Shown here piece after piece: positions 1 to 64,000 of a stretch of 64,000 bases of DNA. The notes beneath the pieces were generated by a model, which did not search any database, was not told the origin of the DNA, and worked only from the letters and a program-made list of their open reading frames with translations. Every line of letters begins with the position of its first letter. The stretch's first letter is position 1. Source of the DNA: Verrucomicrobiota bacterium (lineage in GTDB: Bacteria; Verrucomicrobiota; Verrucomicrobiia; Opitutales; Opitutaceae); contig JACRKC010000060.1 of assembly GCA_016235555.1 (NCBI GenBank), positions 1 to 64,000 on the forward strand, read 5' to 3'. Position numbers and translations under genes: made by a program.

Positions 1-99
1 AGCGCCCGCGTCCCGCGGGCTGTCCTCGGCGTCTCGCCGAGGACTTCGGAGGTGCCGGCGAGACGCCGGCCCCAGCACCCGAGACGGGTGCGCTCCCCG
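1..99. repeat. four-hairpin palindrome array, copy A
   Basis: Four consecutive perfect or near-perfect hairpins have stems of 7, 10, 10 and 7 bp, each closed by a 3-nt loop (TCC, TCT, AGA, AGA), with a 6-nt spacer TTCGGA in the middle. The stems lie at 4-20, 22-44, 51-73 (one mismatch) and 75-91. The same module in the opposite order occurs at 14935-15022. The left edge may be cut by the window start. Confidence 0.9.
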
Positions 100-248
100 A
101 ACCACCGCGCTCTTTGTCACCCTATTTCGCGAGACTCAGTAGTCCCGGTGGTGATCTTGCGAAAGTCCTGCGATCGGTTGGTGCGCAACAAAAACGGCGG
201 AACCCGTCGGGTTCCGCCGTCGAGGCGATTGGCTGGGTCGCGTCGCGC

Positions 249-581
249 TCAGCTCTTGGGCGGCGTGGGTGTCGGGCAGCTGGCGTTGTTGCCGGTGCCG
301 TCTTTCGGGCCTTGGCCGGGAGCGGTGGCCTTGCCCGAGCCGTCGCGGAGCGGCGTGCCGTTGGAGTTGGGGTTGCCGCGGTTGTTGGTGGCCTTGCCGG
401 AGCCGTCGCGCATGGGCGTGCCCTGGCCGGATCCACTGAGATCGCAGTTGGCGGAGCCGGAGCCGCGGCCGGGGTTCGCGCCGCCGCGGGAACCGCCGCC
501 GGGGCCGCGGGCGAAGGCCGGAGCGCTGGCCAGGAGGCTCGCGCTGATGAGGACGGTGACGAGGGTGACTTTGGTTTTCAT
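249..581 (-). CDS. small secreted glycine-rich repeat protein
   Basis: A 110-aa protein. Residues 1-25 form a clear signal peptide ending in APAFA, so export is expected. The mature part is rich in Gly, Asn, Ser and Pro and holds two near-identical 14-residue units built on GTPxRDGSGKAT (about residues 54-66 and 75-87). I do not recognise a family. The start was set at the ATG that places the signal peptide at the N-terminus; the longer upstream reading is a shadow of the opposite-strand gene. It is divergent from the DUF2202 gene at 718, with about 135 bp between them that must carry both promoters. Confidence 0.7.
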   Translation of the reverse strand: MKTKVTLVTVLISASLLASAPAFARGPGGGSRGGANPGRGSGSANCDLSGSGQGTPMRDGSGKATNNRGNPNSNGTPLRDGSGKATAPGQGPKDGTGNNASCPTPTPPKS

Positions 582-717
582 GATGAACGTGTGTTCCCCG
601 GTAGAAACCCCGGCCAGCGGTGGATATTTCACGGAGCGGAGAGGTGGCGGCAGAACTTTTTTGCGTCCGTGTAATAAGTCCGCGGGCGCGGGGTTGGATG
701 CAGTGAAACATTCCATC

Positions 718-1455
718 ATGAAAACCTCCTCTCTTCTCTTCCTCGCGAGCGCCTCGCTTGCGCTGGCTGCCAATGGCCCGGCGAACCGCGGTGCGGTCGC
801 TGGCAATAATTCCGCCGCCGATACCTGCGGCGACTGCACGCAGACCTGTGACGGCCCGTGCGCGGTCGCGTCCACGGCGACCACGCCGGTGAGCCTGAGC
901 GCCGCGGCCCAGACGGCGCTGCTCTTCCAGATCGAGGAGGAGCGGATGGCCGGCGAACTGTATCGCGCCTTCAACGCGAAGTGGAACCTGCGGCCGTTTG
1001 CCGCCATCCCGCAGGCCGAGGCGCGGCATGAGTCGATGCTGAAGCAGCTGGCCGGCCGGGCCGCACTCACGGTGCCGGCGGCGGTGGCGGGCCGCTTCGT
1101 TTCGCCCGAGGTGCAACAGCGCTATGATGCCTTGCTGGCGCTCGGTCTCGAGTCGGCCGACAGCGCCCTGCGCGCGGCGGCGTTTGTCGAGGAACAGGAC
1201 GTCGCCGACTTGCGCACGCTCGCGGCGACGACCGACAGCGCGGATCTGAAGACCATCGTCAGCGCGCTCGAACAGGCCTCGGGCCATCACTTGAGCGCGT
1301 TCACCGGTCTGCTCGCGGCGCGGGGCGTGACGTATGTGCCGCAGGTGTTGTCGGCGGAAGATTTCGCCAAACTCAGCGCAAGCGCACCCGGCCACGGCAA
1401 AGGAGCCGGCATGGGCGCGGGCATGAGCGGCCGCGGTTATCGCGGCGGTCGGTAA
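718..1455 (+). CDS. DUF2202 ferritin-like exported protein
   Basis: A 245-aa protein. A signal peptide (residues 1-16) is followed by a Cys-rich stretch (about 34-46), then a DUF2202 helical domain with the characteristic EEERMAGELY and EARHESML segments, and EEQD/HHLSAF farther on. These acidic and His residues fit a ferritin-like four-helix fold, though metal binding is inferred. The C-terminus is a Gly/Met/Arg-rich tail. The ATG at 718 gives the signal peptide; a GTG 15 bp upstream is a possible alternative. It is followed after 29 bp by the DUF4405 gene, so both are probably co-transcribed. Its exact role is unknown. Confidence 0.8.
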   Translation: MKTSSLLFLASASLALAANGPANRGAVAGNNSAADTCGDCTQTCDGPCAVASTATTPVSLSAAAQTALLFQIEEERMAGELYRAFNAKWNLRPFAAIPQAEARHESMLKQLAGRAALTVPAAVAGRFVSPEVQQRYDALLALGLESADSALRAAAFVEEQDVADLRTLAATTDSADLKTIVSALEQASGHHLSAFTGLLAARGVTYVPQVLSAEDFAKLSASAPGHGKGAGMGAGMSGRGYRGGR

Positions 1456-1484
1456 ATCGAAAACCTCAACCGAAACCTACCCCG

Positions 1485-2339
1485 ATGAACACCGGCAACG
1501 AATCCTCCCCGCGCTTCCAGTGGCGTGCGCTCGTCACGTCGCTGGTCGCGTTCTCTTTTGTGCTCCTGCTCGTGAGCGGCGTGATTCTGTTTCTCGCGCC
1601 GCCCGGCCGGGTGGCGAACTGGACGAACTGGACCATCATCGGCCTGCGCAAGGGCGACTGGTCCGGCCTGCATATCTGGTTCAGCGCGGTGTTCCTCGTC
1701 GTGGTGGGTTTCCACCTGTTCTTCAACTGGCGGCCGCTCATGAGCTACCTGAAGGATCGCCTGACGCGCCGTGTCGGCTTCCGCCCGGAATGGCTCGCGG
1801 CGACCGCGCTCGTGGCGGTCGTGATGATCGGCACGCTCAAGCATGTGGCGCCGTTCGAGGCGCTGCTGGAGTGGAACGAGTCGCTGAAGGAAAGCTGGGA
1901 TCGCCCGGCCGAGCGGGCGCCGATTCCGCACGCCGAGTTGCTCACGCTCTCGGCGCTGGCGGAAAAGGGTGGGATCGATCTGGCGACCGCCACCACCCGG
2001 CTCACAGCGAAAGGCATCACCGGCTTCACTGGCGATACGGTCGTGCAGGCGATCGCCGACGCGGCCAAACGCTCGGCGCGCGAACTCTACGACATCATCG
2101 TGACGGGTCCAAAAGGCAGTGCCGGCCACGCCGAAGGCAAGGCCGGTGGCGGCCTCGGCTGGAAGACGCTCGCGCAATTCTGCGCTGACGAAGGCATCGA
2201 GCTCGCGGTGGCGATCTCCCGCCTGAAGGCCGGCGGTGTGAAGGCCGACGAGAAGGTCACGCTGCGCGAACTCGCGACCGCGAGCGGCCGGAAGCCCTAC
2301 GAGTTGCCCGAACTCATCCGCGGCACGCCTCGTCCATGA
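1485..2339 (+). CDS. DUF4405 membrane protein with duplicated C-terminal domain
   Basis: A 284-aa protein. Three transmembrane helices (about 15-38, 60-82 and 100-120) resemble the cytochrome-b-like DUF4405 family, with His residues in the second helix (GLHIW, GFHLFF) as possible haem ligands. The soluble C-terminal half contains two related segments of about 55 aa (about 150-205 and 224-278). Each begins with a Leu-Ser/Ala helix and ends in a 'K/R x ELY/YEL' pattern, which suggests an internal duplication. The last codons (ELIRGTPRP) lie in a 32-bp stretch that recurs at 2962-2993, part of the duplication around the toxin-antitoxin cassette. The gene is convergent with that cassette. Function unknown; a redox membrane role is inferred. 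Confidence 0.75.
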   Translation: MNTGNESSPRFQWRALVTSLVAFSFVLLLVSGVILFLAPPGRVANWTNWTIIGLRKGDWSGLHIWFSAVFLVVVGFHLFFNWRPLMSYLKDRLTRRVGFRPEWLAATALVAVVMIGTLKHVAPFEALLEWNESLKESWDRPAERAPIPHAELLTLSALAEKGGIDLATATTRLTAKGITGFTGDTVVQAIADAAKRSARELYDIIVTGPKGSAGHAEGKAGGGLGWKTLAQFCADEGIELAVAISRLKAGGVKADEKVTLRELATASGRKPYELPELIRGTPRP

Positions 2340-2340
2340 T
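2309..2340. repeat. direct repeat flanking TA cassette 1, left copy
   Basis: A 32-bp stretch identical to 2962-2993. It spans the last codons of the DUF4405 gene on the plus strand and, on the minus strand, a copy of the DUF302 gene's 3' end including its stop codon. With the right copy it brackets the toxin-antitoxin genes at 2381-2910. Confidence 0.9.
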
Positions 2341-2375
2341 GTGGACGAGGGTGTCCTCGACCTCCTTGGGTGCCA
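2313..2375 (-). pseudogene. remnant of a DUF302 gene 3' end
   Basis: Read on the minus strand, this encodes about 20 residues ending in EVEDTLVHIMDEACRG and a stop. It closely matches the end of the intact DUF302 protein at 2966-3364 (EVEDTIIRIMDEACRG). It has no upstream part of the gene and begins within a few bases of the toxin stop codon. It looks like the displaced or duplicated end of the DUF302 gene left on the far side of the inserted toxin-antitoxin cassette. Confidence 0.8.
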
Positions 2376-2380
2376 TGGGA

Positions 2381-2680
2381 TCAGGATCGGATGATGCGGT
2401 CCCGCCAGTAGCCGGGTTCGCGGTGCAGGTGCATGACCGCGACGATCCAAACGTGATCAGGCAGCACGAGGTAGGTGACGCCATACGGAAAGCGATCGGT
2501 GAAGTGCCGGCGCGCCGGTGGATCGAATTGGCGAAAAAGCAGCGGATGGGCGCACACCTCGTGCATCAGCCGCTCCATTTCCCGGTAGAACCGCGCGCCG
2601 AGTTCGGGACTGATGGCGACCTAGTAGTCGAGCGCCTCGCGGAATTCGCGGTTGGCCTCCTCGTGAATGACGCGGTTCAC
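2381..2680 (-). pseudogene. ParE/RelE-type toxin with internal amber stop
   Basis: The frame starts with GTG overlapping the antitoxin stop (GTGA) and runs 99 codons. Codon 20 (2621-2623) is TAG, located where the family has a Tyr in the YYxxISPELGxRF motif. The rest (ISPELGARFY, then the C-terminal strand PDHVWIVAVMHLHREPGYW) is a well-preserved ParE/RelE fold. A single TAC-to-TAG change would explain the stop. Either the toxin is dead, or translation resumes at the ATG at 2578, which would omit the N-terminal helix. Confidence 0.8.
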
Positions 2681-2910
2681 AGACCCAAACGCTTGCGGGC
2701 GTCGGCCAACGCCTCTTCGAGGGGGATGCCCTTGGCGCGTCCGGCTTGGATGTCCTCGATCCGGCGGCGCGTTTCCTGTTTCCACGCCGCCTCGATCTGC
2801 GGGGCGATGCCGCCATGAGCCGCAACGAGGATGCGCTCGACCAATTCCGCCCGCACGTCCTGCGGCAATTGGCGGGATTCGTCGACAAGTTGATCGAGCG
2901 TCATCGGCAT
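2677..2910 (-). CDS. addiction-module antitoxin (Unstab_antitox-like)
   Basis: A 77-aa acidic helical protein with the usual features of the short addiction-module antitoxins paired with ParE/RelE toxins: an N-terminal helix, a central PQIEAAWKQETRRRI segment and the C-terminal IPLEEALADARKRLGL. It would neutralise the downstream toxin and repress the operon. Its stop overlaps the toxin GTG by 4 bp. The partner toxin carries an amber codon, so this may be an orphan antitoxin. It lies 55 bp after the DUF302 stop codon, between two copies of the DUF302 3' end. Confidence 0.8.
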   Translation of the reverse strand: MPMTLDQLVDESRQLPQDVRAELVERILVAAHGGIAPQIEAAWKQETRRRIEDIQAGRAKGIPLEEALADARKRLGL

Positions 2911-2961
2911 GGTGCGGACGGTAGGAGATTACGGACTGACGGCAAGCTCACCGCGTTGTCG

Positions 2962-2993
2962 GAACTCATCCGCGGCACGCCTCGTCCATGATG
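2962..2993. repeat. direct repeat flanking TA cassette 1, right copy
   Basis: Identical over 32 bp to 2309-2340. It includes the stop codon and last eight codons of the intact DUF302 gene. Similarity continues imperfectly for about 30 bp into the gene. Confidence 0.9.
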
Positions 2994-3364
2994 CGGATGA
3001 TGGTATCCTCGACTTCGCGGGCGGTGGCCGCGGCGCCGGGGGCGTCGAACATCGTGAGCAGCATCGTGGGCTTGAGCGTGGCGAGGATCGTGCGGCCGTT
3101 TTCCTCGTAGATCGAGATGCGGCACGGCAGCGCGGTGGAGATGGCGATGGCCTGGTTGAGCACGACCTGGGCGTGTTTGGGGTTGCAGATTTCGAGCACC
3201 CGGCATTCGCGGGCGAAGGGCACGCCCTTGCTTTCCATTTTTTCGCGGAGGTTGTGCACGGCCTGCACGCCGAACTTGTGGGCGGTGGAAATTTCCGGGA
3301 GGCGCGCCCAGACGGTTTCGAGCGGGAGCGTGGTGGAGCGGGTGAGGACGAGGTCGGTGGACAT
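2966..3364 (-). CDS. DUF302 domain protein
   Basis: A 132-aa soluble protein matching the DUF302 family along its whole length (AHKFGVQAVHNLREKMESKGVPF, then LEICNPKHAQVVLNQ and TALPCRISIYEENGRTILATLKPTM-type strands). The family is common beside sulfur and redox membrane proteins; its biochemical role is not established. It is the last gene of the minus-strand run that starts at 14383 and lies 21 bp after the permease gene. Its 3' end is the apparent insertion point of the neighbouring toxin-antitoxin cassette. Confidence 0.85.
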   Translation of the reverse strand: MSTDLVLTRSTTLPLETVWARLPEISTAHKFGVQAVHNLREKMESKGVPFARECRVLEICNPKHAQVVLNQAIAISTALPCRISIYEENGRTILATLKPTMLLTMFDAPGAAATAREVEDTIIRIMDEACRG

Positions 3365-3385
3365 GGGAGGTTTTGGGGTTGCGGG

Positions 3386-4342
3386 TTAAAAGAGGGCGTT
3401 GAACAGCCAGCCAATCAGCGTGGTGCCGATCAACACCACGACGGAAAACCAGACGAGCAGGCGGGGCGTCATGACGCCCTTGAGCAGAATCAGTTCGGGC
3501 AGGGACACGCCGACGGCGGAGAGCAGGAAAGCGAGCGCGGTGCCGAGCGGCACGCCCTTGGCGACGAAGGCTTCGAGCAAGGGCACGGTGGCGTTGGCGC
3601 TGACGTAAAGCGGCAGGCCGGCCAACGCGGCGAGCGGCACGGTCCACGCGCCGGTGCCGGCAAACCAGCGTTCGAAGAATCCCGCCGGCACGAAACCGTG
3701 CAGACCGGCGCCGAGAGCGAGCGCGCCCACCAGCCACGGCGCGATCTTGCGGAGGATGTAGAGACTGGTGTCGGCGGCTTCAAACGCGCGACCGCGCCAG
3801 CTCACCGGCACGGGTGTGCCTTCCTCTTCGAGAGGGGCGGTCGCTCCGGGCACGAGCCAGCGGCCGGCCCCGAGCCACGACAACGTGAGGCCTCCGGCGA
3901 TGCCGAGTCCGATGCCGGCGGCGGCGTAGGCGAGCGCGAGTTTCCAGCCGAAGGCGACGCCCATCAGCACGAAGGCGATTTCGTTGACAAGCGGCGAGGT
4001 GATGAGAAACGCAAACGCCACGCCGACCGGAAAGCCCGCCTGGATGAAACCCATGAAAATGGGCACCGAGGAGCAGGAGCAGAAGGGCGTGAGCGCGCCG
4101 AAGGCCGCGGCCGCCGGGTAGCCGAGCGCGCGCCCGTGACCGCCTTCGAGCCAGCCGCGCAGCCGCGCGAGCGGCAGCGCCTGCCGGATCAGGCTCATGG
4201 CAAACGCGATCACCGCGATCAGCACGGTGATCTTGAGCAGGTCGTAGACGAAGAAATGCAGGGCGGCGCCCGCCCCGTCGGCCGGCGAGAGCCGGGCGAG
4301 GTGCACGACCCGATCGGCGATCCACTCGGCCCACGTCCACAT
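3386..4342 (-). CDS. ArsP/DUF318-type permease
   Basis: A 318-aa protein with about eight hydrophobic helices and the family signature TPFCSCSSVPIFMGF (about residues 83-97), followed by GVAFAFLITSPLVNEIAF. The permease family includes ArsP organoarsenical exporters and many uncharacterised members next to thioredoxins. The Cys-Ser-Cys motif probably binds or reacts with the transported thiophilic substrate. It directly follows the thioredoxin-like gene, with 5 bp between stop and start. The ATG start gives a soluble N-terminus before the first helix. The neighbouring sulfur genes suggest a sulfur- or arsenic-related substrate; that is inference. Confidence 0.8.
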   Translation of the reverse strand: MWTWAEWIADRVVHLARLSPADGAGAALHFFVYDLLKITVLIAVIAFAMSLIRQALPLARLRGWLEGGHGRALGYPAAAAFGALTPFCSCSSVPIFMGFIQAGFPVGVAFAFLITSPLVNEIAFVLMGVAFGWKLALAYAAAGIGLGIAGGLTLSWLGAGRWLVPGATAPLEEEGTPVPVSWRGRAFEAADTSLYILRKIAPWLVGALALGAGLHGFVPAGFFERWFAGTGAWTVPLAALAGLPLYVSANATVPLLEAFVAKGVPLGTALAFLLSAVGVSLPELILLKGVMTPRLLVWFSVVVLIGTTLIGWLFNALF

Positions 4343-4347
4343 GGTGA

Positions 4348-5166
4348 TCAGCTGTTCACGGCCATGCTGTAGGAGCGAGAAAACTCTTCGCTGATCGCAT
4401 GGCGCGGACCGAGATGCTGGAAGAGGGCGAGGCAGGCGGCCTTTGCCCGGCCCTCGTCGAAGTTCGGTTTTTCCAACAGCACATCGACCAGCCCGGCCGC
4501 GGCGGTGCGAAAATCCTGGCGCTGCAGCGCGGCGAGGGCGGCGCGATAGCGGGCAAAAAGTTCGGCGGATGCGCTGCTGGCGGGTGCGGCGGAGGTCCGC
4601 GCGAACGCGTTGGTGAGTGCTTGCACGATCCGCACACCGTCGGCCCACGGCGAACTCGCCGGCACGGTGCCGATGAGGGCGAGTGCCTCGGCCGGATGAT
4701 CGAAGACGAGAGCGCGCGCCGTGAGCACGGCGAGCTCGGTGTCGGCCGGATCACCGGCGGCGAGCGGACGGAGCAGATCGGCCGCGGCGGTCGCGCGGCC
4801 AGTGAGGAGCAACTCCCGGGCACGGGCCATCGAGTCGCGTTTCGGGGTCGGCAGATTTTGCGCGAGCCAGGTGCGGAGCTGCGATTCGGGCAACGCGCCG
4901 GCAAACTCGGCCACGACTTCGCCGCGGTGGAAGAGCTTGCAGTTGGGGATGCCGCGGATGCCGAATTGCGCGGCGAGATCCTGGTGCGCCTCGGTGTCGA
5001 TCTTCACGAGCGCCCAGCGGCCCGCAGCCTCGTCGGCGAGTTTTTCGAGGACGGGGCCGAGCATCTTGCACGGTCCGCACCACGCCGCCCAGAAATCGAC
5101 AAGCACGGGCGTGCGCTGGCTGCGGTCGAGGACGTCGGCCTGGAAATCGGCGAGGTCGTGGCTCAT
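4348..5166 (-). CDS. thioredoxin-TPR protein (YbbN/CnoX-like)
   Basis: A 272-aa protein. Residues 1-108 are a thioredoxin domain with the intact active site WCGPC (Cys30, Cys33) and the cis-Pro region GIRGIPNCKLF. Residues 115-272 are alpha-helical TPR-like repeats, as in YbbN/CnoX, a chaperone-holdase that also forms mixed disulfides. E. coli CnoX has SQHC rather than CGPC, so this copy should retain oxidoreductase activity. It is followed at once by the permease gene and preceded after 23 bp by the DUF3365 gene, which suggests a thiol-redox job within this gene run. Confidence 0.85.
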   Translation of the reverse strand: MSHDLADFQADVLDRSQRTPVLVDFWAAWCGPCKMLGPVLEKLADEAAGRWALVKIDTEAHQDLAAQFGIRGIPNCKLFHRGEVVAEFAGALPESQLRTWLAQNLPTPKRDSMARARELLLTGRATAAADLLRPLAAGDPADTELAVLTARALVFDHPAEALALIGTVPASSPWADGVRIVQALTNAFARTSAAPASSASAELFARYRAALAALQRQDFRTAAAGLVDVLLEKPNFDEGRAKAACLALFQHLGPRHAISEEFSRSYSMAVNS

Positions 5167-5189
5167 GGAAAACGGCGGGGAAGCTGATC

Positions 5190-5837
5190 TCAGCGGGTGG
5201 CGGCATTCCCGGCGGCCGGGCGCACGGTCAGGCGCAGCAGGCCGCGCCAGTCACCGGCAGCGTAACCCGTGGCGGCATCCTGCGGGTAGCGCTCGCGCAG
5301 GAGGCGGCGCAGCGCAGGCGACTGGGTCTCCGGATTGCCGTGACAGGCGAGGCATTGCGGCTGGGCGAAGACGGGACGGTAGACGCGCCACTCCGCGGCG
5401 GCGCCGTCGGTCTCGATTTTCTGGATGAGCAGTCCCGGCGGAGGCCGGGCGGCGGCCGTGAGTGCGGCCAGGTGGTCGAGGGCGGCGCGTTCGGCGGCGT
5501 CGGGGGCGTTGGCCGGGTTGCGCAGACGCAGGCTGGTGCGTTTCACCGCCACGATCTGCGGAAGTGACGGGATGGGCTCGTTCGTGAGCGGCTGGGCCTT
5601 GATGTGGCAGGTCTCAACGGCCTTCTCCGGCCCGCCGGCCTCAAGGGCGGTGGTCAGCTCGGTGATCAGCCGGGTGGCGACGACCGCCGCGGCGGCTTCG
5701 CCCGGCTGCCGGACGGACGCGGCTTCGGGAGCCGCCGGATCGACAAAGACGAACCGCTCCTTCGGCGCGGCGATGAGTGGCGCGGCGCTGAGGGCCGCAG
5801 TGAGGAGCAGATACAACCGTTGGCGTGGACAAAGCAT
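5190..5837 (-). CDS. DUF3365 (Tll0287-like) exported haem protein
   Basis: A 215-aa protein with a signal peptide (about residues 1-24, ending AAPLIAA). The DUF3365 domain ends with QCLACHG at about residue 166. The CxxCH motif supports covalent haem c attachment, and ALEAGGPEKAVETCHIKAQPL upstream is typical of the family. The domain is related to heme-based sensory domains; here it stands alone in the periplasm. The ATG at 5837 was chosen because it starts the signal peptide; the longer reading runs into repeat DNA. It lies upstream of the thioredoxin gene in the same direction. Confidence 0.8.
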   Translation of the reverse strand: MLCPRQRLYLLLTAALSAAPLIAAPKERFVFVDPAAPEAASVRQPGEAAAAVVATRLITELTTALEAGGPEKAVETCHIKAQPLTNEPIPSLPQIVAVKRTSLRLRNPANAPDAAERAALDHLAALTAAARPPPGLLIQKIETDGAAAEWRVYRPVFAQPQCLACHGNPETQSPALRRLLRERYPQDAATGYAAGDWRGLLRLTVRPAAGNAATR

Positions 5838-5943
5838 GATTTGGAAGAAGTGTTCGTTTGGAGAGTTCGGCACGGCGCTTCGATGCAGATGGCCGCCCGG
5901 CGACACGAACGGCCGCCGCGTTTCATTCTCGTTGGGTCTGATA

Positions 5944-6086
5944 CCCCGGAGCTGGCTCCGGCTTGGTTGGGTAGCGACGAGCGCCAGCGAGTCGAAGAGC
6001 GTCGGCTCGCTGGCGCTCGCCGCTACGATGAGTGGTCGAGGGTTGGATGATGGGATTGGTCTAATGCCCCGGAGCTTGCTCCGGGG
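5944..6086. repeat. nested intergenic hairpins
   Basis: The 279-bp gap between the DUF3365 and DUF2892 genes is mostly palindromic. A long inverted repeat at 5971-6026 (arms GTAGCGACGAGCGCCAGC and its complement) is bracketed by two copies of a short CCGGAGC hairpin (5944-5960 and 6067-6086). No gene is visible in this gap. Confidence 0.8.
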
Positions 6087-6116
6087 ATGTTTACCAGGTG
6101 GTGGCGACCCGCAGAA

Positions 6117-6317
6117 TCAGGCGGCCGGTTTGTCCGGCTTGCGGCAGGTGTTCAGGCCGAACGGCAGGTAGGCCGGGCACCGGCCGAGGGCGGCGGTGCC
6201 GAGCGGACCCAAGCCGATCAGGCCCCACCAGCTCTTGAAATAGAATCCGGCGCCGAGGACGCCGAGACCGACGAGGACACGGAGGATGCGGTCGATGCCG
6301 CCGACATTGGGTTTCAT
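6117..6317 (-). CDS. DUF2892 (YgaP-like) inner-membrane protein
   Basis: A 66-aa protein. MKPNVGGIDRILRVLVG is the typical N-terminus of DUF2892 proteins, followed by two membrane segments (about 11-28 and 30-48) and the CPAYLPFGLNTC motif with two Cys. The family resembles the membrane tail of the rhodanese YgaP. It follows the YeeE-type gene at 6335 by 17 bp. A second member lies at 14150. A role in handling persulfide or sulfide at the membrane is inferred from the company it keeps. Confidence 0.85.
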   Translation of the reverse strand: MKPNVGGIDRILRVLVGLGVLGAGFYFKSWWGLIGLGPLGTAALGRCPAYLPFGLNTCRKPDKPAA

Positions 6318-6334
6318 GAGGGTGACGGGTGGAT

Positions 6335-6931
6335 TCAGGTCGTGGGCGAGGAGGCTGACGCCGCGGCGTTCTTCTCGTGGCGCTCGATCAAATAGAACAC
6401 GGTGGCGGCGATCGCGATCAACACGACGAACCACGCGATCGGCGGGACGCCGGTGATGTCGGGCAGGCGTTTCTTGCCGATCGCGGCGACGGGCAGGATC
6501 GTCTTCGAGACCCACGGGAAGCTGAGGGCGTAGAGCGTGCCGCCGACGAGCATGCCGGCGAAGCCGACGATTGCATGCACGCTGCCGGAGGCGGCCGCGG
6601 CGATCGCGGTGCCGGGGCAGTAACCGTAGACCACCATCCCGATGCCAAAGATGCCGGCGCCGAGCACGACGCCGAGGAGGTTGGCGGCCTTGATGTGGTA
6701 GTTGGCGAGGCCGGCGGAGTTGAGCGCGAGCACGCCCAGACCGCCGACGATGATCGCGGTGAACATGATCTTCAGCACGGTGAAGTCGCGAAACCGGAAC
6801 TGGTTCACGATCACGTTGTAGTTGGCGACGCCGCCGCGGTGGAGCAGCACGCCGAAGATGGCGCCGAAGACGATGGCCGCGATGAGCGCGGGCGTCTGGG
6901 TGATGGGAGGAGTGACAGCGAAGAGGTGCAT
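6335..6931 (-). CDS. YeeE/YedE family transporter half (CPGT-type)
   Basis: A 198-aa protein with five or so hydrophobic helices and the conserved YGYCPGTAIAA motif (about residue 103). This is half the length of E. coli YeeE (TsuA), the thiosulfate importer, and the partner half lies next upstream at 7138. Split pairs of this kind are known from BigR/SqrR/PmpR-controlled operons, which respond to persulfide. The likely job is moving thiosulfate or another sulfur anion across the inner membrane. The conserved Cys is kept. The neighbouring ArsR regulator, rhodanese and DUF2892 genes support this reading. Confidence 0.85.
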   Translation of the reverse strand: MHLFAVTPPITQTPALIAAIVFGAIFGVLLHRGGVANYNVIVNQFRFRDFTVLKIMFTAIIVGGLGVLALNSAGLANYHIKAANLLGVVLGAGIFGIGMVVYGYCPGTAIAAAASGSVHAIVGFAGMLVGGTLYALSFPWVSKTILPVAAIGKKRLPDITGVPPIAWFVVLIAIAATVFYLIERHEKNAAASASSPTT

Positions 6932-6963
6932 GGCGGGGCGCGGTTATACGGAACAAGTCAGTT

Positions 6964-7117
6964 GAACCACAGATGGACACAGATGAACACGGATGCTCGG
7001 AGTGAGTTCTGGCGGGCGGGCCGTCAGTCTCACCGCACCAATTGGGACGCGGTGGCTGAATGCGAGATGCGGTTTTTTCGCTCTGGATCTGTATCTATCC
7101 GTGTTCATCTGTGGTTT
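6964..7117. repeat. long inverted repeat (ACCACAGATG family)
   Basis: Arms starting GAACCACAGATGGACACAG on the left and ending in the complementary GTGTTCATCTGTGG on the right enclose a non-repetitive middle. The element fills the gap between the two YeeE-type genes. No gene is seen here. Related arms occur at 15758-15845 and 28473-28556. Confidence 0.8.
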
Positions 7118-7137
7118 CCTTTGGTATCGGCCCGATT

Positions 7138-7692
7138 TTAGTTCTTGGTCGAACGGCCGAGGCCGAAGAGCACGAGGCTGGTGACGATGCCCGAGGCGAA
7201 GAGCGTGAGGAAAAACGTCCATCCGCCGACGGCGAGCTGGAGGCTGCCGCTGATGCCGTTGCCGCTGGTGCAGCCGTCAGCCATGCGCGCGCCGAACATC
7301 ACGAGCACGCCGCCGACGAACGCGGCGACGAAGCGCAGGGCGACCGAGCCGCCGAAACGCTCCTGCCAGACCGCGGGGATTTTCTCCGCGCGAAACGAGC
7401 CGGAGAGCAGCGCGGAGATCGTGCCGCCGAGCGCGATGCCGACGAGGAAGAGCATGCCGTAGTCCCACTTGAACGCGTGCTGCTTAAAATACGCGTTGTT
7501 GGCCACCGCGTCGGCTCCGAGAAATGGCGTCGCGCACGCGCCGGCGATGCCGGTGAGCGACGTCGTGACGCCGAGCGGCTTGTCCACGAGGGCGAAGACC
7601 ACCCAGCTAAGGACGCCGATCGAGGCGCCGACGAGGTAAGGGCTCCAGCGCGGACGGCGCAGGAACGGTTGGGGCGAAGCAGAGGAGGACAT
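7138..7692 (-). CDS. YeeE/YedE family transporter half (CTSG-type)
   Basis: A 184-aa membrane protein with about five helices and the MADGCTSGNGISG motif (about residue 142), the counterpart of the CPGT motif in its partner at 6335. Together they make up one full YeeE/YedE channel for thiosulfate-like anions. The ATG at 7692 follows a plausible ribosome site and avoids the upstream reading that overlaps the rhodanese. The two halves are separated by about 206 bp of inverted-repeat DNA, which probably inserted into what was a tight operon. Confidence 0.85.
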   Translation of the reverse strand: MSSSASPQPFLRRPRWSPYLVGASIGVLSWVVFALVDKPLGVTTSLTGIAGACATPFLGADAVANNAYFKQHAFKWDYGMLFLVGIALGGTISALLSGSFRAEKIPAVWQERFGGSVALRFVAAFVGGVLVMFGARMADGCTSGNGISGSLQLAVGGWTFFLTLFASGIVTSLVLFGLGRSTKN

Positions 7693-7720
7693 ACGGGGAT
7701 GATGACGAGAAGCGGGGGCG

Positions 7721-8098
7721 TCAGTTGCGTTTGCCCGACGGTTTGACGACGGGCCAGCCAGCGCCGGCCCATTCGGAAAATCCGCCGGCGTTGGCGGCAC
7801 GGAAGCCCTCGGAGACGAGAATGCGGGCGGCGATCGCGGAGCGGCCGCCGGAGGCGCAATAGACCAGCAATTCGCGGCCGGAGTTCTTCGCGAGGAAGTC
7901 CGCCCACTGCTGGCGTGCGCCGGTCAGGTCGCTCAGCGGCAGCAGGGCGGCCGATTGGGCGACGCCGGAGGTCCACTCGCGCGGCTCGCGCACATCGACG
8001 AGCAGCGCGGTGCCGGCCCGGAGACTGGCGGAGTGTTCGGCCGGCGTGGCGCGCGGCGCAGAAGTGAACATGGCCTTCAGGGTTTTGAGCAGACTCAT
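7721..8098 (-). CDS. rhodanese-like sulfurtransferase
   Basis: A 125-aa single-domain rhodanese: [11 protein letters not shown] (about residues 32-42) and the active-site loop CASGGRS with the catalytic Cys81. It would carry a persulfide and pass sulfane sulfur between donor and acceptor. The start ATG overlaps the stop of the RND gene (ATGA), indicating translational coupling. The YeeE-type gene follows 28 bp downstream. There is no signal peptide, so it should act in the cytoplasm on sulfur imported by the YeeE pair. Confidence 0.88.
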
Positions 8099-11000
8099 GA
8101 GGAAACGGTGCAGGACTCGGTGGCGGGGGCGGCCGGTTTGGTCGGAGCGCTGGCATGAGTCATATAGTAGATGAGCGGCACGGCGAGCGGGCTGATGATG
8201 AGCGACGCGATGGCGCCGAACAACAGCGAGATCGCGAGGCCCTGGAAGATCGGGTCGGCGAGGATCACGAGCCCGCCCACCACGACGGCGAGTGCCGTGA
8301 GCATCATCGGGCGGAAGCGGACGGCGCCTGACTCGATGCAGGCTTCGGCGAGCGGCCGGCCGTGGCTGAGGCGCAGCTCGATGAAGTCGACGAGGATGAT
8401 CGAATTGCGGACGACGATGCCGGCGCCGGCCATGAAGCCGATCATCGACGTGGCCGTGAAGAACGCGCCCATCGCGGCGTGCGCCGGCAGGATGCCGACG
8501 AGCGAGAACGGAATGACCGTCATCACGATCAGGGGCGTGGCGTAGTTTTTGAACCAGCCGACCATGAGCATGTAGATCAGGATGCACACCGCGCCGAACG
8601 CGAGGCCGAGGTCGCGGAAGACCTCGATCGTGACCTGCCACTCGCCGTCCCACTTCATCGCGGGCTCGTGGTCGTCGAAGGGCATCGAGGCGTTGTAGAT
8701 TTTCACCTCGGGCTTGGTGCCGCCGAACTCGCGGCCATCCAGTTTGGCGAGGGCTTTGTTCATCTCGAGGATCGCGTAAACGGGACTCTCGACGACGCCG
8801 GCGACGTCGGCGGTGACGTAGGTCACGTTCTGGAGATTCTTGTGGTAGATGTTCCGCTCGCCGCGGGTCGGTTCGACGGTGACGAGCTCGCGGAGGGTCA
8901 CGAGCGGAGCCTGCGGATTCATCTCCGAGCGCACGGGCAGCGCGAGCAAGTCTTCGGGCCGGGCGCGGAGGGTGCGCGGCAACTCGAGGACGATGTTCAC
9001 GTTTTCGCGGTCGTTGGGCGTGTGCAGCAGCGTGACCGGATAACCTTGGACGGCCATCTGCACGGTGCGGGAGATGGCGGCTTCGGTGATGCCGTGAAGC
9101 GCGGCCTTTTCCTTGTCGACGCGGAAGACGGTCTTCGGCTGCTGCTCCTCGACATACCAGTCGATGTCCACGACGCCGGGCGTGGCGCGGTAGATCTCGC
9201 GGATCTTTGAGGCGAGCTTGAGGCGGGCTTCCTCGTTCGGGCCGTAGACCTCGGCGACGAGCGTGGAGAGCACCGGCGGACCGGGGGGAACTTCGGCGAC
9301 GACGACGACGGCGCCGTATTTCTCGGCGATCTTGGTGAGGCGCGGGCGGATGCGCTTGGCGATGTCGTGGCTCTGGGCGCTGCGCTCGTGTTTGGGGAGC
9401 AGGTTGACCTGGAGGTCGGCGACGTTGCTGCCGCGGCGCATGAAGTAGTGGCGCACGAGGCCGTTGAAATTGAACGGCGAGGCGGTGCCGGCGTAGACCT
9501 CGTAGTCGCGCACCTCGGGTTCGGTGCGGATGGCGGCGGCCATCTCGCGGGCGACGCGGGTGGTCTGCTCGAGGGTGCTGCCCTCGGGCAGGTTGAGGAT
9601 GACCTGGAACTCCGACTTGTTGTCGAAGGGCAGCATCTTGACCTTCACGGCGCCGACGCCGACGAGGGCCATCGAGCCGACGGTGGCGGCCGCCACGACG
9701 GCGAGAAACGCCCAGCGCCAGCCGCGGTGATCGATCAGCGGGCGCATGAAGCGCTGGTAGAGGCGCGTGAACCACGTGTCGGGCATCGCCTCATCGGCGG
9801 CTTCCTCCTCGTCGGACAGAGGCGCGTCGACAAATTCGGCGGCCTGCGGATCGCGCTTGGCGTGACCCTTGAGCACCTTGAGGGCGGCCCACGGCGTGAC
9901 GGCGAAGGCGACGAGCAGGGAGAACAACATCGCGGCGCTCGAACCGATCGGGATCGGGCGCATGTAGGGGCCCATCAGGCCGCTGACGAACGCCATCGGC
10001 AGCACGGCGGCGATGACGGCCCACGTGGCGAGGATGGTCGGATTGCCCACTTCGTCCACGGCTTCGACGGCGATCTGGAGCAGGCGCTTGCGGCGGCAAC
10101 TCGGCAGGCCCATATGGCGGACGATGTTCTCCACCACGACGATCGCATCGTCGACGAGGATGCCGATCGAGAAGATCAGGGCGAAGAGCGTGATGCGGTT
10201 GAGCGTGTAACCGTAGAGGTAGAAAACGAGCAGCGTGAGACCGAGCGTGACCGGGATCGCGAGCAGGACGACGAGCGACTCGCGCCAGCCGAGGAAGAGC
10301 AAAATCAGCACGGCGACGCCGAAAACGGCGAGGCCCATGTGCAGGAGAAGCTCGTTGGATTTCTCGGCGGCGGTCGCGCCGTAGTCGCGCGTGACGGCGA
10401 CGCCGATGTCGGCCGGGATGAGGGCGCCCTTAAGCGAGTCGACGCGTTTGAGGACGTCGGTGACGACATCGACGGCGTTGGCGCCGGGGCGCTTGGCGAT
10501 GCTGAGAGTGACGGCGGCTTCCTCGAGGTAGGGGCCGCTCTCCGAGCGGGCCTGAGTTCCCGATCTCGCCGTGTCGAACCCAGGCCGGCTCGGAGAGCCG
10601 GCCCCACCTCCAAACAGAACATAATTCGAAGGCTCGGCGGTGCCGTCGACGATCGTGGCCACGTCGCGGAGATAAACCGGGTGGCCGTCGAACACGCCGA
10701 CGACCACGGCGCCGACGTCGCGAACGTCGCGGAAGAAAGTCCCCGTCTGGAGGAGGGTTTCCTGATTCGCGAACGACTGCGCGCCGGTGTGGGCCTGGGC
10801 GTTGGCCTGCTGGAGCATCGGCACCACGTAGGCCGGGCTCAGGTTGCGCGAGGCGAGTTTCGCCGGATCGAGCTGCACGCGGACCTCGCGATGCTGGCCG
10901 CCGATCACGGTGGTTTCGGCGACCTGCGGGATCTGTTTCACCGTGTCGTCGATCTGCGTGGCGAGCCGGTGGAGCGTGGCGTGGTCGTAGCGCGCGCTGT

Positions 11001-11478
11001 GGAACGTCAGGGCGAGGATCGGCACATCGTCGATCGTGCGCGGCTTGATGAGCGGCGGCGTGACGCCGAGGGGGATGCGGTCGAAGTTGGCCTGGAGTTT
11101 CTGGTTGAGGCGGATGAGCGCGGCTTCGAGGTCGGTGCCGACCTTGAAGCGCACGATGGTGAGGTTACCGCCGGGGCTGGCGGTGGAGTAGAGATATTCG
11201 ACGCCGGGGATTTCCCAGAGGAGTTTCTCCATCGGGCGGGTGACGCGGTTCTCGACCTCGGCGGCCGGAGCGCCGGGCATCGCGACCAGCACGTCGATCA
11301 TGGGCACCTTGATCTGCGGTTCCTCCTCGCGCGGGAGCATGAGGACCGCGAAGAAACCCAGCAGCAGCGACGCCGCGACGGCGATCGGCGTGAGCTTCGA
11401 ATCGATGAACATCGCCGCCATACGGCCGGCGAAGCCGGACTGCGCGGCGCCAGGCGGCGGATTGGACGGGACGCTCAC
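8095..11478 (-). CDS. RND efflux pump, inner-membrane permease
   Basis: A 1127-aa AcrB-superfamily permease. It has an N-terminal helix at about 25-48, two large periplasmic loops, and the conserved TM4 motif [14 protein letters not shown] at about 436-450 with the proton-relay Asp pair. It would export hydrophobic or metal-thiol substrates using proton motive force, with the adaptor and TolC protein encoded just upstream. Residues about 290-318 (GSPSRPGF to SESGPY) are encoded by a perfect intergenic-type palindrome at 10525-10610 sitting in frame in the first periplasmic domain. The start overlaps the adaptor stop by 4 bp. Substrate unknown; the sulfur-gene context hints at a reactive sulfur or thiol compound. 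Confidence 0.9.
10525..10610. repeat. in-frame coding palindrome in the RND gene
   Basis: Inverted repeat with arms of about 25 bp. Each arm is itself a hairpin with a 3-nt loop (TCC and GGA) around a GGCCGGCTC-type stem. It has the same build as the intergenic elements but is translated within the permease. Confidence 0.85.
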
Positions 11479-12506
11479 GGCAGCACCTCCAGGGGCTGGC
11501 CTTCGCGGAGGCTGGCCGGGGCGTGAACGACGACGCGTTCGTTGTCGTCGAGCCCGGCGAGAATCTCGATACTGTCACCGCGCGCCGCGCCGGTCTTCAC
11601 GAGGCGGAGCACGGCGCGGTTGCCTTCGCCGACGACGAAGACGCGTTCCATCTGGCCGAGCGTCGAAATCGCGGCGGCGGGCGCGAGCAGCGTGCGAACC
11701 GGGGCGCCGGACAATTGCACGCGGGCGAACTGGCCCGAGCGGACGGCGGCGCCGGCGGGGACGGAGATTTTCGCGAGGACGCTGCGGGCGTTGGCGTCGG
11801 CAGCGGAGGAAACTTCGGCGACGGTGCCGTTGAAGGTGGTGTTGGTCGCGGGGATCGTGACGGCGAGAGATGTGCCGGCGGCGAGCGTGGCGGCGAGCGA
11901 GTCGGGGATGGCGGCCTCGACTTGGAAATCGGCGGTGCCCTCGATCTCAAGCAACGGCATGCCGGGGGCGGCGAGATCGCCGGCGTTGGCAAGTTTGCGA
12001 GCGACGACGCCATCGAACGGGGCGATGAGTTTCGTGTAGCCGAGCATGACTTCGGCTTCGCGCACCATGGCCTGGGTCATGGTGAGACGATCTTCGAGGC
12101 CGCGCACCATGTCGGCGGTGCTGGCGCTCTTGCCGAGCAGGTCTTTCTCACGGGCGAGGTCGCGGCGGGCGGCGTTGAGCTGGGCCTGCGCCTGGGTGAC
12201 GCGGGCGGTGATCTCGGCGGCGGAAATCTTGAGGAGCAGTTCACCCTTGCGGACCGGCTGGCCGAGCGTGGCGGGAAAATCCTCGATCGCGCCCATGACC
12301 TTGGCGGCGAGGTGTGCGCGCTGCGCGGGGCGGACGGTGCCGGTGATCTCGGTGACGGTCGCGACATTTTCGGCGCGCGCGGTGGCGAGCCGGACTTTGG
12401 CGGGTGGGAGCGGCGCGGCGGCAGCGACGGCGGATTCGGGAACGGCGTGTTTCGCGCAGCCGGCGAGGAGCGCGAGTGTGGGAAGGATGAGGTGGATGGA
12501 TTTCAT
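11475..12506 (-). CDS. RND periplasmic adaptor (membrane-fusion protein)
   Basis: A 343-aa protein. The N-terminus [17 protein letters not shown] is a lipoprotein signal with Cys17 as the lipidated residue. It is followed by the barrel-sandwich half ([17 protein letters not shown]), a helical hairpin (about 95-150), the second lipoyl half ([16 protein letters not shown]) and beta-barrel domains. It would link the RND permease to TolC. It overlaps the permease start by 4 bp. The gap to the TolC gene is only a palindrome (12523-12570). Confidence 0.9.
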
Positions 12507-12522
12507 TTTAGAAAGGCGACAG

Positions 12523-12570
12523 GTAGGAGCGCGCTTGCGCGCGAGGAATCGCCTGCAAGCAGGCTCCTAC
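12523..12570. repeat. GTAGGAGC palindrome
   Basis: Arms GTAGGAGCGCGC and GCAGGCTCCTAC enclose two short 3-nt-loop hairpins. The stop codon of the TolC gene (TAG, 12567-12569) is supplied by the end of this element, so its insertion set the C-terminus of that protein. Confidence 0.85.
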
Positions 12571-13889
12571 AATTTCGGTTCGGGGAGCGGGGTGAGGCCT
12601 AGGGCGCGGCGGAGGTCGACGAGGGCGAGGCGTTCGTCGGCGCCGGCGATGGTGCGGCGGAGACGAGCTTCGAGGAGGCGACCCTCGACGCCGATGAGCT
12701 CGGCGGTGAGCAGGGCTTCCTGCTCGAAGCGGGCGCGGCTGAGACGCGCGCTTTCCTCGGCCTGCTCGACGGCACGCGCCGTAACGGCGAGACGTTCGAC
12801 CGCGCTGGCGTGGGCGAGGCGGGCTTGCTCGACTTCGAGGCCGATGCCGAGCGTGGCCTTGCGGAGCATCTCCTTCACTTGGGTGAGCTCGGCGGTGGCC
12901 TGGCGGATTTTGCCGTTGGTCTGGCCGCCGTCGAAGACGTTGAGATCGACCGAGACGCCGGCGAGCCAGCTGTCGCCGTGGCGGTTGGTCTGCCAACCCT
13001 GATCGTATTGGTAGCTGGCGAAGGCGTTGACGGTCGGGCGGCGACCGCCGCGGGCCGCCTCGATCATCGATTCGGCGGCGCGCACGCGGGCGTGCAGGCC
13101 GAGCAGCTCGGGGCGTTGGGAAAAATCGCGCGTGTCGGGGGCGACGAGGCGGGCGAGTGCGGGATCGTCAGCGACCAGTTCGACCGCTTCGTCGGAGGGC
13201 TCGGAGCCGAGCGTGAAGAGAAATGCGCGGGCGGCGAGCGAGGCGCCGTGGCGGGCGGTGGTGAGGGACTCGCGCGTCTGGGCGAGTTGCACTTCGAGGC
13301 TGAGGAGATCGGCCTTGAGCAGCTGGCCGGCGTCGAAGCGAGCGCGGGCGGCGGCGACGGCGGCTTCGTAGGCACGGACGCCGCCCTCGACGGCGGTGAC
13401 GGCTTCGCGAGCTTTGCGGAGGTTGAGCGCGGCGCGCACGACCTCGGTGGCGAGTTGTTGTTGGGCGGTGCGGAGGTCGAGCTCGGCGGCTTCGGCGCCG
13501 GCGCGGGCAGCGGTGCGGCCGGCGGTGGCGCGGCCGCCGCTGTAGAGGTTGTAGGCGACGGTGCCGGTGGCGTTGAGATTGTCGATGTTGCCCGGGCGGT
13601 TGAAATCGAGGCCGAAGTTGAAGGCGCGCTGGTTGAGGATGGAGCCGAACGCCATCATCGGGCTGTTGGTGTCGGTGTAGCGGCCGGAGAGCATGAGCTG
13701 CGGCTGCCACGCGGCGCCGGCCTGGTCGACCATGGCGCGGGCGGCCTCGATGCGGGCGCGGGCGGCGCGGGTGTCGGGATTACGCTCAAGCGCGGTCGCG
13801 ACGGCGCGGTCGAGGGTCCAGGGCTCGGCGCGCAGCACAGCGAACGCGGCGAGCGCGACCGAGAGAGCGGGAATATGGCGGAAGTGCAT
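12567..13889 (-). CDS. TolC-family outer-membrane efflux protein
   Basis: A 440-aa protein with a signal peptide (about 1-19) and two OEP repeats. The helical segments are rich in Ala, Arg and Glu, with NPDTRAARARIEAARAMVDQAGAAWQPQL-like and GYQYDQGW-like patterns typical of TolC/CusC proteins. It forms the trimeric outer-membrane exit duct of the downstream adaptor-RND pump. The start was taken at the ATG beginning the signal peptide (13889). A palindrome (13906-13928) lies just upstream, and a palindromic repeat provides the stop codon. Confidence 0.88.
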   Translation of the reverse strand: MHFRHIPALSVALAAFAVLRAEPWTLDRAVATALERNPDTRAARARIEAARAMVDQAGAAWQPQLMLSGRYTDTNSPMMAFGSILNQRAFNFGLDFNRPGNIDNLNATGTVAYNLYSGGRATAGRTAARAGAEAAELDLRTAQQQLATEVVRAALNLRKAREAVTAVEGGVRAYEAAVAAARARFDAGQLLKADLLSLEVQLAQTRESLTTARHGASLAARAFLFTLGSEPSDEAVELVADDPALARLVAPDTRDFSQRPELLGLHARVRAAESMIEAARGGRRPTVNAFASYQYDQGWQTNRHGDSWLAGVSVDLNVFDGGQTNGKIRQATAELTQVKEMLRKATLGIGLEVEQARLAHASAVERLAVTARAVEQAEESARLSRARFEQEALLTAELIGVEGRLLEARLRRTIAGADERLALVDLRRALGLTPLPEPKL

Positions 13890-13905
13890 GGGAAACGTGC
13901 GACCG

Positions 13906-13928
13906 GATGTCATTTAATAGATGACATC
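13906..13928. repeat. 5-nt-loop palindrome (GATGTCAT arms)
   Basis: Nine-base arms (one mismatch) around the loop TAATA, immediately upstream of the TolC gene and just past the DUF6132 stop. It resembles the palindromes at 22021, 22079, 37060, 44196 and 47590. Confidence 0.7.
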
Positions 13929-13933
13929 GGGCT

Positions 13934-14116
13934 TCAGGAGGAGCGGTGGGCGAGGGCGGCGGCGAGGCCGATGAAGCCGCCGTAGAGGGCGCCGCGCCAC
14001 CAGGTGGAGGTAAGCGGGCAGGTGCCGGAGGTGCACTGGCCGAACCAGCCCATGACGGCACCGAGGGCGGCGCCGCCAAGGACGGTGAGGGCGAAACGGG
14101 CGAAAGGAGTGTTCAT
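13934..14116 (-). CDS. small DUF6132-type membrane protein
   Basis: A 60-aa protein. The first helix (about 8-25) ends in GWFGQCTSGTCPLTSTWW, with a CxxxxC pair, followed by a second helix and a short polar tail. It is typical of the tiny DUF6132 membrane proteins found next to DUF2892 and rhodanese genes. The paired cysteines are suitable for thiol or persulfide chemistry, but no function is proven. It sits between the DUF2892 gene and the efflux trio, in the same direction. Confidence 0.75.
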   Translation of the reverse strand: MNTPFARFALTVLGGAALGAVMGWFGQCTSGTCPLTSTWWRGALYGGFIGLAAALAHRSS

Positions 14117-14122
14117 GGCGGG

Positions 14123-14174
14123 AGTTTTTTGCTGCGCAAAAAACTAATTTTAGGATTTCGCAGAGCGAAATCCT
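14123..14174. repeat. twin 3-nt-loop hairpins
   Basis: Two adjacent hairpins, 14123-14145 (arms AGTTTTTTGC, loop TGC) and 14152-14174 (arms AGGATTTCGC, loop AGA), 6 bp apart. The second one encodes the last residues of the DUF2892 protein at 14150. The same build occurs at 40229-40277. Confidence 0.85.
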
Positions 14175-14383
14175 CCCCAGTGGATGACGCGGTTCTCGTC
14201 CACCCAGCCGAGCTTTTCGAGGAGGAGCGTGGGCGGGCAGAAGCCGGTGAAGACGGATTGGATGAGGTTCACGCCGACGAAGGCGCAGAGGAGCAGCCAC
14301 CACGGGCTGACAAAGTGGGCGAGGGCGAGACCAAGCAGGTTCATGAAGCCGGCGAGGAGACGGACGAGGGAATCAGTTTTCAT
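14150..14383 (-). CDS. DUF2892 (YgaP-like) membrane protein
   Basis: A 77-aa protein with two membrane helices (about 5-25 and 27-45) and a FTGFCPPTLLLEKLG motif typical of the family. It is the first gene of the long minus-strand run and is divergent from the ArsR-type regulator at 14454, with the operator-like palindrome between them. It is therefore the most likely direct regulatory target. The last residues (GFRSAKS) come from a hairpin repeat that has run into the gene end. It is a paralogue of the gene at 6117. Confidence 0.82.
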   Translation of the reverse strand: MKTDSLVRLLAGFMNLLGLALAHFVSPWWLLLCAFVGVNLIQSVFTGFCPPTLLLEKLGWVDENRVIHWGGFRSAKS

Positions 14384-14423
14384 GCGGGCAGGGAGGTGGT
14401 GGATGGGTTGGTGCTTGACTTAA

Positions 14424-14443
14424 ATATGAGCATATACTCATAT
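14424..14443. promoter_or_regulatory. operator-like palindrome of ArsR regulator 1
   Basis: Two 7-bp arms, ATATGAG and CTCATAT, around CATATA. It lies in the 70-bp gap between the divergent DUF2892 and regulator genes, just after a TTGACT that could be a -35 element (14415-14420). The same layout (identical CATATA core and outer bases) occurs in front of the second regulator at 19764-19783. It is the likely binding site for one or both regulators. Confidence 0.7.
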
Positions 14444-14453
14444 ACGCGTCAAG

Positions 14454-14816
14454 ATGTCAAGCGCCCGTTCACTCTCCCGCCGCTCCACGCCGCGCGTCCG
14501 CCTCAACGAGGGGGCGCTTGAGATGGTGGCGCGGCGATTTGCCGTGCTCGGCGAGCCCATGCGGCTGCGGCTGATCCAGGCGTTGTTTGCGGGCAAGAAG
14601 CACGTGAACGCACTGGTCGCGGAGACCGGGGGCACGCAGGCGAACATCTCGCGGCACCTCCAGACACTGACGCAGGCGCACATCCTCTCGCGGCAGAAAG
14701 AGGGACTGCAGGTGTTCTACGAGATTGCGGACCCGTCGATCTTCCAGCTGTGCGACCAGGTGTGCGGCAGCCTGCAGCAGGACATCGCGCGGCAGGCGGA
14801 TGTGTTCGAGGGGTAG
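14454..14816 (+). CDS. ArsR-family winged-helix regulator 1
   Basis: A 120-aa protein with the ArsR fold: FAVLGEPMRLRLIQALF, recognition helix GTQANISRHLQTL and wing QKEGLQVFYEIAD. Its only two cysteines form LCDQVCG near the C-terminus, a CxxxC pair that could sense metal or persulfide by disulfide or polysulfide bridging. BigR/SqrR use a Cys in helix 2 with another in helix 5, so this would be a different geometry. It is divergent from the sulfur/efflux run and probably represses it. It is a close paralogue of the gene at 19851. Confidence 0.85.
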   Translation: MSSARSLSRRSTPRVRLNEGALEMVARRFAVLGEPMRLRLIQALFAGKKHVNALVAETGGTQANISRHLQTLTQAHILSRQKEGLQVFYEIADPSIFQLCDQVCGSLQQDIARQADVFEG

Positions 14817-14837
14817 AGGCGGTAGCGTATCCTGTTC

Positions 14838-15160
14838 GCTGCCGAGGTTCGCGCAAGAGTGCCGCTACGCGATGGCTTATCTCGGTCGGCGACTTCTGAT
14901 GTTCTGCTTGAGAATTTTGACGGTTCGGGGGAGCGCACCCGTCTCGGGTGCTGGTGTCGGCGTCCCGCCGACACCTCGGAAGTCCTCGGCGAGACGCCGA
15001 GGACAGCCCGCGAGACGCGGGCGCTCCCCGACCACTATGCGCCACTCAATTTTGCGAGCGTCAGTAGAAAGCGGGCTGAGCCTGGAGGCAGGCGGGGATG
15101 TAACCGACTCTATTGCGCGAAGGGTGTTCGATGGGCAGGTCAGAGACCTGCCCTACGGCC
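14838..15160. repeat. repeat-filled intergenic region
   Basis: The 389-bp gap between regulator 1 and the DsrE gene holds no gene. It contains a stretch also found at 58425-58480 in reverse (CTCGGTCGGCGACTTCTGA), the second four-hairpin array (listed separately) and a GGGCAGGTC hairpin with an AGA loop at 15133-15153. Confidence 0.75.
14935..15022. repeat. four-hairpin palindrome array, copy B
   Basis: Four perfect hairpins with stems of 7, 10, 10 and 7 bp, all with 3-nt loops (TCT, TCC, AGA, AGA), at 14935-14951, 14953-14975, 14982-15004 and 15006-15022, with a 6-nt middle spacer TCGGAA. Relative to copy A at 1-99 the module is inverted, while the right-hand flank (GCTCCCCGA and beyond) is in the same orientation. 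Confidence 0.92.
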
Positions 15161-15205
15161 GGCGGTCGGCCCCCGCATTTTTTTCGCGGAGCGGCCCGGG
15201 CGCGA

Positions 15206-15706
15206 TCAGGTGAAGATGATCTGGCCGCCGGCGGAGAGTTCGTAGAAGTCGCCGACGGTGAGGACGCTGTCCAGCGCGGGGACGAAGTCCTCCTTGGTGA
15301 GATGGAACATGTCGACGGTGGCCTTGCAGGCGTAGATCTTGCCGCCGGCATCGGAGATCATCTGGACGAATTCGCTGACGGGCGGGATGTCCAGTTTCTC
15401 CATTTCCTTTTTCATCATGCTGGTGGCGAAGGCCGACATGCCGGGAATCGCACCCATCCACGTGGGCAGCGGGAAACCCTTGGCGTCGGGCACGCGCATG
15501 GCGGGATTACCGACGGTGGCGATCTTGATCGAGTCCTGGTATTTCCCGAGGATGGCGTAGAGACCGAAGAACGTGAAGAAGAGGTTGGCCTCGATGCCTT
15601 CCATGCGCGCGCCGTTGGCCATGATGAGGCCGGGATACACGCCGTCGAGGGAACCGCGGGAAACGATGATGGAGACTTTTTTGATTTTGTCGGGAGCGGA
15701 GTTCAT
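15206..15706 (-). CDS. DsrE/F-like sulfur-relay protein
   Basis: A 166-aa DsrE-superfamily protein (DsrE2-like): an N-terminal strand KKVSIIVSRGSLDGVYPGLIMANGA, a hydrophobic region at about 40-55, and GGKIYACKATVDMF with the probable persulfide-carrying Cys at about 126. Such proteins shuttle sulfane sulfur between rhodaneses, TusA and TusE/DsrC. It is the last gene of run 2, after the TusE-like gene, and is separated from it by a nested repeat. A cytoplasmic sulfur-transfer role is supported by the company of SQR-like and TusE-like proteins. Confidence 0.85.
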   Translation of the reverse strand: MNSAPDKIKKVSIIVSRGSLDGVYPGLIMANGARMEGIEANLFFTFFGLYAILGKYQDSIKIATVGNPAMRVPDAKGFPLPTWMGAIPGMSAFATSMMKKEMEKLDIPPVSEFVQMISDAGGKIYACKATVDMFHLTKEDFVPALDSVLTVGDFYELSAGGQIIFT

Positions 15707-15720
15707 GGTGGTGGTTGGAA

Positions 15721-15871
15721 GTAGCGCGGTGCTTCAGTCCGCGCCGAGGACAACAGAATTTTCACCACGGATCGCACGGATGAACACGGATGGATTCTCG
15801 TCGGCGTGAGTTTTATCTGTGGTCATCCGTGTAATCCGTGGTCGAACCGAGCGCGGGCTGAAGCACCGCGC
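15721..15871. repeat. nested inverted repeat, one element inside another
   Basis: Outer arms GTAGCGCGGTGCTTCAG and its complement enclose an inner inverted repeat of the CCACGGAT...ATCCGTGG type (about 15758-15845). The inner element is of the same kind as those at 6964 and 28473. This suggests one mobile palindrome landed in another. The gap holds no gene. Confidence 0.85.
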
Positions 15872-15877
15872 TACTGT

Positions 15878-16195
15878 TCAGATGCAGCCGTGGGGTTTTT
15901 TGATGCCGGCGATCTTCGCGGCCTTTTTCGCGGGGCCGCCGGGGAAGAGTTCGTAGAGTTCCTTGGTGGGCACGCCGCTTTCCTTGGTGAGCTTGCGGAT
16001 CGAGGGGCCGTCGCCCTTCGTTTCGAACTCCTTGCGCATGAAATTCAGCACGATGAGATGGCGGTCGTTGAGGGCGGCGATGCCCTCCTCGGTGGCGAGG
16101 ACCTTGGCGACCTCGAGGTCCCAGTCTTTGTAGTTGGTCATGAAGCCCTCGGCGTCGACGTCGATGGACTTGTTGGCGATGGTGCGGGTGGGCAT
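15878..16195 (-). CDS. TusE/DsrC-like sulfur carrier, single C-terminal Cys
   Basis: A 105-aa protein aligning along its length with TusE/DsrC (EGFMTNYKDWDLEVAKVLATEEGI, then LNFMRKEF and IRKLTKESG). It ends in KPHGCI, so the penultimate Cys used for sulfur transfer is kept. The upstream second Cys of true DsrC (about ten residues earlier) is Ala here, which points to TusE-type relay rather than DsrAB trisulfide chemistry. It lies between the DUF1641 and DsrE genes in run 2. Confidence 0.85.
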   Translation of the reverse strand: MPTRTIANKSIDVDAEGFMTNYKDWDLEVAKVLATEEGIAALNDRHLIVLNFMRKEFETKGDGPSIRKLTKESGVPTKELYELFPGGPAKKAAKIAGIKKPHGCI

Positions 16196-16273
16196 GGCGG
16201 TTTTTCGGTTGGATCCTTCGTGCGGTGCACTCAGGACACGGCGGCATCGAGCCGCCGCGGTTGATGAAAGAAA

Positions 16274-16993
16274 TCAGGGTGCGGGTGCTGTCGCGCGGGT
16301 GAGCGCGGGGCGGACGGCGGGCGTGTGGGCGCTGAGGTTGCGCAGGAAGACGATGAGGAAGCCGAGGCCGCGGCGCATCTCGGGCTTGTTCACTTCCTTG
16401 AACGCGCGCCAGAGCGTGAACTCCTCCATCGAATCGAAATCCAACTTCTTGTAGATCTCGGTCGCGTTGTTGATCGCTTGCAGCATCTCGGGCTGCGTGA
16501 GGTTTTTCACCGTCTGGAGGATCGCGACGAGATTGTCGCCGAGCAGGCGGACGTCCTCGACCGTGAAGTTGGCGACGACCTGATCGAAGGCGCGTTGCAC
16601 TTCGCGCGCCATCGCGAAGTAGCCCTTGCGGTCGAGTTCGTCCATCTTCGCCAGGCCGTCGCTGAAGAGCTGTCGACCGAGCGGGGTGGCGTCGGCGATG
16701 AACTCGCGGGCGCTCTCGAGCTGGACCAGGAGTTCGTTCAGCGTGTTGACGTTGCGGATGAGGCGCTTGGCGAGGGCGGAAAAATCTCCCGTGTCGACGA
16801 ACGGCGCCACCTGATCGAGCTCGGTGACCGCGGTCTGGAACAGATCTTTGCCGACGCGGGTGAGGTCTTCCTTGAGTTCCTCGACTTCGCGGCGGATGCG
16901 GCGCACTTCTTCGATCTCGGCGAGCACGAGGTCGAGTTTGCGGTCGAGCGCGTCGAGGCGCTCGGCGAGGGCGGGGGCGTCGGTGGCATTCAT
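16274..16993 (-). CDS. DUF1641 helical protein
   Basis: A 239-aa all-helical protein with a coiled-coil N-terminus (about 8-55, LDALDRKLDLVLAEIEEV) and a DUF1641 core. The family is regularly encoded beside SQR-like flavoproteins, as here: it starts 3 bp after the stop of the flavoprotein gene at 16997. It has no cysteine or obvious catalytic residue, so a scaffolding or subunit role to the flavoprotein is the best guess. Confidence 0.8.
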   Translation of the reverse strand: MNATDAPALAERLDALDRKLDLVLAEIEEVRRIRREVEELKEDLTRVGKDLFQTAVTELDQVAPFVDTGDFSALAKRLIRNVNTLNELLVQLESAREFIADATPLGRQLFSDGLAKMDELDRKGYFAMAREVQRAFDQVVANFTVEDVRLLGDNLVAILQTVKNLTQPEMLQAINNATEIYKKLDFDSMEEFTLWRAFKEVNKPEMRRGLGFLIVFLRNLSAHTPAVRPALTRATAPAP

Positions 16994-16996
16994 GGG

Positions 16997-18226
16997 TCAG
17001 CGGCGTTTGCCCGCCATCGTCATCTCGGCCTCGATCGGGAGCTCGGCGCCACGGAGGAGGAGGTTCCAGTAGACCCAACGGAACATCATTTTGCCGTAGT
17101 GATTCATCTTGGTCTCCTCGAGGAGCGAGAAGGGGCCGACGCCGGGCAGCGGGAATTTTCCGGGCAGCGGCTCGGTCTCGTAGTTGAAGTCGATGAGAAG
17201 GCCCTTGTTGAAGCCGGACTCGATGAAGCAGTTGGCGTGGCCGTCGAACTTCGCGCCGGGCGGTCGGTCGTCGATGGCGTCGAGGATGTTTTCGAACAGG
17301 ATGTCGGCTTGGAAGTGCGCGACGGAGCCGGCCTTCGAGGCGGGCAGATCGGTGGCATCGCCGAGGACGAAGATGTTGTCCTTCACCTTTGAGCGGAGCG
17401 TGTGCTTGTCGGTCGGGATGAAGTTGAGTTCGTCGCCGAAGCCGGAGCGGGCGATGGCCTCGTCGCCCATGTTGGTGGGCACGGTGACGAGGATGTCGTA
17501 GCCGATTTCGCGCCCGTCCCAGGAAACGATTTTCTTCGCGCCCTGGTCGACGCTGCCGGTGGCGAACTCGGCGGCGAGCTTGATGCGCTTCTTGTCGAGG
17601 AAATCGCCGAGCAGCGCGGAGGCCTTCGGCTTGGTGAAGGCGCCCGGCAGCGGCGTGACGTATTCGATCTCGACCTTGTCGCGCAGGCCGCGGTCGGTGA
17701 AGAACCAGTCGGCGAGGAACGAGAACTCGAGCGGGGCGACCGGGCACTTGATCGGCATCTCGACGATGTTCACGACAAGGCGGCCGCCCTCCCAGTGCTT
17801 CAGCCGGCGGGCGAGAGCGGTGGCGCCCTCGAGGGTGTAGAAGTCAAACACGTCCTTGTGCCAGCGGTCGCCCAGCATGCCCTCGGTCTGCGCCGGGACG
17901 GGGCGCGCACCGGTCGCGATGATCAGGAAGTCGTAGCCCAGCACCCGGCCGCCCTGCAGCCGCACGCGGTTCTGCTCCGGTTCGATCACGTCGATCCCGG
18001 CCATGACCACTTCGATCCCGCGCGGGAGGTAGTCGCGGCGGGGTTTCACCACATCCCGGGGCGAGTAGATGCCGAACGGGATGAAGAGATAGCCGGGCTG
18101 GTAGTGATGGGTCTCGTCGCGGTCGACGACGGTGATGGACCAGTCGTCGCGCGAGAGGACACCGGCCAGCTTGTTGGCCATGATGGTGCCGGCGGTGCCG
18201 GCGCCGAGGATGACGAATTTTTTCAT
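16997..18226 (-). CDS. sulfide:quinone oxidoreductase-like flavoprotein
   Basis: A 409-aa FAD/NAD(P)-binding protein with the N-terminal dinucleotide motif ILGAGTAGTIMANKLA, the second motif FLIIATGARPVP and the FAD-binding VFVLGDATDLPASKAG. Cys in EMPIKCPVAPLEF (about 163) and in GHANCFIES (about 335) correspond to the redox cysteine pair of SQR. It would oxidise sulfide to polysulfide and pass electrons to quinone. It is followed by DUF1641 and TusE-like genes and preceded by a FadL-type porin. It could instead be a flavocytochrome-c-like enzyme; the Cys positions favour SQR. Confidence 0.82.
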   Translation of the reverse strand: MKKFVILGAGTAGTIMANKLAGVLSRDDWSITVVDRDETHHYQPGYLFIPFGIYSPRDVVKPRRDYLPRGIEVVMAGIDVIEPEQNRVRLQGGRVLGYDFLIIATGARPVPAQTEGMLGDRWHKDVFDFYTLEGATALARRLKHWEGGRLVVNIVEMPIKCPVAPLEFSFLADWFFTDRGLRDKVEIEYVTPLPGAFTKPKASALLGDFLDKKRIKLAAEFATGSVDQGAKKIVSWDGREIGYDILVTVPTNMGDEAIARSGFGDELNFIPTDKHTLRSKVKDNIFVLGDATDLPASKAGSVAHFQADILFENILDAIDDRPPGAKFDGHANCFIESGFNKGLLIDFNYETEPLPGKFPLPGVGPFSLLEETKMNHYGKMMFRWVYWNLLLRGAELPIEAEMTMAGKRR

Positions 18227-18268
18227 GGCAGCGTGGGGCTGAGGGTGGAGACGGCGGGTGGCGGTGAC

Positions 18269-19672
18269 TCAGAAGCGGTAGCTATACATGAGCTGGGTGT
18301 TGAGTTGCTCGTGGCTCACGGTGATGCCGTAGCCGTTGGTGCGGGTGACCTTGAAGCCCTTGGTGACCGAGCCTTCGAGCGAGGAGGATTCGGAAAACCG
18401 ATACGTGAGACCGGCGGTCAGGTGACGCTCGATGGTGGCGGGGAAGAGGCAGTTGAGGAACTTGTCCGGGATGGGGTTGCTGGCGACATTGCCACCGAAG
18501 CGGAAGGTGAACTCGCGGTTCACGCGGTAGGCGGCGCCGGCTTGGATCACGGTCTGGTCGCTCCAGCGCTGGAAGAGCGTGGCGTTGAGGGTCTGGCCCG
18601 AGAAGTTGCCGTTGCTCGTGGCGGTGGCGGCGGTGAAGGCCATGTTGAATCCCTGCATCACATCGCTCCAGAACACGCGGCGCAGGTCCGCGGCGAACGA
18701 CCACGCGCCGGCCGGCGCCCAGGCGACGCCGATGCCCGCCATCGCCGGCCACTCGAAATCACGCACGCGGATTTCACCGGCGAGCGTCTGCGGCATGCGG
18801 CCCATGCCGGGGACGTTGAGCTGGAAGCTGACCTTGCTGTCGCCGGCCTTCAGGTCGGAGAGGGTGGTCTCGCCGTGATAAGTCAGGCCGATGGCCAGCT
18901 CGGGCACCGGGCGGTAGAGGAGGCCGATCTTGCCGGCGTAGCCGTAGCCCTTGGCGGCGCCGGTGAACGCGTTGCCGTTGGCGAAGTTGAAGTAGGCGTA
19001 GTCGACCGAGGTGCCGGCCGGCATCTGCTGCATGATCTGGTTGAAACCGGCGACGATGCCGCCGCTGGCGCGACCGAACTGCTGGCTGCGCGGATCGGCG
19101 AGATCGAAGAACTGGGCGCCGCTCATCGCCATCTTGAGGTCCATGCCGGCCCAGACGAAGTCGGCGGTGGCGGCCACGCTGAGCTGGTCGCTGACTTTCC
19201 AGGCGAGCGGGGCGATCACGCGGCCGACGGAGACTTCGGTGCGGTTCTCCAGATTGAAACCGAGGCCGCGCCACGTGGCGCCGTCATACTGGCAGCCCAT
19301 GCCACCCTGGCCGAACACGCCGAGGCCGTAGGTGAACGCGCCACTACGGGCGGCGTAGCCCACGGCGGGCATGAAGAAGGCCGTGGCCTTGGACTTCGCG
19401 CGCTGCCCGGTGGGGCTGGTGGCGGTGATGTCGGGCGCAAGCACGCCGACGGCGAAATCGAACCGCGCCTTCTCGATCATGAGCGCGAGCGTGGCGGGGT
19501 TGTTGATGACGGCGGCGGTGCCGTTGTCGAAGGCGAAGGAGGCGCCGCCCAGGGCGGTGGCCACCGGACCGTAGCCCTCCATGTTCATACCGTTGGTGGC
19601 GACCAGCGGGCGCGTGAGGCCGGCGGCCAGCAGGCCGGCGACGAGGAGGCGGGGGAGGCGGAGGTGCTTCAT
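18269..19672 (-). CDS. OmpP1/FadL-family outer-membrane protein
   Basis: A 467-aa protein. A signal peptide (about 1-22) is followed by ATNGMNMEGYGPVATALGGAS and the FadL-signature NNPATLALM (about 52-60), then amphipathic beta-strands ending in the aromatic C-terminus MYSYRF. FadL proteins carry hydrophobic compounds across the outer membrane. Members next to sulfur-oxidation genes may handle elemental sulfur or organosulfur compounds. It heads run 2 and faces ArsR regulator 2 across a 178-bp gap with an operator-like palindrome. The ATG at 19672 fits the signal peptide. Confidence 0.85.
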   Translation of the reverse strand: MKHLRLPRLLVAGLLAAGLTRPLVATNGMNMEGYGPVATALGGASFAFDNGTAAVINNPATLALMIEKARFDFAVGVLAPDITATSPTGQRAKSKATAFFMPAVGYAARSGAFTYGLGVFGQGGMGCQYDGATWRGLGFNLENRTEVSVGRVIAPLAWKVSDQLSVAATADFVWAGMDLKMAMSGAQFFDLADPRSQQFGRASGGIVAGFNQIMQQMPAGTSVDYAYFNFANGNAFTGAAKGYGYAGKIGLLYRPVPELAIGLTYHGETTLSDLKAGDSKVSFQLNVPGMGRMPQTLAGEIRVRDFEWPAMAGIGVAWAPAGAWSFAADLRRVFWSDVMQGFNMAFTAATATSNGNFSGQTLNATLFQRWSDQTVIQAGAAYRVNREFTFRFGGNVASNPIPDKFLNCLFPATIERHLTAGLTYRFSESSSLEGSVTKGFKVTRTNGYGITVSHEQLNTQLMYSYRF

Positions 19673-19763
19673 GGTGAGGCGGGCGCAGCGGGTTGGTTCT
19701 GGCGCAGAGCATGCCGCAGGCGCGGCGTGCGGGCTCCGCATCGCTTGGCGATTTGATGTCACT

Positions 19764-19783
19764 ATTTGCGCATATACGCATAT
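19764..19783. promoter_or_regulatory. operator-like palindrome of ArsR regulator 2
   Basis: Arms ATTTGCG and CGCATAT around CATATA (one arm mismatch). It has the same length, core and outer bases as the site at 14424-14443. It lies between the divergent FadL and regulator-2 genes. Confidence 0.7.
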
Positions 19784-19850
19784 AGGGCGATCGGCGGAGG
19801 CGAAGGCGCGGAGGTTGAAATTCCCGGGGCGATCGCTTTGCTCCGGGCGC

Positions 19851-20189
19851 ATGGCCCAATCCAAACCGCGTTCCTTGTCCGACGACGCCATCGTTTTGAT
19901 CGCGCGCCGCTTCGCGGTGCTGGCGGAGCCGATGCGCCTGCGTCTCATTCATGCACTGTTCGACGGCGAGAAGAACGTGACCCGGCTGGTGGAGATCACG
20001 GGCGGCACGCAGGCCAATGTCTCGCGACACCTGCAGATGCTGACCCACTCACACCTGGTGTCGCGGCGCAAGGAGGGGATGCAGGTCTTCTATTCGATCG
20101 CCGACCCGACGCTCTTCAAGCTGTGTGACCTCGTGTGCGGCAGCCTGGAAAAGCAGATCGCGAAGCAGGCGGAGTCGTTTGGCGGGTGA
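19851..20189 (+). CDS. ArsR-family winged-helix regulator 2
   Basis: A 112-aa paralogue of the regulator at 14454. It shows the same FAVLxEPMRLRLIxALF, a recognition helix GTQANVSRHLQML and LCDLVCGSLEKQ with the only two cysteines in a CxxxC pair. The ATG at 19851 removes an unrelated N-terminal reading. It is divergent from the FadL-SQR-DUF1641-TusE-DsrE run and most likely represses it. The two regulators' recognition helices differ by one conservative residue, which fits recognition of the same operator. Confidence 0.85.
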   Translation: MAQSKPRSLSDDAIVLIARRFAVLAEPMRLRLIHALFDGEKNVTRLVEITGGTQANVSRHLQMLTHSHLVSRRKEGMQVFYSIADPTLFKLCDLVCGSLEKQIAKQAESFGG

Positions 20190-20193
20190 GGGA

Positions 20194-20413
20194 TTGGATT
20201 GGAGGGCGGGGTCGCCGAACCCCGCCGGTGCGCTGGGAGGGAGGAACGCGGCGGGGTCGGCGACCCCGCCCTACATCACGACGGCACTCAGAGGGCGTCG
20301 AAAAAGCCTCGTGATCGCGCGGTCCTGTAGCGGAACGCGTGAGCGTTTCGCTCGAGGCGGCGAAAGCCTCACGGCTTCCGCTACCTTGCTGGGCAACCTA
20401 TTTCGACGCCTTC
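20194..20413. repeat. two successive palindromic elements
   Basis: First, a pair of 3-nt-loop GGCGGGGTC hairpins at about 20199-20270. Second, an inverted repeat at about 20297-20412 with outer arms GGCGTCGAAAAAGCCT/TATTTCGACGCC and inner arms GTAGCGGAA/TTCCGCTAC. No gene is visible between regulator 2 and the aminotransferase gene. Confidence 0.8.
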
Positions 20414-21943
20414 TCAGATTTCGTAGCCGAGGCCCATGGGCTCGAAGGTCGTGGCGGTCGCGGTGCGCGTGCCGAACTCGTCGAACCACTCGGTCACGCG
20501 GCGGCCGATCGCGCCGGTGTCGCGGACGTGGATGAATTCGTTCGTCGACGGATCGTAGGTGTAGTCGGCGGCCCACGCGCGATGGTGCGCGGCGATGGCA
20601 GTGATGGCGTCGACGACGAACTCGGCTTCCTCGTCGGTCGTCGTCGGATGAAACGAGAGCCGCACCCAGCCGGGCTTCTCGGTTTTGTCGCCGTGGTCGA
20701 TGCGGTCGGTGATGGCGCGGGAGTGTTCGCGGGAGACGTGGAGCAGGTAGTGGCCGTAGGTGCCGGCACAGGAGCAGCCACCGCGAACCTGGATGCCGTA
20801 GCGGTCGTTGAGCAGGCGGACGGCGAGGTTGTAGTGCAGATCGTCGATGTAGAAGGAGATGATCCCGAGGCGATCGCGGTGCTCGCCGGCGAGGACATGC
20901 AGACCGGGGATGGCGGTGAGGCGGTCCCAGACGAGCGCGAGCAGTTCGTGTTCGCGGGCGAGGATGTGCGCGACGCCCATCGCCTCCTTCAGGCGGACGC
21001 AGAGGGCGGTGCGGATGGCCTGGGTGAAACCGGGCGTGCCGCCGTCCTCGCGGGCCTCAATGTCGTCAAAGTATTTGTGTTCGCCCCAAGGGTTGGTCCA
21101 GTCGACGGTGCCGCCACCCGGGTTGTCGGGCACGCGGTTGTGGTAGAGTTGCTTGTTGAACACGAGCACGCCACTCGTGCCGGGGCCGCCGAGGAATTTG
21201 TGCGGCGAAAAGTAGATCGCATCGAGCGACTCGTCGGGCCGCGCGGCCGGGTGCATGTCGATCGCGATGTAGGGCGCGCTCGCGGCGAAATCGACGAAGC
21301 AGACGCCGCCGGCGCGGTGCATCAGGCCGGCGATGGCGTGGTAGGGCGTGAGAATGCCGGTGACGTTGGAGCAACTCGTGACGGCGGCGATCTTGGTCGG
21401 ACGGTCGCGAAATTCGTCGAGGAGGACGGCGAGGTGCGTGAGATCGACGAGGCCGTCGGGCGTGGCGCGGATCACGCGGACCTCGGCGACAGACTCGATC
21501 CACGATGTCTGGTTGGAGTGATGCTCCATGTGCGTGACGAACACGATGGGGCGCTCGGCCGCGGGAAGGGTGACGCGGTCGCGGAATTTTTCGTGCACGC
21601 GCAGGCCGAGGATGCGTTGGAATTTGTTCACCACGCTCGTCATGCCGGACCCGTAGCAGATGATGGCGTCGGCGGCGGAGGCGTTGACGTGGGCTTTGAT
21701 GAGGTGGAGCGCCTCGTGATAGGCGCGCGTCATCGTGGTGCCGGTGACCGAGGTCTCGGTGTGGGTGTTGCCGACGAAGGGGGCGATTTCCTCGGCGAGC
21801 ATTTTTTCGATGGGGCCGAACATGCGGCCGCTCGCGGTCCAGTCGGCGTAGACGATGCGCTGGCGGCCGCAGGGCGACTCGAAGCTCTGGTCGATGCCGA
21901 GGATGTTGGCGCGAAACGGAGCGAAGTGGGCTTCGAGGCTCAT
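20414..21943 (-). CDS. class V aminotransferase / cysteine-desulfurase-like enzyme
   Basis: A 509-aa PLP enzyme. The Schiff-base Lys lies in YFSPHKFLGGPGTSG (Lys249), a His stacks on PLP in THMEHHSN, and a cysteine-bearing loop (VRGGCSCAGTYGHY, about 390) resembles the mobile loop of cysteine desulfurases. It is about 100 residues longer than IscS/SufS, mostly in the C-terminal part. It could release sulfur from cysteine or act on another amino acid. The position next to the sulfur region is suggestive but not decisive. Two inverted TTTGTCATC palindromes lie upstream (22021-22103). The start is at the ATG that gives a plausible N-terminus; a longer reading adds 15 residues. Confidence 0.82.
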   Translation of the reverse strand: MSLEAHFAPFRANILGIDQSFESPCGRQRIVYADWTASGRMFGPIEKMLAEEIAPFVGNTHTETSVTGTTMTRAYHEALHLIKAHVNASAADAIICYGSGMTSVVNKFQRILGLRVHEKFRDRVTLPAAERPIVFVTHMEHHSNQTSWIESVAEVRVIRATPDGLVDLTHLAVLLDEFRDRPTKIAAVTSCSNVTGILTPYHAIAGLMHRAGGVCFVDFAASAPYIAIDMHPAARPDESLDAIYFSPHKFLGGPGTSGVLVFNKQLYHNRVPDNPGGGTVDWTNPWGEHKYFDDIEAREDGGTPGFTQAIRTALCVRLKEAMGVAHILAREHELLALVWDRLTAIPGLHVLAGEHRDRLGIISFYIDDLHYNLAVRLLNDRYGIQVRGGCSCAGTYGHYLLHVSREHSRAITDRIDHGDKTEKPGWVRLSFHPTTTDEEAEFVVDAITAIAAHHRAWAADYTYDPSTNEFIHVRDTGAIGRRVTEWFDEFGTRTATATTFEPMGLGYEI

Positions 21944-22020
21944 GGTGACGGCGCGACTATTCGTCGCCGAGCGAGCCATCGCAAGCAACGCGTGAGGGCC
22001 CGAATTCGAGGCGGGTCCCG

Positions 22021-22049
22021 GCGTTTGTCATCCATTAGATGACAAACGC
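22021..22049. repeat. 5-nt-loop palindrome, GCGTTTGTCATC arms
   Basis: Perfect 12-bp arms around the loop CATTA, 78 bp upstream of the aminotransferase start. A second copy in the opposite orientation follows at 22079. Confidence 0.88.
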
Positions 22050-22078
22050 CTTTTCGGCCCACGAGGGAAAAACGGGGA

Positions 22079-22103
22079 GTTTGTCATCTAATGGATGACA
22101 AAC
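22079..22103. repeat. 5-nt-loop palindrome, inverted second copy
   Basis: Perfect 10-bp arms (GTTTGTCATC) around TAATG, the reverse complement of the copy at 22021-22049. The 29 bp between them are unrelated. The rest of the 254-bp gap up to the PIN gene shows no gene. Confidence 0.88.
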
Positions 22104-22197
22104 GGGCGCGGGATGGCGGCGGCGCGGGTCGGGAGACAGGAGCGTGGTGGCAGTCGCGCCTCGACGGGCGGAGGGTATTGCGCCATGAACCCAGTCG

Positions 22198-22671
22198 ATG
22201 CACGCGTTGTCGCTCTACCTCGATACTTCGGTGATCGGCGGCTACTTCGATCCCGAGTTCATGGCCGACACGCGGGCGCTGTGGCGGCTGCGCGAAGCCG
22301 GGCGATTTCGGTTCGTCTCGTCGGTCCTCGTTGATCAGGAAATCACACATGCACCGGAGCGGGTGCGGCGGCTCTTGCGCGAGACGTTCGCACCGGCAGA
22401 CGTCCTGCTCATGACGGCCGAGGCGCTGGAACTAGCCGGCCACTACCTCGCGAACAAGGTCGTGCCGCCCGACTGCGGCAACGACGCGCGCCATGCGGCG
22501 CTTTGCTCAGTGGCGCGCCTCGACTACCTCGTGAGTTGGAATTTCAAGCACCTCGCCAACATCAACCGCGAAGCCGGCTTCAATGCCGTGAATGTCTTGC
22601 AGGGTTACGTGCCCTTGCGCATCGTAGCGCCAACCTTCCTCATCCATGGCCACGAAGAAAAAGCCCTTTGA
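22198..22671 (+). CDS. PIN-domain protein (VapC-like)
   Basis: A 157-aa PIN-domain protein. The acidic N-terminal motif LYLDTSVIGGYFD (about 6-18), NDARHAAL (about 95-102) and LVSWNFKHLAN are typical of VapC-like ribonucleases of this subgroup. It probably cleaves RNA as a toxin. A 59-codon gene overlapping its 3' end by 26 bp is the likely partner, which would put the order toxin then partner. The start could also be a GTG slightly upstream. Confidence 0.78.
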   Translation: MHALSLYLDTSVIGGYFDPEFMADTRALWRLREAGRFRFVSSVLVDQEITHAPERVRRLLRETFAPADVLLMTAEALELAGHYLANKVVPPDCGNDARHAALCSVARLDYLVSWNFKHLANINREAGFNAVNVLQGYVPLRIVAPTFLIHGHEEKAL

Positions 22672-22825
22672 CGCCGTCGTGGAATCACGCCGCTGGCGGC
22701 GGACGACGAGCCGGCTGCTCAACAAGATGACCGCCGAGGAGCAGATCGCGTTCTTGAACCGCCGGCTGAAAGACTGGCCGGTTACATCTGCGTCCAAGCT
22801 CGCACGCGAACTCGCACATCGTTGA
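22646..22825 (+). CDS. 59-aa partner of the PIN gene
   Basis: A short reading frame, ATG at 22646 to TGA at 22823-22825. It is a basic protein beginning MATKKKPFDAVVESRRWRR with a helical middle (LLNKMTAEEQIAFLNRRLK). It overlaps the PIN gene end by 26 bp in another frame, typical of translationally coupled toxin-antitoxin genes. I do not recognise a named family. Antitoxin function is inferred from position only. Confidence 0.6.
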   Translation: MATKKKPFDAVVESRRWRRTTSRLLNKMTAEEQIAFLNRRLKDWPVTSASKLARELAHR

Positions 22826-22946
22826 AGCTTTTCTCATCTCGGAGTGGTTTCTGCTGTGTCGTTCGCCCGATCAGAGCACGGTCGACAGACCTTCTTGACC
22901 CAAGCACTTGCCAAGCGCGACGGCTACGGTTGGTGTGTTTCCGGCC

Positions 22947-24657
22947 ATGCCTGAGAGCGAGTTGATTTACATTCCCGTTGATTGCCGCGGGCGATCGTTT
23001 GACGAATTTGGCGCGTCAGTTCGGCTCAAGAACATTGTAGAGCACAGGGGTATTCGGGTGCTTGGCGGACTTCATGGGTTGTCATTCGGGGCGTTTTTGG
23101 AGTTTCGCAATTGCGGTGCCGGGACGCTTCGGGAACTGCGTGGTATCGTCGCGGCAGCACAAAGTGGCTCCGCCGATAAGGCCCCACCAGGTTTAACCGG
23201 CCCGTCGTCTCCGCTGAACGAGATTTCGGTGCCCTCGAATATTCGCCACCTTGCGCTAGCCGATTTGCCTGTTTCAAGACGCCTCGCACATCTCTTCGAG
23301 AAAATGCAGGTGCACCAGCTAGGGGATTTCCATGGGCGTATGCCGAGTGACCTGCTCGCTTACAGCAACTGCGGTCGGGCTACGGTCAAAGAAATGCAGA
23401 CTCTCATCTTGCGAGCTTCTTCAGGAGAGTTCGACCAAACTGGACATGACGATGCGCATGCACCAAACGAACTCTTGCGGCTGCTTGAGAGCGCACTTGG
23501 TAAACTTCCTTCGAGAGATCGCGATTTGGTGCTCGATCGCTTGGGAGGACGCGGCAACCCCAGGGGTTTATCTTGTTGGCCAAGGTTTGTTCGGCACAAA
23601 AAAACACTTCCAGATTCCGCAAACCAAGTGGCGCCATCTTCAGAACAAATTTGCACTTCTGCTAGAACGGGAAAATCGCCAAATCTCGGCCTACGAAATT
23701 GTCGGTTCTGGTCTCCTTCCAGAATTCGGTGGTGTCCGGCCACACGAGGTTGCGTCCATCGTTCGGCAGGACCCTCGCATCAAAGACCTCGGCTACTTGC
23801 TCTTCTCCCTCGCCAAATGGGGAATTGAAGAGCGGCAAAAAATTCGGGATTTGATCCCTAAGATTTTCGCCAGCGAAGGACGCATCCTCTCCGCTCAACA
23901 ACTAGGGGATCAGTTAAATCGATTTCGGTCAGTATCGCGCTTTACGGTCGCAAATCTTGCTGCACGGTGCCCTGGTGTCCGGCATTTCGGGCACGGATAC
24001 TTTGGCCTCTCCGACTGGGATGAAGAGAAACTCGCGCCAATGTTGCTGGACAAAACGGTTGTCGAAACCGCAGTCCGCCGGTCGGAACTTCCATTGCGTT
24101 TTGAAAATCTCTGTGCGCACTTCGGAACAAATCCTGACTCCGCGGTGGCTGACCAACTCTGGGAAACCTGCGAGGCCATCCCGGCAATCGTGAAACACCC
24201 AAATAAGCGTGGAGCAGACACCCGGCTATTTCCTGTAAGCTGCCGGCTTGAACGAGCGATTGCGGCCGCACTGCGATCAAGCGGAGATCCTGCCGCGCCA
24301 TACGAAGTGCAATGGATGCTCGCCGACTTGTTTGGAGCGCATTTCAGCGAGTGGGCGGTGTCCGATATCCAACGGATCATGCGCCGCACACCGATGTTCA
24401 TTCAAACTTCCGACGGTAAGTTCACTCTTGAATTGGATGTAGAAGAGCTGGATTTCGATGTCGAATCCGTGCGCGTGCGAAGCGTCGAGTTGCTGCGCGA
24501 ATCAACCGAACTCTTGGGGTGTGATGATCTGATCGATCGACTCGAAATCGCGGGCCACGATGTGACGGACATCACAACCGGCGTGCTTGCTCTCGTATTG
24601 CGCGGCAGCGAGCATATCGAGGAGATTGGTCGAAATCGGTTTCGCTACCGGAAATGA
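22947..24657 (+). pseudogene. multi-HTH protein with alpha-CTD-like and sigma-4-like parts, frameshifted
   Basis: Two frames join to one protein of about 569 aa. Part 1 (22947 to about 23561) holds two repeats that resemble the helix-hairpin-helix of the RNA-polymerase alpha C-terminal domain (VRLKNIVEHRGIRVLGGLHG..FRNCGAGTLREL; LPVSRRLAHLF..YSNCGRATVKEM), then LPSRDRDLVLDRLGGRGNP, like the start of a sigma region 4. Part 2 (about 23563-24657) continues in the +1 frame with VGQ..QTKWRHLQ, then several winged-helix-like repeats (ISAYEIVGSGLL, RILSAQQLGDQLNRF, LLGCDDLIDRLEIAG). The shift occurs in CCCCAGGGG at 23558-23566. Base composition is visibly more AT-rich than the surroundings. It lies upstream of a small gene and a DNA methyltransferase, each overlapping by a few bases. 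A DNA-binding role in a mobile defence or modification module is inferred. Confidence 0.7.
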
Positions 24658-24978
24658 AGTCTCTCTCAAAACCCCAGAAAATTCTCGCTGTGATGCACGA
24701 ACTTTGCGGCGGCGAGCTGCGCCCGCTGCAATACGAAGATAGCGGACAAGATTCTGTCGGAATACAAGGCCGATCACACGCGCTGGAGAGAATATCTCTT
24801 CCAGCGTTACGTAGACATCATCCTCAAAGAGGCAATTTTTCAGCTCGGGAAACAGAGCACGAGCATTTCAGCCGATGATGTCGCGCGCCGCATGGATGAC
24901 GTTCTTACGCACGTCCATGACGCCGCTGCGAAGGATCTGAATTCCTTTCTCTTTGAGGAGACCTTTGGTTCCAAATGA
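24654..24978 (+). pseudogene. small HTH-like gene, frameshifted
   Basis: Starts ATGA-overlapped with the preceding gene and reads MKSLSKPQKILAVMHELCGGELRPLQYED. It must then shift +1 near 24738-24742 to continue ADKILSEYKADHTRWREYLFQ through LNSFLFEETFGSK, stopping at 24976-24978. A lost TA from GATATAGCG would explain it. The joined product is about 107 aa. The first part looks like a HARE-type or winged-helix DNA-binding segment (ILAVMHELCGGELRPLQYEDI). The stop overlaps the methyltransferase ATG. I do not recognise a specific family. Confidence 0.65.
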
Positions 24979-26174
24979 CGCCTCGGACTGTGCTGACACT
25001 CGTCGATCTTTTCGCCGGGGTCGGCGGCTTCTCTCTGGGCTTCTTGCGTGCGGGGGCCTCGAATTCTGCGTTCACATTTGATCACCGGTTACTGGCGGAC
25101 TCGGACAAAACAGCAGCGTTCACATTTAAGAAGAACTTTCCGCACATCCCGTATTGGCCAATTGACTTGGCGCGTGCCGATAGTGATGAACTTTTGAGAC
25201 ACGCACGCGTGCAGCGACGCGAACTCGACTTCCTGATCGGCGGGCCACCTTGCCAGGGTTTTTCACCAAACGGAAAGCGGTGGCTCGAAGACAACCGCAA
25301 CAAACTTCTTACCCGATTTATCGAGCTGGCACTCAAGATTCAGCCACGATGTGCGATCATCGAAAATGTCCCAACTGCACTGTCTGCCTATGAGCGCCAG
25401 TTCAGGGTTCAACTTCAAGAGGCGTTTCCAGGATATGTCGTGAAGACTGCGATTCTCAACGCCTCCGCCTATGGCGTTCCTCAAATTCGAAAGCGGGCCT
25501 TCATCGTGGCTATTCGTGAGGACACGGGCCTAAAGGATTTTTCCTTTCCAGAAGGGAACTTCGATTCCCTCGACATCGGAAAAGACTCTCATACTGACGC
25601 CAAAGCCGGGCACCGATTCGTCAGTGTTGAAGAAGCGCTTGGTGACCTGCCGCCGCTGAAGGCCGGTGAGGAGTGCCATGGTCGTCCTTATCCTAACGGG
25701 TGGCATAACGACTACCAAGCCGAGCGGCGCAAAGGGGCGATTGCGCTCTTTAATCATGGTGCGCGTGGACACTCCAAGGAGTTCCTTCAAAAAATCTCGA
25801 TAATTCAGCCGGGCCAAGGAAACCAACAGCTCCCTGACAGCGAACGATTTTCCGACAACTATTTTAGTCAGGCATACGCGCGCCTTCATCCGCATGGGAT
25901 CGGGTTCACCATCACCGCGCATTTCCGAAATCCTGGCTCCGGTCGGTTCACGCATTATCGAGACGCGCGTTCAATTTCAGTTCGGGAAGCTGCCCGGCTT
26001 CAGTCTTTCGATGATCGCTTTATTTTTCACGGCTTTGAAACCGATCAAGAGCGCCACGTTGGAAACGCGGTCCCGCCATTGCTCGCGGAAGCGTTGGCCA
26101 AATATTTTGGCGGACTGATCGCCGCATCTAACAAGAAGATCGCCGGCACTAAGAAATCCGTTTCGCGCAGGTGA
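24975..26174 (+). CDS. DNA cytosine-5 methyltransferase (Dcm family)
   Basis: A 399-aa protein with all the main C5-methyltransferase motifs in order: I DLFAGVGGFSLGF (11-23), IV GGPPCQGFS with catalytic Cys93, VI ENV (130-132), VIII QIRKR, and X HVGNAVPP near the C-terminus. A target-recognition region lies between VIII and X. It transfers a methyl group from AdoMet to cytosine C5 in a specific DNA sequence. Its start overlaps the stop of the frameshifted small gene by 3 bp. No restriction endonuclease is visible nearby, so it is either an orphan or works with the two upstream HTH proteins. Composition is lower in GC than the flanks. Confidence 0.92.
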   Translation: MTPRTVLTLVDLFAGVGGFSLGFLRAGASNSAFTFDHRLLADSDKTAAFTFKKNFPHIPYWPIDLARADSDELLRHARVQRRELDFLIGGPPCQGFSPNGKRWLEDNRNKLLTRFIELALKIQPRCAIIENVPTALSAYERQFRVQLQEAFPGYVVKTAILNASAYGVPQIRKRAFIVAIREDTGLKDFSFPEGNFDSLDIGKDSHTDAKAGHRFVSVEEALGDLPPLKAGEECHGRPYPNGWHNDYQAERRKGAIALFNHGARGHSKEFLQKISIIQPGQGNQQLPDSERFSDNYFSQAYARLHPHGIGFTITAHFRNPGSGRFTHYRDARSISVREAARLQSFDDRFIFHGFETDQERHVGNAVPPLLAEALAKYFGGLIAASNKKIAGTKKSVSRR

Positions 26175-26205
26175 AATTCCTCCCCAATGCGTGATTGCAC
26201 CCGGC

Positions 26206-26411
26206 TACCTGCTTGTCGTCGCGAGGAGCGAAGCGTCGAGGCGATCCAGTTGAGATTCTTGCTGGATTGCTGCGCCCAGCTTCCATCTTCGCCAAGGCTC
26301 CGGCGGACAGGGCCAATGACAGGGGAGCGTTTTCAAGCCTGGTGGGAGGGGCTTTACGCCCCGACGGGCTACTGCGCGCGCCCGCGCTTCGGGGCGTAAA
26401 GCCCCTCCCAC
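26206..26411. repeat. two palindromic elements after the methyltransferase
   Basis: 26206-26275 contains a GTCGTCGCGAGGAGCGAAGC-like arm with a partial complementary arm, a repeat form seen in many bacterial genomes. 26342-26411 is a near-perfect inverted repeat with arms GTGGGAGGGGCTTTACGCCC. No gene lies in this 245-bp gap. Confidence 0.75.
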
Positions 26412-26419
26412 AATTTCGC

Positions 26420-27025
26420 TCACCGCGCGAGGTCGTAGAGGGCGAAGCCGGCGAGGAGATTCGGGAAGGAGCGGCAGGGGGTGCGCCAGTTGCCGGCGAG
26501 GTGGGCGCGGCGGGCGATGCGGATTTGTTTCGCGGCGCAGAAGCGTTCGAAGTCGGCGACCGAAACGGGGTTCGCGGGGCGGCTCTGGAACCACTCGGTC
26601 TTGTAGACTTCGTTCCGGATTTTCTGGCCGTGGAGCAGCATGTTGAGCCGGTTTTTCCAGAAGCCGTGATTCACGAAGCCGACGGTGAGTGCGCGGCCGA
26701 CGCGCAGCGCCTCAAGGATCACGGCGGCGGGATCGTCGAGTTCGTGGGCGGTGCGCGAGCAGATGACGCGGTCGAAGTGTTTGTCGGGGAAGGAGCGGAG
26801 AAACGCGGTCATGTCGCCCTGGTAGGCGGTGAGGCCGCGGCGCACGCAGGCGGTGATGCGGGTGAAGTCGAGGTCCACGCCGACGGCAGAGACCTGTTTC
26901 GACTGCACGAGGTAGTCGAGCAGCGCGCCCTCGCCGCAACCGAGGTCGAGCACCCGGGAGTTGGGCTCCACCCAATCCCCGATGATCTGCATGTCGACGG
27001 TGCGTTTGGCGACGAGCTGGCTCAT
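26420..27025 (-). CDS. metW: MetW-like methyltransferase-fold protein
   Basis: A 201-aa protein with the AdoMet-binding motif VLDLGCGEGALLDYL (about 25-39), VGVDLDF, and CSRTAHELDD replacing the usual motif IV. It matches MetW over its length. MetW works with MetX in homoserine acylation in many bacteria and is often encoded next to it, as here (metX starts upstream at 28351 and ends at 27155). The ATG at 27025 is the natural start. A 129-bp inverted repeat separates it from metX. Confidence 0.9.
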   Translation of the reverse strand: MSQLVAKRTVDMQIIGDWVEPNSRVLDLGCGEGALLDYLVQSKQVSAVGVDLDFTRITACVRRGLTAYQGDMTAFLRSFPDKHFDRVICSRTAHELDDPAAVILEALRVGRALTVGFVNHGFWKNRLNMLLHGQKIRNEVYKTEWFQSRPANPVSVADFERFCAAKQIRIARRAHLAGNWRTPCRSFPNLLAGFALYDLAR

Positions 27026-27041
27026 GGAGCGAAGGCGCTGG

Positions 27042-27138
27042 AGTAACCACGAAACACACGAAACACACGAAAGCTCGAATTCAGACGATTGCACCGAAAC
27101 TCAGTCGTTTCGTGTGGTTCGTGTATTTCGTGGTTCAT
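27042..27138. repeat. inverted repeat (CCACGAAACACACGAA family)
   Basis: Arms AACCACGAAACACACGAA and the imperfect complement ending TTCGTGTATTTCGTGGTT surround a unique middle between metW and metX. A related single arm is at 48753. Confidence 0.85.
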
Positions 27139-27154
27139 CGGTCGGCGAAGATAA

Positions 27155-28351
27155 CTAGATCGCGAAGTCGAAGGTGTAGGGCTGGTCGCGTTCGAGGAAG
27201 CCGCGGACGAGCGCGTAAAGTTCCTCGGATTCGAGGAGGAAGGAATCGTGGCCGAGGTCGGTGGCGAGCTCGGCGTAGCTGGCGCGTTTGCCGGCGCGGA
27301 GCATGGCGAGGGCGAGGTCGCGATTCTGCTCAGGCGGGAAGAGCCAGTCGCTGGTGAAGCCGACGACGAGCGTCTCGGCCTCCACGGGGGCGAACGCGGC
27401 TTCGAGCGAGCCGTAGGTCTGCGCGAGGTCGAACTGGTCGAGGGCGCGCGTGATGTAGAGATACGAGTTGGCGTCGAAGCGGTTGATGAAGCTCTGACCC
27501 TGGTGGCGCAGGTAGCTCTCGACCTCGAACTGGATGTCGAAGTTGTAGGCGGCGCTCGACGCGGTCTCTTTTTTCCGGCGGCCGAATTTGCGGTCCATGC
27601 TCGCGTCGGAGACGTAGGTGATGTGCGCCATCATGCGGGCGATCGCGAGGCCGACGCGCGGGCCGCCGTCCTTGGGGTAGTCGCCCGCGTTCCAGGCGGG
27701 GTCCTGCATGATGGCCTGGCGGCCGACCTCGTTGAACGCGATCGCCTGGGCGCTCTCGCGCGCGGTGGTGGCCATGGCGAGCACGCGGCGGACGAACTGT
27801 GGATACTTGATGCCGAAGAGCAGGGCCTGCATGCCGCCCATCGAGCCGCCGATCACGCAGTGGAGCTGCGAGACGCCGAGGTGATCGAGGAGGAGTTTCT
27901 GGGCGCGCACCATGTCGCGAATGGTCGCGAAGGGAAACGTGACGCCGTAGGGGCGGCCGGTCTCGGGGTCGAGGGAGGAGGGGCCGGTGGAGCCCTGGCA
28001 GCCGCCGAGGACGTTGGCGCAGACGACGAAGAAGCGGCGCGTGTCGACGGCTTTGCCGGGGCCGATGAGGTTGTTCCACCAGCCGGGCTTTTTGTCGGCG
28101 GGCGAGTGCCAGCCGGCGCAGTGGTGGTCGCCGCTGAGGGCGTGGCAGATCAGGACGGCGTTGTCGCGGGTGGCGTTGAGCTGGCCGTAGGTTTCGTAGC
28201 GCAGCGTGAAGCCGGGGAGGGTCTGGCCGCTCTTGAAGGCGAAGGGCTGCGTGTAAACGAAGTCGCGCGGCGCCACGAGACCGACGTCGCCGGGCGCGAG
28301 GTGGCGCGGCGCGGAGTCGGGTGGGGCTGCGACTGCGACGTCGTCTGTCAT
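27155..28351 (-). CDS. metX: homoserine O-acetyltransferase
   Basis: A 398-aa alpha/beta-hydrolase-fold enzyme with HALSGDHH and GCQGSTGPSS, the nucleophile elbow GGSMGGMQ (Ser170), the catalytic Asp in VVGFTSDWLFPP and the His in LGHDSFLLE. It acylates homoserine to begin methionine synthesis via direct sulfhydrylation or transsulfuration. Whether acetyl- or succinyl-CoA is used cannot be settled by eye, though the sequence resembles acetyltransferases. The ATG at 28351 was chosen because the longer reading enters repeat DNA. It pairs with metW downstream. Confidence 0.92.
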   Translation of the reverse strand: MTDDVAVAAPPDSAPRHLAPGDVGLVAPRDFVYTQPFAFKSGQTLPGFTLRYETYGQLNATRDNAVLICHALSGDHHCAGWHSPADKKPGWWNNLIGPGKAVDTRRFFVVCANVLGGCQGSTGPSSLDPETGRPYGVTFPFATIRDMVRAQKLLLDHLGVSQLHCVIGGSMGGMQALLFGIKYPQFVRRVLAMATTARESAQAIAFNEVGRQAIMQDPAWNAGDYPKDGGPRVGLAIARMMAHITYVSDASMDRKFGRRKKETASSAAYNFDIQFEVESYLRHQGQSFINRFDANSYLYITRALDQFDLAQTYGSLEAAFAPVEAETLVVGFTSDWLFPPEQNRDLALAMLRAGKRASYAELATDLGHDSFLLESEELYALVRGFLERDQPYTFDFAI

Positions 28352-28433
28352 AGGGTGGAGCAGGAAACCAGCCGGCGACGGGTGGCGCAAGGGCCGGGGA
28401 GAGTTATGACGGGGCGGGTTTATGACAGGGGGA

Positions 28434-28595
28434 GGGCGGGTCTGCGACCCGCCCTTGGAAACCCGGAGAATTTTGACCACGGATTGCGCGGATGAACGCG
28501 GATAAGATCCGCGCAGCGAAAATCTATCCCTGCTGATCCGTGTAATCCGCGGTTAGATCAGTCCGCTGAAAAGGGGCGGGTCACAGACCCGCCCT
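28434..28595. repeat. nested repeat: hairpin pair around an inverted repeat
   Basis: GGGCGGGTC hairpins with 3-nt loops (TGC and ACA) at about 28436-28456 and 28574-28594 bracket an inverted repeat of the CCACGGAT type (about 28473-28556). This is the same nested organisation as at 15721-15871. No gene occupies the 242-bp gap. Confidence 0.85.
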
Positions 28596-29319
28596 ACTCA
28601 CTTTCCTCGTTCGAGAACACGGCCTGCACGTCGTCGTTTTCTTCGAGCGATTCGTGGAGCGCCTCGATCGCTTCACCGTGCGCAGCGTCCTTCAGCGGGA
28701 CGGTGGTCGTCGGAATGTAGGCGATTTCGGCGCTGGCGGGCTTCACGCCTTTTTTCTCGAGCGCGAGTGCGACCTTGTCGAAGGCGTGGATGCCGCAGCG
28801 CACCTCGTAACCTTCGTCGGAGGTGAGCACGTCGTCGGCGCCGGCCTCGAGGGCGGCCTCCATGAGCGCATCCTCGGCGATCTGGTCGAGGGCGATGAGG
28901 AACTGGCCGGCGTGGAGAAACTGAAACGCGACCGCGCCGCTTTGCGCGAGATTGCCGCCGTGGCGGGCAAAGGCGGAGCGGACATCCTTGGCGGCGCGGG
29001 TCTTGTTGTCGGTCGTGACCTGCACGACGAACGCGACGCCGCCGGGGCCGTAGCCTTCGTAGGTGACTTCCTCGAAGACGACGCCGGGCAGTTCGCCGGT
29101 GCCTTTCTTGATGGCGCGGTCGACGTTGTCGGCGGGCATGTTGGCGTCGCGCGCCTTGAGCATGAGGGTGCGCAGGCGGGCGTTGCCATCGGGGTCGCCG
29201 CCGCCGGCTTTCGCGGCCATGGTGAGGTCGCGGGCGATGCGGGAGAAAACTTTTCCTTTGCGGGCGTCGGTGACGGCCTTGAGCCGTTTGACCTTCGACC
29301 ACTTGTTGTGCTTGGCCAT
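28594..29319 (-). CDS. YebC/PmpR-family protein
   Basis: A 241-aa protein matching YebC from end to end: MAKHNKWSKVKRLKAVTDARKGKVFSRIARDL, then GGGDPDGNARLRTLMLKARDANMPADNVDRAIKK and YEGYGPGGVAFVVQVTTDN. YebC proteins bind DNA or ribosomes and are reported to relieve polyproline stalling. It sits between metX and yidC with repeats on both sides and is probably transcribed on its own. The length is normal for the family. Confidence 0.93.
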   Translation of the reverse strand: MAKHNKWSKVKRLKAVTDARKGKVFSRIARDLTMAAKAGGGDPDGNARLRTLMLKARDANMPADNVDRAIKKGTGELPGVVFEEVTYEGYGPGGVAFVVQVTTDNKTRAAKDVRSAFARHGGNLAQSGAVAFQFLHAGQFLIALDQIAEDALMEAALEAGADDVLTSDEGYEVRCGIHAFDKVALALEKKGVKPASAEIAYIPTTTVPLKDAAHGEAIEALHESLEENDDVQAVFSNEESE

Positions 29320-29325
29320 GCGGGC

Positions 29326-29422
29326 GGAAGTAGTGAGTAGCGGGTAGCGAGTAGTGAGTAGTTGAGATGCGGAACCGGGCAGCGAGAACGGATGCTCGCT
29401 ACCCGCTACTGGCTACGCGCTA
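29326..29422. repeat. inverted repeat of GTAGCGGGTAGCGAGTAG type
   Basis: The left part is a degenerate tandem of AGTAGTGAGTAGCGGGTAGC-like units; the right part (about 29393-29424) carries the complement. It occupies the gap between yebC and yidC and ends just before the yidC stop codon. Confidence 0.75.
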
Positions 29423-31249
29423 CTATTTCTTCGGCGTCACGTTCTTCACGATTTTGCCGCCGGGGCCGACGGCGACGGCAGGGGCTTCGCCGGGATCCTT
29501 CATTTTGTTGATCACGAGTTGCTGGCCGATCGTGAAGAGGCCGTTGACGAAGCTGTAGAGCGAGAGGGCGCACGAGAAGCTGTAGCAGAACAGCGTGAAG
29601 ACGTAGGGCATGACCTTCATCATGGTGGCCTGCGCATTGTCGACCGAGGGCGACGGGGTGAGGCGCATCTGGATGACCATCGTCGCGCCCATGAGGACGG
29701 GCATGATGTTGATGGGGAGCCAGGCGAGGCCGAAGAGGTGGCCGACGGTGTCGGTCGCGGCGAGATCGGGCGCCCAGAGGAACGGCGCGAAGCGGAGCTC
29801 CGACGTGCTTTGCAGCATCGTGAAGAAGCCCATGAAGAACGGAATCGTGATCAGAATCGGGAAGCAGCCGCCGAGGGGGTTGATCTTCTTTTCCTTGAAG
29901 AGCTCCATCGTGGCCTGCTGCTGCTTCTGGGGGTTGTCTTTGTATTTTTCGCGGATGGCGGTGAGTTCCGGCTGGATCTTCTGCATGCGCTTCGCGGAGC
30001 GGGACGCGGCGAGCGTGAACGGCACGAACACGAGCTTGAGCGCGAGAGTGGTGAGGATGATCGCGACGCCCCAGTTGCTGGTCCAGCTGTGGAACCACGT
30101 CATGAGTGTGAGCAGAATCTGGCTGAAGAATTTGAAGAAGCCGAACTGCATGATCTTGTCCTGGTCGGCCTTGAACACGTCGGAGTTGGAGAGCCGGCGG
30201 TATTCCTTCGGGCCGACGTAGAGGCTGGAGGCGAGCCTGGCCTCGGCCTGGGGCGCGAGGGCTTTGACTTCAACCTGGAGCGCGGTGGAGATGCCGTAGG
30301 CGTTGGGGGTCTCGGGTGGCAGTGCGTCGGTGAGCTTGACGCGGCGGCTTACGATGCCGCTGCCCGGTTCGTCGGGGGTGAGGATGCTGGTGAAGAACTG
30401 GTTCTTCACCGCGGCCCACGACACCGGACCGGGCGTGGTCATGACGGGCCGCGCCTCGTGCGAGCCGATGCCGAAGAAGCCGCCGCTGTGCTCGAGATCG
30501 GAGCGGGCGACGAAGGTCTGGTTGCCGTTGTGCGAAGCGCCGGCGGTGAGCTGGACGCCGGTGTCATTGGCGTCGACGGGGGCGGCGGTGCCGACGGCGA
30601 GTTTCACCTGCATCGGCGCGAGATTTTCGGCGGAGAGGTTGCGCACCGTGGTCTCGTGGCGGAGCTGATAGGGATCGGTCTTGTCGCTGGTGTTGGGCGC
30701 GAGGGTGTAGCGGCGGGTGACCTCGAGGCGGTTGTTAAAGACCGCGCGATACACGACCTCCGTGGCCGTGGCCGAGATGCGTTCGTAACGGGTGCCGCGG
30801 TCGAGGCCGGGGAACTCGACGAAGGCGAGCAGCGGGTCGGCGTGCAGTTCGTTGAACACGTAGGGCGCGGGGTTGCCGAGATGGGCCGGGTGTTTCTTCA
30901 GCGCGACGTCGCGCACGGCGCCGCCGAAATCGGTGAAGCGGACCTCGATGAAATCGTTGACCAGCGAGGTGACGCTGGCGCCGGCGGTGTCGCGGGCCGC
31001 GGTGGCGAAAGTCCCGCTGGCGACCGTCGCACCCGGCGCGGCGGCGGTCGTGGCCGGAGTGGCGGCAGGGGCGGTGGCGCCCGCGGTGGGCGCAGCGGCG
31101 GCAGTGGCGGCGGGCGTGCCCGCAGCCGCGGCGGCCGGGGTGGTGTCGGCGGGCTTGGCGGGAGGCGGCGTCGGCTTCGGCTGCAGCAGCATGAAGGCAA
31201 ACGCGGCCGCGATCAGAGCGACGCCGATGATGGTGTTTTTCTTGTCCAT
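29423..31249 (-). CDS. yidC: membrane protein insertase YidC
   Basis: A 608-aa YidC. The N-terminal helix (about 5-22) is followed by a Pro/Ala/Thr-rich linker (about 24-85), the large periplasmic beta-sandwich domain, and the conserved insertase core starting FFSQILLTLMTWFHSWTSNWGVAIILTTLALKLV with later helices GGCFPILITIPFFMGFF and NAQATMMKVMPYVFTLFCYSFSCALSLY. It inserts and folds inner-membrane proteins with or without SecYEG. The ATG at 31249 overlaps the yidD stop region. It is the last gene of the rpmH-rnpA-yidD-yidC cluster, in the usual order. Confidence 0.95.
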   Translation of the reverse strand: MDKKNTIIGVALIAAAFAFMLLQPKPTPPPAKPADTTPAAAAAGTPAATAAAAPTAGATAPAATPATTAAAPGATVASGTFATAARDTAGASVTSLVNDFIEVRFTDFGGAVRDVALKKHPAHLGNPAPYVFNELHADPLLAFVEFPGLDRGTRYERISATATEVVYRAVFNNRLEVTRRYTLAPNTSDKTDPYQLRHETTVRNLSAENLAPMQVKLAVGTAAPVDANDTGVQLTAGASHNGNQTFVARSDLEHSGGFFGIGSHEARPVMTTPGPVSWAAVKNQFFTSILTPDEPGSGIVSRRVKLTDALPPETPNAYGISTALQVEVKALAPQAEARLASSLYVGPKEYRRLSNSDVFKADQDKIMQFGFFKFFSQILLTLMTWFHSWTSNWGVAIILTTLALKLVFVPFTLAASRSAKRMQKIQPELTAIREKYKDNPQKQQQATMELFKEKKINPLGGCFPILITIPFFMGFFTMLQSTSELRFAPFLWAPDLAATDTVGHLFGLAWLPINIMPVLMGATMVIQMRLTPSPSVDNAQATMMKVMPYVFTLFCYSFSCALSLYSFVNGLFTIGQQLVINKMKDPGEAPAVAVGPGGKIVKNVTPKK

Positions 31250-31653
31250 TAGGACTGAGAGGGAGGGAGGGACTGAGGGAGGGAGGGACGGAGGCGCACG
31301 CAGCGGGGCGGTGGGACCGGATCGGGACCGCCAGGGTGCAGCGGCGTGCACTTCACGAGGCGGCGGAGGGCGAGCCACGCGCCGGCGAGCGCGCCGTGGG
31401 TGTCGATCGCCTCGGCGGCGTAGTGGGAGCAACTCGGATAAAACCGGCAGCCGCACGACGGGCCGAAGAGCACCGGCAGCGCGGGCGAGAGCGTGCGTTG
31501 GTAGAGCCAGATGAGCGCGAGGAGCGCGCCGGCGGGCAGGCGGAGCACAAAGTTGTAGCGGCGGTCTGCGACCGCCGATGGGGTGAGCACGGCACTCTCC
31601 CGGCGGTCATAGACCGCCGCTGCAGCAGTGGAGCTGGAGGCGGTCGGGATCAT
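31249..31653 (-). CDS. yidD: YidD membrane-insertion factor with palindrome-encoded N-terminus
   Basis: A 134-aa protein when started at the ATG overlapping the rnpA stop (ATGA). The YidD core is residues about 36-120: [37 protein letters not shown] and [16 protein letters not shown]. Residues about 10-33 (AAAVYDRRE to AVADRRY) are encoded by a perfect 69-bp palindrome (31555-31623). Either the palindrome is translated, or the real start is the GTG at 31548 just after it. The 4-bp overlap with rnpA favours the longer form. YidD assists YidC-dependent insertion. Confidence 0.85.
31555..31623. repeat. in-frame palindrome at the start of yidD
   Basis: Arms begin GTAGCGGCGGTC and end GACCGCCGCTGC. 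Each arm contains a GGCGGTC hairpin with a 3-nt loop (TGC and ATA). It is 69 bp long, an exact multiple of three, with no stop codon in the yidD frame. Confidence 0.9.
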
Positions 31654-32027
31654 GGGCTCGGCGGCGCGATGCGGGCGCAGGCCTCGGTGAACTTCCGCGC
31701 GAGTTCGGGCAGCGGGCGGTCGAGCGCCGCCGGGCGGGCGATGAGCATGAGGTCGCAGCGGGCGGGCACGGCTTGCTGGTGCTGGCGGAAAATCTCGCGG
31801 AGGCGGCGCTTGGCGCGGTTGCGGCGGACGGCCCCGCCGATCATGGCGGCCGCAGCGACGACGCACACGCGGGGGCCGTCAGGACCGGGCGTCGTGACGC
31901 CGGCCGCGGGCGCCTCGCGCCGTTTCCACCACAGGGTGAAATCGCGGCCGTCGATCCGCCGGCCCTGCTCGCGCACGGCGCGGATTTCGCTCTGGCGGCG
32001 GATGTGCTGCTCAGGGCGGTAGCGCAT
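31650..32027 (-). CDS. rnpA: ribonuclease P protein component
   Basis: A 125-aa basic protein with the RnpA signature [18 protein letters not shown] (about 62-79). It binds the RNase P RNA and promotes tRNA 5' maturation. It is placed between rpmH and yidD, its universal neighbours; the stop overlaps the yidD ATG. The ATG at 32027 was chosen; the longer upstream reading is not conserved. The N-terminal [22 protein letters not shown] matches the usual start of the family. Confidence 0.93.
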
Positions 32028-32142
32028 GGGGGAAAAAGGCTGAAGGATTGAAAGGCGGAAGGGCTGACGCTGACGCACGGGTGAGGCCGCGCACGGGCCG
32101 GGTTGCGCGCCTTTCAAACCTTCAGGTTTTCAGCCTTTTCCT

Positions 32143-32280
32143 TCAGACGACCGTCAGGCGCTTGCGACCCTTGGCGCGGCGGGAAGCGATGACCTTGCGG
32201 CCACCACGCGTGGCCATGCGGGCGCGGAAACCAATCTTGCGGGCGCGCTTTTTGCGGTGCGGGCGGAATGTGGGTTGCAT
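32143..32280 (-). CDS. rpmH: ribosomal protein bL34
   Basis: A 45-aa highly basic protein: [18 protein letters not shown], then [22 protein letters not shown], the textbook L34 sequence. It starts the rpmH-rnpA-yidD-yidC cluster, 115 bp before rnpA. A TTGACA on the minus strand at 32333-32328 may be the -35 box of its promoter; no clear -10 is seen. dnaA, the usual upstream neighbour, is absent; repeats occupy that place. Confidence 0.95.
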
Positions 32281-32360
32281 GATGTTGAGAAAAAAAGAGG
32301 GTCAGAGGTGCCCGAGCGCCCCGGGGGTGTCAAGGATGGGGTTTGGGCGGACGAAAACCC

Positions 32361-32476
32361 GGGCGCATCCCACTTTCTTGCACTGCGGTGGGGCGCTTTT
32401 CCAAGCGCCCAAGCTCGGCGGTTGAAAACCGGCGCTCCTTCGCTCTTTCCGGACTGCAAGAAACTGAGATGCGCCC
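32361..32476. mobile_element. MITE copy 1
   Basis: A 116-bp element with terminal inverted repeats GGGCGCATCCCACTTTC and the imperfect complement (GAAACTGAGATGCGCCC). It is flanked by nearly identical 9-bp sequences, CGAAAACCC left (32352-32360) and CGAAAAACC right (32477-32485), that look like a target-site duplication. The core contains GGCGCTTTTCCAAGCGCC and CGGCGGTTGAAAACCGGCG hairpins. It encodes no protein. Confidence 0.85.
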
Positions 32477-32597
32477 CGAAAAACCGAGCTATGCCCAAAA
32501 AAACCGCGAAGCAGGCGGGTGGAGGTGTGACTCAAACCGAGGTCAGAAAGCGTCGAAAAAACCTGAAGAAGCGCGCTCACCCGCGCCGGCTCGGTGG

Positions 32598-32669
32598 AGC
32601 GGCGGGCGTCCCTGGCCGCCGACGCTCGGGGAAAGTCCTGAATCGGCGGGCAGGGACGCCCGCCGCTAC
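32598..32669. repeat. GGCGGGCGTCCCTG palindrome
   Basis: Arms AGCGGCGGGCGTCCCTG and its complement ending CCGCCGCTAC. It is related to the inner part of the element at 58425-58547. With MITE copy 1 it accounts for most of the 495-bp gap between rpmH and the CZB gene; no gene is seen there. Confidence 0.85.
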
Positions 32670-32775
32670 AACCGAGGCATTCAAAAACTGACATCAGTTT
32701 GAGTTACACTTGGCGGGTCGTCCCGGCGAAAAAACCGGTTAAGGCAAATGGTTGGCGTGCCGATGCAGAGACCGA

Positions 32776-33159
32776 ATGGAATTAGAAATCGAACTGCGCC
32801 AAGCCATCGCCTCCCACGGAGCCTGGAAGGAGCGACTGCGTCTGGCAGTCGAGACCGGCCGGTCGGACATTTCAGTCGAGACGGTCTGCCGGGACGACCG
32901 GTGTGCGCTCGGCCGCATGCTGGAGGCGTGTGATGCCGGGACCAAGCAATCCGTGCGCTGGAAATGCGTCCGGGAGGTGCATGCGGATTTTCATCGCAGC
33001 GCGGGACAAATCCTCGAACACGCCCTCGCGGGGCGGCCACGGGAGGCCCGGGCGGCCATGGCCTACACCTCGGCTTACGCCGGCCTCTCGGCCAAGTTGA
33101 TCGCTGAATTGTCGGCTTGGAAGTCCGAGGCGGCGCGCATGCCGGTCGCCGTCAGGTAG
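32776..33159 (+). CDS. stand-alone CZB (zinc-binding) domain protein
   Basis: A 127-aa protein that is essentially one CZB domain: ASHGAWKERLRLAVE (His), CRDDRCALGRML (the Cys before LG), VHADFHRSAG (two His). This H-C-H-H zinc site normally sits at the end of chemoreceptors or diguanylate cyclases and senses zinc or redox/HOCl through its Cys. Here no receptor is fused. It could modulate a chemotaxis or signalling protein encoded elsewhere. It lies between repeats and is probably monocistronic. Confidence 0.82.
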   Translation: MELEIELRQAIASHGAWKERLRLAVETGRSDISVETVCRDDRCALGRMLEACDAGTKQSVRWKCVREVHADFHRSAGQILEHALAGRPREARAAMAYTSAYAGLSAKLIAELSAWKSEAARMPVAVR

Positions 33160-33170
33160 CCGTCAGATTC

Positions 33171-33288
33171 GGGGGGCTCATCTCACTTTCCTGCCCGGTG
33201 GAGGGGCGCTTTTCCAAGCGCCCAAGCTCGGCGGTGGAAACCACCGCTCCGTCGCTCTCGCCGGACGGCCAGAAACCGGACTGCGCCC
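33171..33288. mobile_element. MITE copy 2 (degenerate ends)
   Basis: Same core as copies 1 and 3 (GAGGGGCGCTTTTCCAAGC, CGGCGG..CCGCCG hairpins), with decayed ends (GGGCTCATCTCACTTTC left, AGAAACCGGACTGCGCCC right). No clear target duplication remains, so it is probably the oldest of the four. Confidence 0.8.
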
Positions 33289-33350
33289 ACGTCGGGCTTT
33301 TCTCCACTGCCCAGTCGACGCCGGCACCGGATTCCCCACACTGGGAATCC

Positions 33351-35174
33351 GTGAATCTCCGTGCGGTGCGCGAAATCATGGTGGGTGGAGGACTGGTCCT
33401 GGCCGGTGCGCTGGCCGGTTGCCAGCAGGCGGCGCCCGAAAGCGCCGCGCCGGTCGCGCGGCCGGGGCTGGTCGCGCCCGCGCGCGTCAACCCACCCGGG
33501 CGCAGTGGCGATGCGTTCGTGATCCTCACGGGCGGCGGCACGCCGCTGACCAACGAATACTCGCACTACCTCCAGGCGCGGGCGTTGTCGGATTTCTTCC
33601 ATGCGCGCTACCCGGCGGAGGCGGTGTGGACGTTTTTCGGGATCGGCAATCGCACCGGTGCGCCCGGCATCCTGGCCGACGTGCATCGCCAGACCAAGGA
33701 CGGCGGGCTCGTGCTCGACTCGTGGTTTCCCGGTGCGCTGCGAAGCAACCGGCCGGCGACGAAGGAGAGTTTTCTCGCCGCGCTGCGCGACGAAATCCTG
33801 CCGCGCGTGGCGGGCGGCGGCACGCTCTACCTTTTCGTCGGCGATCACGGCGAACTTTCGCCAGCCAAGGATGGCGAGAGCGCCGTCACGATGTGGCAGC
33901 TCCGGCGCGGCTCCGGCGGCCGCGGCTGGAACACCGATAACCGCGGTGTGCTCACCGTGACCGAGCTGCGGGCGGCGCTCGCCACCGGGCTCGGTCGCGG
34001 ACGGGTGGTCTTCTGCATGACGCAGTGCCACTCGGGCGGCTTTCACTTTCTCGGCGTGCCGCGCGACATCGCGAAGCCGGGCGCGCCGCCGCTGCGCGTC
34101 GCAGGCTTCACCGCGACCGACGAGGAAAATGTCGCCGCCGGCTGCGACCCCGACCCGGACCCGGAAAACTGGGCGGGCTACGAGCGCTACATCCCCGAGG
34201 CGCTGCTTGGCGCCGATCTGATGACGGGAGCGCGGCGGAGCGCGGAGCGGGGGTCGTTCGAGGCCGCGCATGAAGCGGCGTCGCTCGTGGATTTCACGAT
34301 CGATCTGCCGCGGTCGAGCTCCGAGCAGTTTCTCGATGGCTGGGCGGACTACATCGACCGCAAGTTCGTGCGCTCGCTCGCCGGCTCCGCGACCGAGCGG
34401 CGCGCGCTCACGGGCTACCAGCACGCGCTCGACGGCCGCGCGCCCGTCACGCCCGGCGACCCCGCGCTGGTGCTGCGCGCGGAGCGTTTCCAGCGGCTCA
34501 CCGCGGCCCTGGGCAGGGAGTTTCCCGCGACGGCGAAACTGCTCACCACCGGCACGCGCCACGAACTCGAAGCGGCGCTCAACGCCCGCGAGCCGCGCGG
34601 CGGCGGTGGACCGGGACGCCGCGGCGGCGGCGCCACCGCACGACGGCTGTGGCCCGAGACGATCCGCCCCGCGTGGAAGGCCGCGGTCGAGGCCGGCACG
34701 GCGGGCGTGTTGCCGGCCGCGGCGGTGCGGTTCGAGAAGCGGTTGCTCGAACTCGAGGACGGCGGGCGTGATTTCTTTTCCGGCGGCGGCCGGCGCGGCG
34801 GGATGTTGAACGAAGTCTACTGGCAATCCGGGCAGAGCACGCCCGTCGTGACCGATCGCGCGCGCGCCGAGGCCGTGCCGCGGTGGGCCGCGGAGCGGCG
34901 CCAGAAAATCCTCGAGTGGGCCAGGTCTTCCGGCAACGACGCCGTCCGCACCGCCGCGGCGACGCTCACCGCCGCGCCGCCGCGCGCCCCGGGGCCGGCG
35001 CGGGAGCCCGCGATCAACAAGACCGCGGTCGAGCGCGTGCTGTTTTACCGCCGGGTGCTCGGCGCGTGGGGTTTCCTCAGCGCGACGGAAAATCACGCCG
35101 CGCTCGCGCAGCTCGCGGCCCTGATCGAGTTGGAGCAGACGCCGCTGCCGCCGCCAGCGGTGAACGGCATGTGA
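33351..35174 (+). CDS. caspase/legumain-like cysteine-peptidase lipoprotein
   Basis: A 607-aa protein. The first 24 residues form a lipoprotein signal ending LAGALAGC. A caspase-fold (C13/C14-like) domain follows: the catalytic His lies in FVGDHGELS (His166) and Cys in FCMTQCHSGGF (Cys226), each at the end of a hydrophobic strand (GTLYLFVGDHG, RVVFCMTQC). The remaining 300 residues are helical and of unknown function. The GTG at 33351 was chosen because it supplies the positive n-region of the signal; an ATG at 33378 is the alternative. The upstream part of the frame is MITE copy 2. A membrane-anchored peptidase is likely; its substrate is unknown. Confidence 0.75.
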   Translation: MNLRAVREIMVGGGLVLAGALAGCQQAAPESAAPVARPGLVAPARVNPPGRSGDAFVILTGGGTPLTNEYSHYLQARALSDFFHARYPAEAVWTFFGIGNRTGAPGILADVHRQTKDGGLVLDSWFPGALRSNRPATKESFLAALRDEILPRVAGGGTLYLFVGDHGELSPAKDGESAVTMWQLRRGSGGRGWNTDNRGVLTVTELRAALATGLGRGRVVFCMTQCHSGGFHFLGVPRDIAKPGAPPLRVAGFTATDEENVAAGCDPDPDPENWAGYERYIPEALLGADLMTGARRSAERGSFEAAHEAASLVDFTIDLPRSSSEQFLDGWADYIDRKFVRSLAGSATERRALTGYQHALDGRAPVTPGDPALVLRAERFQRLTAALGREFPATAKLLTTGTRHELEAALNAREPRGGGGPGRRGGGATARRLWPETIRPAWKAAVEAGTAGVLPAAAVRFEKRLLELEDGGRDFFSGGGRRGGMLNEVYWQSGQSTPVVTDRARAEAVPRWAAERRQKILEWARSSGNDAVRTAAATLTAAPPRAPGPAREPAINKTAVERVLFYRRVLGAWGFLSATENHAALAQLAALIELEQTPLPPPAVNGM

Positions 35175-35256
35175 GGTGGGCGGACACATCCCCGTGCCCG
35201 CTTGAGACGGATGGACAGAATCGAACGAATGCGGGCGCGGGACGCGCCCGCCCACC

Positions 35257-36981
35257 TTAATACCCCATCGCGCAGCCGTCCTTCCGGCTCTCGCTCGCGC
35301 CCCAGTAGACTTTGTTCGCGGCATCCCAGCGAATCGCCTGGTAGCCGCCGAAGCTGCCATCCCTCGGGCCGGTGCGGATGGTGTGGCGGCGCTGGGCGAG
35401 CGCGCGCTCCGTCTCGCCGGGCACGCCGCTCTCGAGCATCACGTAGCCGCCGTCCCGCATCCGCGGAAGGTCGTAGTTGGAGGAGCCTTCGTGGCGCCAG
35501 CGCGCGGCGTCGCCGGCTTCCTGCACGTTCATGTCGAAATCGATCTGGTTCACGAGCACCTGCACATGTGCCTGGGGCTGGACCGAGCCGCCCATCACGC
35601 CGAACGCCAGCCACGGCTGCCCGTCCTTCATCACGAAGCCGGGGATGATGGTGTGGAACGGGCGCTTGCCGGGCGCGTAGACGTTGGCGTGCGCGGCGTC
35701 GTGCATCACGAACATCGCCGCGCGATCCTGCAGGCCGAAGCCGAGGCCGGGCACCGCGATGAATGAGCCGAGGTTCAGGTAGTTGCTCTGGATGAGCGAC
35801 ACCATGTTGCCGTCGGCGTCGGCCGTGCAGAGGTAGATCGTGTCGCCGGCGTTGAGCGCGGGGTGGCCGGCGTCGTAGGTGAGCGCCGCGCGCGCGGGGT
35901 CGATGAGCCGGCGGCGCGCGGCGGCGTAGTCCTTCGCGAGCAGGCCGGCCAGCGGGATCTTCGCGAAATCGGGATCGGCGTAGAATTTCGCGCGATCCTC
36001 GAACGCGAGCTTCTTGGCTTCGATCATCAGGTGCAGCGTTTCGGGCGACTGGTAGCCGAGCTTCGCGAGCGGGTAGCCCTCGAGAATGTTCAGCATCTGG
36101 AGCGCGGCGATGCCCTGGCCGTTGGGCGGAAGCTCAAAGACATCGTAGCCGCGGTAGTTGACCGACACGGGCTCGACCCACGTGGAGGTGTGCTGCTCGA
36201 AATCGATCCGGCGCAACCAGCCGCCGTGCGTGCGCATGAACGCGTCGATCGCATCCGCGATCTTCCCGCGGTAGAAGGCGTCGCGGCCGCCGTCCGCGAG
36301 CAGGCGCAGCGTGCGGGCGAGCGCGGGATTCTGGAAGATCTCGCCTTCGCGCGGCGCGCGACCGCCGGGCGCGTAGAGGTCGAGCAGGGCGCCGGGCGGT
36401 TGGAAGGCGCGCGCGGCTTCGACCTCGTGGCCCCAGAGGCCGGCGATGAATTGCGTGACCGGAAATCCCTCCTCGGCACAGCGGATCGTGGGCGCGAGCA
36501 GGTCGCGCAGCGGGCGGCGGCCGAACTTGCGGTGCAGTTCGAACCAGCCGTCGGCACAGCCGGGCACCGAGATCGGGAGCAGGCCGCGATTGGGGATCGT
36601 GGTGCGGCCGAGCTTCGCGAGTTCGGCCTGCATCTGCGCGAAGCTCAGGCCAAGCGGCGAGCGGCCGGAAGCGTTGAGGCCGTGGAGTTTTTTTGTCTTC
36701 GCGTCCCACACGATCGCAAACAGGTCGCCGCCGAGGCCGCAGCCGGTGGGCTCCATGAGGCCGAGCGCGGCGTTGGCGGCGATGGCGGCGTCGACGGCCG
36801 AGCCGCCGGCCTTGAGCACGTCGAGGCCGATCTGCGTGGCGAGCGGGTGGCTCGTGCACACCATGCCGTGCCGGGCGAGGACGGGCGAGCGGGTGGCGAA
36901 GGCGCGACCGTCGATGCGATCGGGCTGCGCGAGGAGCGGGGCGGCAAAAACGATCGCGACGAAGGAGAGCAGTCGTTTCAT
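35257..36981 (-). CDS. gamma-glutamyltransferase-family Ntn hydrolase
   Basis: A 574-aa protein. A signal peptide (1-18) is followed by a GGT large-subunit region (HPLATQIGLDVLKAGGSAVDAAIAANAAL) and the autoprocessing nucleophile Thr381 in NAGDTIYLCTADADGNMVS. The small subunit has SNYLNLGS and GGSVQPQAHVQVLVNQIDF. It should self-cleave before Thr381 and act in the periplasm on gamma-glutamyl compounds such as glutathione, or on a related acyl substrate. Family members also include cephalosporin acylases, so the substrate is open. The start is at the ATG giving the signal peptide. Confidence 0.87.
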   Translation of the reverse strand: MKRLLSFVAIVFAAPLLAQPDRIDGRAFATRSPVLARHGMVCTSHPLATQIGLDVLKAGGSAVDAAIAANAALGLMEPTGCGLGGDLFAIVWDAKTKKLHGLNASGRSPLGLSFAQMQAELAKLGRTTIPNRGLLPISVPGCADGWFELHRKFGRRPLRDLLAPTIRCAEEGFPVTQFIAGLWGHEVEAARAFQPPGALLDLYAPGGRAPREGEIFQNPALARTLRLLADGGRDAFYRGKIADAIDAFMRTHGGWLRRIDFEQHTSTWVEPVSVNYRGYDVFELPPNGQGIAALQMLNILEGYPLAKLGYQSPETLHLMIEAKKLAFEDRAKFYADPDFAKIPLAGLLAKDYAAARRRLIDPARAALTYDAGHPALNAGDTIYLCTADADGNMVSLIQSNYLNLGSFIAVPGLGFGLQDRAAMFVMHDAAHANVYAPGKRPFHTIIPGFVMKDGQPWLAFGVMGGSVQPQAHVQVLVNQIDFDMNVQEAGDAARWRHEGSSNYDLPRMRDGGYVMLESGVPGETERALAQRRHTIRTGPRDGSFGGYQAIRWDAANKVYWGASESRKDGCAMGY

Positions 36982-37059
36982 AGGCGCGACGGTGGCGCGG
37001 GGGCGGTGAGGCGGCGAATCCGAAATTGTTCCGGTCGCGGCGGGCCTCCGCATCCGGCC

Positions 37060-37082
37060 AAAGTAACCTATTGGGTTACTTT
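37060..37082. repeat. 5-nt-loop palindrome, AAAGTAACC arms
   Basis: Perfect 9-bp arms around TATTG. The stop codon of the Y-family polymerase gene (TAA, 37076-37078) lies in its right arm. Confidence 0.85.
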
Positions 37083-38362
37083 CCCTCCGGGGGGCGGGGT
37101 GTTTTCGGTTTGAGGCGCCGCTCGCGGGCGGCGTCGATCTCCTCGAGCTCGGGATCGGGGATGCGGGTGAAGGCGATGCGCATCGGGGCGTAGTCCGTGG
37201 CGCCGTGGGCGCCACCGAAGTAGACGGAGTTTTTTCCGAAGGTCTTGTTCAGTTCGTCGACGGCGGAGTGCAGGCGGGCGCGCGAGGTCTCCTTGTCCGC
37301 CTCGAAGAGATCAGGGGTGTGCTCGGCGCCCGTGAGCAGGTGCGTGAGCACGACGCCGACCTGGAGTGGGGCGCGGCCACGGAGCTCGCGCGGGCGGCCG
37401 GCCCAGAGTTCGTTGAGGACGTGGGTGAAGTGCAGCGTGTCCTGCGTCTCGTTGCAATGGCGCGCGGCGTCCCAGTCTTTCCGGTCGGTGTAGCGCACGG
37501 TGAGGTGCAGGGCGCCGGCGTAGTGGCCGGAGTGGCGCAGGCGCATCGCGGCTTTTTGCAGGAGACGGTGGAGGACGGCGAGCGCGGTGGCGTCGTTGCG
37601 GCCGGCCGGCGGGAGCACGTGGCCGTGGCCGATGGTGTTGTGCTGCGACGGCTCGCGCTCGAGCGGCGCGCCGCGCATCCACTCGTAGAACCGCGCGCCC
37701 TCGACGCTGCCCCAGATGGCGCGGAGGCGGTCGCGGCTGGCGGCGTAGAGTTGCGCGATGGTGGCGATGCCGGCGGCGCGGAGGCGTTTTTCCATGTTGG
37801 CGCCGATGCCGGTGAGATCGCGCAGTTCGAGGTGGAGGAGTTTTTGCGGGAGGTCGTCGCTGTCGATGAGCACGAGGCCGTCGGGCTTCTGCATGTCGGA
37901 GGCGACCTTGGCGATGAACCAGTTCGGCCCGAGGCCGATGGAGCTGCGGAGCAGCGGGCCGGCGTCGCGGGCGATCTTCGCCTTGATGTCGCGCGCGATC
38001 TGGAGCGCGCGCGCGGGCCGGGCGAAATCGCCGCTGAGCTCGCACTCCAGTTCGTCGATCGACTGCACTTTCTTCACCGGAAGGCAGGTCTCGACGAGGG
38101 CCTTCAACTGACGGTGGTAGCGGATGTAGAGGTCGGGCCGCGACTCGACGATGATGATGCCGGGGCAGCGCAGGCGCGCCTCGGCGACGCGGATGTTGCG
38201 TTCGAGTCCGAGCGCCTTCGCTTCGAGGCTGATGGCGACGCAGCCGGTGGTCTCGGCCAGGACGGGCACGACGCCCACGGGCTTGCCGCGGAGTTCCGGC
38301 CGCTCCTGCTGCTCGACGGAGGCGAAGTAGGAGTTGAAATCGATGGCGAGGGCGCGGAGCAC
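37076..38362 (-). CDS. Y-family DNA polymerase (DinB/ImpB-like)
   Basis: A 428-aa polymerase with catalytic Asp8 in AIDFNSYFASVEQ and the Asp103-Glu104 pair in SIDELE at positions identical to E. coli DinB. The palm and fingers (VAISLEAKALGL) are followed by the helix-hairpin-helix (LTGIGANMEKRLRAAGI) and a little-finger domain. It performs translesion synthesis. It has no visible beta-clamp motif at the very end. It starts with GTG and is divergent from a phosphoesterase gene, sharing a 64-bp gap. The stop codon lies in a palindrome. Confidence 0.9.
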   Translation of the reverse strand: MLRALAIDFNSYFASVEQQERPELRGKPVGVVPVLAETTGCVAISLEAKALGLERNIRVAEARLRCPGIIIVESRPDLYIRYHRQLKALVETCLPVKKVQSIDELECELSGDFARPARALQIARDIKAKIARDAGPLLRSSIGLGPNWFIAKVASDMQKPDGLVLIDSDDLPQKLLHLELRDLTGIGANMEKRLRAAGIATIAQLYAASRDRLRAIWGSVEGARFYEWMRGAPLEREPSQHNTIGHGHVLPPAGRNDATALAVLHRLLQKAAMRLRHSGHYAGALHLTVRYTDRKDWDAARHCNETQDTLHFTHVLNELWAGRPRELRGRAPLQVGVVLTHLLTGAEHTPDLFEADKETSRARLHSAVDELNKTFGKNSVYFGGAHGATDYAPMRIAFTRIPDPELEEIDAARERRLKPKTPRPPEGK

Positions 38363-38426
38363 GGACGGATTTTCCGCGGTGAAAAACCGCTGTCAAACGG
38401 CGCGTGCCTGCGCCAGCGTGGCGGCC

Positions 38427-38861
38427 ATGCGCATCGCCGTGATTTCCGACACGCACGACCGGGTGCCGGCGAAGCTGCCGGCGCGGCTCAAGGACGCGGA
38501 CGAGATCTGGCATCTCGGCGACGTGTGCGAACCGGGGGTGCTGGCGGAGATCGAGGCCCTCGGTCCGCCGGTGCGGGTGGTCCTGGGCAACTGCGATGCG
38601 TGGCCCGACTGGCCGCTGTCGCTGGAGCTGGAGCGCGAGGGCGTCAGGTGCTTCCTCACGCACATCCCGCCCACCCGCGTGCCCGCGGGTGTGCACACGG
38701 TGCTGCACGGGCACACGCATGTGCCGCGGGACGAGGTGCTGGGCGGCGTGCGCTGGCTCAATCCGGGGTGCATTTCCCGGCCGCGCGGCGCCGGGACGAG
38801 CTTTGCGTGGCTGGTCGTGGAGGGTGGCAGATTGGTCAGTTGGAAACTTGTGCCGGTGTGA
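38427..38861 (+). CDS. YfcE/MJ0936-type metallophosphoesterase
   Basis: A 144-aa calcineurin-like phosphoesterase with all metal motifs: SDTHD (Asp8, His10), GDV, GNCD and GHTHVP near the C-terminus. Small enzymes of this type hydrolyse phosphodiesters or pyrophosphates. It is followed by the phosphatidyltransferase gene 22 bp later; the two and the metallopeptidase after them are probably one operon. It is divergent from the Y-family polymerase. Confidence 0.88.
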   Translation: MRIAVISDTHDRVPAKLPARLKDADEIWHLGDVCEPGVLAEIEALGPPVRVVLGNCDAWPDWPLSLELEREGVRCFLTHIPPTRVPAGVHTVLHGHTHVPRDEVLGGVRWLNPGCISRPRGAGTSFAWLVVEGGRLVSWKLVPV

Positions 38862-38883
38862 AATCGTGCGCACAGTCGCGCCC

Positions 38884-39471
38884 GTGAACCGCCCCGTTTC
38901 CGTCTGGCCCAATGTGCTCAGCGGCACGCGCATCGCGTTGATGCCGGCCGTGCTCATGACGGCGCTCGCGGGTTCGCGGCGGTGGTTCCTCGTCCTGCTG
39001 ATCACGGCGTTGCTGACCGACGCGCTCGACGGCTACCTCGCGCGGCGGCTCAACGCCTACACCGATCTCGGGCGCAAACTCGACAGCGTGGCGGACTACC
39101 TGACCATGATCACGGGCATCGCCGGCATCGCCCTGCTGTGGCCCGACATCATGCATCGCGAGCTGGCCTGGGTGGCGTCCGGGCTCGTCGCGTTTTTTGC
39201 GGTGATCGTCTATGGACTGGTGCGGCTGGGGCGGGCGCCGTGCTACCATACGTGGGCGTCGAAGATTCTCGCCGTGGCGTGTGCGTTCTCCCTCGTGCCG
39301 CTGCTCGCGGAGTGGACGCCGCTGCCGTTCCGGGTGGTGATGGCGCTGCTGGTGGCGTGCGGCGCGGAGGAGCTGATGATCGCGTTGCTCGTGCCGTGGC
39401 ACGAAGGCGAGGTGCCGACGGCGTGGCACGCGTGGCGGCTGCGGGCGGCGCGCAAGGCGGAAACCCGATGA
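38884..39471 (+). CDS. CDP-alcohol phosphatidyltransferase
   Basis: A 195-aa membrane protein with the family motif DGYLAR, then GRKLDSVAD, matching DGx2ARx8Gx3Dx3D, and about five hydrophobic helices. It joins a CDP-linked diacylglycerol or similar donor to an alcohol in phospholipid synthesis. The acceptor (glycerol phosphate, inositol phosphate or other) cannot be told by eye. The GTG at 38884 was taken as start. The stop overlaps the next ATG (ATGA). Confidence 0.88.
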   Translation: MNRPVSVWPNVLSGTRIALMPAVLMTALAGSRRWFLVLLITALLTDALDGYLARRLNAYTDLGRKLDSVADYLTMITGIAGIALLWPDIMHRELAWVASGLVAFFAVIVYGLVRLGRAPCYHTWASKILAVACAFSLVPLLAEWTPLPFRVVMALLVACGAEELMIALLVPWHEGEVPTAWHAWRLRAARKAETR

Positions 39472-40229
39472 ACGACGCGAGCCAGCAGAGTTTTCTGGAC
39501 CTGTTCAGCCCGGCGCCCGGTGTGCATCAGGCGCCGCCGCCGACCCCGCATCACGGGGCGGCCCAGCCGGGGGTGGTTTTCGAACGCAGCCCCCGGGCGC
39601 ACCGCTACCGGCTGACGCTGCGGCGGGATGGCACGGCGGTGGCGACGATCCCGCTGCGCGGTTCCGTGCGGGAAGCGGAGAAATTTGTCGCGCAGCACGC
39701 GGAATGGCTGGAGCGGGCGCGCGAGCGGCAGCGGCGGCGGCCGCGCGCGGCGGAGATCTGGGTGGTGGGCACGCGGGTGTTGTGGCGCGGGGCCCTGGAG
39801 GAAATCCGGGTCGCGGTCGCGGGCGACAAGCCGCAGGTGTGCCTCGCAGCGGATGTGTTCCGCGTGCGTGCGCTCGAGGGTGATCTGCGACCGACGCTGG
39901 AGGCGCATTTCGCGCGGCGCGCGAAGGTCGAACTGCCGGCGCGCACCTGGGAGCTGTCGGCGTTGACCGGCGTCGGCGTCACGCAGGTGACGGTGCGCAA
40001 CCAGCGTTCGCGCTGGGGCTCGTGCACGGCGGGCGGGACGATTTCGCTGAACTGGCGGCTGGTGCAGACGCCGGATTTCGTGCGCGACTACATCATCTAC
40101 CACGAGCTGATGCACCTGCGGGAGATGAACCACTCGGCGCGCTTCTGGGCGCGGGTGGAGGAGGTGTGTCCCGGCTGGCGCGAGGCGGAACGATGGCTGA
40201 AGCGGAACGGGAGCCTCGTGGGGCTGTGA
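39468..40229 (+). CDS. YgjP-like (DUF45) metallopeptidase
   Basis: A 253-aa protein. The conserved NQRSRWGSC (about 178-186) precedes the zinc motif HELMHL (212-217) and NHSARFW, the hallmark of the YgjP/WLM-type M48-related metallopeptidases. The N-terminal 35 residues are Pro/His-rich and poorly conserved. It is coupled by ATGA overlap to the phosphatidyltransferase. The cellular substrate is not known. Convergent with the FKBP gene; a twin hairpin lies between their stop codons. Confidence 0.88.
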   Translation: MNDASQQSFLDLFSPAPGVHQAPPPTPHHGAAQPGVVFERSPRAHRYRLTLRRDGTAVATIPLRGSVREAEKFVAQHAEWLERARERQRRRPRAAEIWVVGTRVLWRGALEEIRVAVAGDKPQVCLAADVFRVRALEGDLRPTLEAHFARRAKVELPARTWELSALTGVGVTQVTVRNQRSRWGSCTAGGTISLNWRLVQTPDFVRDYIIYHELMHLREMNHSARFWARVEEVCPGWREAERWLKRNGSLVGL

Positions 40230-40277
40230 AGGAATTTGCCCGGCAAATTCCTTAAGTTTTTCGCGAAGCGAAAAACT
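40229..40277. repeat. twin 3-nt-loop hairpins between convergent genes
   Basis: Hairpins at 40229-40251 minus-plus arms AAGGAATTTGC (loop CCG) and 40255-40277 with arms AGTTTTTCGC (loop GAA). They are the same class as 14123-14174. Because they separate two convergent stop codons they may serve as a two-way terminator here, although U-tracts are lacking. Confidence 0.85.
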
Positions 40278-40809
40278 ACCGGAAGTCGATCAGTTCCACC
40301 TCGAAGATCAGCGTGGCCTTGCCGGGGATTCTCGGCGGGGAGCCGCGGTCGCCGTAGCCGAGCCAGTGGGGGATGATGAGCGTGCGCTTCTCGCCTTTCT
40401 TCATGGAGGCGAAGCCCTCGTCCCAGCCCTTGATGACGGCGCCCGTGCCGAGACGGAACGTGAGGGGCACGCCGCTCGCGTAGGAGCTGTCGAAGCGCGT
40501 GCCGTCGAGCAGACGGCCGTCGTAGTGCGCGATGATTTCCTGGCCGGCCTGCGGAGTGGTGGTGCCGGTGCCATGGGCGCGGACGACGTAGCGGAGGCCG
40601 GAAGGGAGCTTGTGCGCGGCGCCGTAGGTTTTGTCGATGAGGAGTTCGTCGGCGGCGGAGAACTGCGGGCGTTTCGCGTCCATCGCCTCGCGCATGGCGG
40701 AGTTGATGGGGCGGCCGGGGTTCTGGCGGGCGAAGATGCCGGAGCGCACGACGAGGGCGATGGTGGCGAGGACCACGGCGAGCAGCAGCAGGTAGAAAAA
40801 ATTGCGCAT
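40276..40809 (-). CDS. membrane-anchored FKBP-type prolyl isomerase
   Basis: A 177-aa protein. An N-terminal helix (about 4-22) anchors it or acts as a signal. The FKBP domain (about 90-177) has GQEIIAHYDGRLLDGTRFDSS, GVPLTFRLGTGAVIKGWDEGFASMKKGEKRTLIIPHWLGYG, and FEVELIDF at the end. It catalyses cis-trans isomerisation of prolyl bonds, presumably in the periplasm. The ATG at 40809 was selected; the upstream reading leads into MITE copy 3. Confidence 0.9.
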   Translation of the reverse strand: MRNFFYLLLLAVVLATIALVVRSGIFARQNPGRPINSAMREAMDAKRPQFSAADELLIDKTYGAAHKLPSGLRYVVRAHGTGTTTPQAGQEIIAHYDGRLLDGTRFDSSYASGVPLTFRLGTGAVIKGWDEGFASMKKGEKRTLIIPHWLGYGDRGSPPRIPGKATLIFEVELIDFR

Positions 40810-40875
40810 GGGAAACGCGTTTGTGGAAGGGCCGCCGCCGCCCGGCAACTCGATTTCCCCGATCCACCGCCGCCG

Positions 40876-40991
40876 GGGCGCATCTCAGTTTCATGCACTG
40901 CGGAGGGGCGCTTTTCCAAGCGCCCAAGCCCGGCGGTTGAAAACCGCCGCTCCGTCGCTCTTACCGGACGGCAAGACTCTGAGATGCGCCC
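40876..40991. mobile_element. MITE copy 3
   Basis: A 116-bp element with ends GGGCGCATCTCAGTTTC and CTCTGAGATGCGCCC and the same hairpin core as copies 1 and 2. It is flanked by a perfect 9-bp direct repeat CCGCCGCCG (40867-40875, 40992-41000). The simple composition of that repeat makes it weaker evidence than at copies 1 and 4. Confidence 0.85.
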
Positions 40992-41003
40992 CCGCCGCCG
41001 GCG

Positions 41004-41378
41004 TCAGGGCGAGTAGGTGATGGTGCGCGTGCCGCCGAGGCCCAGCACCGTGATCGGCGTGGCCTGCGTGTAGAACGACGGGTAGGTCTCGTTGGCCACG
41101 AGGGCGAAGGCTTTCACGTAGTTGGTGGCGCCCACCAGGTTGTTGAAATCGACATAGGCCTCGCCGAATTCGTGGAAATACTGCTCGGCGGCCGACGCGA
41201 GCTGGCGGGCATTGTTGAGCACGGCCTTGTCCTGGTTGGCGCGGCGCACCTGCTGGAAGCCGGGGATCGCGAGCGAGGCGAGCAGGCCGATGATCACGAC
41301 CACCACCATGATTTCGACGAGCGTGAACCCCCGGAATTTCGCGCGGAAAGGGGGGAAGGTGCGTGATGGCGGGTGCAT
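41004..41378 (-). CDS. type IV pilin-like / pseudopilin
   Basis: A 124-aa protein with a prepilin signal: RGFTLVEIMVVVVIIGLLASLAIP, with cleavage after Gly17 and the conserved Glu5 of the mature protein. The C-terminal 75 residues form the short globular part typical of the GspG/GspH-like pseudopilins common in this phylum. It would be processed by a prepilin peptidase and assembled into a pilus or type II secretion pseudopilus. It stands alone, next to a MITE. Confidence 0.87.
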   Translation of the reverse strand: MHPPSRTFPPFRAKFRGFTLVEIMVVVVIIGLLASLAIPGFQQVRRANQDKAVLNNARQLASAAEQYFHEFGEAYVDFNNLVGATNYVKAFALVANETYPSFYTQATPITVLGLGGTRTITYSP

Positions 41379-41495
41379 GGGGGCTGGCCGGACGTCCAGA
41401 GCGTGAGGGCAGTAAAGTGATTTTCCGCCGGCGGGCGCGCCAAATCTTCCGTCCGGTTGTAAGTATTTAATGAACGCCGTCCGTCCGGGCGGCCG

Positions 41496-42848
41496 CTATG
41501 GCTTCGCCAGCAGATCGAGCGCGGCGGCGCTCAGGGCGGTGATGCCGGTCTTGATCGTCGGCTCGGGCACGGGGGCGAATTTGCTGGAGTGCAGCGACGG
41601 CAGCGCGACGCCGGTGCGCTGGCTTGTGGCGACTCTGGCCGGATCGACCGCGCCGAGCCGGAACAGGCAGATCGGCACCTTTTCGACGGTGAGGCCGAAC
41701 TGGCTGAAATCCTCGCCCCCCATCTCCGGGTCGATGGTGCGGACGTGCTCCTCGCCGAGCCATCCGGCGATCGCGGCGCGCACCCGGCGGGTCAGCGTGG
41801 GATCGTTGTAAGTGGCCGGCGTGAACTGATCCTCGGTCACGGCCACGACCGGCAGGCGATCGTCGGGCAGACCGGCGGCGATCGCCTCGCCGCGGCAGAT
41901 GCGCTTGATGGCCTCGATCGTGTGCGCGCGCACGGCGGGTGAGTAGGAGCGGAGCGTGAGCTGGAGTTTCACCTCGTCGGGGATGATGTTGTGCTTCGTG
42001 CCGCCGTGGATGGAGCCGACGGTGACGACGGCGGGATCGACGGGGCGGGTCTCGCGGCTGACGATGGTCTGCACCGCGAGCACGATGCGCGCGGCGAGCA
42101 CGATGGGATCCTTGGTGGTGTGCGGATAGGCGCCGTGGCCGCCGACGCCGCGCACGGTGATGTCGACCGAGTCGACGTTGGCCATGATGTAGCCCTCGAG
42201 GAGGCCGACGGTGCCGGCGGGCAGGGTCGCACTGTCGTGCAGCGCGAGCACGCAGTCGGGTTTCGGGAATTTCCGGTAGAGTCCGGCCGTGAGCATGGCG
42301 CGCGCGCCGACGCCGATTTCCTCCGCGGGCTGGCCGAGGAGCACGAGCGTGCCCGACCAGTGCCCGCGGAGCGCCGCGAGCGCGCGGCCGGTGCCGACGA
42401 GGCAGGTCATGTGGATGTCGTGACCGCAGGCCTGCATGACGGGCACTTCGCGGCCGGAGAGATCCTTCGCGCGCGTCTGGCTCGCGTAAGGCAGGCCGGT
42501 TTCCTCGAGCACGGGCAGGCCATCGAGATCGCTGCGGAGGCAGACGACGGGGCCGGACCCATTCCGGAGGACGGCGACGATCCCGGTGCCGCCGAATTTC
42601 TCCGTGACATCATAGCCCGCGGCACGAAGTTCGCCGGCGACTTTGGCCGCGGAACGCTCTTCCATGAGCGAAAGCTCGGGGTGGGCGTGGAGATCCTTGT
42701 AGAACGCGTCGAGCAGCGGGTAGTCGGCGGCGACTTTGGCGGCGAGGGCGGACTTGAGCGCCGGGTCGGCGGCGAAGAGCCCGTGCCACGGGCTGAGGGC
42801 CAGCGGCGCGGCGAGACAGGCAAGCGGGAGGAGTCTGCGGAGGGTCAT
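41496..42848 (-). CDS. M20D-family amidohydrolase
   Basis: A 450-aa protein. A signal peptide (about 1-26) is followed by an M20D peptidase fold: HPELSLMEERSA, SDLDGLPVLEETGLPYAS, the metal-site ACGHDIHMT, GQPAEEIGVGARAML with the catalytic Glu, and GGEDFSQF near the end. The dimerisation insert VRGVGGHGAYPHTTKDPI is intact. Relatives hydrolyse N-acyl amino acids, hippurate or indole conjugates. It is exported here. There is no obvious operon partner. Confidence 0.9.
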   Translation of the reverse strand: MTLRRLLPLACLAAPLALSPWHGLFAADPALKSALAAKVAADYPLLDAFYKDLHAHPELSLMEERSAAKVAGELRAAGYDVTEKFGGTGIVAVLRNGSGPVVCLRSDLDGLPVLEETGLPYASQTRAKDLSGREVPVMQACGHDIHMTCLVGTGRALAALRGHWSGTLVLLGQPAEEIGVGARAMLTAGLYRKFPKPDCVLALHDSATLPAGTVGLLEGYIMANVDSVDITVRGVGGHGAYPHTTKDPIVLAARIVLAVQTIVSRETRPVDPAVVTVGSIHGGTKHNIIPDEVKLQLTLRSYSPAVRAHTIEAIKRICRGEAIAAGLPDDRLPVVAVTEDQFTPATYNDPTLTRRVRAAIAGWLGEEHVRTIDPEMGGEDFSQFGLTVEKVPICLFRLGAVDPARVATSQRTGVALPSLHSSKFAPVPEPTIKTGITALSAAALDLLAKP

Positions 42849-42923
42849 TTCGGTGCGAGTTTGAAGATCAGGCCGTCGAGAAACGCGTTGGTGGGGAGTT
42901 GTCGGGGCGGGCGGCCGGCCGGT

Positions 42924-44057
42924 TCATGTGGCCAGGGGGATCACCGCGTTCCACGTGCGTGTGGCGTCCTTGAGATCCTGGCCGAGGCCCTCGGCCGTCG
43001 CGCAGAAAAGGTGCGTGGGGCGGCCGTTTTCGATGAGGAGCTGCGGGCGTTCGAGGAACGCCTGCTGGCGCGTGACGCCATCGCTCCAGCGCAACCTGCG
43101 GCTGTAGGCGAGGGTGGCGCGGTCGAAATCCCACGTGATGCCGTCGGCGCTCGTGACGTGGACGCCCGAGAATTTCTCGCCGCAGATGTCGCCGGTCATA
43201 TCCTTCATGAGCGCATGCACGCGGCCGTCCTCGTGCCAGAGAAACGGATCCTCGACGTGCGCGGGCCGGCCGCGGAAGAGCCACGGCGCGGGCTGGCGTT
43301 GCCACGGGCCGGTGAGATGCCGGGCGTGGGCGACGCCGACCTGGAGGTTGCCGAGGTTTTCGCGGCGCGATTTGTAGGCGAGCAGGAACGAGCCGTCGGG
43401 CAGCGGGCAGAGCGAGGGGTTGGTGGTCGCGATCGAATCCCATTCGCCGGGCCGGGGTTCGAGGAGCGGGCGGTCGAGGCGTTGCCACGGACCGTGCACG
43501 CTTTTGCTCGTGGCGAGGCCGATGCGCTTGCGCGCCCACGTCGCGAGGTAGCGCGGCGAGCGCCACACCTCGGGGTGCGACGCGTCGGGGGCGGGACCGT
43601 CGTAGGTCGTGCCCATGTAGAGCAGGAGGTAGGTGTCGCCGACTTGGCGGATGTGGGGATTGTGCGTGCTGCGGGCGTCGAAGAAATCGCCGCCGCGCGG
43701 CGGCAGCGCGACCTCGGCGAAGCGATACGGCCCGACCGGCGTGGCCGACTCGGCGCGCACGATCTCGGAGAGGAACAGCCAGTGCGGGTGAAACACGACG
43801 GACTTCGGCACGCGCGAGGCGAAGAGATGATATTTCCCGTCTTCGCCGCGGATGGGCGCGCCGCACCAGACCCAGTGGCCGGGCAGTTCGAAGCCGCCGC
43901 CGACCACGGCGGGCTGGAGGCGGGAGATGAAACTGCGCGAGGCGGCGCGGTCTGCGCCGGCGAGGCGGCCGAGCAGCGGGACGGTGACGGCGGCGTGGCC
44001 GAGCGCGGCGAGAAAGCGGCGGCGGGGCAGGGCGGCGGAGTCCGATGGGGCTGGCAT
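42924..44057 (-). CDS. Tat-exported GH43/GH117-like beta-propeller protein
   Basis: A 377-aa protein. A Tat signal (PRRRFLAALGHAAVTVP) begins it. The rest has the repeated strand pattern of five-bladed propeller glycosidases (GKYHLFASRVP, GDTYLLLYMGTTYDGP, GPWQRLDRPLLEPRPGEWDS, HVEDPFLWHEDGRVHALMKDM). The HVEDPFLW segment is where families 43/62/117 hold a catalytic or calcium residue. The substrate is unknown; plant or algal polysaccharides are likely in this kind of organism. It is upstream of a pair of M20 genes only by position. A palindrome at 44196 lies before it. Confidence 0.7.
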   Translation of the reverse strand: MPAPSDSAALPRRRFLAALGHAAVTVPLLGRLAGADRAASRSFISRLQPAVVGGGFELPGHWVWCGAPIRGEDGKYHLFASRVPKSVVFHPHWLFLSEIVRAESATPVGPYRFAEVALPPRGGDFFDARSTHNPHIRQVGDTYLLLYMGTTYDGPAPDASHPEVWRSPRYLATWARKRIGLATSKSVHGPWQRLDRPLLEPRPGEWDSIATTNPSLCPLPDGSFLLAYKSRRENLGNLQVGVAHARHLTGPWQRQPAPWLFRGRPAHVEDPFLWHEDGRVHALMKDMTGDICGEKFSGVHVTSADGITWDFDRATLAYSRRLRWSDGVTRQQAFLERPQLLIENGRPTHLFCATAEGLGQDLKDATRTWNAVIPLAT

Positions 44058-44195
44058 GAGGCGGGGTGTCGCCGGTCACATTGTGGAGCGCGGACGGGCG
44101 GGCGAAGCAATTCCGGCGGGAGAGGCGGCCCGTTTCAACACCGAGCGCCAGAAGTCGCAACGTGGTGGCGCGGCGGGCGGTGGCACGTCCGGGGC

Positions 44196-44220
44196 GTTTG
44201 TCATCCATTAGATGACAAAC
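44196..44220. repeat. 5-nt-loop palindrome with 7-bp flanking direct repeat
   Basis: Perfect 10-bp GTTTGTCATC arms around CATTA. Exactly identical CCGGGGC sequences flank it on both sides (44189-44195 and 44221-44227), which looks like a target duplication left by insertion. The 214-bp gap has no gene. Confidence 0.85.
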
Positions 44221-44271
44221 CCGGGGCGGGCTTCTCACGCCGGCCGCTGCGCCGGAAGGCGCGGCGCGGGT

Positions 44272-45369
44272 TCAGTCGAGCGTGAGGCGGCGATCCTGGC
44301 GAATCGTCCACGCGCGTTGGCGGGAGCCGTCGGTGAAGGGCGTGGAAAATTCGTAGCCCTCGGGCGTGGGCTGGAAACGCGGCGGCAGGGCGCCGGTGGG
44401 CGCGGTCCAGTTGACCTCGGCGAGCGACGCGGCCCAGCGTCTGTGCGCCCGCTGGAAATCCAACTGCGCGTAGTAGAAATCGAGCGCGAGGGCGCGGGCG
44501 GCACGGCCGGGTTCGGGCGGGACGGCGGCGGGCTGCGGCGTCGGCGCGCGCGTGAACAACACGCGGCCCCACATCTCGGGGCGGTGCATGTCGATCACGC
44601 CTTGCGGCGACCAGACCCAGTTGTCCTCGGGCGTTTTTGGCACTTTCTCGTAACGGCCGCCGGTCGTGGTGATCTGCCACTCGACGCGCGAAAAGTTGAT
44701 GCGCCACACGGCGCCGTCCGCGGGTGCGCGCGGGGCGGCGGTGGCGAGCGTCGCGGGCGGCGCGAAAGCAGTCCACGGAAACGCGAGTTCGAGCGTCCAG
44801 CCGGTGTCGGTGTCGCGCGGATCGTTGAGCGTGCCGCGGAGGTGGACCGCGGACTTGAGGCCGGGGATGGCCCAGTCGTTGCGCGCCTTGCCGCCGTCGA
44901 TGTAGGGCCTCGGCAGAAAGAGATCCCAGCCGGTGTTGAGAGCGTTGAGCTCGAATTCGTAGTAGGCGTGGGTGTCGCCGTCGGGGTCGACGAAGACTTC
45001 GAAGTCGGGATCGTTGAAAATCACGGCGTCGTGCTCGGTGAGTTTGCCCCAGAGGTGTGGCTCCTCGAGTTCGGCGGCGATGTAGAGATAGGTGTCGTCC
45101 CAGAGGATTTTCGCGTGCGTGCGGAAGCGCGGGCGCGGCTTCGCGTCGCCCTCGATGTCGGCGAAGTCGGTCGTCCACGGCGCCGCGGCCCACGCGGGAT
45201 CGTCGAGCTTGCCGTCGATGACGATCGGAGTGGCGGTGTGGCGGGCGACGTAATCGTGCGGCGTGATTCGCGCCATGCGCTCGCGCCACGCGGAGAGAAA
45301 TTTCGGAGCGTCGGCGGCGGGCAGCGCGGCAGCGCTCGCGAGGGCGAAGAGGGCGAAGGTGATTTTCAC
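44272..45369 (-). CDS. CBM9-like exported protein
   Basis: A 365-aa protein. A signal peptide (about 1-18) precedes a family-9 carbohydrate-binding-like domain (about 45-250): PIVIDGKLDDPAWAAAPW, then HAKILWDDTYLYIAAELEEPHLWG and YYEFELNALNTGWDLFLP. The rest includes WRINFSRVEW, which is typical of the stand-alone proteins of this type in Verrucomicrobiota. It starts with GTG at 45369, which overlaps a TGA that ends a residual copy of the dehydrogenase gene's 3' end. It binds sugars or organises a polymer; no catalytic residues are evident. Confidence 0.78.
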   Translation of the reverse strand: MKITFALFALASAAALPAADAPKFLSAWRERMARITPHDYVARHTATPIVIDGKLDDPAWAAAPWTTDFADIEGDAKPRPRFRTHAKILWDDTYLYIAAELEEPHLWGKLTEHDAVIFNDPDFEVFVDPDGDTHAYYEFELNALNTGWDLFLPRPYIDGGKARNDWAIPGLKSAVHLRGTLNDPRDTDTGWTLELAFPWTAFAPPATLATAAPRAPADGAVWRINFSRVEWQITTTGGRYEKVPKTPEDNWVWSPQGVIDMHRPEMWGRVLFTRAPTPQPAAVPPEPGRAARALALDFYYAQLDFQRAHRRWAASLAEVNWTAPTGALPPRFQPTPEGYEFSTPFTDGSRQRAWTIRQDRRLTLD

Positions 45370-45411
45370 GGGTGGGTGACGGTGAGCTCGAGGATGCGGC
45401 CGGGAGCGGTG
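45367..45411 (-). pseudogene. remnant of the sugar-dehydrogenase gene 3' end
   Basis: On the minus strand it reads APGRILELTVTHP and a stop, matching the end of the dehydrogenase at 45932 (TAPGRILELAVAHR). Twenty bases (AGCTCGAGGATGCGGCCGGG) are identical. Its stop overlaps the GTG start of the CBM9 gene, as would be expected if this was once the true end of the dehydrogenase gene before a toxin-antitoxin cassette came in between. Confidence 0.82.
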
Positions 45412-45414
45412 TGT

Positions 45415-45705
45415 CTAGGTTTCCGGAGCGCCGCGTTTGGCGTGCCAGAAGCGAACGACTTCGACTACCCCGGGCCGCACGCGATATATGATGCGAACGG
45501 GATCGTGAATCAGCTCACGCAAGTCTTCGCGCCCGAACTCCGGCACCATGCGACCGGGGAGCGGAAAGTCGGCCGCTTGTTGCGCACGATCAAGGAGCGC
45601 GTCGCCGAAATTCACGGCGCGGCCTGGCGCATCGTGGGCGATTTCCCGCACGATATCATGCAAATCGCTCCGCGCGCTCGGGGCGATGATCAGCTTTTGA
45701 CCCAT
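45415..45705 (-). CDS. ParE/RelE-family toxin
   Basis: A 96-aa protein with the RelE/ParE fold: LIIAPSARSDLHDIVREIAHDAPGRAVNFGDALLDRAQQAADFPLPGRMVPEF, then LRELIHDPVRIIYRVRPGVVEVVRFWHAKR. It would inhibit translation or DNA gyrase. Its start overlaps the antitoxin's end by 16 bp. Unlike the toxin at 2381, it has no internal stop. It lies between two copies of the 3' end of the sugar dehydrogenase gene. Confidence 0.88.
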   Translation of the reverse strand: MGQKLIIAPSARSDLHDIVREIAHDAPGRAVNFGDALLDRAQQAADFPLPGRMVPEFGREDLRELIHDPVRIIYRVRPGVVEVVRFWHAKRGAPET

Positions 45706-45875
45706 GTGCGAAGCTCGCGGCGGATATCGTCGACGGGAATTCCCTCGCCACGATCCAACTCCGCCAAGCCGTCGCGCACGCCCGCGATGAACTCGATTTC
45801 GCGCGCTACCTCGCGAAGCGAAACGTCAGGTGGCAGACTTTGCAGGATAGTCTGGACGGCTTCGCGAGTGCTCAT
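45690..45875 (-). CDS. antitoxin of the ParE/RelE pair
   Basis: A 61-aa acidic protein: STREAVQTILQSLPPDVSLREVAREIEFIAGVRDGLAELDRGEGIPVDDIRREL. It has the build of the short antitoxins paired with ParE/RelE (an N-terminal DNA-binding helix pair and a C-terminal toxin wrap). It lies 56 bp after the dehydrogenase stop, which matches the 55-bp spacing at the other cassette. It is not in any longer reading frame. Confidence 0.8.
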   Translation of the reverse strand: MSTREAVQTILQSLPPDVSLREVAREIEFIAGVRDGLAELDRGEGIPVDDIRRELRTWVKS

Positions 45876-45931
45876 GCGGAGAAAGTGGTGGTTGATCGAC
45901 CGACGCGCAAGAGCGCTCCTTGGCGTTGGGA

Positions 45932-47647
45932 TCAGCGGTGTGCCACCGCAAGCTCGAGGATGCGGCCGGGCGCGGTGAAGGGCTGGCCGTTTTTCGTGCC
46001 GCGGGAGTATTCGAGGATGAACACGCGGCCGCGGGGCGCGAGGTGCAGGTCGATCGGGCGGCCGAGGGCGGCTAGGATTTGGTGGATGTGCGCTTGATAA
46101 TTGCCGGCGGCGTCGCGCGAGAGCGTGGCGCGCAGCACATCGAAGCCGGCGTCGGGCGCGCCGGGGGCATTGATGAAGTTGCCGAAGCGCGTGAGGAGAA
46201 GCGTGCCTCGCCAGCCGGCGGGAAAATCGTCGCCGAGCCACACGATGCCGGCGGGACTCGAGTGTGGGTCGAAGGTGTAGAGAGGTTTTCCGTTCTTCGC
46301 ATCGAAGCCGCCGTCGGGGCCGAGGTTGGGGATCGGCAACGTGAACGTCATCGCGGGCGGTGGCTCGGGCGTGCGGTCGTAGGCCTTGGTCGTCCAGTCG
46401 GCGTAGCGGTAGGGGAAACCGTAGTGCGCGCCGCGGACGATGAGGTTGAGTTCCTCGGGCGCGTGGGCGTCAGGGCCGTTTTCCGTGGCGAACATCTCGC
46501 CGCGATCGTTCCAACAAAAACCGTAGGCGTTGCGGATGCCGCGCGCGTAGATCTCGGGCAACGGTTTCTCGGCGCGCGGATCGAGGCGCCAGAGGCACGC
46601 GGTGATGGGCGTCTCGCCGCCGCCGGCGAATTTCGCCTCGCGGTCGGAGAAACCGCCATCGGTGCGCGCGCCGTTGCCGACGTAAAGAAAGCCGTCGGGG
46701 CCGAACGCCATGTGCTCGACCGCGTGGATGTAACTCGGGCGGCCGTCGTAGCTGACTTGAAACCACGGGCGCGGAGCGGCGGGAGCGCCGTCGATGATCT
46801 TGGTGGTGCGGTAGATCGTGACGATGCTCTGGGCGGGAAAGGTGGCGGCGTTTTGCTGGTTAGCGCCGAGGTAGAGCCGGCCGTCGCGGTCGAGAGCCAG
46901 CGCGAGGACAAAGAGCGGACCGCCCAGATCGCCGGGGCGTTTTTCGAGGTAGTCGTCGGCGCGGAGAATCTGGCGGATGGCGCCGGACGCGACGTCGAGC
47001 AGCCACACGTCGCCCGTCTCGGCGAGAATGTAGAGAGTGCGGCCGATGCCGTCGCTCGCGAGGCGCACGCCTTTTTGCGGGAGGCGGATGACTTCGCGCA
47101 GCGTGAAACCTGCCGGCGCGGGCGGCAGCGGTGGGTATTCTGAGGCGAGGGCCTGCTTCTCGTAAGTGGGAAACTTGGTTGTGGCGCGGACGCGGCTGAC
47201 CGTGGAGGCGTCGACGTCGCCGCCGGGATTGCCCCAGGCGTTGAGCACGTAGGTGAGGATATTGGCGATGGCCCGATCCTCGAGGACGACGGGTGGCATG
47301 AGGCCGTTGTAGTCGCGGCCGTTGACGGTGATTTTTCCGGAAAGACCCTCGCATACGGCGCGAATGGCGCGGTCGAGATCAGCGGCGAGAAAATCGGATT
47401 TCGCGAGCGGCGGAAACGCACCGGACACACCCTCGCCGTTGCCTTGGTGGCACGGGAGGCAGTGGCGCTCGTAGAGCGCGCGGCCGCGTTCGAGGCGCTC
47501 GGCGGGGATGTCGGCGGCGCGGGCGAGTGCGACCAACCCGAGCGCGGCTCCGCAAAATCCGCGAAGAACAGGACGAACGCGCGCCAGGAGTTTGTAACGT
47601 ATTACGTTACAAACTGGATTGAGGTTCCCGGGGCGATGGGGGTTCAC
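45932..47647 (-). CDS. cytochrome c - PQQ-type sugar dehydrogenase (GSDH-like)
   Basis: A 571-aa protein. A signal peptide of about 45 residues is followed by a c-type haem domain (CLPCHQGNGEGVSGAFPPLAKS) and a six-bladed GSDH/NHL propeller (GPLFVLALALDRDGRLYLGANQ, EHMAFGPDGFLYVGNGAR, NAYGFCWNDRGEMFATENGPD, PHSSPAGIVWLG). It oxidises a sugar in the periplasm, with electrons passing to its own haem. It starts at GTG overlapping the dipeptidase stop (GTGA). A palindrome (47590-47614) lies within its signal-peptide codons, in frame. Confidence 0.87.
   Translation of the reverse strand: MNPHRPGNLNPVCNVIRYKLLARVRPVLRGFCGAALGLVALARAADIPAERLERGRALYERHCLPCHQGNGEGVSGAFPPLAKSDFLAADLDRAIRAVCEGLSGKITVNGRDYNGLMPPVVLEDRAIANILTYVLNAWGNPGGDVDASTVSRVRATTKFPTYEKQALASEYPPLPPAPAGFTLREVIRLPQKGVRLASDGIGRTLYILAETGDVWLLDVASGAIRQILRADDYLEKRPGDLGGPLFVLALALDRDGRLYLGANQQNAATFPAQSIVTIYRTTKIIDGAPAAPRPWFQVSYDGRPSYIHAVEHMAFGPDGFLYVGNGARTDGGFSDREAKFAGGGETPITACLWRLDPRAEKPLPEIYARGIRNAYGFCWNDRGEMFATENGPDAHAPEELNLIVRGAHYGFPYRYADWTTKAYDRTPEPPPAMTFTLPIPNLGPDGGFDAKNGKPLYTFDPHSSPAGIVWLGDDFPAGWRGTLLLTRFGNFINAPGAPDAGFDVLRATLSRDAAGNYQAHIHQILAALGRPIDLHLAPRGRVFILEYSRGTKNGQPFTAPGRILELAVAHR
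47590..47614. repeat. 5-nt-loop palindrome, GTTTGTAACG arms
   Basis: Perfect 10-bp arms around TATTA. It is translated as part of the dehydrogenase N-terminus (VCNVIRYKL). Only the outer half of each arm (GTTTGT) is shared with the TCATC-type palindromes. Confidence 0.85.
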
Positions 47648-48732
47648 GGCAGCGCGGTGCGGAGGAAGCGGAGGAAGTTTTCGGAGAGGATGCCGGCGAT
47701 GTCGGACTCGGCGTAGCCGCGGGCGCGGAGGAGGGCGGGGAGGCGCTGAAGGTCGGCGATGGAGTCGAGGTCCTGCGGGGTTTGCTCGGTGCCGAACGCG
47801 CCGTCGAGATCGGTGCCGAGGCCGACGTGGCGGGCGTTGCCGGCGAGCTGGCAGTAGTGATCGATGTGTTCGACGAGTTTGGTGAGATGGAGATCGGCGG
47901 ACTGCGGGGTGGTTTGGCCGCGGGTCCAGTGAGGGATCATCATCCACGCGTCGAGGCAGACGCCGACCACGCCACCGCGTGACGCGAGCGCGAGAAATTG
48001 CTCGTCGGCGAGCTGGCGCTGATGCGGGACGAGCGTGCGGGCGTTGTGGTGGCTGGCCCAGAGCGGGCCGCGGTAGAGTTCGAGCGCCTGGCGGCAGCAG
48101 TCGTCGCTGAGGTGCGTGAGGTCGAGGATCAGGCCGAGCTCGCCGGCGACGCGGAGGAGCTCGAGACCGCGTGGGGGAAACGGGCCGGTGGTGTTCGTGC
48201 CCTGCGCGTAGACGCCGGGGCCGTAGTGCGCGGGGCCGAGCGCGCGCAGGCCATCGGCGTGGGCGCGCGCCAGGTGGTCGAGGGTGATGAGGGAATCGGC
48301 GCCTTCGAGACTGCGGAGGTAGCCGATGGGGAGGCGGGTGGCGGTGGCGTCGTCGGCGTCGCGCCAGAGTGCCAGGTGGGCCTCGAGGGTGGCGCGGTTG
48401 GTGATGGCGACCATCTCGCCGGACTCTTCCATCGCGCGATACCAGGCGAGTTGGGCCTGGGTCATGGCCCACGCCTGGGCGGGCGAACGCCAGCCGAAGA
48501 CGGGGCTGTAGGCGTCGTGTTCGAGGCGGGCGAGCTGCGTGGCGACGCACACGGCGATGCGGCCGCGGCGCATCTCGGGGAGCGAAACGGTGCCGCGGCC
48601 GCGATCGGGTTTGTCGCGGAGGTGGGCCTCGCGGGAGCGGATCTCGGCGAGCGGGCGCGTGAGGTCGCGGTTCCACTCGATGGCGTTCATCGCGAGGTCG
48701 AGGTGGGCGTCGAAGATCAGCGGGGCGGGCAT
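47644..48732 (-). CDS. M19-family membrane dipeptidase
   Basis: A 362-aa zinc dipeptidase with the metal-binding DAHLD (His10, Asp12) at the start, LDLTHLSDD with the bridging or second-site His, SHHNARTLVPHQR and GLGTDLDGAF near the end. M19 enzymes cleave L-D and D-D dipeptides. There is no signal peptide, so it is likely cytoplasmic. It is coupled to the dehydrogenase by a GTGA overlap and follows the GntP-type permease gene after a 97-bp repeat gap. The start is at the ATG 11 residues inside the longer reading. Confidence 0.88.
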   Translation of the reverse strand: MPAPLIFDAHLDLAMNAIEWNRDLTRPLAEIRSREAHLRDKPDRGRGTVSLPEMRRGRIAVCVATQLARLEHDAYSPVFGWRSPAQAWAMTQAQLAWYRAMEESGEMVAITNRATLEAHLALWRDADDATATRLPIGYLRSLEGADSLITLDHLARAHADGLRALGPAHYGPGVYAQGTNTTGPFPPRGLELLRVAGELGLILDLTHLSDDCCRQALELYRGPLWASHHNARTLVPHQRQLADEQFLALASRGGVVGVCLDAWMMIPHWTRGQTTPQSADLHLTKLVEHIDHYCQLAGNARHVGLGTDLDGAFGTEQTPQDLDSIADLQRLPALLRARGYAESDIAGILSENFLRFLRTALP

Positions 48733-48752
48733 GTCACTGGGGGGCGGAGGGG

Positions 48753-48800
48753 AACCACGAAACACACGAAATACACGAAAATTCTGGCGGCCACAAAAGG
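48753..48800. repeat. single-arm repeat (ACCACGAAACACACGAA)
   Basis: One arm of the family seen as an inverted repeat at 27042-27138, followed by GCCACAAAAGGCACAGAAGG. It lies in the 97-bp gap between the dipeptidase and permease genes. Confidence 0.7.
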
Positions 48801-48829
48801 CACAGAAGGCACGAAAAGAGAAAACGTTC

Positions 48830-50218
48830 TTAGAAAACCAGACTCAGGAGGAACGTGAAGCCGAGACCGCTCAGGCCGATGATGGTTTCGGTGACGGTCC
48901 ACGTGCGGAGCGTCTGCTGCACGGTGAGGCCGAGGCAGTCCTTCACGATCCAGAAGCCGCCGTCGTTGAGGTGAGAGAGGAACAGCGAGCCGAAGCCGAG
49001 CGAGATGACGAGCAGCTCGCGGTTGATTTCGGGATGAGTGGCGAGCATGGGCGCGAGCAAGCCGGCGGCGGTGGTGATCGCGACGGTGGCGGAGCCGGTG
49101 GCGACGCGGATGAAGGCGGCGACGAGCCAGCCGAATACGAGGGGCGGGAGATGGAGATTCGACGCCAGGCTGCCGAGGGCGGTGGCGGTGCCGGCTTCGC
49201 GCAGGACGCGGGCGAAGCCGCCGCCGCCGCCCACCACGAGCAGCGTCAGGCCGATGCTCGCGACGCTCTGCTCGGTGAACGCGAGCAGTTGCGGGCGGGT
49301 GAACTGCGCGGCGCGTCCGAGAATCCAGATCGCGGCAGCGAGGGCGATCGCGAGGGCGGTGACGGGGTGGCCGAGAAACGCGAGCGCGGTGCGCGCGGCG
49401 TGGCCGGTGGGGAGGGCGAGTTCCGCGAAAGACGCGAGCAGCATCAACCCGATCGGCAGCGCGATGACGAAGGCGGTGGCGCCGGCGGTGGGAAACAGGG
49501 GCGTAGCCGCCGAGGTAACGAGGCTGGGGTCGGAGGACGAAGTTCCCTCCGGCCTCCTTACGTCGGCCGCTACAGGAAGGGGCGGCGCGACCGGCACGCG
49601 CGGGGTGACCCAGCGGGCGAAGAGCGAACCGCCGAGGGCGGCGGCGGGCACGCCGGCGAGGAAGGCGAAGACGAGGACCTTGCCGGTGTTGGCGCCGAGC
49701 TGATCGATGGCGACGACGGGGCCGGGGTGCGGCGGGGTGAGGCCGTGCATCACGGACAGAAACGCGACGAGTGGCAGTGCGAGCACGAGGAACGGGCGCT
49801 TCGATTCGTGCGTGAGCGAGATCAGCACGGGCAGCAGCAGGAGCAGCCCGACGGTGAACCACGTGACGAGGCCGACGACGAGGGCGAGGGCGACGATGCA
49901 CCACGCGGCGCGAGCGGGGCCGAAAAACGCCGTGAACCGGCCCGCGAGCACCTGCGCGCCGCCGGACTCGGCGAGCAGTTTGCCGAGCATGGCGCCGAGT
50001 GCGATGACGGCGGCGATGCCACCGAGGGTGGCGCCGAGGCCGTCTTGAAAGGCCTTGAGCGTGGCGAGCGGCGCGAGGCCGGAGCCGACGCCGGCGAGAA
50101 CCGCCGCGATGAGCAGGGCGACGAAAGCGTTGACCTTGCGCCACGTGACGAGCGCGACGAGCACTGCGATGGACGCGAGGGCGACGACCAGCAACGTGAG
50201 AGGCGACGGCGCAGGCAT
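48830..50218 (-). CDS. GntP/DsdX-family permease with palindrome-encoded loop
   Basis: A 462-aa membrane protein with about twelve helices and family features (ESGGAQVLAGRFTAFFG, LTPPHPGPVVAIDQLGANTGKVL, RVATGSATVAITTAAGLLAPM, FLSHLNDGGFWIVKD). The family covers gluconate and D-serine (DsdX) uptake with protons. The gene beside it encodes a D-threonine-aldolase/D-serine-dehydratase-like enzyme, so D-amino acids are a likely substrate. Residues about 215-238 (VAADVRRPEGTSS...) are encoded by a 71-bp intergenic-type palindrome (49503-49573) inside a cytoplasmic or periplasmic loop. Confidence 0.87.
   Translation of the reverse strand: MPAPSPLTLLVVALASIAVLVALVTWRKVNAFVALLIAAVLAGVGSGLAPLATLKAFQDGLGATLGGIAAVIALGAMLGKLLAESGGAQVLAGRFTAFFGPARAAWCIVALALVVGLVTWFTVGLLLLLPVLISLTHESKRPFLVLALPLVAFLSVMHGLTPPHPGPVVAIDQLGANTGKVLVFAFLAGVPAAALGGSLFARWVTPRVPVAPPLPVAADVRRPEGTSSSDPSLVTSAATPLFPTAGATAFVIALPIGLMLLASFAELALPTGHAARTALAFLGHPVTALAIALAAAIWILGRAAQFTRPQLLAFTEQSVASIGLTLLVVGGGGGFARVLREAGTATALGSLASNLHLPPLVFGWLVAAFIRVATGSATVAITTAAGLLAPMLATHPEINRELLVISLGFGSLFLSHLNDGGFWIVKDCLGLTVQQTLRTWTVTETIIGLSGLGFTFLLSLVF
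49503..49573. repeat. in-frame coding palindrome in the GntP-type gene
   Basis: Arms GTAGCCGCCGAGGTAACGAGGC and the imperfect complement ending GTCGGCCGCTAC. It is read through in frame with no stop. The position corresponds to a loop between helices, where an insert is tolerated. Confidence 0.85.
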
Positions 50219-50230
50219 GTGGGGCGAGGG

Positions 50231-50312
50231 AGGAATTAATTGAACAGGAAGAACGGAAAGGACGGGAAGAGAAAATCCAGTTCTTCCCGATCTTCCCGGC
50301 CTTCCTGTTTCA
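50231..50312. repeat. inverted repeat (AACAGGAAGAACGG family)
   Basis: Arms GAACAGGAAGAACGGAAAGG and the complementary TTCCCGGCCTTCCTGTTT flank a short middle. The right arm ends just before the stop codon of the D-threonine-aldolase-like gene. Confidence 0.8.
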
Positions 50313-51419
50313 AAACTGCAGCCGCCGCGCACGGGCGACGACGGGCCAGCTTTCGGTGACACGACGGTTGCGCACGATTTGCACGCGGTCGTGGAGCGCG
50401 ACGGTGGGGCAGATGTGCCACGGCAGGGCGTAGAGCGCGGTGCCGACGGAAAACCCGGCGGCGCGGGCGGTCTCGATCACGAGGTGTTCCTCGCTGTGCG
50501 TGACGGCGCGGGCGTCGGGGATCGCGGGAAACACGGCGCGCGGGTGCGGCATTTCGCTGGCGACGGCTTTGTGGCCGAGATCGAGGCAGAGACGGTTGGC
50601 GCCGGGGCGGCTGATGACGCGCGTGAGCAGCACGGCGGCGTTGAGGAAATCGAGATCGGGGACCTGCGTGCGGTAGCTCGCATCCCAGAGCACGCACGTG
50701 CCGGGGCTGCACTCGATACCGGTGCGGCGCGCGTGGACGGGGAAGGTGGGCGTGCCGCCCCACACAACGCGCGGGACGGACACGCCGGCGCGGACGAGAT
50801 CGTTGCGCAGGGCGTCGACGCGCGCGATGCCGTCGGCGGCCGCGGCGCAGCGCTCGGCGAAATCCGGCTGGCGCAGGTGGCCATCGTAGGCGTGCAAGCC
50901 GCCGGCGCGGAGGCCGGGCGTGGTGGCGATCGTGCGATAGAGTTGCGCGGCGGCGGGGCCGGGGGCGATGCCGGTGCGGGCCATGCCGACGTCGAGGTCG
51001 AGGAGCAATTCGATGGTGGTGGCGGTGGCGTGGGCGGCCGAGGCGAGCGCGGCGACGGCACCGGGGTCGTCGGCGATCGTGGAGAAGGCGACGAGGGGAA
51101 ACGCGCGTTGCAGCGCGAGGAAGCGCGCGACGTTGGGGCCGACGAGCTGAGTGGCGACGGTGATTTCCTGCGCGCCAGCGCCGGCGGCCATCTCGGCCTC
51201 GGCGATGGTGGCGCACTTGCATTTCGTGATGCCGAGCGAGACTTGGAGTGCGACGATTTGCGGGAGCTTGTGGGTCTTGATGTGCGGCCGCAGCCGCGTC
51301 GGATCGCCGACGTGCGCGATCATGCGGCGAAGGTTTTCCTCGACGGCGGTGGGAGAGACGAGCAGGGCGGGCGAGGGCGTCGCCGTCTCGTCGAGCAACG
51401 GGAGCCAGTCGGGGGTCAT
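50310..51419 (-). CDS. D-threonine aldolase / D-serine dehydratase-like PLP enzyme
   Basis: A 369-aa fold-III PLP enzyme. The Schiff-base Lys lies in RPHIKTHKL (about residue 49). The C-terminal domain has the zinc pair in SEEH (about 300) and WHICPTV (about 335), as in the D-serine dehydratase/D-threonine aldolase group. It cleaves or dehydrates beta-hydroxy-D-amino acids. It is transcribed with the RidA gene upstream and the GntP-type permease downstream, consistent with import and breakdown of a D-amino acid. Aldolase and dehydratase activity cannot be told apart by eye. Confidence 0.87.
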   Translation of the reverse strand: MTPDWLPLLDETATPSPALLVSPTAVEENLRRMIAHVGDPTRLRPHIKTHKLPQIVALQVSLGITKCKCATIAEAEMAAGAGAQEITVATQLVGPNVARFLALQRAFPLVAFSTIADDPGAVAALASAAHATATTIELLLDLDVGMARTGIAPGPAAAQLYRTIATTPGLRAGGLHAYDGHLRQPDFAERCAAAADGIARVDALRNDLVRAGVSVPRVVWGGTPTFPVHARRTGIECSPGTCVLWDASYRTQVPDLDFLNAAVLLTRVISRPGANRLCLDLGHKAVASEMPHPRAVFPAIPDARAVTHSEEHLVIETARAAGFSVGTALYALPWHICPTVALHDRVQIVRNRRVTESWPVVARARRLQF

Positions 51420-51432
51420 CGGTTGGTTTGGA

Positions 51433-51512
51433 GAATTTTCCTGCCAGCAAGATATTCCTGCCTCGGGTCGGACGGAATTCTGGCAGGAAGATTTTGTTGG
51501 CAGGAAAATTTC
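51433..51512. repeat. inverted repeat (GAATTTTCCTGCCA family)
   Basis: Arms GAATTTTCCTGCCAGCAAGA and the complement ending TGGCAGGAAAATTTC. It fills the gap between the RidA and aldolase genes. Inner GGCAGGAA units also pair. Confidence 0.85.
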
Positions 51513-51540
51513 AGAAAACGGTGCGGAGTGGGTTTGGCGA

Positions 51541-52002
51541 TTACGCGAGTTCGAAGATGACTTCGATTTCGACGGCGATGTTGCCCGGGAGCGGGCCCAT
51601 CCCGACGGCGCTGCGGGCGCCGATGCCGTGGTCGGGTCCCCAGATCTCGGCGAAGAGTTCGCTGCAGCCGTTGATGACTTTCGGGTGGTCGAGGAAGTCG
51701 GGGGCGGAGTTGACCATGCCGAGGGTTTTGACGACGCGCTTCACCCTATCGAGCGAGCCGAAGTGCGCGCGGAGCGTGGCGAGGATGGCGAGGCCGACCT
51801 GGCGCGCGGCAGCGTGGCCTTGCGCGAGGTCGAGGTCGGCGCCGACGCGGCCCTTGATGAGCGAGCCGTCGGCGCACACGGGGCCGTGGCCGGAGACGTA
51901 GGCGAGGCCTTGGGCGACGACGACGGGGCGGTAGACGGCGACGGGTTTCGGAGCGGGCGGGAGCGCGAGGGCGAGGCGGGCGAGATTCTGTTCGGGGGTC
52001 AT
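51541..52002 (-). CDS. RidA/YjgF-family enamine/imine deaminase
   Basis: A 153-aa RidA-family protein, of the longer 'XRE-type' or YjgF subgroup: GLAYVSGHGPVCADGSLIKGRVGADLDLAQGHAAARQVGLAILATLRAHFGSLDRVKRVVKTLGMVNSAPDF and ARSAVGMGPLPGNIAVEIEVIFEL. RidA clears the reactive enamines and imines released by PLP dehydratases. It heads the operon with the PLP enzyme and GntP-type permease, and this supports a dehydratase activity for the former. The ATG at 52002 avoids the longer reading in repeat DNA. Confidence 0.88.
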   Translation of the reverse strand: MTPEQNLARLALALPPAPKPVAVYRPVVVAQGLAYVSGHGPVCADGSLIKGRVGADLDLAQGHAAARQVGLAILATLRAHFGSLDRVKRVVKTLGMVNSAPDFLDHPKVINGCSELFAEIWGPDHGIGARSAVGMGPLPGNIAVEIEVIFELA

Positions 52003-52078
52003 GGAACGGAGGGATGGCCGAAAGGGAACCACAGAGGCGCGAAGGCACAAAGGAAAATTCCGGAGGGGTTGGCCGCCA

Positions 52079-52232
52079 GAGCGCATCTCAGTTTCTTGTA
52101 GAATGTCGCAAGGTGGGCCGGCCGCTCCGCGGGCGGCCAGGAACGAGCGGGCATCGCCACGCGCTGGCCGTGCGCGGAGCGCCCGGCCCACCCCTGCGGT
52201 GCGGTCACCTTGCAAAAAAGTGAGATGCGCCC
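52079..52232. mobile_element. MITE copy 4, with a different inner palindrome
   Basis: A 154-bp element with the same ends as copies 1-3 (GAGCGCATCTCAGTTTCTTG left, CAAAAAAGTGAGATGCGCCC right). It is flanked by a perfect 9-bp direct repeat TGGCCGCCA (52070-52078 and 52233-52241). The interior differs: it holds a GGTGGGCCGGCCGCTCCGCG palindrome instead of the usual GGCGC hairpins. It lies in a 347-bp gap with no gene. Confidence 0.9.
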
Positions 52233-52240
52233 TGGCCGCC

Positions 52241-52306
52241 AAAAGGCGCAGAAGGCGCAAAAACTGGGGCCCCTTTTTTGCGCCTTCTGCGCCTCTTTGC
52301 GGCAAT
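52241..52306. repeat. inverted repeat (AAAGGCGCAGAAGGCGC family)
   Basis: Arms AAAAGGCGCAGAAGGCGCAAAA and TTTTTTGCGCCTTCTGCGCC around a GGGGCCCC centre, directly after MITE copy 4 and upstream of the PQQ-propeller gene. Confidence 0.85.
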
Positions 52307-52349
52307 GATCGGTTTTGACGCCCCGACGTTGCGGCTCACGCTGCAGGTC

Positions 52350-53594
52350 ATGCGTGCCCTACCCCTGCTCGCGGTTTTCGGAATGGTGGCGCCGCTGTTC
52401 GCGGCCAACTGGCCGGCGTGGCGCGGGCCGACGCACGACGGCGTGACGGAGGAGACGAATCTGCCGCTGCGCTGGAGCGCGACGCAGAACGTGAAATGGA
52501 AAACGCCGCTACCCGATCGCGGCAACTCCACGCCGGTGGTGTGGGGTGAGAGGGTGTTTGTCACGCAAGCCACGGAGAAAGATCACCGGCGCGCGTTGAT
52601 GTGTTTCGACAAGCGCACGGGCAAATTGCTCTGGAGCGCGGGTATCACCTGCCACGACAACGAGCCGACGCATGCGACCAATCCCTATTGCTCGGCGTCG
52701 CCCGCGACGGATGGCGACTGCGTGGTGGTGTCGTTCGGGTCGGCGGTGCACTGCTACGATTTCAGCGGCGCGGAACGGTGGAAGCGCGACGATCTCGGCG
52801 TGCAAAAACAGATCTGGGGCAACGGCGCGTCGCCGGTGATCGCGGGCGAGCGTGTGTTCTTCAACTTCGGGCCGGGCGAGAAGACGGTGCTCTACTGCTT
52901 CGACAAGAAAACGGGCCGCACGCTGTGGGAGCACGCGGAGCCCGGCGGCAACACCGGCGAAGCCGGCGGCGCCGCGTGGATCGGATCGTGGAATGATCCG
53001 CTGCTGCGCCGCGTGGGAGCGCGCGACGAGTTGTTCATGCATTGGCCCGGGCGCGTTTGCGCCTACGATCCCGCGACGGGAGCGGAGCGGTGGAGCTGCG
53101 ATGGCTTGACCGCGCTCGCTTACAACTCGCCGCTGTTTGCCGACGGCGCGGTGGTGGCGATGGGTGGATTCAACGGCGCGGCGCTCGCCGTGCGCGCGGG
53201 CGGCAGCGGCAACGTGACGGCAACGCATCGCCTCTGGCTCCTGCCGAAGGTCACGCAGCGCATCGGCTCCGGCGTGCTCTACGAGGGGCACCACTATATA
53301 CTGACCGACGGCGCGACGGCGGAGTGTCGCGACCTCAAGACGGGAGCGTTGGTGTTCAGCGAGCGGCTGAAGGGCCCGGGCGCGACGGCGCAGAACTGGT
53401 CGTCGCTCGTGCGCAGCGGCGACAAGCTCTACGCGGTGAACCAGGGTGGCGACGCGTTTGTGTGGCGCGCCGCGCCGAAATTCGAACTGCTCGCGACGAA
53501 CGCGATCGGCGAAAAAGTGATCGGGAGCATGGCGGTGTCGGACGGGAAGATCTTCATCCGCAGCTACCGGCACCTGTGGTGCATCGGAGAGTGA
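52350..53594 (+). CDS. exported PQQ-like beta-propeller protein
   Basis: A 414-aa protein. A signal peptide (about 1-19) begins with MRALPLLAVFGMVAPLFA, followed by NWPAWRGPTHDGV, the usual start of these proteins. It contains repeated propeller blades (CFDKRTGKLLWSAGI, CYDFSGAERWKRDDLG, CFDKKTGRTLWEHAE, AYDPATGAERWSCDG). No PQQ or haem ligands are clear. It resembles the BamB/PQQ_2 scaffold proteins numerous in Verrucomicrobiota and Planctomycetota, whose functions are mostly unknown. It is convergent with the truncated esterase-like gene at 53607. Confidence 0.85.
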   Translation: MRALPLLAVFGMVAPLFAANWPAWRGPTHDGVTEETNLPLRWSATQNVKWKTPLPDRGNSTPVVWGERVFVTQATEKDHRRALMCFDKRTGKLLWSAGITCHDNEPTHATNPYCSASPATDGDCVVVSFGSAVHCYDFSGAERWKRDDLGVQKQIWGNGASPVIAGERVFFNFGPGEKTVLYCFDKKTGRTLWEHAEPGGNTGEAGGAAWIGSWNDPLLRRVGARDELFMHWPGRVCAYDPATGAERWSCDGLTALAYNSPLFADGAVVAMGGFNGAALAVRAGGSGNVTATHRLWLLPKVTQRIGSGVLYEGHHYILTDGATAECRDLKTGALVFSERLKGPGATAQNWSSLVRSGDKLYAVNQGGDAFVWRAAPKFELLATNAIGEKVIGSMAVSDGKIFIRSYRHLWCIGE

Positions 53595-53606
53595 GGGTGC
53601 GGGGGA

Positions 53607-54525
53607 CTATTTCGGCAACGTCATCGACAGCGCCGACTCTCCGGGTTTCAGGAACCAGCGGCGTGTGCCCCCGTTGGTTTTGAAGAAATTCATCAACCGC
53701 GTCGTGGTCTTGCGTGTGCCAGCGGCACTCGGATGAAGTTGATCTTCGCGGACGTCGGCTTGCGTCCACGCGAGGCCGTCGAGTTTACGGGGCGCGTCGC
53801 CCTGCGCCCAAAGATACGGGCCCCACAACACGAGCGGCGCCTTCACCGTGCCGCGCGCGGGATCGAAGTTGAGCGCGGCGTCGCCGGCGATCTGGCTTTG
53901 CACGATCCAGCGCGTGCCGAAGCCGGATTCGTAGGCATAGGGCTCGGGGCTGCCGCTCTCGCGGCCCGACCAGCCGCCTAACGTGCGGCTCGAAAGATAG
54001 ACGACGCCCAGATTCGGATAACGCAGCTTCGCGATCTGGAGCACGGCCGTGATGTCGGCCTGCAACGCGCGGGCGTGCGCGGGAAATTCGCCGAGCGGCT
54101 TCGGATTGGCTTCGACGTGCTTGAGCCAGCAAACCTGCACTTGCAGCGGCGAGAGTCCTGCCGTCGCGATGCGCTGCGCGAGCGTGGGCCACGTGTCCTT
54201 CGGGGTGTTGACGACGCTTTTGCGGTTCGCCTTCGGCATGCGCAGCAAATCCATCGCGTGATCGAGGCGCTCCTGCTCGGCCGCGGGCAGCACGTCGGCG
54301 CCGTCCCACGCCCACATCACGGCCGAGCGACCGCCGATGCAGCCGTTGACGATCGTGACGCGCGGCGACTTTTGCGGATCGGCGTCGGCGACGCGTTTGA
54401 AATCCTCGGACTCGATCGACGGATTCGAAAAACCGATCGTAATGAAACCGATTTTGCCGTCGTCGGCCGGGCGGCCGTGGGCGTCGAGCGGACGGATTTT
54501 TTCCGCTTCGCGGAGATGGGCGGCG
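53607..54525 (-). pseudogene. 5'-truncated SGNH/esterase-like gene
   Basis: The intact 3' part encodes about 305 residues: REAEKIRPLDAHGRPADDGKIGFITIGFSNPSIE near its start, IVNGCIGGRSAVMWAW, VQVCWLKHVEANP and TQADVREDQLHPSAAGTRK. The last two resemble the catalytic Asp/His block of SGNH-type hydrolases. Neither a signal peptide nor a start codon is found at the break (about 54525-54560); an internal ATG at 54320 would give only 237 residues. Immediately next to it, head to head, is another 5'-truncated gene, so the region between two divergent genes was probably deleted. Confidence 0.72.
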
Positions 54526-54555
54526 CGGGATCGGCCAGCGCGCGGTGCCGACGAC

Positions 54556-55767
54556 GTAGAACGTCGCGAGCGGCGAGCACATCCACTGGAGCACGGAGAT
54601 TCCCGGCCTCGCGCGCTCGAGTCCGATCGTGTGGGGCGCGCAGGTGTATCTCGCCACCGTGGATCGGCCCGGGCCGCGGCCGACGGTGAAGCTCGGCGTG
54701 TATGGCGCGGGCGATTCGGAGAAGGAAAAGGAGCCGCATCAGTGGCGGTTGTTGTGTTTCGAGCGGGCGACGGGAAAGATTCTCTGGAACAAGCCGGGGC
54801 ACGAGGCGGTGCCGTCGCAGGAGCGACACTTGAAGGCGACGCATTGCAACTCGACGCTGGCGACCGATGGCCAGTGCATCGTGGCGATTTTCGGATCGGA
54901 GGGGCTGTTCTGTTTCGAGATGGACGGCACGCCGCGCTGGCGCGTCGCGCTCGGCAAGATGGACGCCGGTCCGTGGGACGCGCCGCAGTTGCAGTGGAGC
55001 TTCGCGAGTTCGCCGCTGCTGCACGACGGCAAGGTGATCGTGCAGTGCGATGTGCTCAGCGAACAATATCTCGCGGTGTTCGACGCGCGCGACGGTCGGG
55101 AATTATGGCGCACCAAGCGGCAGGAAGTCGCCAACTGGTGCACGCCGGCCGTGGCGGTGGTCGACGGGCGCACGCAGATCGTGGTCAACGGCTGGAAACA
55201 GATCGGCGGCTACGATTTTGCGTCGGGCAAGCAGCTGTGGACGCTCTCCGGTGGCGGCGACATTCCTGTGCCGGCGCCGCTCGTCGTGGACGATTGGGTT
55301 TTTCTGACGAGCGCTCACGGCACGTATCGCCCGTTGCGGGCCATCCGCCTCGGCGCGGCGCAGGGTGATATCTCTCCGCCCGCCGTCGGCGACACCAACG
55401 CCGCGGTCGCGTGGTGCCACGCGAAGCTCGGCAGCTACATGCAGACGCCGATCGTCGTGGGCGACTTGTTGTGGAGCTGCGACTGGCAAGGCATCCTCAC
55501 GTGCGTCGATCGCGCCACGGGAAAATCCACTACAGCGAACGGCTGCAGCGGGCCGGCCAGGCGTTCACGGCGTCGGGCGTCGCCGCGGCGGGACATCTCT
55601 ATTTCACGAACGAGGCCGGCGAAGTGTTCGGCGTGCCGGCCGGCCCGCAGTTTTCCGTCGCTGCGACCAACACGCTCGGCGCCCCGTGCCTCGCCACGCC
55701 GGCGATCGCGGATGGGACGATTTATTTTCGGACGACGGAGAAGCTGCTGGCGGTGGGCGGGCGGTGA
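54556..55767 (+). pseudogene. 5'-truncated and frameshifted PQQ-like propeller gene
   Basis: A propeller protein related to the one at 52350. The frame is open from about 54558 (NVASGEHIHWSTEIPGLARSSPIVWGAQVY) to about 55527, then shifts by one base in the A-run at about 55521-55524 (GGGAAAATCC) to continue HYSERLQRAGQAFTASGVAAAGHLYFTNEAGEVFGV and end LLAVGGR at 55767. The natural start, signal peptide and first about 40 residues are missing; TAG precedes the first recognisable residues. It is therefore broken twice. Confidence 0.75.
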
Positions 55768-55852
55768 GCCGTGCGCGGTGGTGGATGTTCCAACGGCGCG
55801 GTGTTCCGATCGCCCCGGGATGGCCCTCGGGTTGGGCGTGACGCAGGATGAT

Positions 55853-57580
55853 CTACCGAGTGCTCTTCGATTCCAATGCGGCTGAGAGTCGCGCGACGGA
55901 CTCCTTCAGCGTGGCGATGTCGGCAGCCTGCGTCTCGATGGTGTGCTGCTGGCGCTGGAGTTCGTTGAGGAGCATGGGGGCGAGGAATTGGTAGCGGACC
56001 GTCTCGGCGGAGCCATCGGCGTTGCGGGCGACGAGGCCGGGGAGGACGTGTTCAACTTCCTCGGCGATGAGGCCGTATTGGAGCGAGCGCGAGCCGTCGT
56101 GCGCGGGTTTGTAGCGGAAGGTGACGGGGCGGAGCTGCATGAGCGCGGCGCTGGCGGCGCCCATGTCGGCGATATCGTCCTTGTAGCGGCGGGACGAGCT
56201 GGCGGTGCCGAGCTGGCCGGTGGCGTCGACGTAAACGGGCACGCCCGCGACGTTGGTGCCGAAAATTCCGGCGATTTGGGCGTAGGTCTGCGTGCCCTGT
56301 TTGCCGATGCGGATGGCGTTGGATTCGCCGGGCACGCCCTCGGCGCCGAAGCCGAGGTTGATGTTGTTGGAGCCGGTGGTGAGACCGTTGCCGGCGCCGC
56401 TGCCGATCGCAGTGTTGTTGGAGCCGGTGGTGTTGTTCTGGAGGGCGCCCAAGCCGACAGCGGTGTTGCCGGCGCCGGTCGAGTTGGCGAACAGGGAGAA
56501 GCCGCCGGAAGCGGTGTTGTTGCTGCCCGTGGTGCTGTTGACGAGCGCGTTGGTGCCGGAGGCGGTGTTATAGCTGCCGGTGGTGTTGCGGTGGAGCGCG
56601 TAAATGCCGACCGCGGTGTTTTGCTGACCGATCGTGTTGAACGCGAGGGCGCTCCAGCCGCTGGCGGTGTTTTGCGAGCCGGTGGTGTTGGTGACGAGGG
56701 CTTGGTAACCGCTGGCGGTGTTGTAGCCGCCGGTGGTGTTGGCCGCGAGCGTGTAGTAACCGGTGGCCGTGTTGCCGTCGCCGGTGGTGTTGGCCGCGAG
56801 GGAGTTGGCGCCAAGGCCGGTATTGCTGACGCCGGACACGTTGCCCGCCATCGCAAACGAACCGACCGCGGTGTTGGCGCCGCCGGTCGTGGTGTTGACG
56901 AGCGCGTAGGCGCCGACACCGGTGTTGCTTTGGGCGGAGGTGAGTCGTGCGAGCGCGGCGAAACCGTGGGCGGTGTTCCAGATTCCGGTCAGCGAAAAAT
57001 TACCTGCGCCCACGCCGAAAAACGCGTTTTGTTCGCCGTGGTTGTGAATGAAGTAGCCGCTCGGCTTGAAGATATTTCCGACGTAGAGCGAGGTGGATTC
57101 CTGGAGCGTGATATTTCCTGCGGGGTTGCTCGGACCGGCGGGACCGACCGGGCCTTGCGGGCCTTCGGGGCCTTGTGGACCGGCCGGGCCTTGCGCACCC
57201 GCAGCGCCCACCGGGCCGGGCGCGCCTTGCGGGCCGACCGCACCGAATGCGACGGCGATGCCGAAGGAGTCGCCGCCGGTGCCGACGGTGTCCAGCTGCA
57301 CAAAATACGTGCCGGACGGCGGTGTGGCGGGCAGCGTGGCTTGGACGGTGCCGCTGGCGGGGAAGTAGGTGGCGGCGACGGTCACGCCGTTGACGGTGAC
57401 GGTTTGCGTCTTCCCGGCGCTGGGCGCGAGCTTGCTCCCGCTGAGGGTGAGCACTCTCGTCGCAGTGTCGTAGGAAGCCGAGGCGAGCGGCTTAGCCGCA
57501 GCGGAATCGGCGCGACCCGCCGGGGCGAGCAGCGCCAACAGGGCGCAGCCGAGCGCCCGGGATAGCGAGGGGATTTTCAT
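55853..57580 (-). CDS. collagen-like / YadA-head-like surface protein with S74 chaperone domain
   Basis: A 575-aa exported protein. Residues 1-24 form a signal peptide; 30-115 an IPT/beta-sandwich-like domain; about 117-152 collagen-like GPQGPxGPAG triplets. About 190-440 hold a series of roughly 24-residue YadA/Hia-head-type repeats (NTAxGxxAL..NTTG). The C-terminal 120 residues form an S74 intramolecular chaperone domain (SSRRYKDDI with the catalytic Ser-Lys pair) and a coiled coil. Such chaperones trimerise fibres and then cleave themselves off. The repeats are also repetitive at DNA level. It is likely a trimeric surface fibre. Confidence 0.88.
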
Positions 57581-57698
57581 GGGGAAGGGAACTGGAGGTG
57601 AAGCGGACACGGGCAGTGTTCCGCGAACCCACTCGCGATGCACGCGGAAAATCCGGGAAAATTTCCCGGGGCGACGAGTGCACGGCCGGTGCAGCAGT

Positions 57699-57713
57699 CA
57701 ACTTGACAAGTTG
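57699..57713. promoter_or_regulatory. operator-like palindrome in the phd-vapC promoter
   Basis: A perfect inverted repeat CAACTTG-A-CAAGTTG overlapping a consensus -35 hexamer TTGACA (57703-57708), 24 bp before the antitoxin ATG. Binding of the antitoxin here would block polymerase, the usual autoregulation of such operons. Confidence 0.65.
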
Positions 57714-57736
57714 TCTCGAAGAGATTGGCTGGCGGC

Positions 57737-57976
57737 ATGACCACGTTGTCGGTCGGTGAATTCAAAGCGCGCTTCTCCGACATCCTCGAACAGGTCGGCC
57801 GGGGGAAGATGGTGCAGGTGTGCTACGGGCGCACACGGAAGCCGGTGGCGGTGCTCGTGCCGCCGGACCAGGCGCCGGCGGTCGCGGCGCGTCGGCTCGG
57901 GCCGCTCGCGGGCAAGGCGAAGTTCCGCGTGAAGGCCGGGTTCAAGATGACCGACGCGGACCTGCTCGGCTCGTGA
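57737..57976 (+). CDS. Phd/YefM-type antitoxin
   Basis: A 79-aa protein starting MTTLSVGEFKARFSDILEQVGRGKMVQVCYGRTRKPVAVLVP, the typical Phd/YefM DNA-binding N-terminus, with a flexible tail that would wrap the toxin. It is preceded by an operator-like palindrome. Its stop overlaps the GTG of the toxin gene (GTGA). Confidence 0.88.
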   Translation: MTTLSVGEFKARFSDILEQVGRGKMVQVCYGRTRKPVAVLVPPDQAPAVAARRLGPLAGKAKFRVKAGFKMTDADLLGS

Positions 57977-58371
57977 GCCACCTGCTCGATTCCCACGCCT
58001 TCCTCTGGTGCGCGCTGCGGCCGGCGGGGTTGAGTGTGCGCGTGCGCCAGCTGCTGGCGCAGCCAGCGACGCGCTGCGCCGTGAGCGCGGTGACGTTTTG
58101 GGAGCTGTCGCTCAAGCATTCGCTTGGAAAACTCGAGCTGATGGGCGTGACGCCGGACGAGTTTCCGCGCCTGGCGGAGCGGATGCGCTTCGCGGTGCTA
58201 CCGCTCGACGGAGAGACGGCAGCGACCTTCCACCAATTACCCGCGGCCGGCCACCGCGATCCGTTCGACCGGCTGCTCGTGTGGCAGGCGATCCATACGG
58301 ACCTGACGTTGATCTCGAAAGACGCGGCGCTCGATGCGTATGGGAAGGCGGGCTTAAAAAGACTCTGGTAG
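57973..58371 (+). CDS. VapC-type PIN-domain toxin
   Basis: A 132-aa PIN-domain ribonuclease: LLDSHAFLW (acidic residue in strand 1), FWELSLKHSLGKL, and HRDPFDRLLVWQA with the Asp pair, all typical of the type II VapC group. The GTG start overlaps the antitoxin stop. It is read in the frame that begins SHLLDSHAFL; the upstream part of that frame is shadow. It would cleave a tRNA or rRNA. Confidence 0.88.
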   Translation: MSHLLDSHAFLWCALRPAGLSVRVRQLLAQPATRCAVSAVTFWELSLKHSLGKLELMGVTPDEFPRLAERMRFAVLPLDGETAATFHQLPAAGHRDPFDRLLVWQAIHTDLTLISKDAALDAYGKAGLKRLW

Positions 58372-58424
58372 CAGCAACCGATTTGAACGCAGGTGAGGAT
58401 AATAGTGATTTGGCATCAATTCAG

Positions 58425-58547
58425 AGCGTCAGAAGTCGCCGACCGAGAGGAGCGGTCGCGTAGCGGCGGGCATCCCTGCCTGTCGACTGCCACGCGTCGA
58501 GACCGGCAGGCACGGAGGCCTGCCGCTACATTGCGACTTCTGACGCT
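58425..58547. repeat. nested palindrome
   Basis: Outer arms AGCGTCAGAAGTCGC and the perfect complement (58425-58439, 58533-58547) enclose an inner palindrome with GTAGCGGCGGGCATCCCTGC / GCCTGCCGCTAC arms. The outer arm also occurs, in part, at 14879-14898. Together with flanks it fills the gap between vapC and the small lipoprotein gene. Confidence 0.88.
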
Positions 58548-58551
58548 TTGT

Positions 58552-58932
58552 ATGATACTTCTGGGAATTCTTGTGGCATGCGGTCGGACGCCACCATTCC
58601 GATCGGAGGCCAAGCTCATCGTCGTCTATCCGGCGCATCGAGAAATTCCCGAACTCTGGGCGTTTCTCGATGAGGTCGGTCAGAAAGATTTTGGTCCGAA
58701 ACTTCTAAAGGGTAATTCGCACGGAAACGACGGTCGTGTCGTCGCTGACATCCGAGCAGTTCTCTTGACTGGCACCATTGAGATTCGGGTCGCGGCGCAA
58801 ACCAGCGCTAGCAGTCTAGATGTTACCCAATTTCTCTCCGAAGCTTTGATCACCCGTGCCAAGAACTTGGCGAACGGTCGATTCGAGGTCCGTATGCTCG
58901 ATGAACCAAGGCTAATCAGCGGCTCGCGTTAG
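58552..58932 (+). CDS. small lipoprotein of unknown function
   Basis: A 126-aa protein. MILLGILVACG is a short lipoprotein signal with lipidated Cys10. The remainder (PPFRSEAKLIVVYPAHREIPELWAFLDEVGQKDFGP..) is soluble, with no domain I recognise. Composition is slightly AT-richer than the neighbours. The ATG at 58552 lies 4 bp after the end of a palindrome, so the promoter must be within or before the repeat. The longer reading upstream consists of repeat DNA. It is convergent with the TonB-receptor gene; the two stops are 15 bp apart. Confidence 0.55.
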   Translation: MILLGILVACGRTPPFRSEAKLIVVYPAHREIPELWAFLDEVGQKDFGPKLLKGNSHGNDGRVVADIRAVLLTGTIEIRVAAQTSASSLDVTQFLSEALITRAKNLANGRFEVRMLDEPRLISGSR

Positions 58933-58947
58933 CTGACAGGGTTGTCT

Positions 58948-61900
58948 TCAAAACGTCCCCTTGATCCCGATCGTCCAGAGGGAGCCGTAGCGTTCCTGGT
59001 AGCGGAGGGTGGCGTGCTGGGGGGTGTTCGGGCCGACGGTGGTGCCGCGGTCGGCGATGTCCGTGAGGTTGCGGAGATTCGCGAAGACGGCGACGCGTTT
59101 CCAGAAGGTGTATTCGCCGAGCACGTCGATCTTGGTGAAGCCGGGGGTGTAGTTGTAGGTGCCGGGTTCGATGCCGGTGCCGGTGACGGCGCCGAGGTTC
59201 TGGTCTTCGCGCCAGGTCCAGTTGACGCGGACGTTGTAGCGGGGGCGGGTGAAGCTCACGCCCCACGCGGCGTAGCGGGGGATTTCGTTGAAGCCGGAGC
59301 CGCCGAGAAAGCCGCGCGTGGTGTTGCTTTTCGCGAGACTGCCGTTGGCGAAGACCTGGAAGCCGCGCGCCCACGAGGGCAGGAACGTGAGCGCCTGGCG
59401 GTAGCTGAAATCGAGGCCCTCGCTGCGGATGACGTTGGGGTTGTTGCGCTGCGTGGAGACCTCGTAGGGGCCGAACTCGTCGGGATCGAGGCTGTAGAGG
59501 GCGAGAAATTCGGGCGTGGCGGGGAAGACCGTGGAGACGAAGAAATTCGTGTAGTGGCGGCGGAACGCGCCGACGGAAACCTGGCCGACGCCGGCGAAGT
59601 AATACTCGACGCGCATCTTGAGGGTGTTGGCCGTCCACGGCTTGATGGCGACGTTGTTGACGGTGATCCGGTTGGTGTTGCTCGCCGGGTTGTCGGTGTT
59701 GGGCAGGGTGAGGCCGCCGGCGTATTGGTTGAAGTTGGGCGGGCCGATGGAGGTGGAGACGCCGGCGCGGGCGAGCAGGTTTTCGCGGACGTGCCAGGTG
59801 GCGTTGAGCGAGGGGAAGAGGCGGAGGTATTCCTTCTCGGCGTGGGTTTCGCGCTCGAGGAACGTGAGCTTCGAGGTTTCGAGCGCGTTGGTGGTGAGCG
59901 GGATGACGGCGCCGGCGGCGGTGCGGAGCGGGCGGCCTTGGGCGTCGCGCTGGACGTTGCGCGCGAGGTCGGTGAGCGGACCCTGGGCGGTGATGTTGGT
60001 CTGCTCGACGCGCACGCCGCCGACGAGGAGCAGGCGGCGGTGGAAGAGCGCGATGTCGCCGCGGAGGTAGGCGGCGGAGACGGCTTCGGAGGCGGACTTG
60101 GAGTTGGTGACGTTGCTGCGGTAGAGGTTGTTTTCGTCGAGGGTGAACTCGTTCGGGTTTTTGCGCCAGTAGGCGAAGACCTCCTTGTTGTCGACGTGCT
60201 GGATCTGCGGGAAGCCGTAGGGACCGAAGCGCGTGGAGAAGAGCGGGTCGAGGAAGCGGGTGGCGGTGCCGACGGTGGTGTTCTGGCGGCCGTCGGCGCC
60301 GACGTAGGTGTAGGTGGACGTCCACTGGCGGGAGTCGCGGCGCGACTGGCGGAAGTCGAGGCCGGTGCGCAGCGTGAGGGGCACGCGCCAGAGGAAGTCG
60401 CGGCGGGCGTTGGCGGTGGCGGTGAAATTGATGTCGGAGGCGCGCTGGGGCGTGCTCGTCATCGTGTTGAGCGAGTAGGTTTCGAGGCGGTAGGGATCGA
60501 CGGGGCGGCCGGTGGCATCGGCGACGGTGATGATGCCGGGGCGGAAAAACCCGGTGTCGGCGAAGCCGATGGTCACGCCGGTGCGGCGGGCGTTGACGGC
60601 GAGGAAGCGCTCCCGGTCCATGTCGCGGATGGCGTTTTTGCCGTAGGCGCGGCCGGTGGCGAAATCGAGTTTCCACACGGGGCCGTCGTGGCGCCACGAG
60701 AAGGTGGGCAGGTAGGTGCGGTTTTCGCGGATGCGGTTGTTGCCGTTGGTGAGCGTGAGCTGGCCGACGCCGGCGACACCCTGCGCGGAGGTGGGCGAGA
60801 TCGACGCGGCGACAATCTGGTTCGGCGCAAACACCACCTGGCGCGAGGTGATCTCGCCGTCGAAGGACGAATACTGATACGAGAGGGCGATGCGGTCGCG
60901 GGCCGAGAGGCGGAAGTCGAGCGTGAGGCCGAGGGAGTCGCGGGAGGATTCCTTGGGCGCGTCGGCGAGGGTGAACTGCGAGAGATAGGGGCGGCCCGGC
61001 GTGGTGTTGGGAAACGCGGTGGGCGCGGTGGCGGTGGAGTTGCCGCGCCAGACGTTGGTGGCGCGGTCCTGGCTGGAATACTGCGTGGAGCCGCCGGCGG
61101 CGATCGTGAAGCCGAAGTTCTTGTTCACCGGCACGACCCACGAGAGATCGGCGCCGGGCCAGACTTTCTGGCGCGGGTCGCGGTAGAGCGTGGCGCCGCG
61201 GCCGAGGGCGCGGTAGTCGTCGCGCATCAGCAGGTAGAGGCTGCCCTCGAAGACGGGGCGCGAGCGCTCGAACGAGGAGCGCGGCACGAGGTTGACGCCG
61301 CCGGCGAGCGCCTTGCCGGGCGAGTCGGGCGTGGGCGAGTGCGAGACCTCGATGCGTGAGATGTTGTTGAGGTTGAAAAAGCCGACTTCGACGGCGCGGC
61401 CGGTGCCGGTGGGGCTGGAGAGGCCGACGCCGCCGATGGTGACGGGCGTGTTTTCGGCGGGGGCGCCGTCGATCGAGATGGTGCGGCCGTCGCCGCCGCT
61501 GAGGTCGATGGTGACGCCGGGGAGGTATTTGAGGAACTCGGTGACGTTGCCCTCGGCCACGGCGCCGAATTCGTCGGTCGAGACGACGTTGCGGATGTTG
61601 GCGGCGTAGCGCTGGTCGTTGATGGCGATGGCGGCGCCGCTCATTTCGCGCGACTCGCCGACGACGAATTGCGCGAGCTTGATCGTCTCGCCGGCGGCGG
61701 GGGCGGTGGCGCCGCCGAGGGTGGCGAGGGAGATTTCCTGCGTCGCGGTCTGGCCGGCGGCGACGCGCACGGTGGTCAGGCTCGGGGCGGCGCCGGTGAA
61801 CGCGACGCGCACGCGGGCTTCGCCGGCGGGAACGGCGGCGAGGAGGAACCGGCCGTCGGCATCGGTGAAGGTCTCGAGCGCGGTGCCCTCGACGGTGACA

Positions 61901-62043
61901 CGGGCGCCTTCGACGAAGGTGGCGTTGGCGGCGTGCTGCACGCGGCCCTCGATCGAGCCGGTGGCTGATTGCGCGGCGAGGCGAGTGGCGGCGGTGACAA
62001 CGAGGAGCGCGAGGCGACAGAGCGTGGTGACGGGGATTTTCAC
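58948..62043 (-). CDS. TonB-dependent receptor with carboxypeptidase-regulatory-like domain
   Basis: A 1031-aa outer-membrane receptor. A signal peptide (about 1-24) precedes a carboxypeptidase-D-like beta-sandwich (SIEGRVQHAANATFVEGARVTVEG, about 29-110), the plug domain (YAANIRNVVSTDEFGAVAEGNVTEFLKYLPGV) and a 22-stranded barrel ending in YGSLWTIGIKGTF with the C-terminal aromatic. It imports siderophores, oligosaccharides or other large nutrients with TonB. It starts with GTG at 62043. A glycosidase-like gene lies 8 bp upstream in the same direction, which suggests an oligosaccharide uptake pair. Confidence 0.9.
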   Translation of the reverse strand: MKIPVTTLCRLALLVVTAATRLAAQSATGSIEGRVQHAANATFVEGARVTVEGTALETFTDADGRFLLAAVPAGEARVRVAFTGAAPSLTTVRVAAGQTATQEISLATLGGATAPAAGETIKLAQFVVGESREMSGAAIAINDQRYAANIRNVVSTDEFGAVAEGNVTEFLKYLPGVTIDLSGGDGRTISIDGAPAENTPVTIGGVGLSSPTGTGRAVEVGFFNLNNISRIEVSHSPTPDSPGKALAGGVNLVPRSSFERSRPVFEGSLYLLMRDDYRALGRGATLYRDPRQKVWPGADLSWVVPVNKNFGFTIAAGGSTQYSSQDRATNVWRGNSTATAPTAFPNTTPGRPYLSQFTLADAPKESSRDSLGLTLDFRLSARDRIALSYQYSSFDGEITSRQVVFAPNQIVAASISPTSAQGVAGVGQLTLTNGNNRIRENRTYLPTFSWRHDGPVWKLDFATGRAYGKNAIRDMDRERFLAVNARRTGVTIGFADTGFFRPGIITVADATGRPVDPYRLETYSLNTMTSTPQRASDINFTATANARRDFLWRVPLTLRTGLDFRQSRRDSRQWTSTYTYVGADGRQNTTVGTATRFLDPLFSTRFGPYGFPQIQHVDNKEVFAYWRKNPNEFTLDENNLYRSNVTNSKSASEAVSAAYLRGDIALFHRRLLLVGGVRVEQTNITAQGPLTDLARNVQRDAQGRPLRTAAGAVIPLTTNALETSKLTFLERETHAEKEYLRLFPSLNATWHVRENLLARAGVSTSIGPPNFNQYAGGLTLPNTDNPASNTNRITVNNVAIKPWTANTLKMRVEYYFAGVGQVSVGAFRRHYTNFFVSTVFPATPEFLALYSLDPDEFGPYEVSTQRNNPNVIRSEGLDFSYRQALTFLPSWARGFQVFANGSLAKSNTTRGFLGGSGFNEIPRYAAWGVSFTRPRYNVRVNWTWREDQNLGAVTGTGIEPGTYNYTPGFTKIDVLGEYTFWKRVAVFANLRNLTDIADRGTTVGPNTPQHATLRYQERYGSLWTIGIKGTF

Positions 62044-62050
62044 AGTGGGG

Positions 62051-63280
62051 TCAGGGCTTGGTGGCTTCGACGGAGCCGAGGCCGCGGAGAATGGCGGGAT
62101 CGGCTTCGTTGAAAAGGTGCAGGCCGTGGGCGCCGGCGGCATACCATCGGGCGGCGCGGGCGCGGTAGTCGGCGAGGGAGAGGCGGTCGCGTTTCGGTGG
62201 GGCCATCTGGCCGGCGGCGATCGCCCGGTCTTCGGCGGCGGTGCGGTCGTGGCCGGAGAGAATCGCCTCCTCGGCGTAGAGCATGGCGCAGCCGGTGCCG
62301 GCGGCCATCGCGACGAAGGGTTTCAGGTCGATCTCGTAGCCGCCGAGCGAGTGCTGGCCGACCGCGAGATAATCGAGGAGGCCGGCACGCAGCCAGGTTG
62401 CGACATCGCAGCCGACTTTCAGGTGCTCGCGCCAGTCGATGCGGGCGGAGAGGCCGAGGCGGCGGCCTTTCTTTTTGCCCGCCTCGTCGAGGAGGGTGCG
62501 CACGTCGCGGAGGAAACCGGTCATGAACTCGGCGCGCAGCGTGAACCACCGCGGATCGTCGGTGGGGAGCGTGCGTGGATCGGCGGCGTATTTCTTCTGG
62601 AACGCGTCCACCAGCGGCGTCTCGTGGCCGAAAAACGGCGGGTGGCGGAGAAAATCGAGGTGGATGCCATCGATGTCGCGCTCGGCGGCCTCGCGGAGGA
62701 TCGCGAGCTTGAAGGCCCGGACTTCGGGGAAGGCGTAGGAGAGCTTGGTGCGATCCTCACCCTTGAGGCCGCGGATGCGAAACTCCGGGTGCGCGCGCCA
62801 GAAGTCGCTGTTGAACTGGCGGGCGACAAAGTCGTCGCCGGGCTTCGACGCATAGTCGCCGTTCATGCGCATGGTGGCGTAGCAAAGCAGGCCGGCCTCG
62901 CGGCAGGCGGCCGCGACGGTGGCGAGGGTGTCGGTGCCCTCGGCCGCGAGGCGCTGGAGCGTCTCGGTGGCGAGTTGGTCGCCGCGGCGGCCGAAATCCG
63001 TGATGCCGGTGCCGATGAGCTCGGTGACTTTCGAGGGATAGTTCACGCGGCTGCCGGAGGTGATACACCATTCGAAGATGGCGAGCGGCGTGTCGCGATA
63101 GGTGAGCACATGGGCGCGGAGATCGGCGGCGTTTTTGTAGCGGCCGCTGTAAAACGCGCTGAAACCGTCGTCGTTGATGACGAGGAGCCGGGTGGAGTGG
63201 CGGGGCGGGGGCGCTTCGGCGAAGGCCGCGGCGGCGAGGATGGCCGGCGCAAGGAGCAGCGCGGAGAGGGGCAGGCGCAT
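62051..63280 (-). CDS. exported glycosidase-like TIM-barrel protein
   Basis: A 409-aa protein with a signal peptide (about 1-21, ending AAAAFA). The DGIHLDFLRHPPFFG segment (about 215) and EIDLKPFVAMAAG..YAEEAIL segment are typical of TIM-barrel glycosidase-like proteins (GH10/DUF4015-like); the Asp/Glu pair could be catalytic. I cannot assign a specific family. Eight base pairs separate its stop from the receptor gene's start, so they form an operon and probably act on the same glycan. Confidence 0.7.
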   Translation of the reverse strand: MRLPLSALLLAPAILAAAAFAEAPPPRHSTRLLVINDDGFSAFYSGRYKNAADLRAHVLTYRDTPLAIFEWCITSGSRVNYPSKVTELIGTGITDFGRRGDQLATETLQRLAAEGTDTLATVAAACREAGLLCYATMRMNGDYASKPGDDFVARQFNSDFWRAHPEFRIRGLKGEDRTKLSYAFPEVRAFKLAILREAAERDIDGIHLDFLRHPPFFGHETPLVDAFQKKYAADPRTLPTDDPRWFTLRAEFMTGFLRDVRTLLDEAGKKKGRRLGLSARIDWREHLKVGCDVATWLRAGLLDYLAVGQHSLGGYEIDLKPFVAMAAGTGCAMLYAEEAILSGHDRTAAEDRAIAAGQMAPPKRDRLSLADYRARAARWYAAGAHGLHLFNEADPAILRGLGSVEATKP

Positions 63281-63438
63281 GAGGAGTGGGTGGCGGGGAG
63301 GCGGATGTTTTTTTGGGCGCTGGCTCGCCCCGGCGCAAGCGCGGCGCGCAGCAATAAACGCGCAGAGATCGGGGTGGAGCGGGCCGTGGGTTTCGGCCAT
63401 CATCGGTTTCGCATCGTGACTCTGTTCGTTTCAATCCG

Positions 63439-64000
63439 ATGAACCCCGATTCCGTTTCGACCATCGCCGCCAACGTGCCGCGCCGCGATTTTCTGAAGAC
63501 CGCCGCCGGCCTCGCGCTCGGCGCCGCGCTGCCGGCGCGTCCGCTCACGGCGGCGGAACGCACGCGCTCGGTCGGCGCCAACGGCCGCCTCCGCATCGGC
63601 ATCATCGGCTGCGGCGACCGCGGCCGCGAGGCGCACATGGAGGGCATCCACAAGCACGTGGGCGCGGTGGATTTTGAGATCGTGGCGGTGGCGGACCCGT
63701 GGCGGATCGCGCGCGAGAAGGCCAACGCGAAGGTGCAGGCGTGGTTCGGCCGCGACGCGAAGCAGTGTGTCTCGTATCGCGAGCTGCTCGCGCTCGACGG
63801 TGTGGATGCGGTCATGATCGCATCGCCGGATCACGTGCACACGCTGCACCTCGAGGCGGCGGCCAGGGCGAAGAAGCACATTTACGTCGAGAAACCGCTG
63901 GCGACGGAGTTCGCCAACCTCGTGCGCGCAGTCGACGCGGTGAAGGCGGCCGGCACGGTGGTGCAGGTGGGCACGCAGATCCGCAGCCTGCCGGGCATCG
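63439..64000 (+). CDS. Gfo/Idh/MocA-family oxidoreductase, 5' part (cut by window end)
   Basis: The first 187 residues are present. A Tat signal PRRDFLKTAAGLALGAALP (about 14-32) is followed by the NAD(P)-binding Rossmann segment LRIGIIGCGDRGREAH, the VDAVMIASPDHVHTLHLEAA region and HIYVEKPLA, the conserved EKP motif of this family. Export with a folded cofactor is thus expected. Such proteins act on sugars or cyclitols. It is divergent from the glycosidase gene, with 158 bp between them. It runs past the window end. Confidence 0.9.
   Translation, partial: MNPDSVSTIAANVPRRDFLKTAAGLALGAALPARPLTAAERTRSVGANGRLRIGIIGCGDRGREAHMEGIHKHVGAVDFEIVAVADPWRIAREKANAKVQAWFGRDAKQCVSYRELLALDGVDAVMIASPDHVHTLHLEAAARAKKHIYVEKPLATEFANLVRAVDAVKAAGTVVQVGTQIRSLPGI

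Follow-up and report, generated by a model that had tools for sequence, protein, structure and literature searches.

Minimal toxin–antitoxin operons between long duplications of host gene ends in Opitutaceae: probable insertion without a transposase

Introduction

It is not obvious how small chromosomal toxin–antitoxin (TA) pairs that have no carrier pass from one genome to another. Restriction–modification (RM) systems are described as having long, variable target duplications on the order of 100 bp (review PMC3874152, citing Nobusato et al. 2000 and Furuta et al. 2010). RM and TA systems are both covered in that review, which mentions the duplications for RM only, and a full-text search of the open-access literature yielded no account of TA operons with long target duplications. 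We therefore rate the TA case reported here as a new form of a known phenomenon.

The case comes from a stretch of 64,000 nucleotides (the window; GenBank assembly GCA_016235555.1, contig JACRKC010000060.1, positions 1 to 64,000 of the forward strand) in a Verrucomicrobiota bacterium of the family Opitutaceae, whose genome comprises 8.03 Mb in 140 contigs. A first-pass annotation of the window had placed a TA pair directly behind an intact DUF302 gene and had noted a second copy of the 3' end of that gene on the far side of the pair.

A TA operon inside a duplicated gene junction

The open reading frames and matches to PF03625, PF09720 and PF05016 confirmed the TA pair at 2381–2910 behind the DUF302 gene, which ends at 2966 (Table 1). 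Alignment of the flanks extended the reported 32 bp of identity between the two DUF302 ends to a direct repeat of 73 nucleotides with 85% identity, which surrounds a ParE/Unstab_antitox operon of 579 bp and scores 51, compared with a 99th percentile of 22 for mismatched flanks. Beyond what the annotation had seen, this repeat also contains the 3' end of the left neighbour, DUF4405, so that the ends of both neighbouring genes are duplicated. The two genes are convergent and overlap by 26 bp, and the overlap lies inside the 32-bp block that is identical between the copies. Each gene is whole on its own side of the cassette and is represented by a stub on the opposite side.

Table 1. Features of the two TA loci in the window
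Feature	Position	Strand	Evidence
DUF4405 (cytochrome b-like) gene, left neighbour, intact	1485–2339	+	ORF; PF14358; orthologue C-termini
Left copy of the 73-bp duplication: intact DUF4405 end and decayed orphan DUF302 3' end	2292–2364		Repeat alignment; mismatch distribution
32-bp block identical to 2962–2993, with the 26-bp gene overlap	2310–2341		Repeat alignment; mismatch distribution
Inserted cassette, 579 bp, minimal TA operon	2365–2943	-	Cassette-boundary listing
ParE-family toxin, GTG start, TAG at codon 20	2381–2680	-	PF05016 upon read-through
Antitoxin Unstab_antitox, intact	2677–2910	-	ORF; PF09720
Right copy of the 73-bp duplication: intact DUF302 end and decayed DUF4405 3' end (KLTALSELIRGTPRP stub)	2944–3016		Repeat alignment; orthologues; mismatch distribution
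DUF302 gene, right neighbour, intact	2966–3364	-	ORF; PF03625
Orphan 3' end of GSDH-like gene, adjoining the start of the CBM9 gene (44272–45369)	45366–45411		Repeat alignment; PF06452
Second cassette: minimal TA operon of 520 bp, with 3 bp between toxin stop and repeat	45412–45931	-	Cassette-boundary listing
ParE toxin 2, intact	45415–45705	-	PF05016
Antitoxin of second pair	45690–45875	-	ORF; homologues next to toxin in L209 and L210
Intact-gene copy of the duplication, GSDH-like 3' end (TAPGRILELAVAHR*)	45932–45977		Repeat alignment

The DUF4405 stub was recognized from its translation. Read on the plus strand, the copy that adjoins the intact DUF302 gene (the right one) gives ...KLTALSELIRGTPRP. 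DUF4405 orthologues end in KPYELVELLRAK, KPYDLVESLRPKP or KPYGLIEVIRGQPQG (among them KPYELVELLR.. and KPYGLIEVIRG..), and the window protein itself ends in KPYELPELIRGTPRP. The right-copy translation resembles the orthologue ends, and the right-hand stub is therefore a decayed DUF4405 end. The differences between the two copies are unevenly spread, with 6 mismatches in the 22 positions belonging to DUF4405 only, 5 in the 25 belonging to DUF302 only and none in the 26 of the overlap (Fisher p=0.006). This pattern is as expected if each copy has been constrained only where it still codes.

The operon combines a PF05016 toxin with a PF09720 antitoxin. The toxin frame is interrupted by an in-frame TAG at 2621–2623 (minus strand, codon 20) and matches ParE_toxin when read through the stop; the antitoxin frame is unbroken. 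On these reading frames, the toxin is predicted to be non-functional and the addiction module of the first cassette appears to be decaying.

The same layout had been claimed for a second TA locus at 45.4 kb, next to an unrelated gene, and the alignment bears this out: an antitoxin and a ParE toxin lie between 46-bp repeats of 80% identity (score 28, against the same 99th percentile of 22). The duplicated piece is the end of a GSDH-like gene, touches the start of a CBM9 gene, and both genes are kept. The antitoxin of this pair had no Pfam match. Relatives of its toxin were found in no phage or viral contig, and the only plasmid matches, distant ones in Nostoc, identify no vector.

Duplications recur at TA loci

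The annotation had also proposed a search for further TA pairs whose flanks duplicate the end of a neighbouring gene. We fetched all PF05016 and PF09720 loci of the same genome, aligned the left flank of each locus with its right flank, and compared the best score with those of mismatched flanks; the survey thus covers the loci around the searched genes. Nine of the 21 distinct ParE/Unstab_antitox loci in this genome had repeats far above mismatched flanks, and the host genes at these positives include LysR, rhamnogalacturonan lyase, adenylate cyclase, GH95 and DUF4256. Across the family, where positives required a score of at least 24 and an identity of at least 70%, repeats were found at 25 of 83 PF09720 loci. 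Removal of three loci with attC-like flanks left 22, and a strict count, which also omits repeats that look dispersed, left 15. Most TA loci had no detectable duplication.

VapC/PIN loci gave 0 of 13 in the window's own genome, and we considered whether duplication was specific to ParE-type pairs; this was rejected when 6 of 25 VapC/PIN loci in the family proved positive (5 by the strict count). As a non-TA control, DUF302 loci showed no such repeats (0/27). In the strict comparison, TA loci were positive in 24 of 104 cases and non-TA loci in 0 of 27 (p=0.004), with dispersed intergenic repeats (L053, L097, L102, L109, L115, L119, L121 and L231) excluded and attC-like flanks named by eye, and with a small control set. 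The duplications range from 34 to 235 bp, and gene 5' ends are duplicated as well as 3' ends (DUF4256, ALDH, LacI and thyX-like genes).

A sliding test along the window revealed few comparable repeats, the strongest of which, at 32.4 kb, is a dispersed one. This is an 86-bp intergenic repeat of the REP/MITE type (GGGGCGCTTTTCCAAGCGCCC...), found at 32361–32446 and 33174–33258 on either side of a small open reading frame. The window also carries a PIN/VapC-like gene (PF01850; 57982–58344), which has no flanking repeats.

Empty and filled sites in relatives

Empty sites with a single copy of the repeated block had been named by the annotation as the support to look for, and this expectation was borne out in a sister case and not at the window locus. 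Among the DUF302 and DUF4405 orthologues of 252 family genomes there was no uninserted version of the window site, and DUF4405 adjoined DUF302 in no relative examined in that search.

The sister case concerns a TA pair that lies between nuoN and a thyX-like gene (PF02511) in genome G105 (L100). In five congeneric genomes (L181, L182, L185, L187 and L189), nuoN and the thyX-like gene are adjacent, there is no TA pair, and the start of the gene is single. A related insertion at the same thyX-like gene in G040 (L111) has 93 bp, comprising the promoter and first codons, on both sides of the TA pair, and both of these copies match the single native copy of the relatives. The left copy in G105 is without the native spacer, and we infer that it has since lost the promoter part by a later deletion. 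A one-sided donor model, which L100 had suggested, was weakened by the full 93-bp copy on each side in G040.

Two further comparisons concern other genes. The 5' end of an ALDH gene is doubled in G040, where the gene carries a TA pair, and single in congeneric G080, where the pair is absent, although the spacer next to it is not the same in the two genomes. In G103 (L241, 3592–5518), three SDR gene 3' ends alternate with two modules in the order SDR end, VapBC, end, ParDE-type, end, and related G039 (L242) has the VapBC step alone at an SDR gene end. The SDR series suggests successive insertions at one gene end.

Boundaries of the inserted unit

Between the repeats there is little beyond the TA operon itself, usually 520–660 bp, and no transposase or integrase gene. 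One repeat generally lies within 0–30 bp of the toxin stop, and the other is mostly 30–60 bp away from the antitoxin start. Homologues of the second window pair in two Opitutaceae MAGs have unrelated surroundings and are 89% identical at the nucleotide level over a unit that runs exactly from 69 bp before the antitoxin ATG to 24 bp past the toxin stop, which matches the cassettes, where the toxin stop is usually 0–30 bp from a repeat. VapBC pairs common to several genomes likewise define units of 630–646 bp. Terminal inverted repeats of the cassettes scored the same as mismatched controls, the cassette ends had no striking motif beyond a promoter-like CTTGC, and the junctions had no striking microhomology.

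A model for the insertion

On the basis of the architecture, its recurrence, the unit boundaries and the empty sites in the sister case, all of which are observed directly, we propose that a minimal TA operon inserted without a transposase and with a long target duplication, as in RM systems (probability roughly 0.7). The annotation's view that a cassette lacking an integrase, and duplicating a gene end, arrived by another route than site-specific integration is supported. In the window, a bare DNA unit reaching from the promoter to just past the toxin stop (~0.5–0.65 kb) would have entered the DUF4405/DUF302 junction and doubled a target of ~73 bp (D), and the corresponding order, left gene, D, TA, D, right gene, is what the sequence has. 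Neither gene lost its end, because the overlapping ends of both lie within D and one full version of each was retained. On each side, the stub of the opposite gene has decayed and the overlap, which codes in both copies, has stayed identical, presumably through selection on the coding parts.

The clustering at gene ends could be a survival bias: a duplication that covers a gene end leaves that gene whole, and insertions of this kind, which leave the gene working, would explain why gene ends are where cassettes are seen. Direct repeats are prone to excision, and retention of the cassettes in spite of this may be due to addiction. A cell that lost the cassette through recombination between the two copies would suffer the effect of the toxin, a penalty that would last only while the toxin is intact and may have lapsed here with the TAG. 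As for the duplication, its most likely origin would be a short captured DNA fragment that was copied or joined into a break, with a target of tens to ~150 nucleotides copied again. Such re-copying could proceed by template switching or by fill-in of a long staggered break, using host repair or replication enzymes.

Divergence of the copies and alternative explanations

The copies in each repeat are 75–97% identical, mostly 75–95%, among the species-level representatives compared, with a maximum of 97% at L117 in G007. Since they are mostly 75–95% identical rather than identical, no case is very young. At 15 coding loci, the differences fall on the three codon positions in the ratio 44:45:88; 48 codons differ synonymously and 85 non-synonymously, and none has become a stop. 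This is close to the expectation for one freely drifting copy paired with a selected copy that changes mostly at silent sites, and is unlike two selected alleles. The lack of stops in the stubs is slightly low for pure neutral decay and is in mild tension with it.

These figures bear on the rival that fares best, homology-facilitated illegitimate recombination. DNA from a relative, carrying a TA pair and the same gene, would have recombined homologously in the gene on one side and been joined illegitimately on the other, so that one copy would stem from the donor and the stub would be what remains of the recipient's original end. The process is established in transformable bacteria (PMC3240628) and has been proposed for type VI secretion system (T6SS) effector–immunity arrays (PMC5361080). 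The 5–25% difference between copies fits it, as does L112, where the N-terminus of the intact ALDH gene and its upstream region differ from the stub, which could mean donor DNA. In the window, however, each of the two genes flanking the cassette is whole on one side and a stub on the other, the divergence tracks coding constraint, the ratio of 44:45:88 is too flat for two alleles both under selection, and both 93-bp copies in G040 match the native single copy. We therefore consider this explanation improbable in general, and possible for some loci, L112 in particular.

Far less probable are site-specific integration into gene 3' ends, with the integrase supplied in trans, and capture as an integron cassette. 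Gene 3' ends are indeed common targets, and the annotation had pointed to this likeness; it did not hold up, as the targets have no shared core and vary in length, 5' ends are also duplicated, and the cassettes lack an integrase gene, terminal inverted repeats and any end motif other than the promoter-like CTTGC. At four TA loci of relatives (L048, L063, L081 and L094), attC-like repeats (GCCTAAC...GTTAG; recognized by eye, one of them below the identity cut) suggest that integron cassettes occur in the family, but the window repeats are coding sequence of the host genes and contain no attC.

It is about equally improbable that the toxin drives its own insertion, for example through gyrase poisoning that leads to breaks and illegitimate joining. 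Some characterized ParE proteins poison gyrase, and many of the cassettes are of the ParE type. Cassettes with VapC, an RNase toxin, have the same duplications (L212, L214, L216, L217 and L240), which makes a gyrase-driven, ParE-specific origin unnecessary. Finally, a tandem DUF302 duplication followed by decay, which the annotation had named as its refuting alternative, or repeats of a gene family brought together by assembly, in either case unconnected with the TA genes, would account for the orphan stub and nothing more. This explanation is excluded in practice by the end of the unrelated DUF4405 gene in the DUF302-side copy, by the repeat-free DUF302 loci elsewhere and by the association of repeats with TA cassettes across unrelated host genes.

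Relation to known systems

Insertion of a minimal TA operon with target duplication resembles that of RM systems, as reviewed in PMC3874152, in that an addiction module without its own transposase is flanked by a direct, variable target duplication of ~100 bp. It differs in that the units are type II TA operons of ~0.55 kb in Opitutaceae (Verrucomicrobiota), occur at high frequency and preserve gene ends. The T6SS effector–immunity arrays of Vibrio (PMC5361080) likewise have a small toxic module at a gene end, orphan sequence and serial arrays, comparable to the SDR series of G103. Those arrays, however, rely on homologous anchoring in a shared upstream region and displace the ancestral effector, whereas the cassettes here enter unrelated genes and leave them whole. 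The TA cassettes found in chromosomal integrons are also small, promoter-bearing units without mobility genes of their own, but are set apart by the attC site that is absent from the window repeats. In domain content and operon order, the first window pair matches ParE (PF05016)/Unstab_antitox (PF09720) pairs; unlike these, its toxin is broken, and the second pair has an antitoxin outside Pfam.

More tentatively, and at a little under even odds, type II TA operons of Opitutaceae may be autonomous minimal mobile units (~0.55 kb, with no mobility gene and no defined ends) that are spread by a shared host DNA-capture pathway producing target duplications of 40–150 bp. RM and TA addiction modules would then together make up a class of mobile elements that need no transposase and persist through selection alone. 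The loci tie TA mobility to the long target duplications of the RM type, and they supply unit boundaries, empty and filled sites, repeated use of a target and, in the decay of the stubs, an internal clock, with which the mechanism becomes testable at the strain level.

In several genera (L110 in G002, L100 in G105 and L111 in G040), TA cassettes have entered nuoN at its 3' end or the gap that follows, and the nuoN end may be an insertion hot spot.
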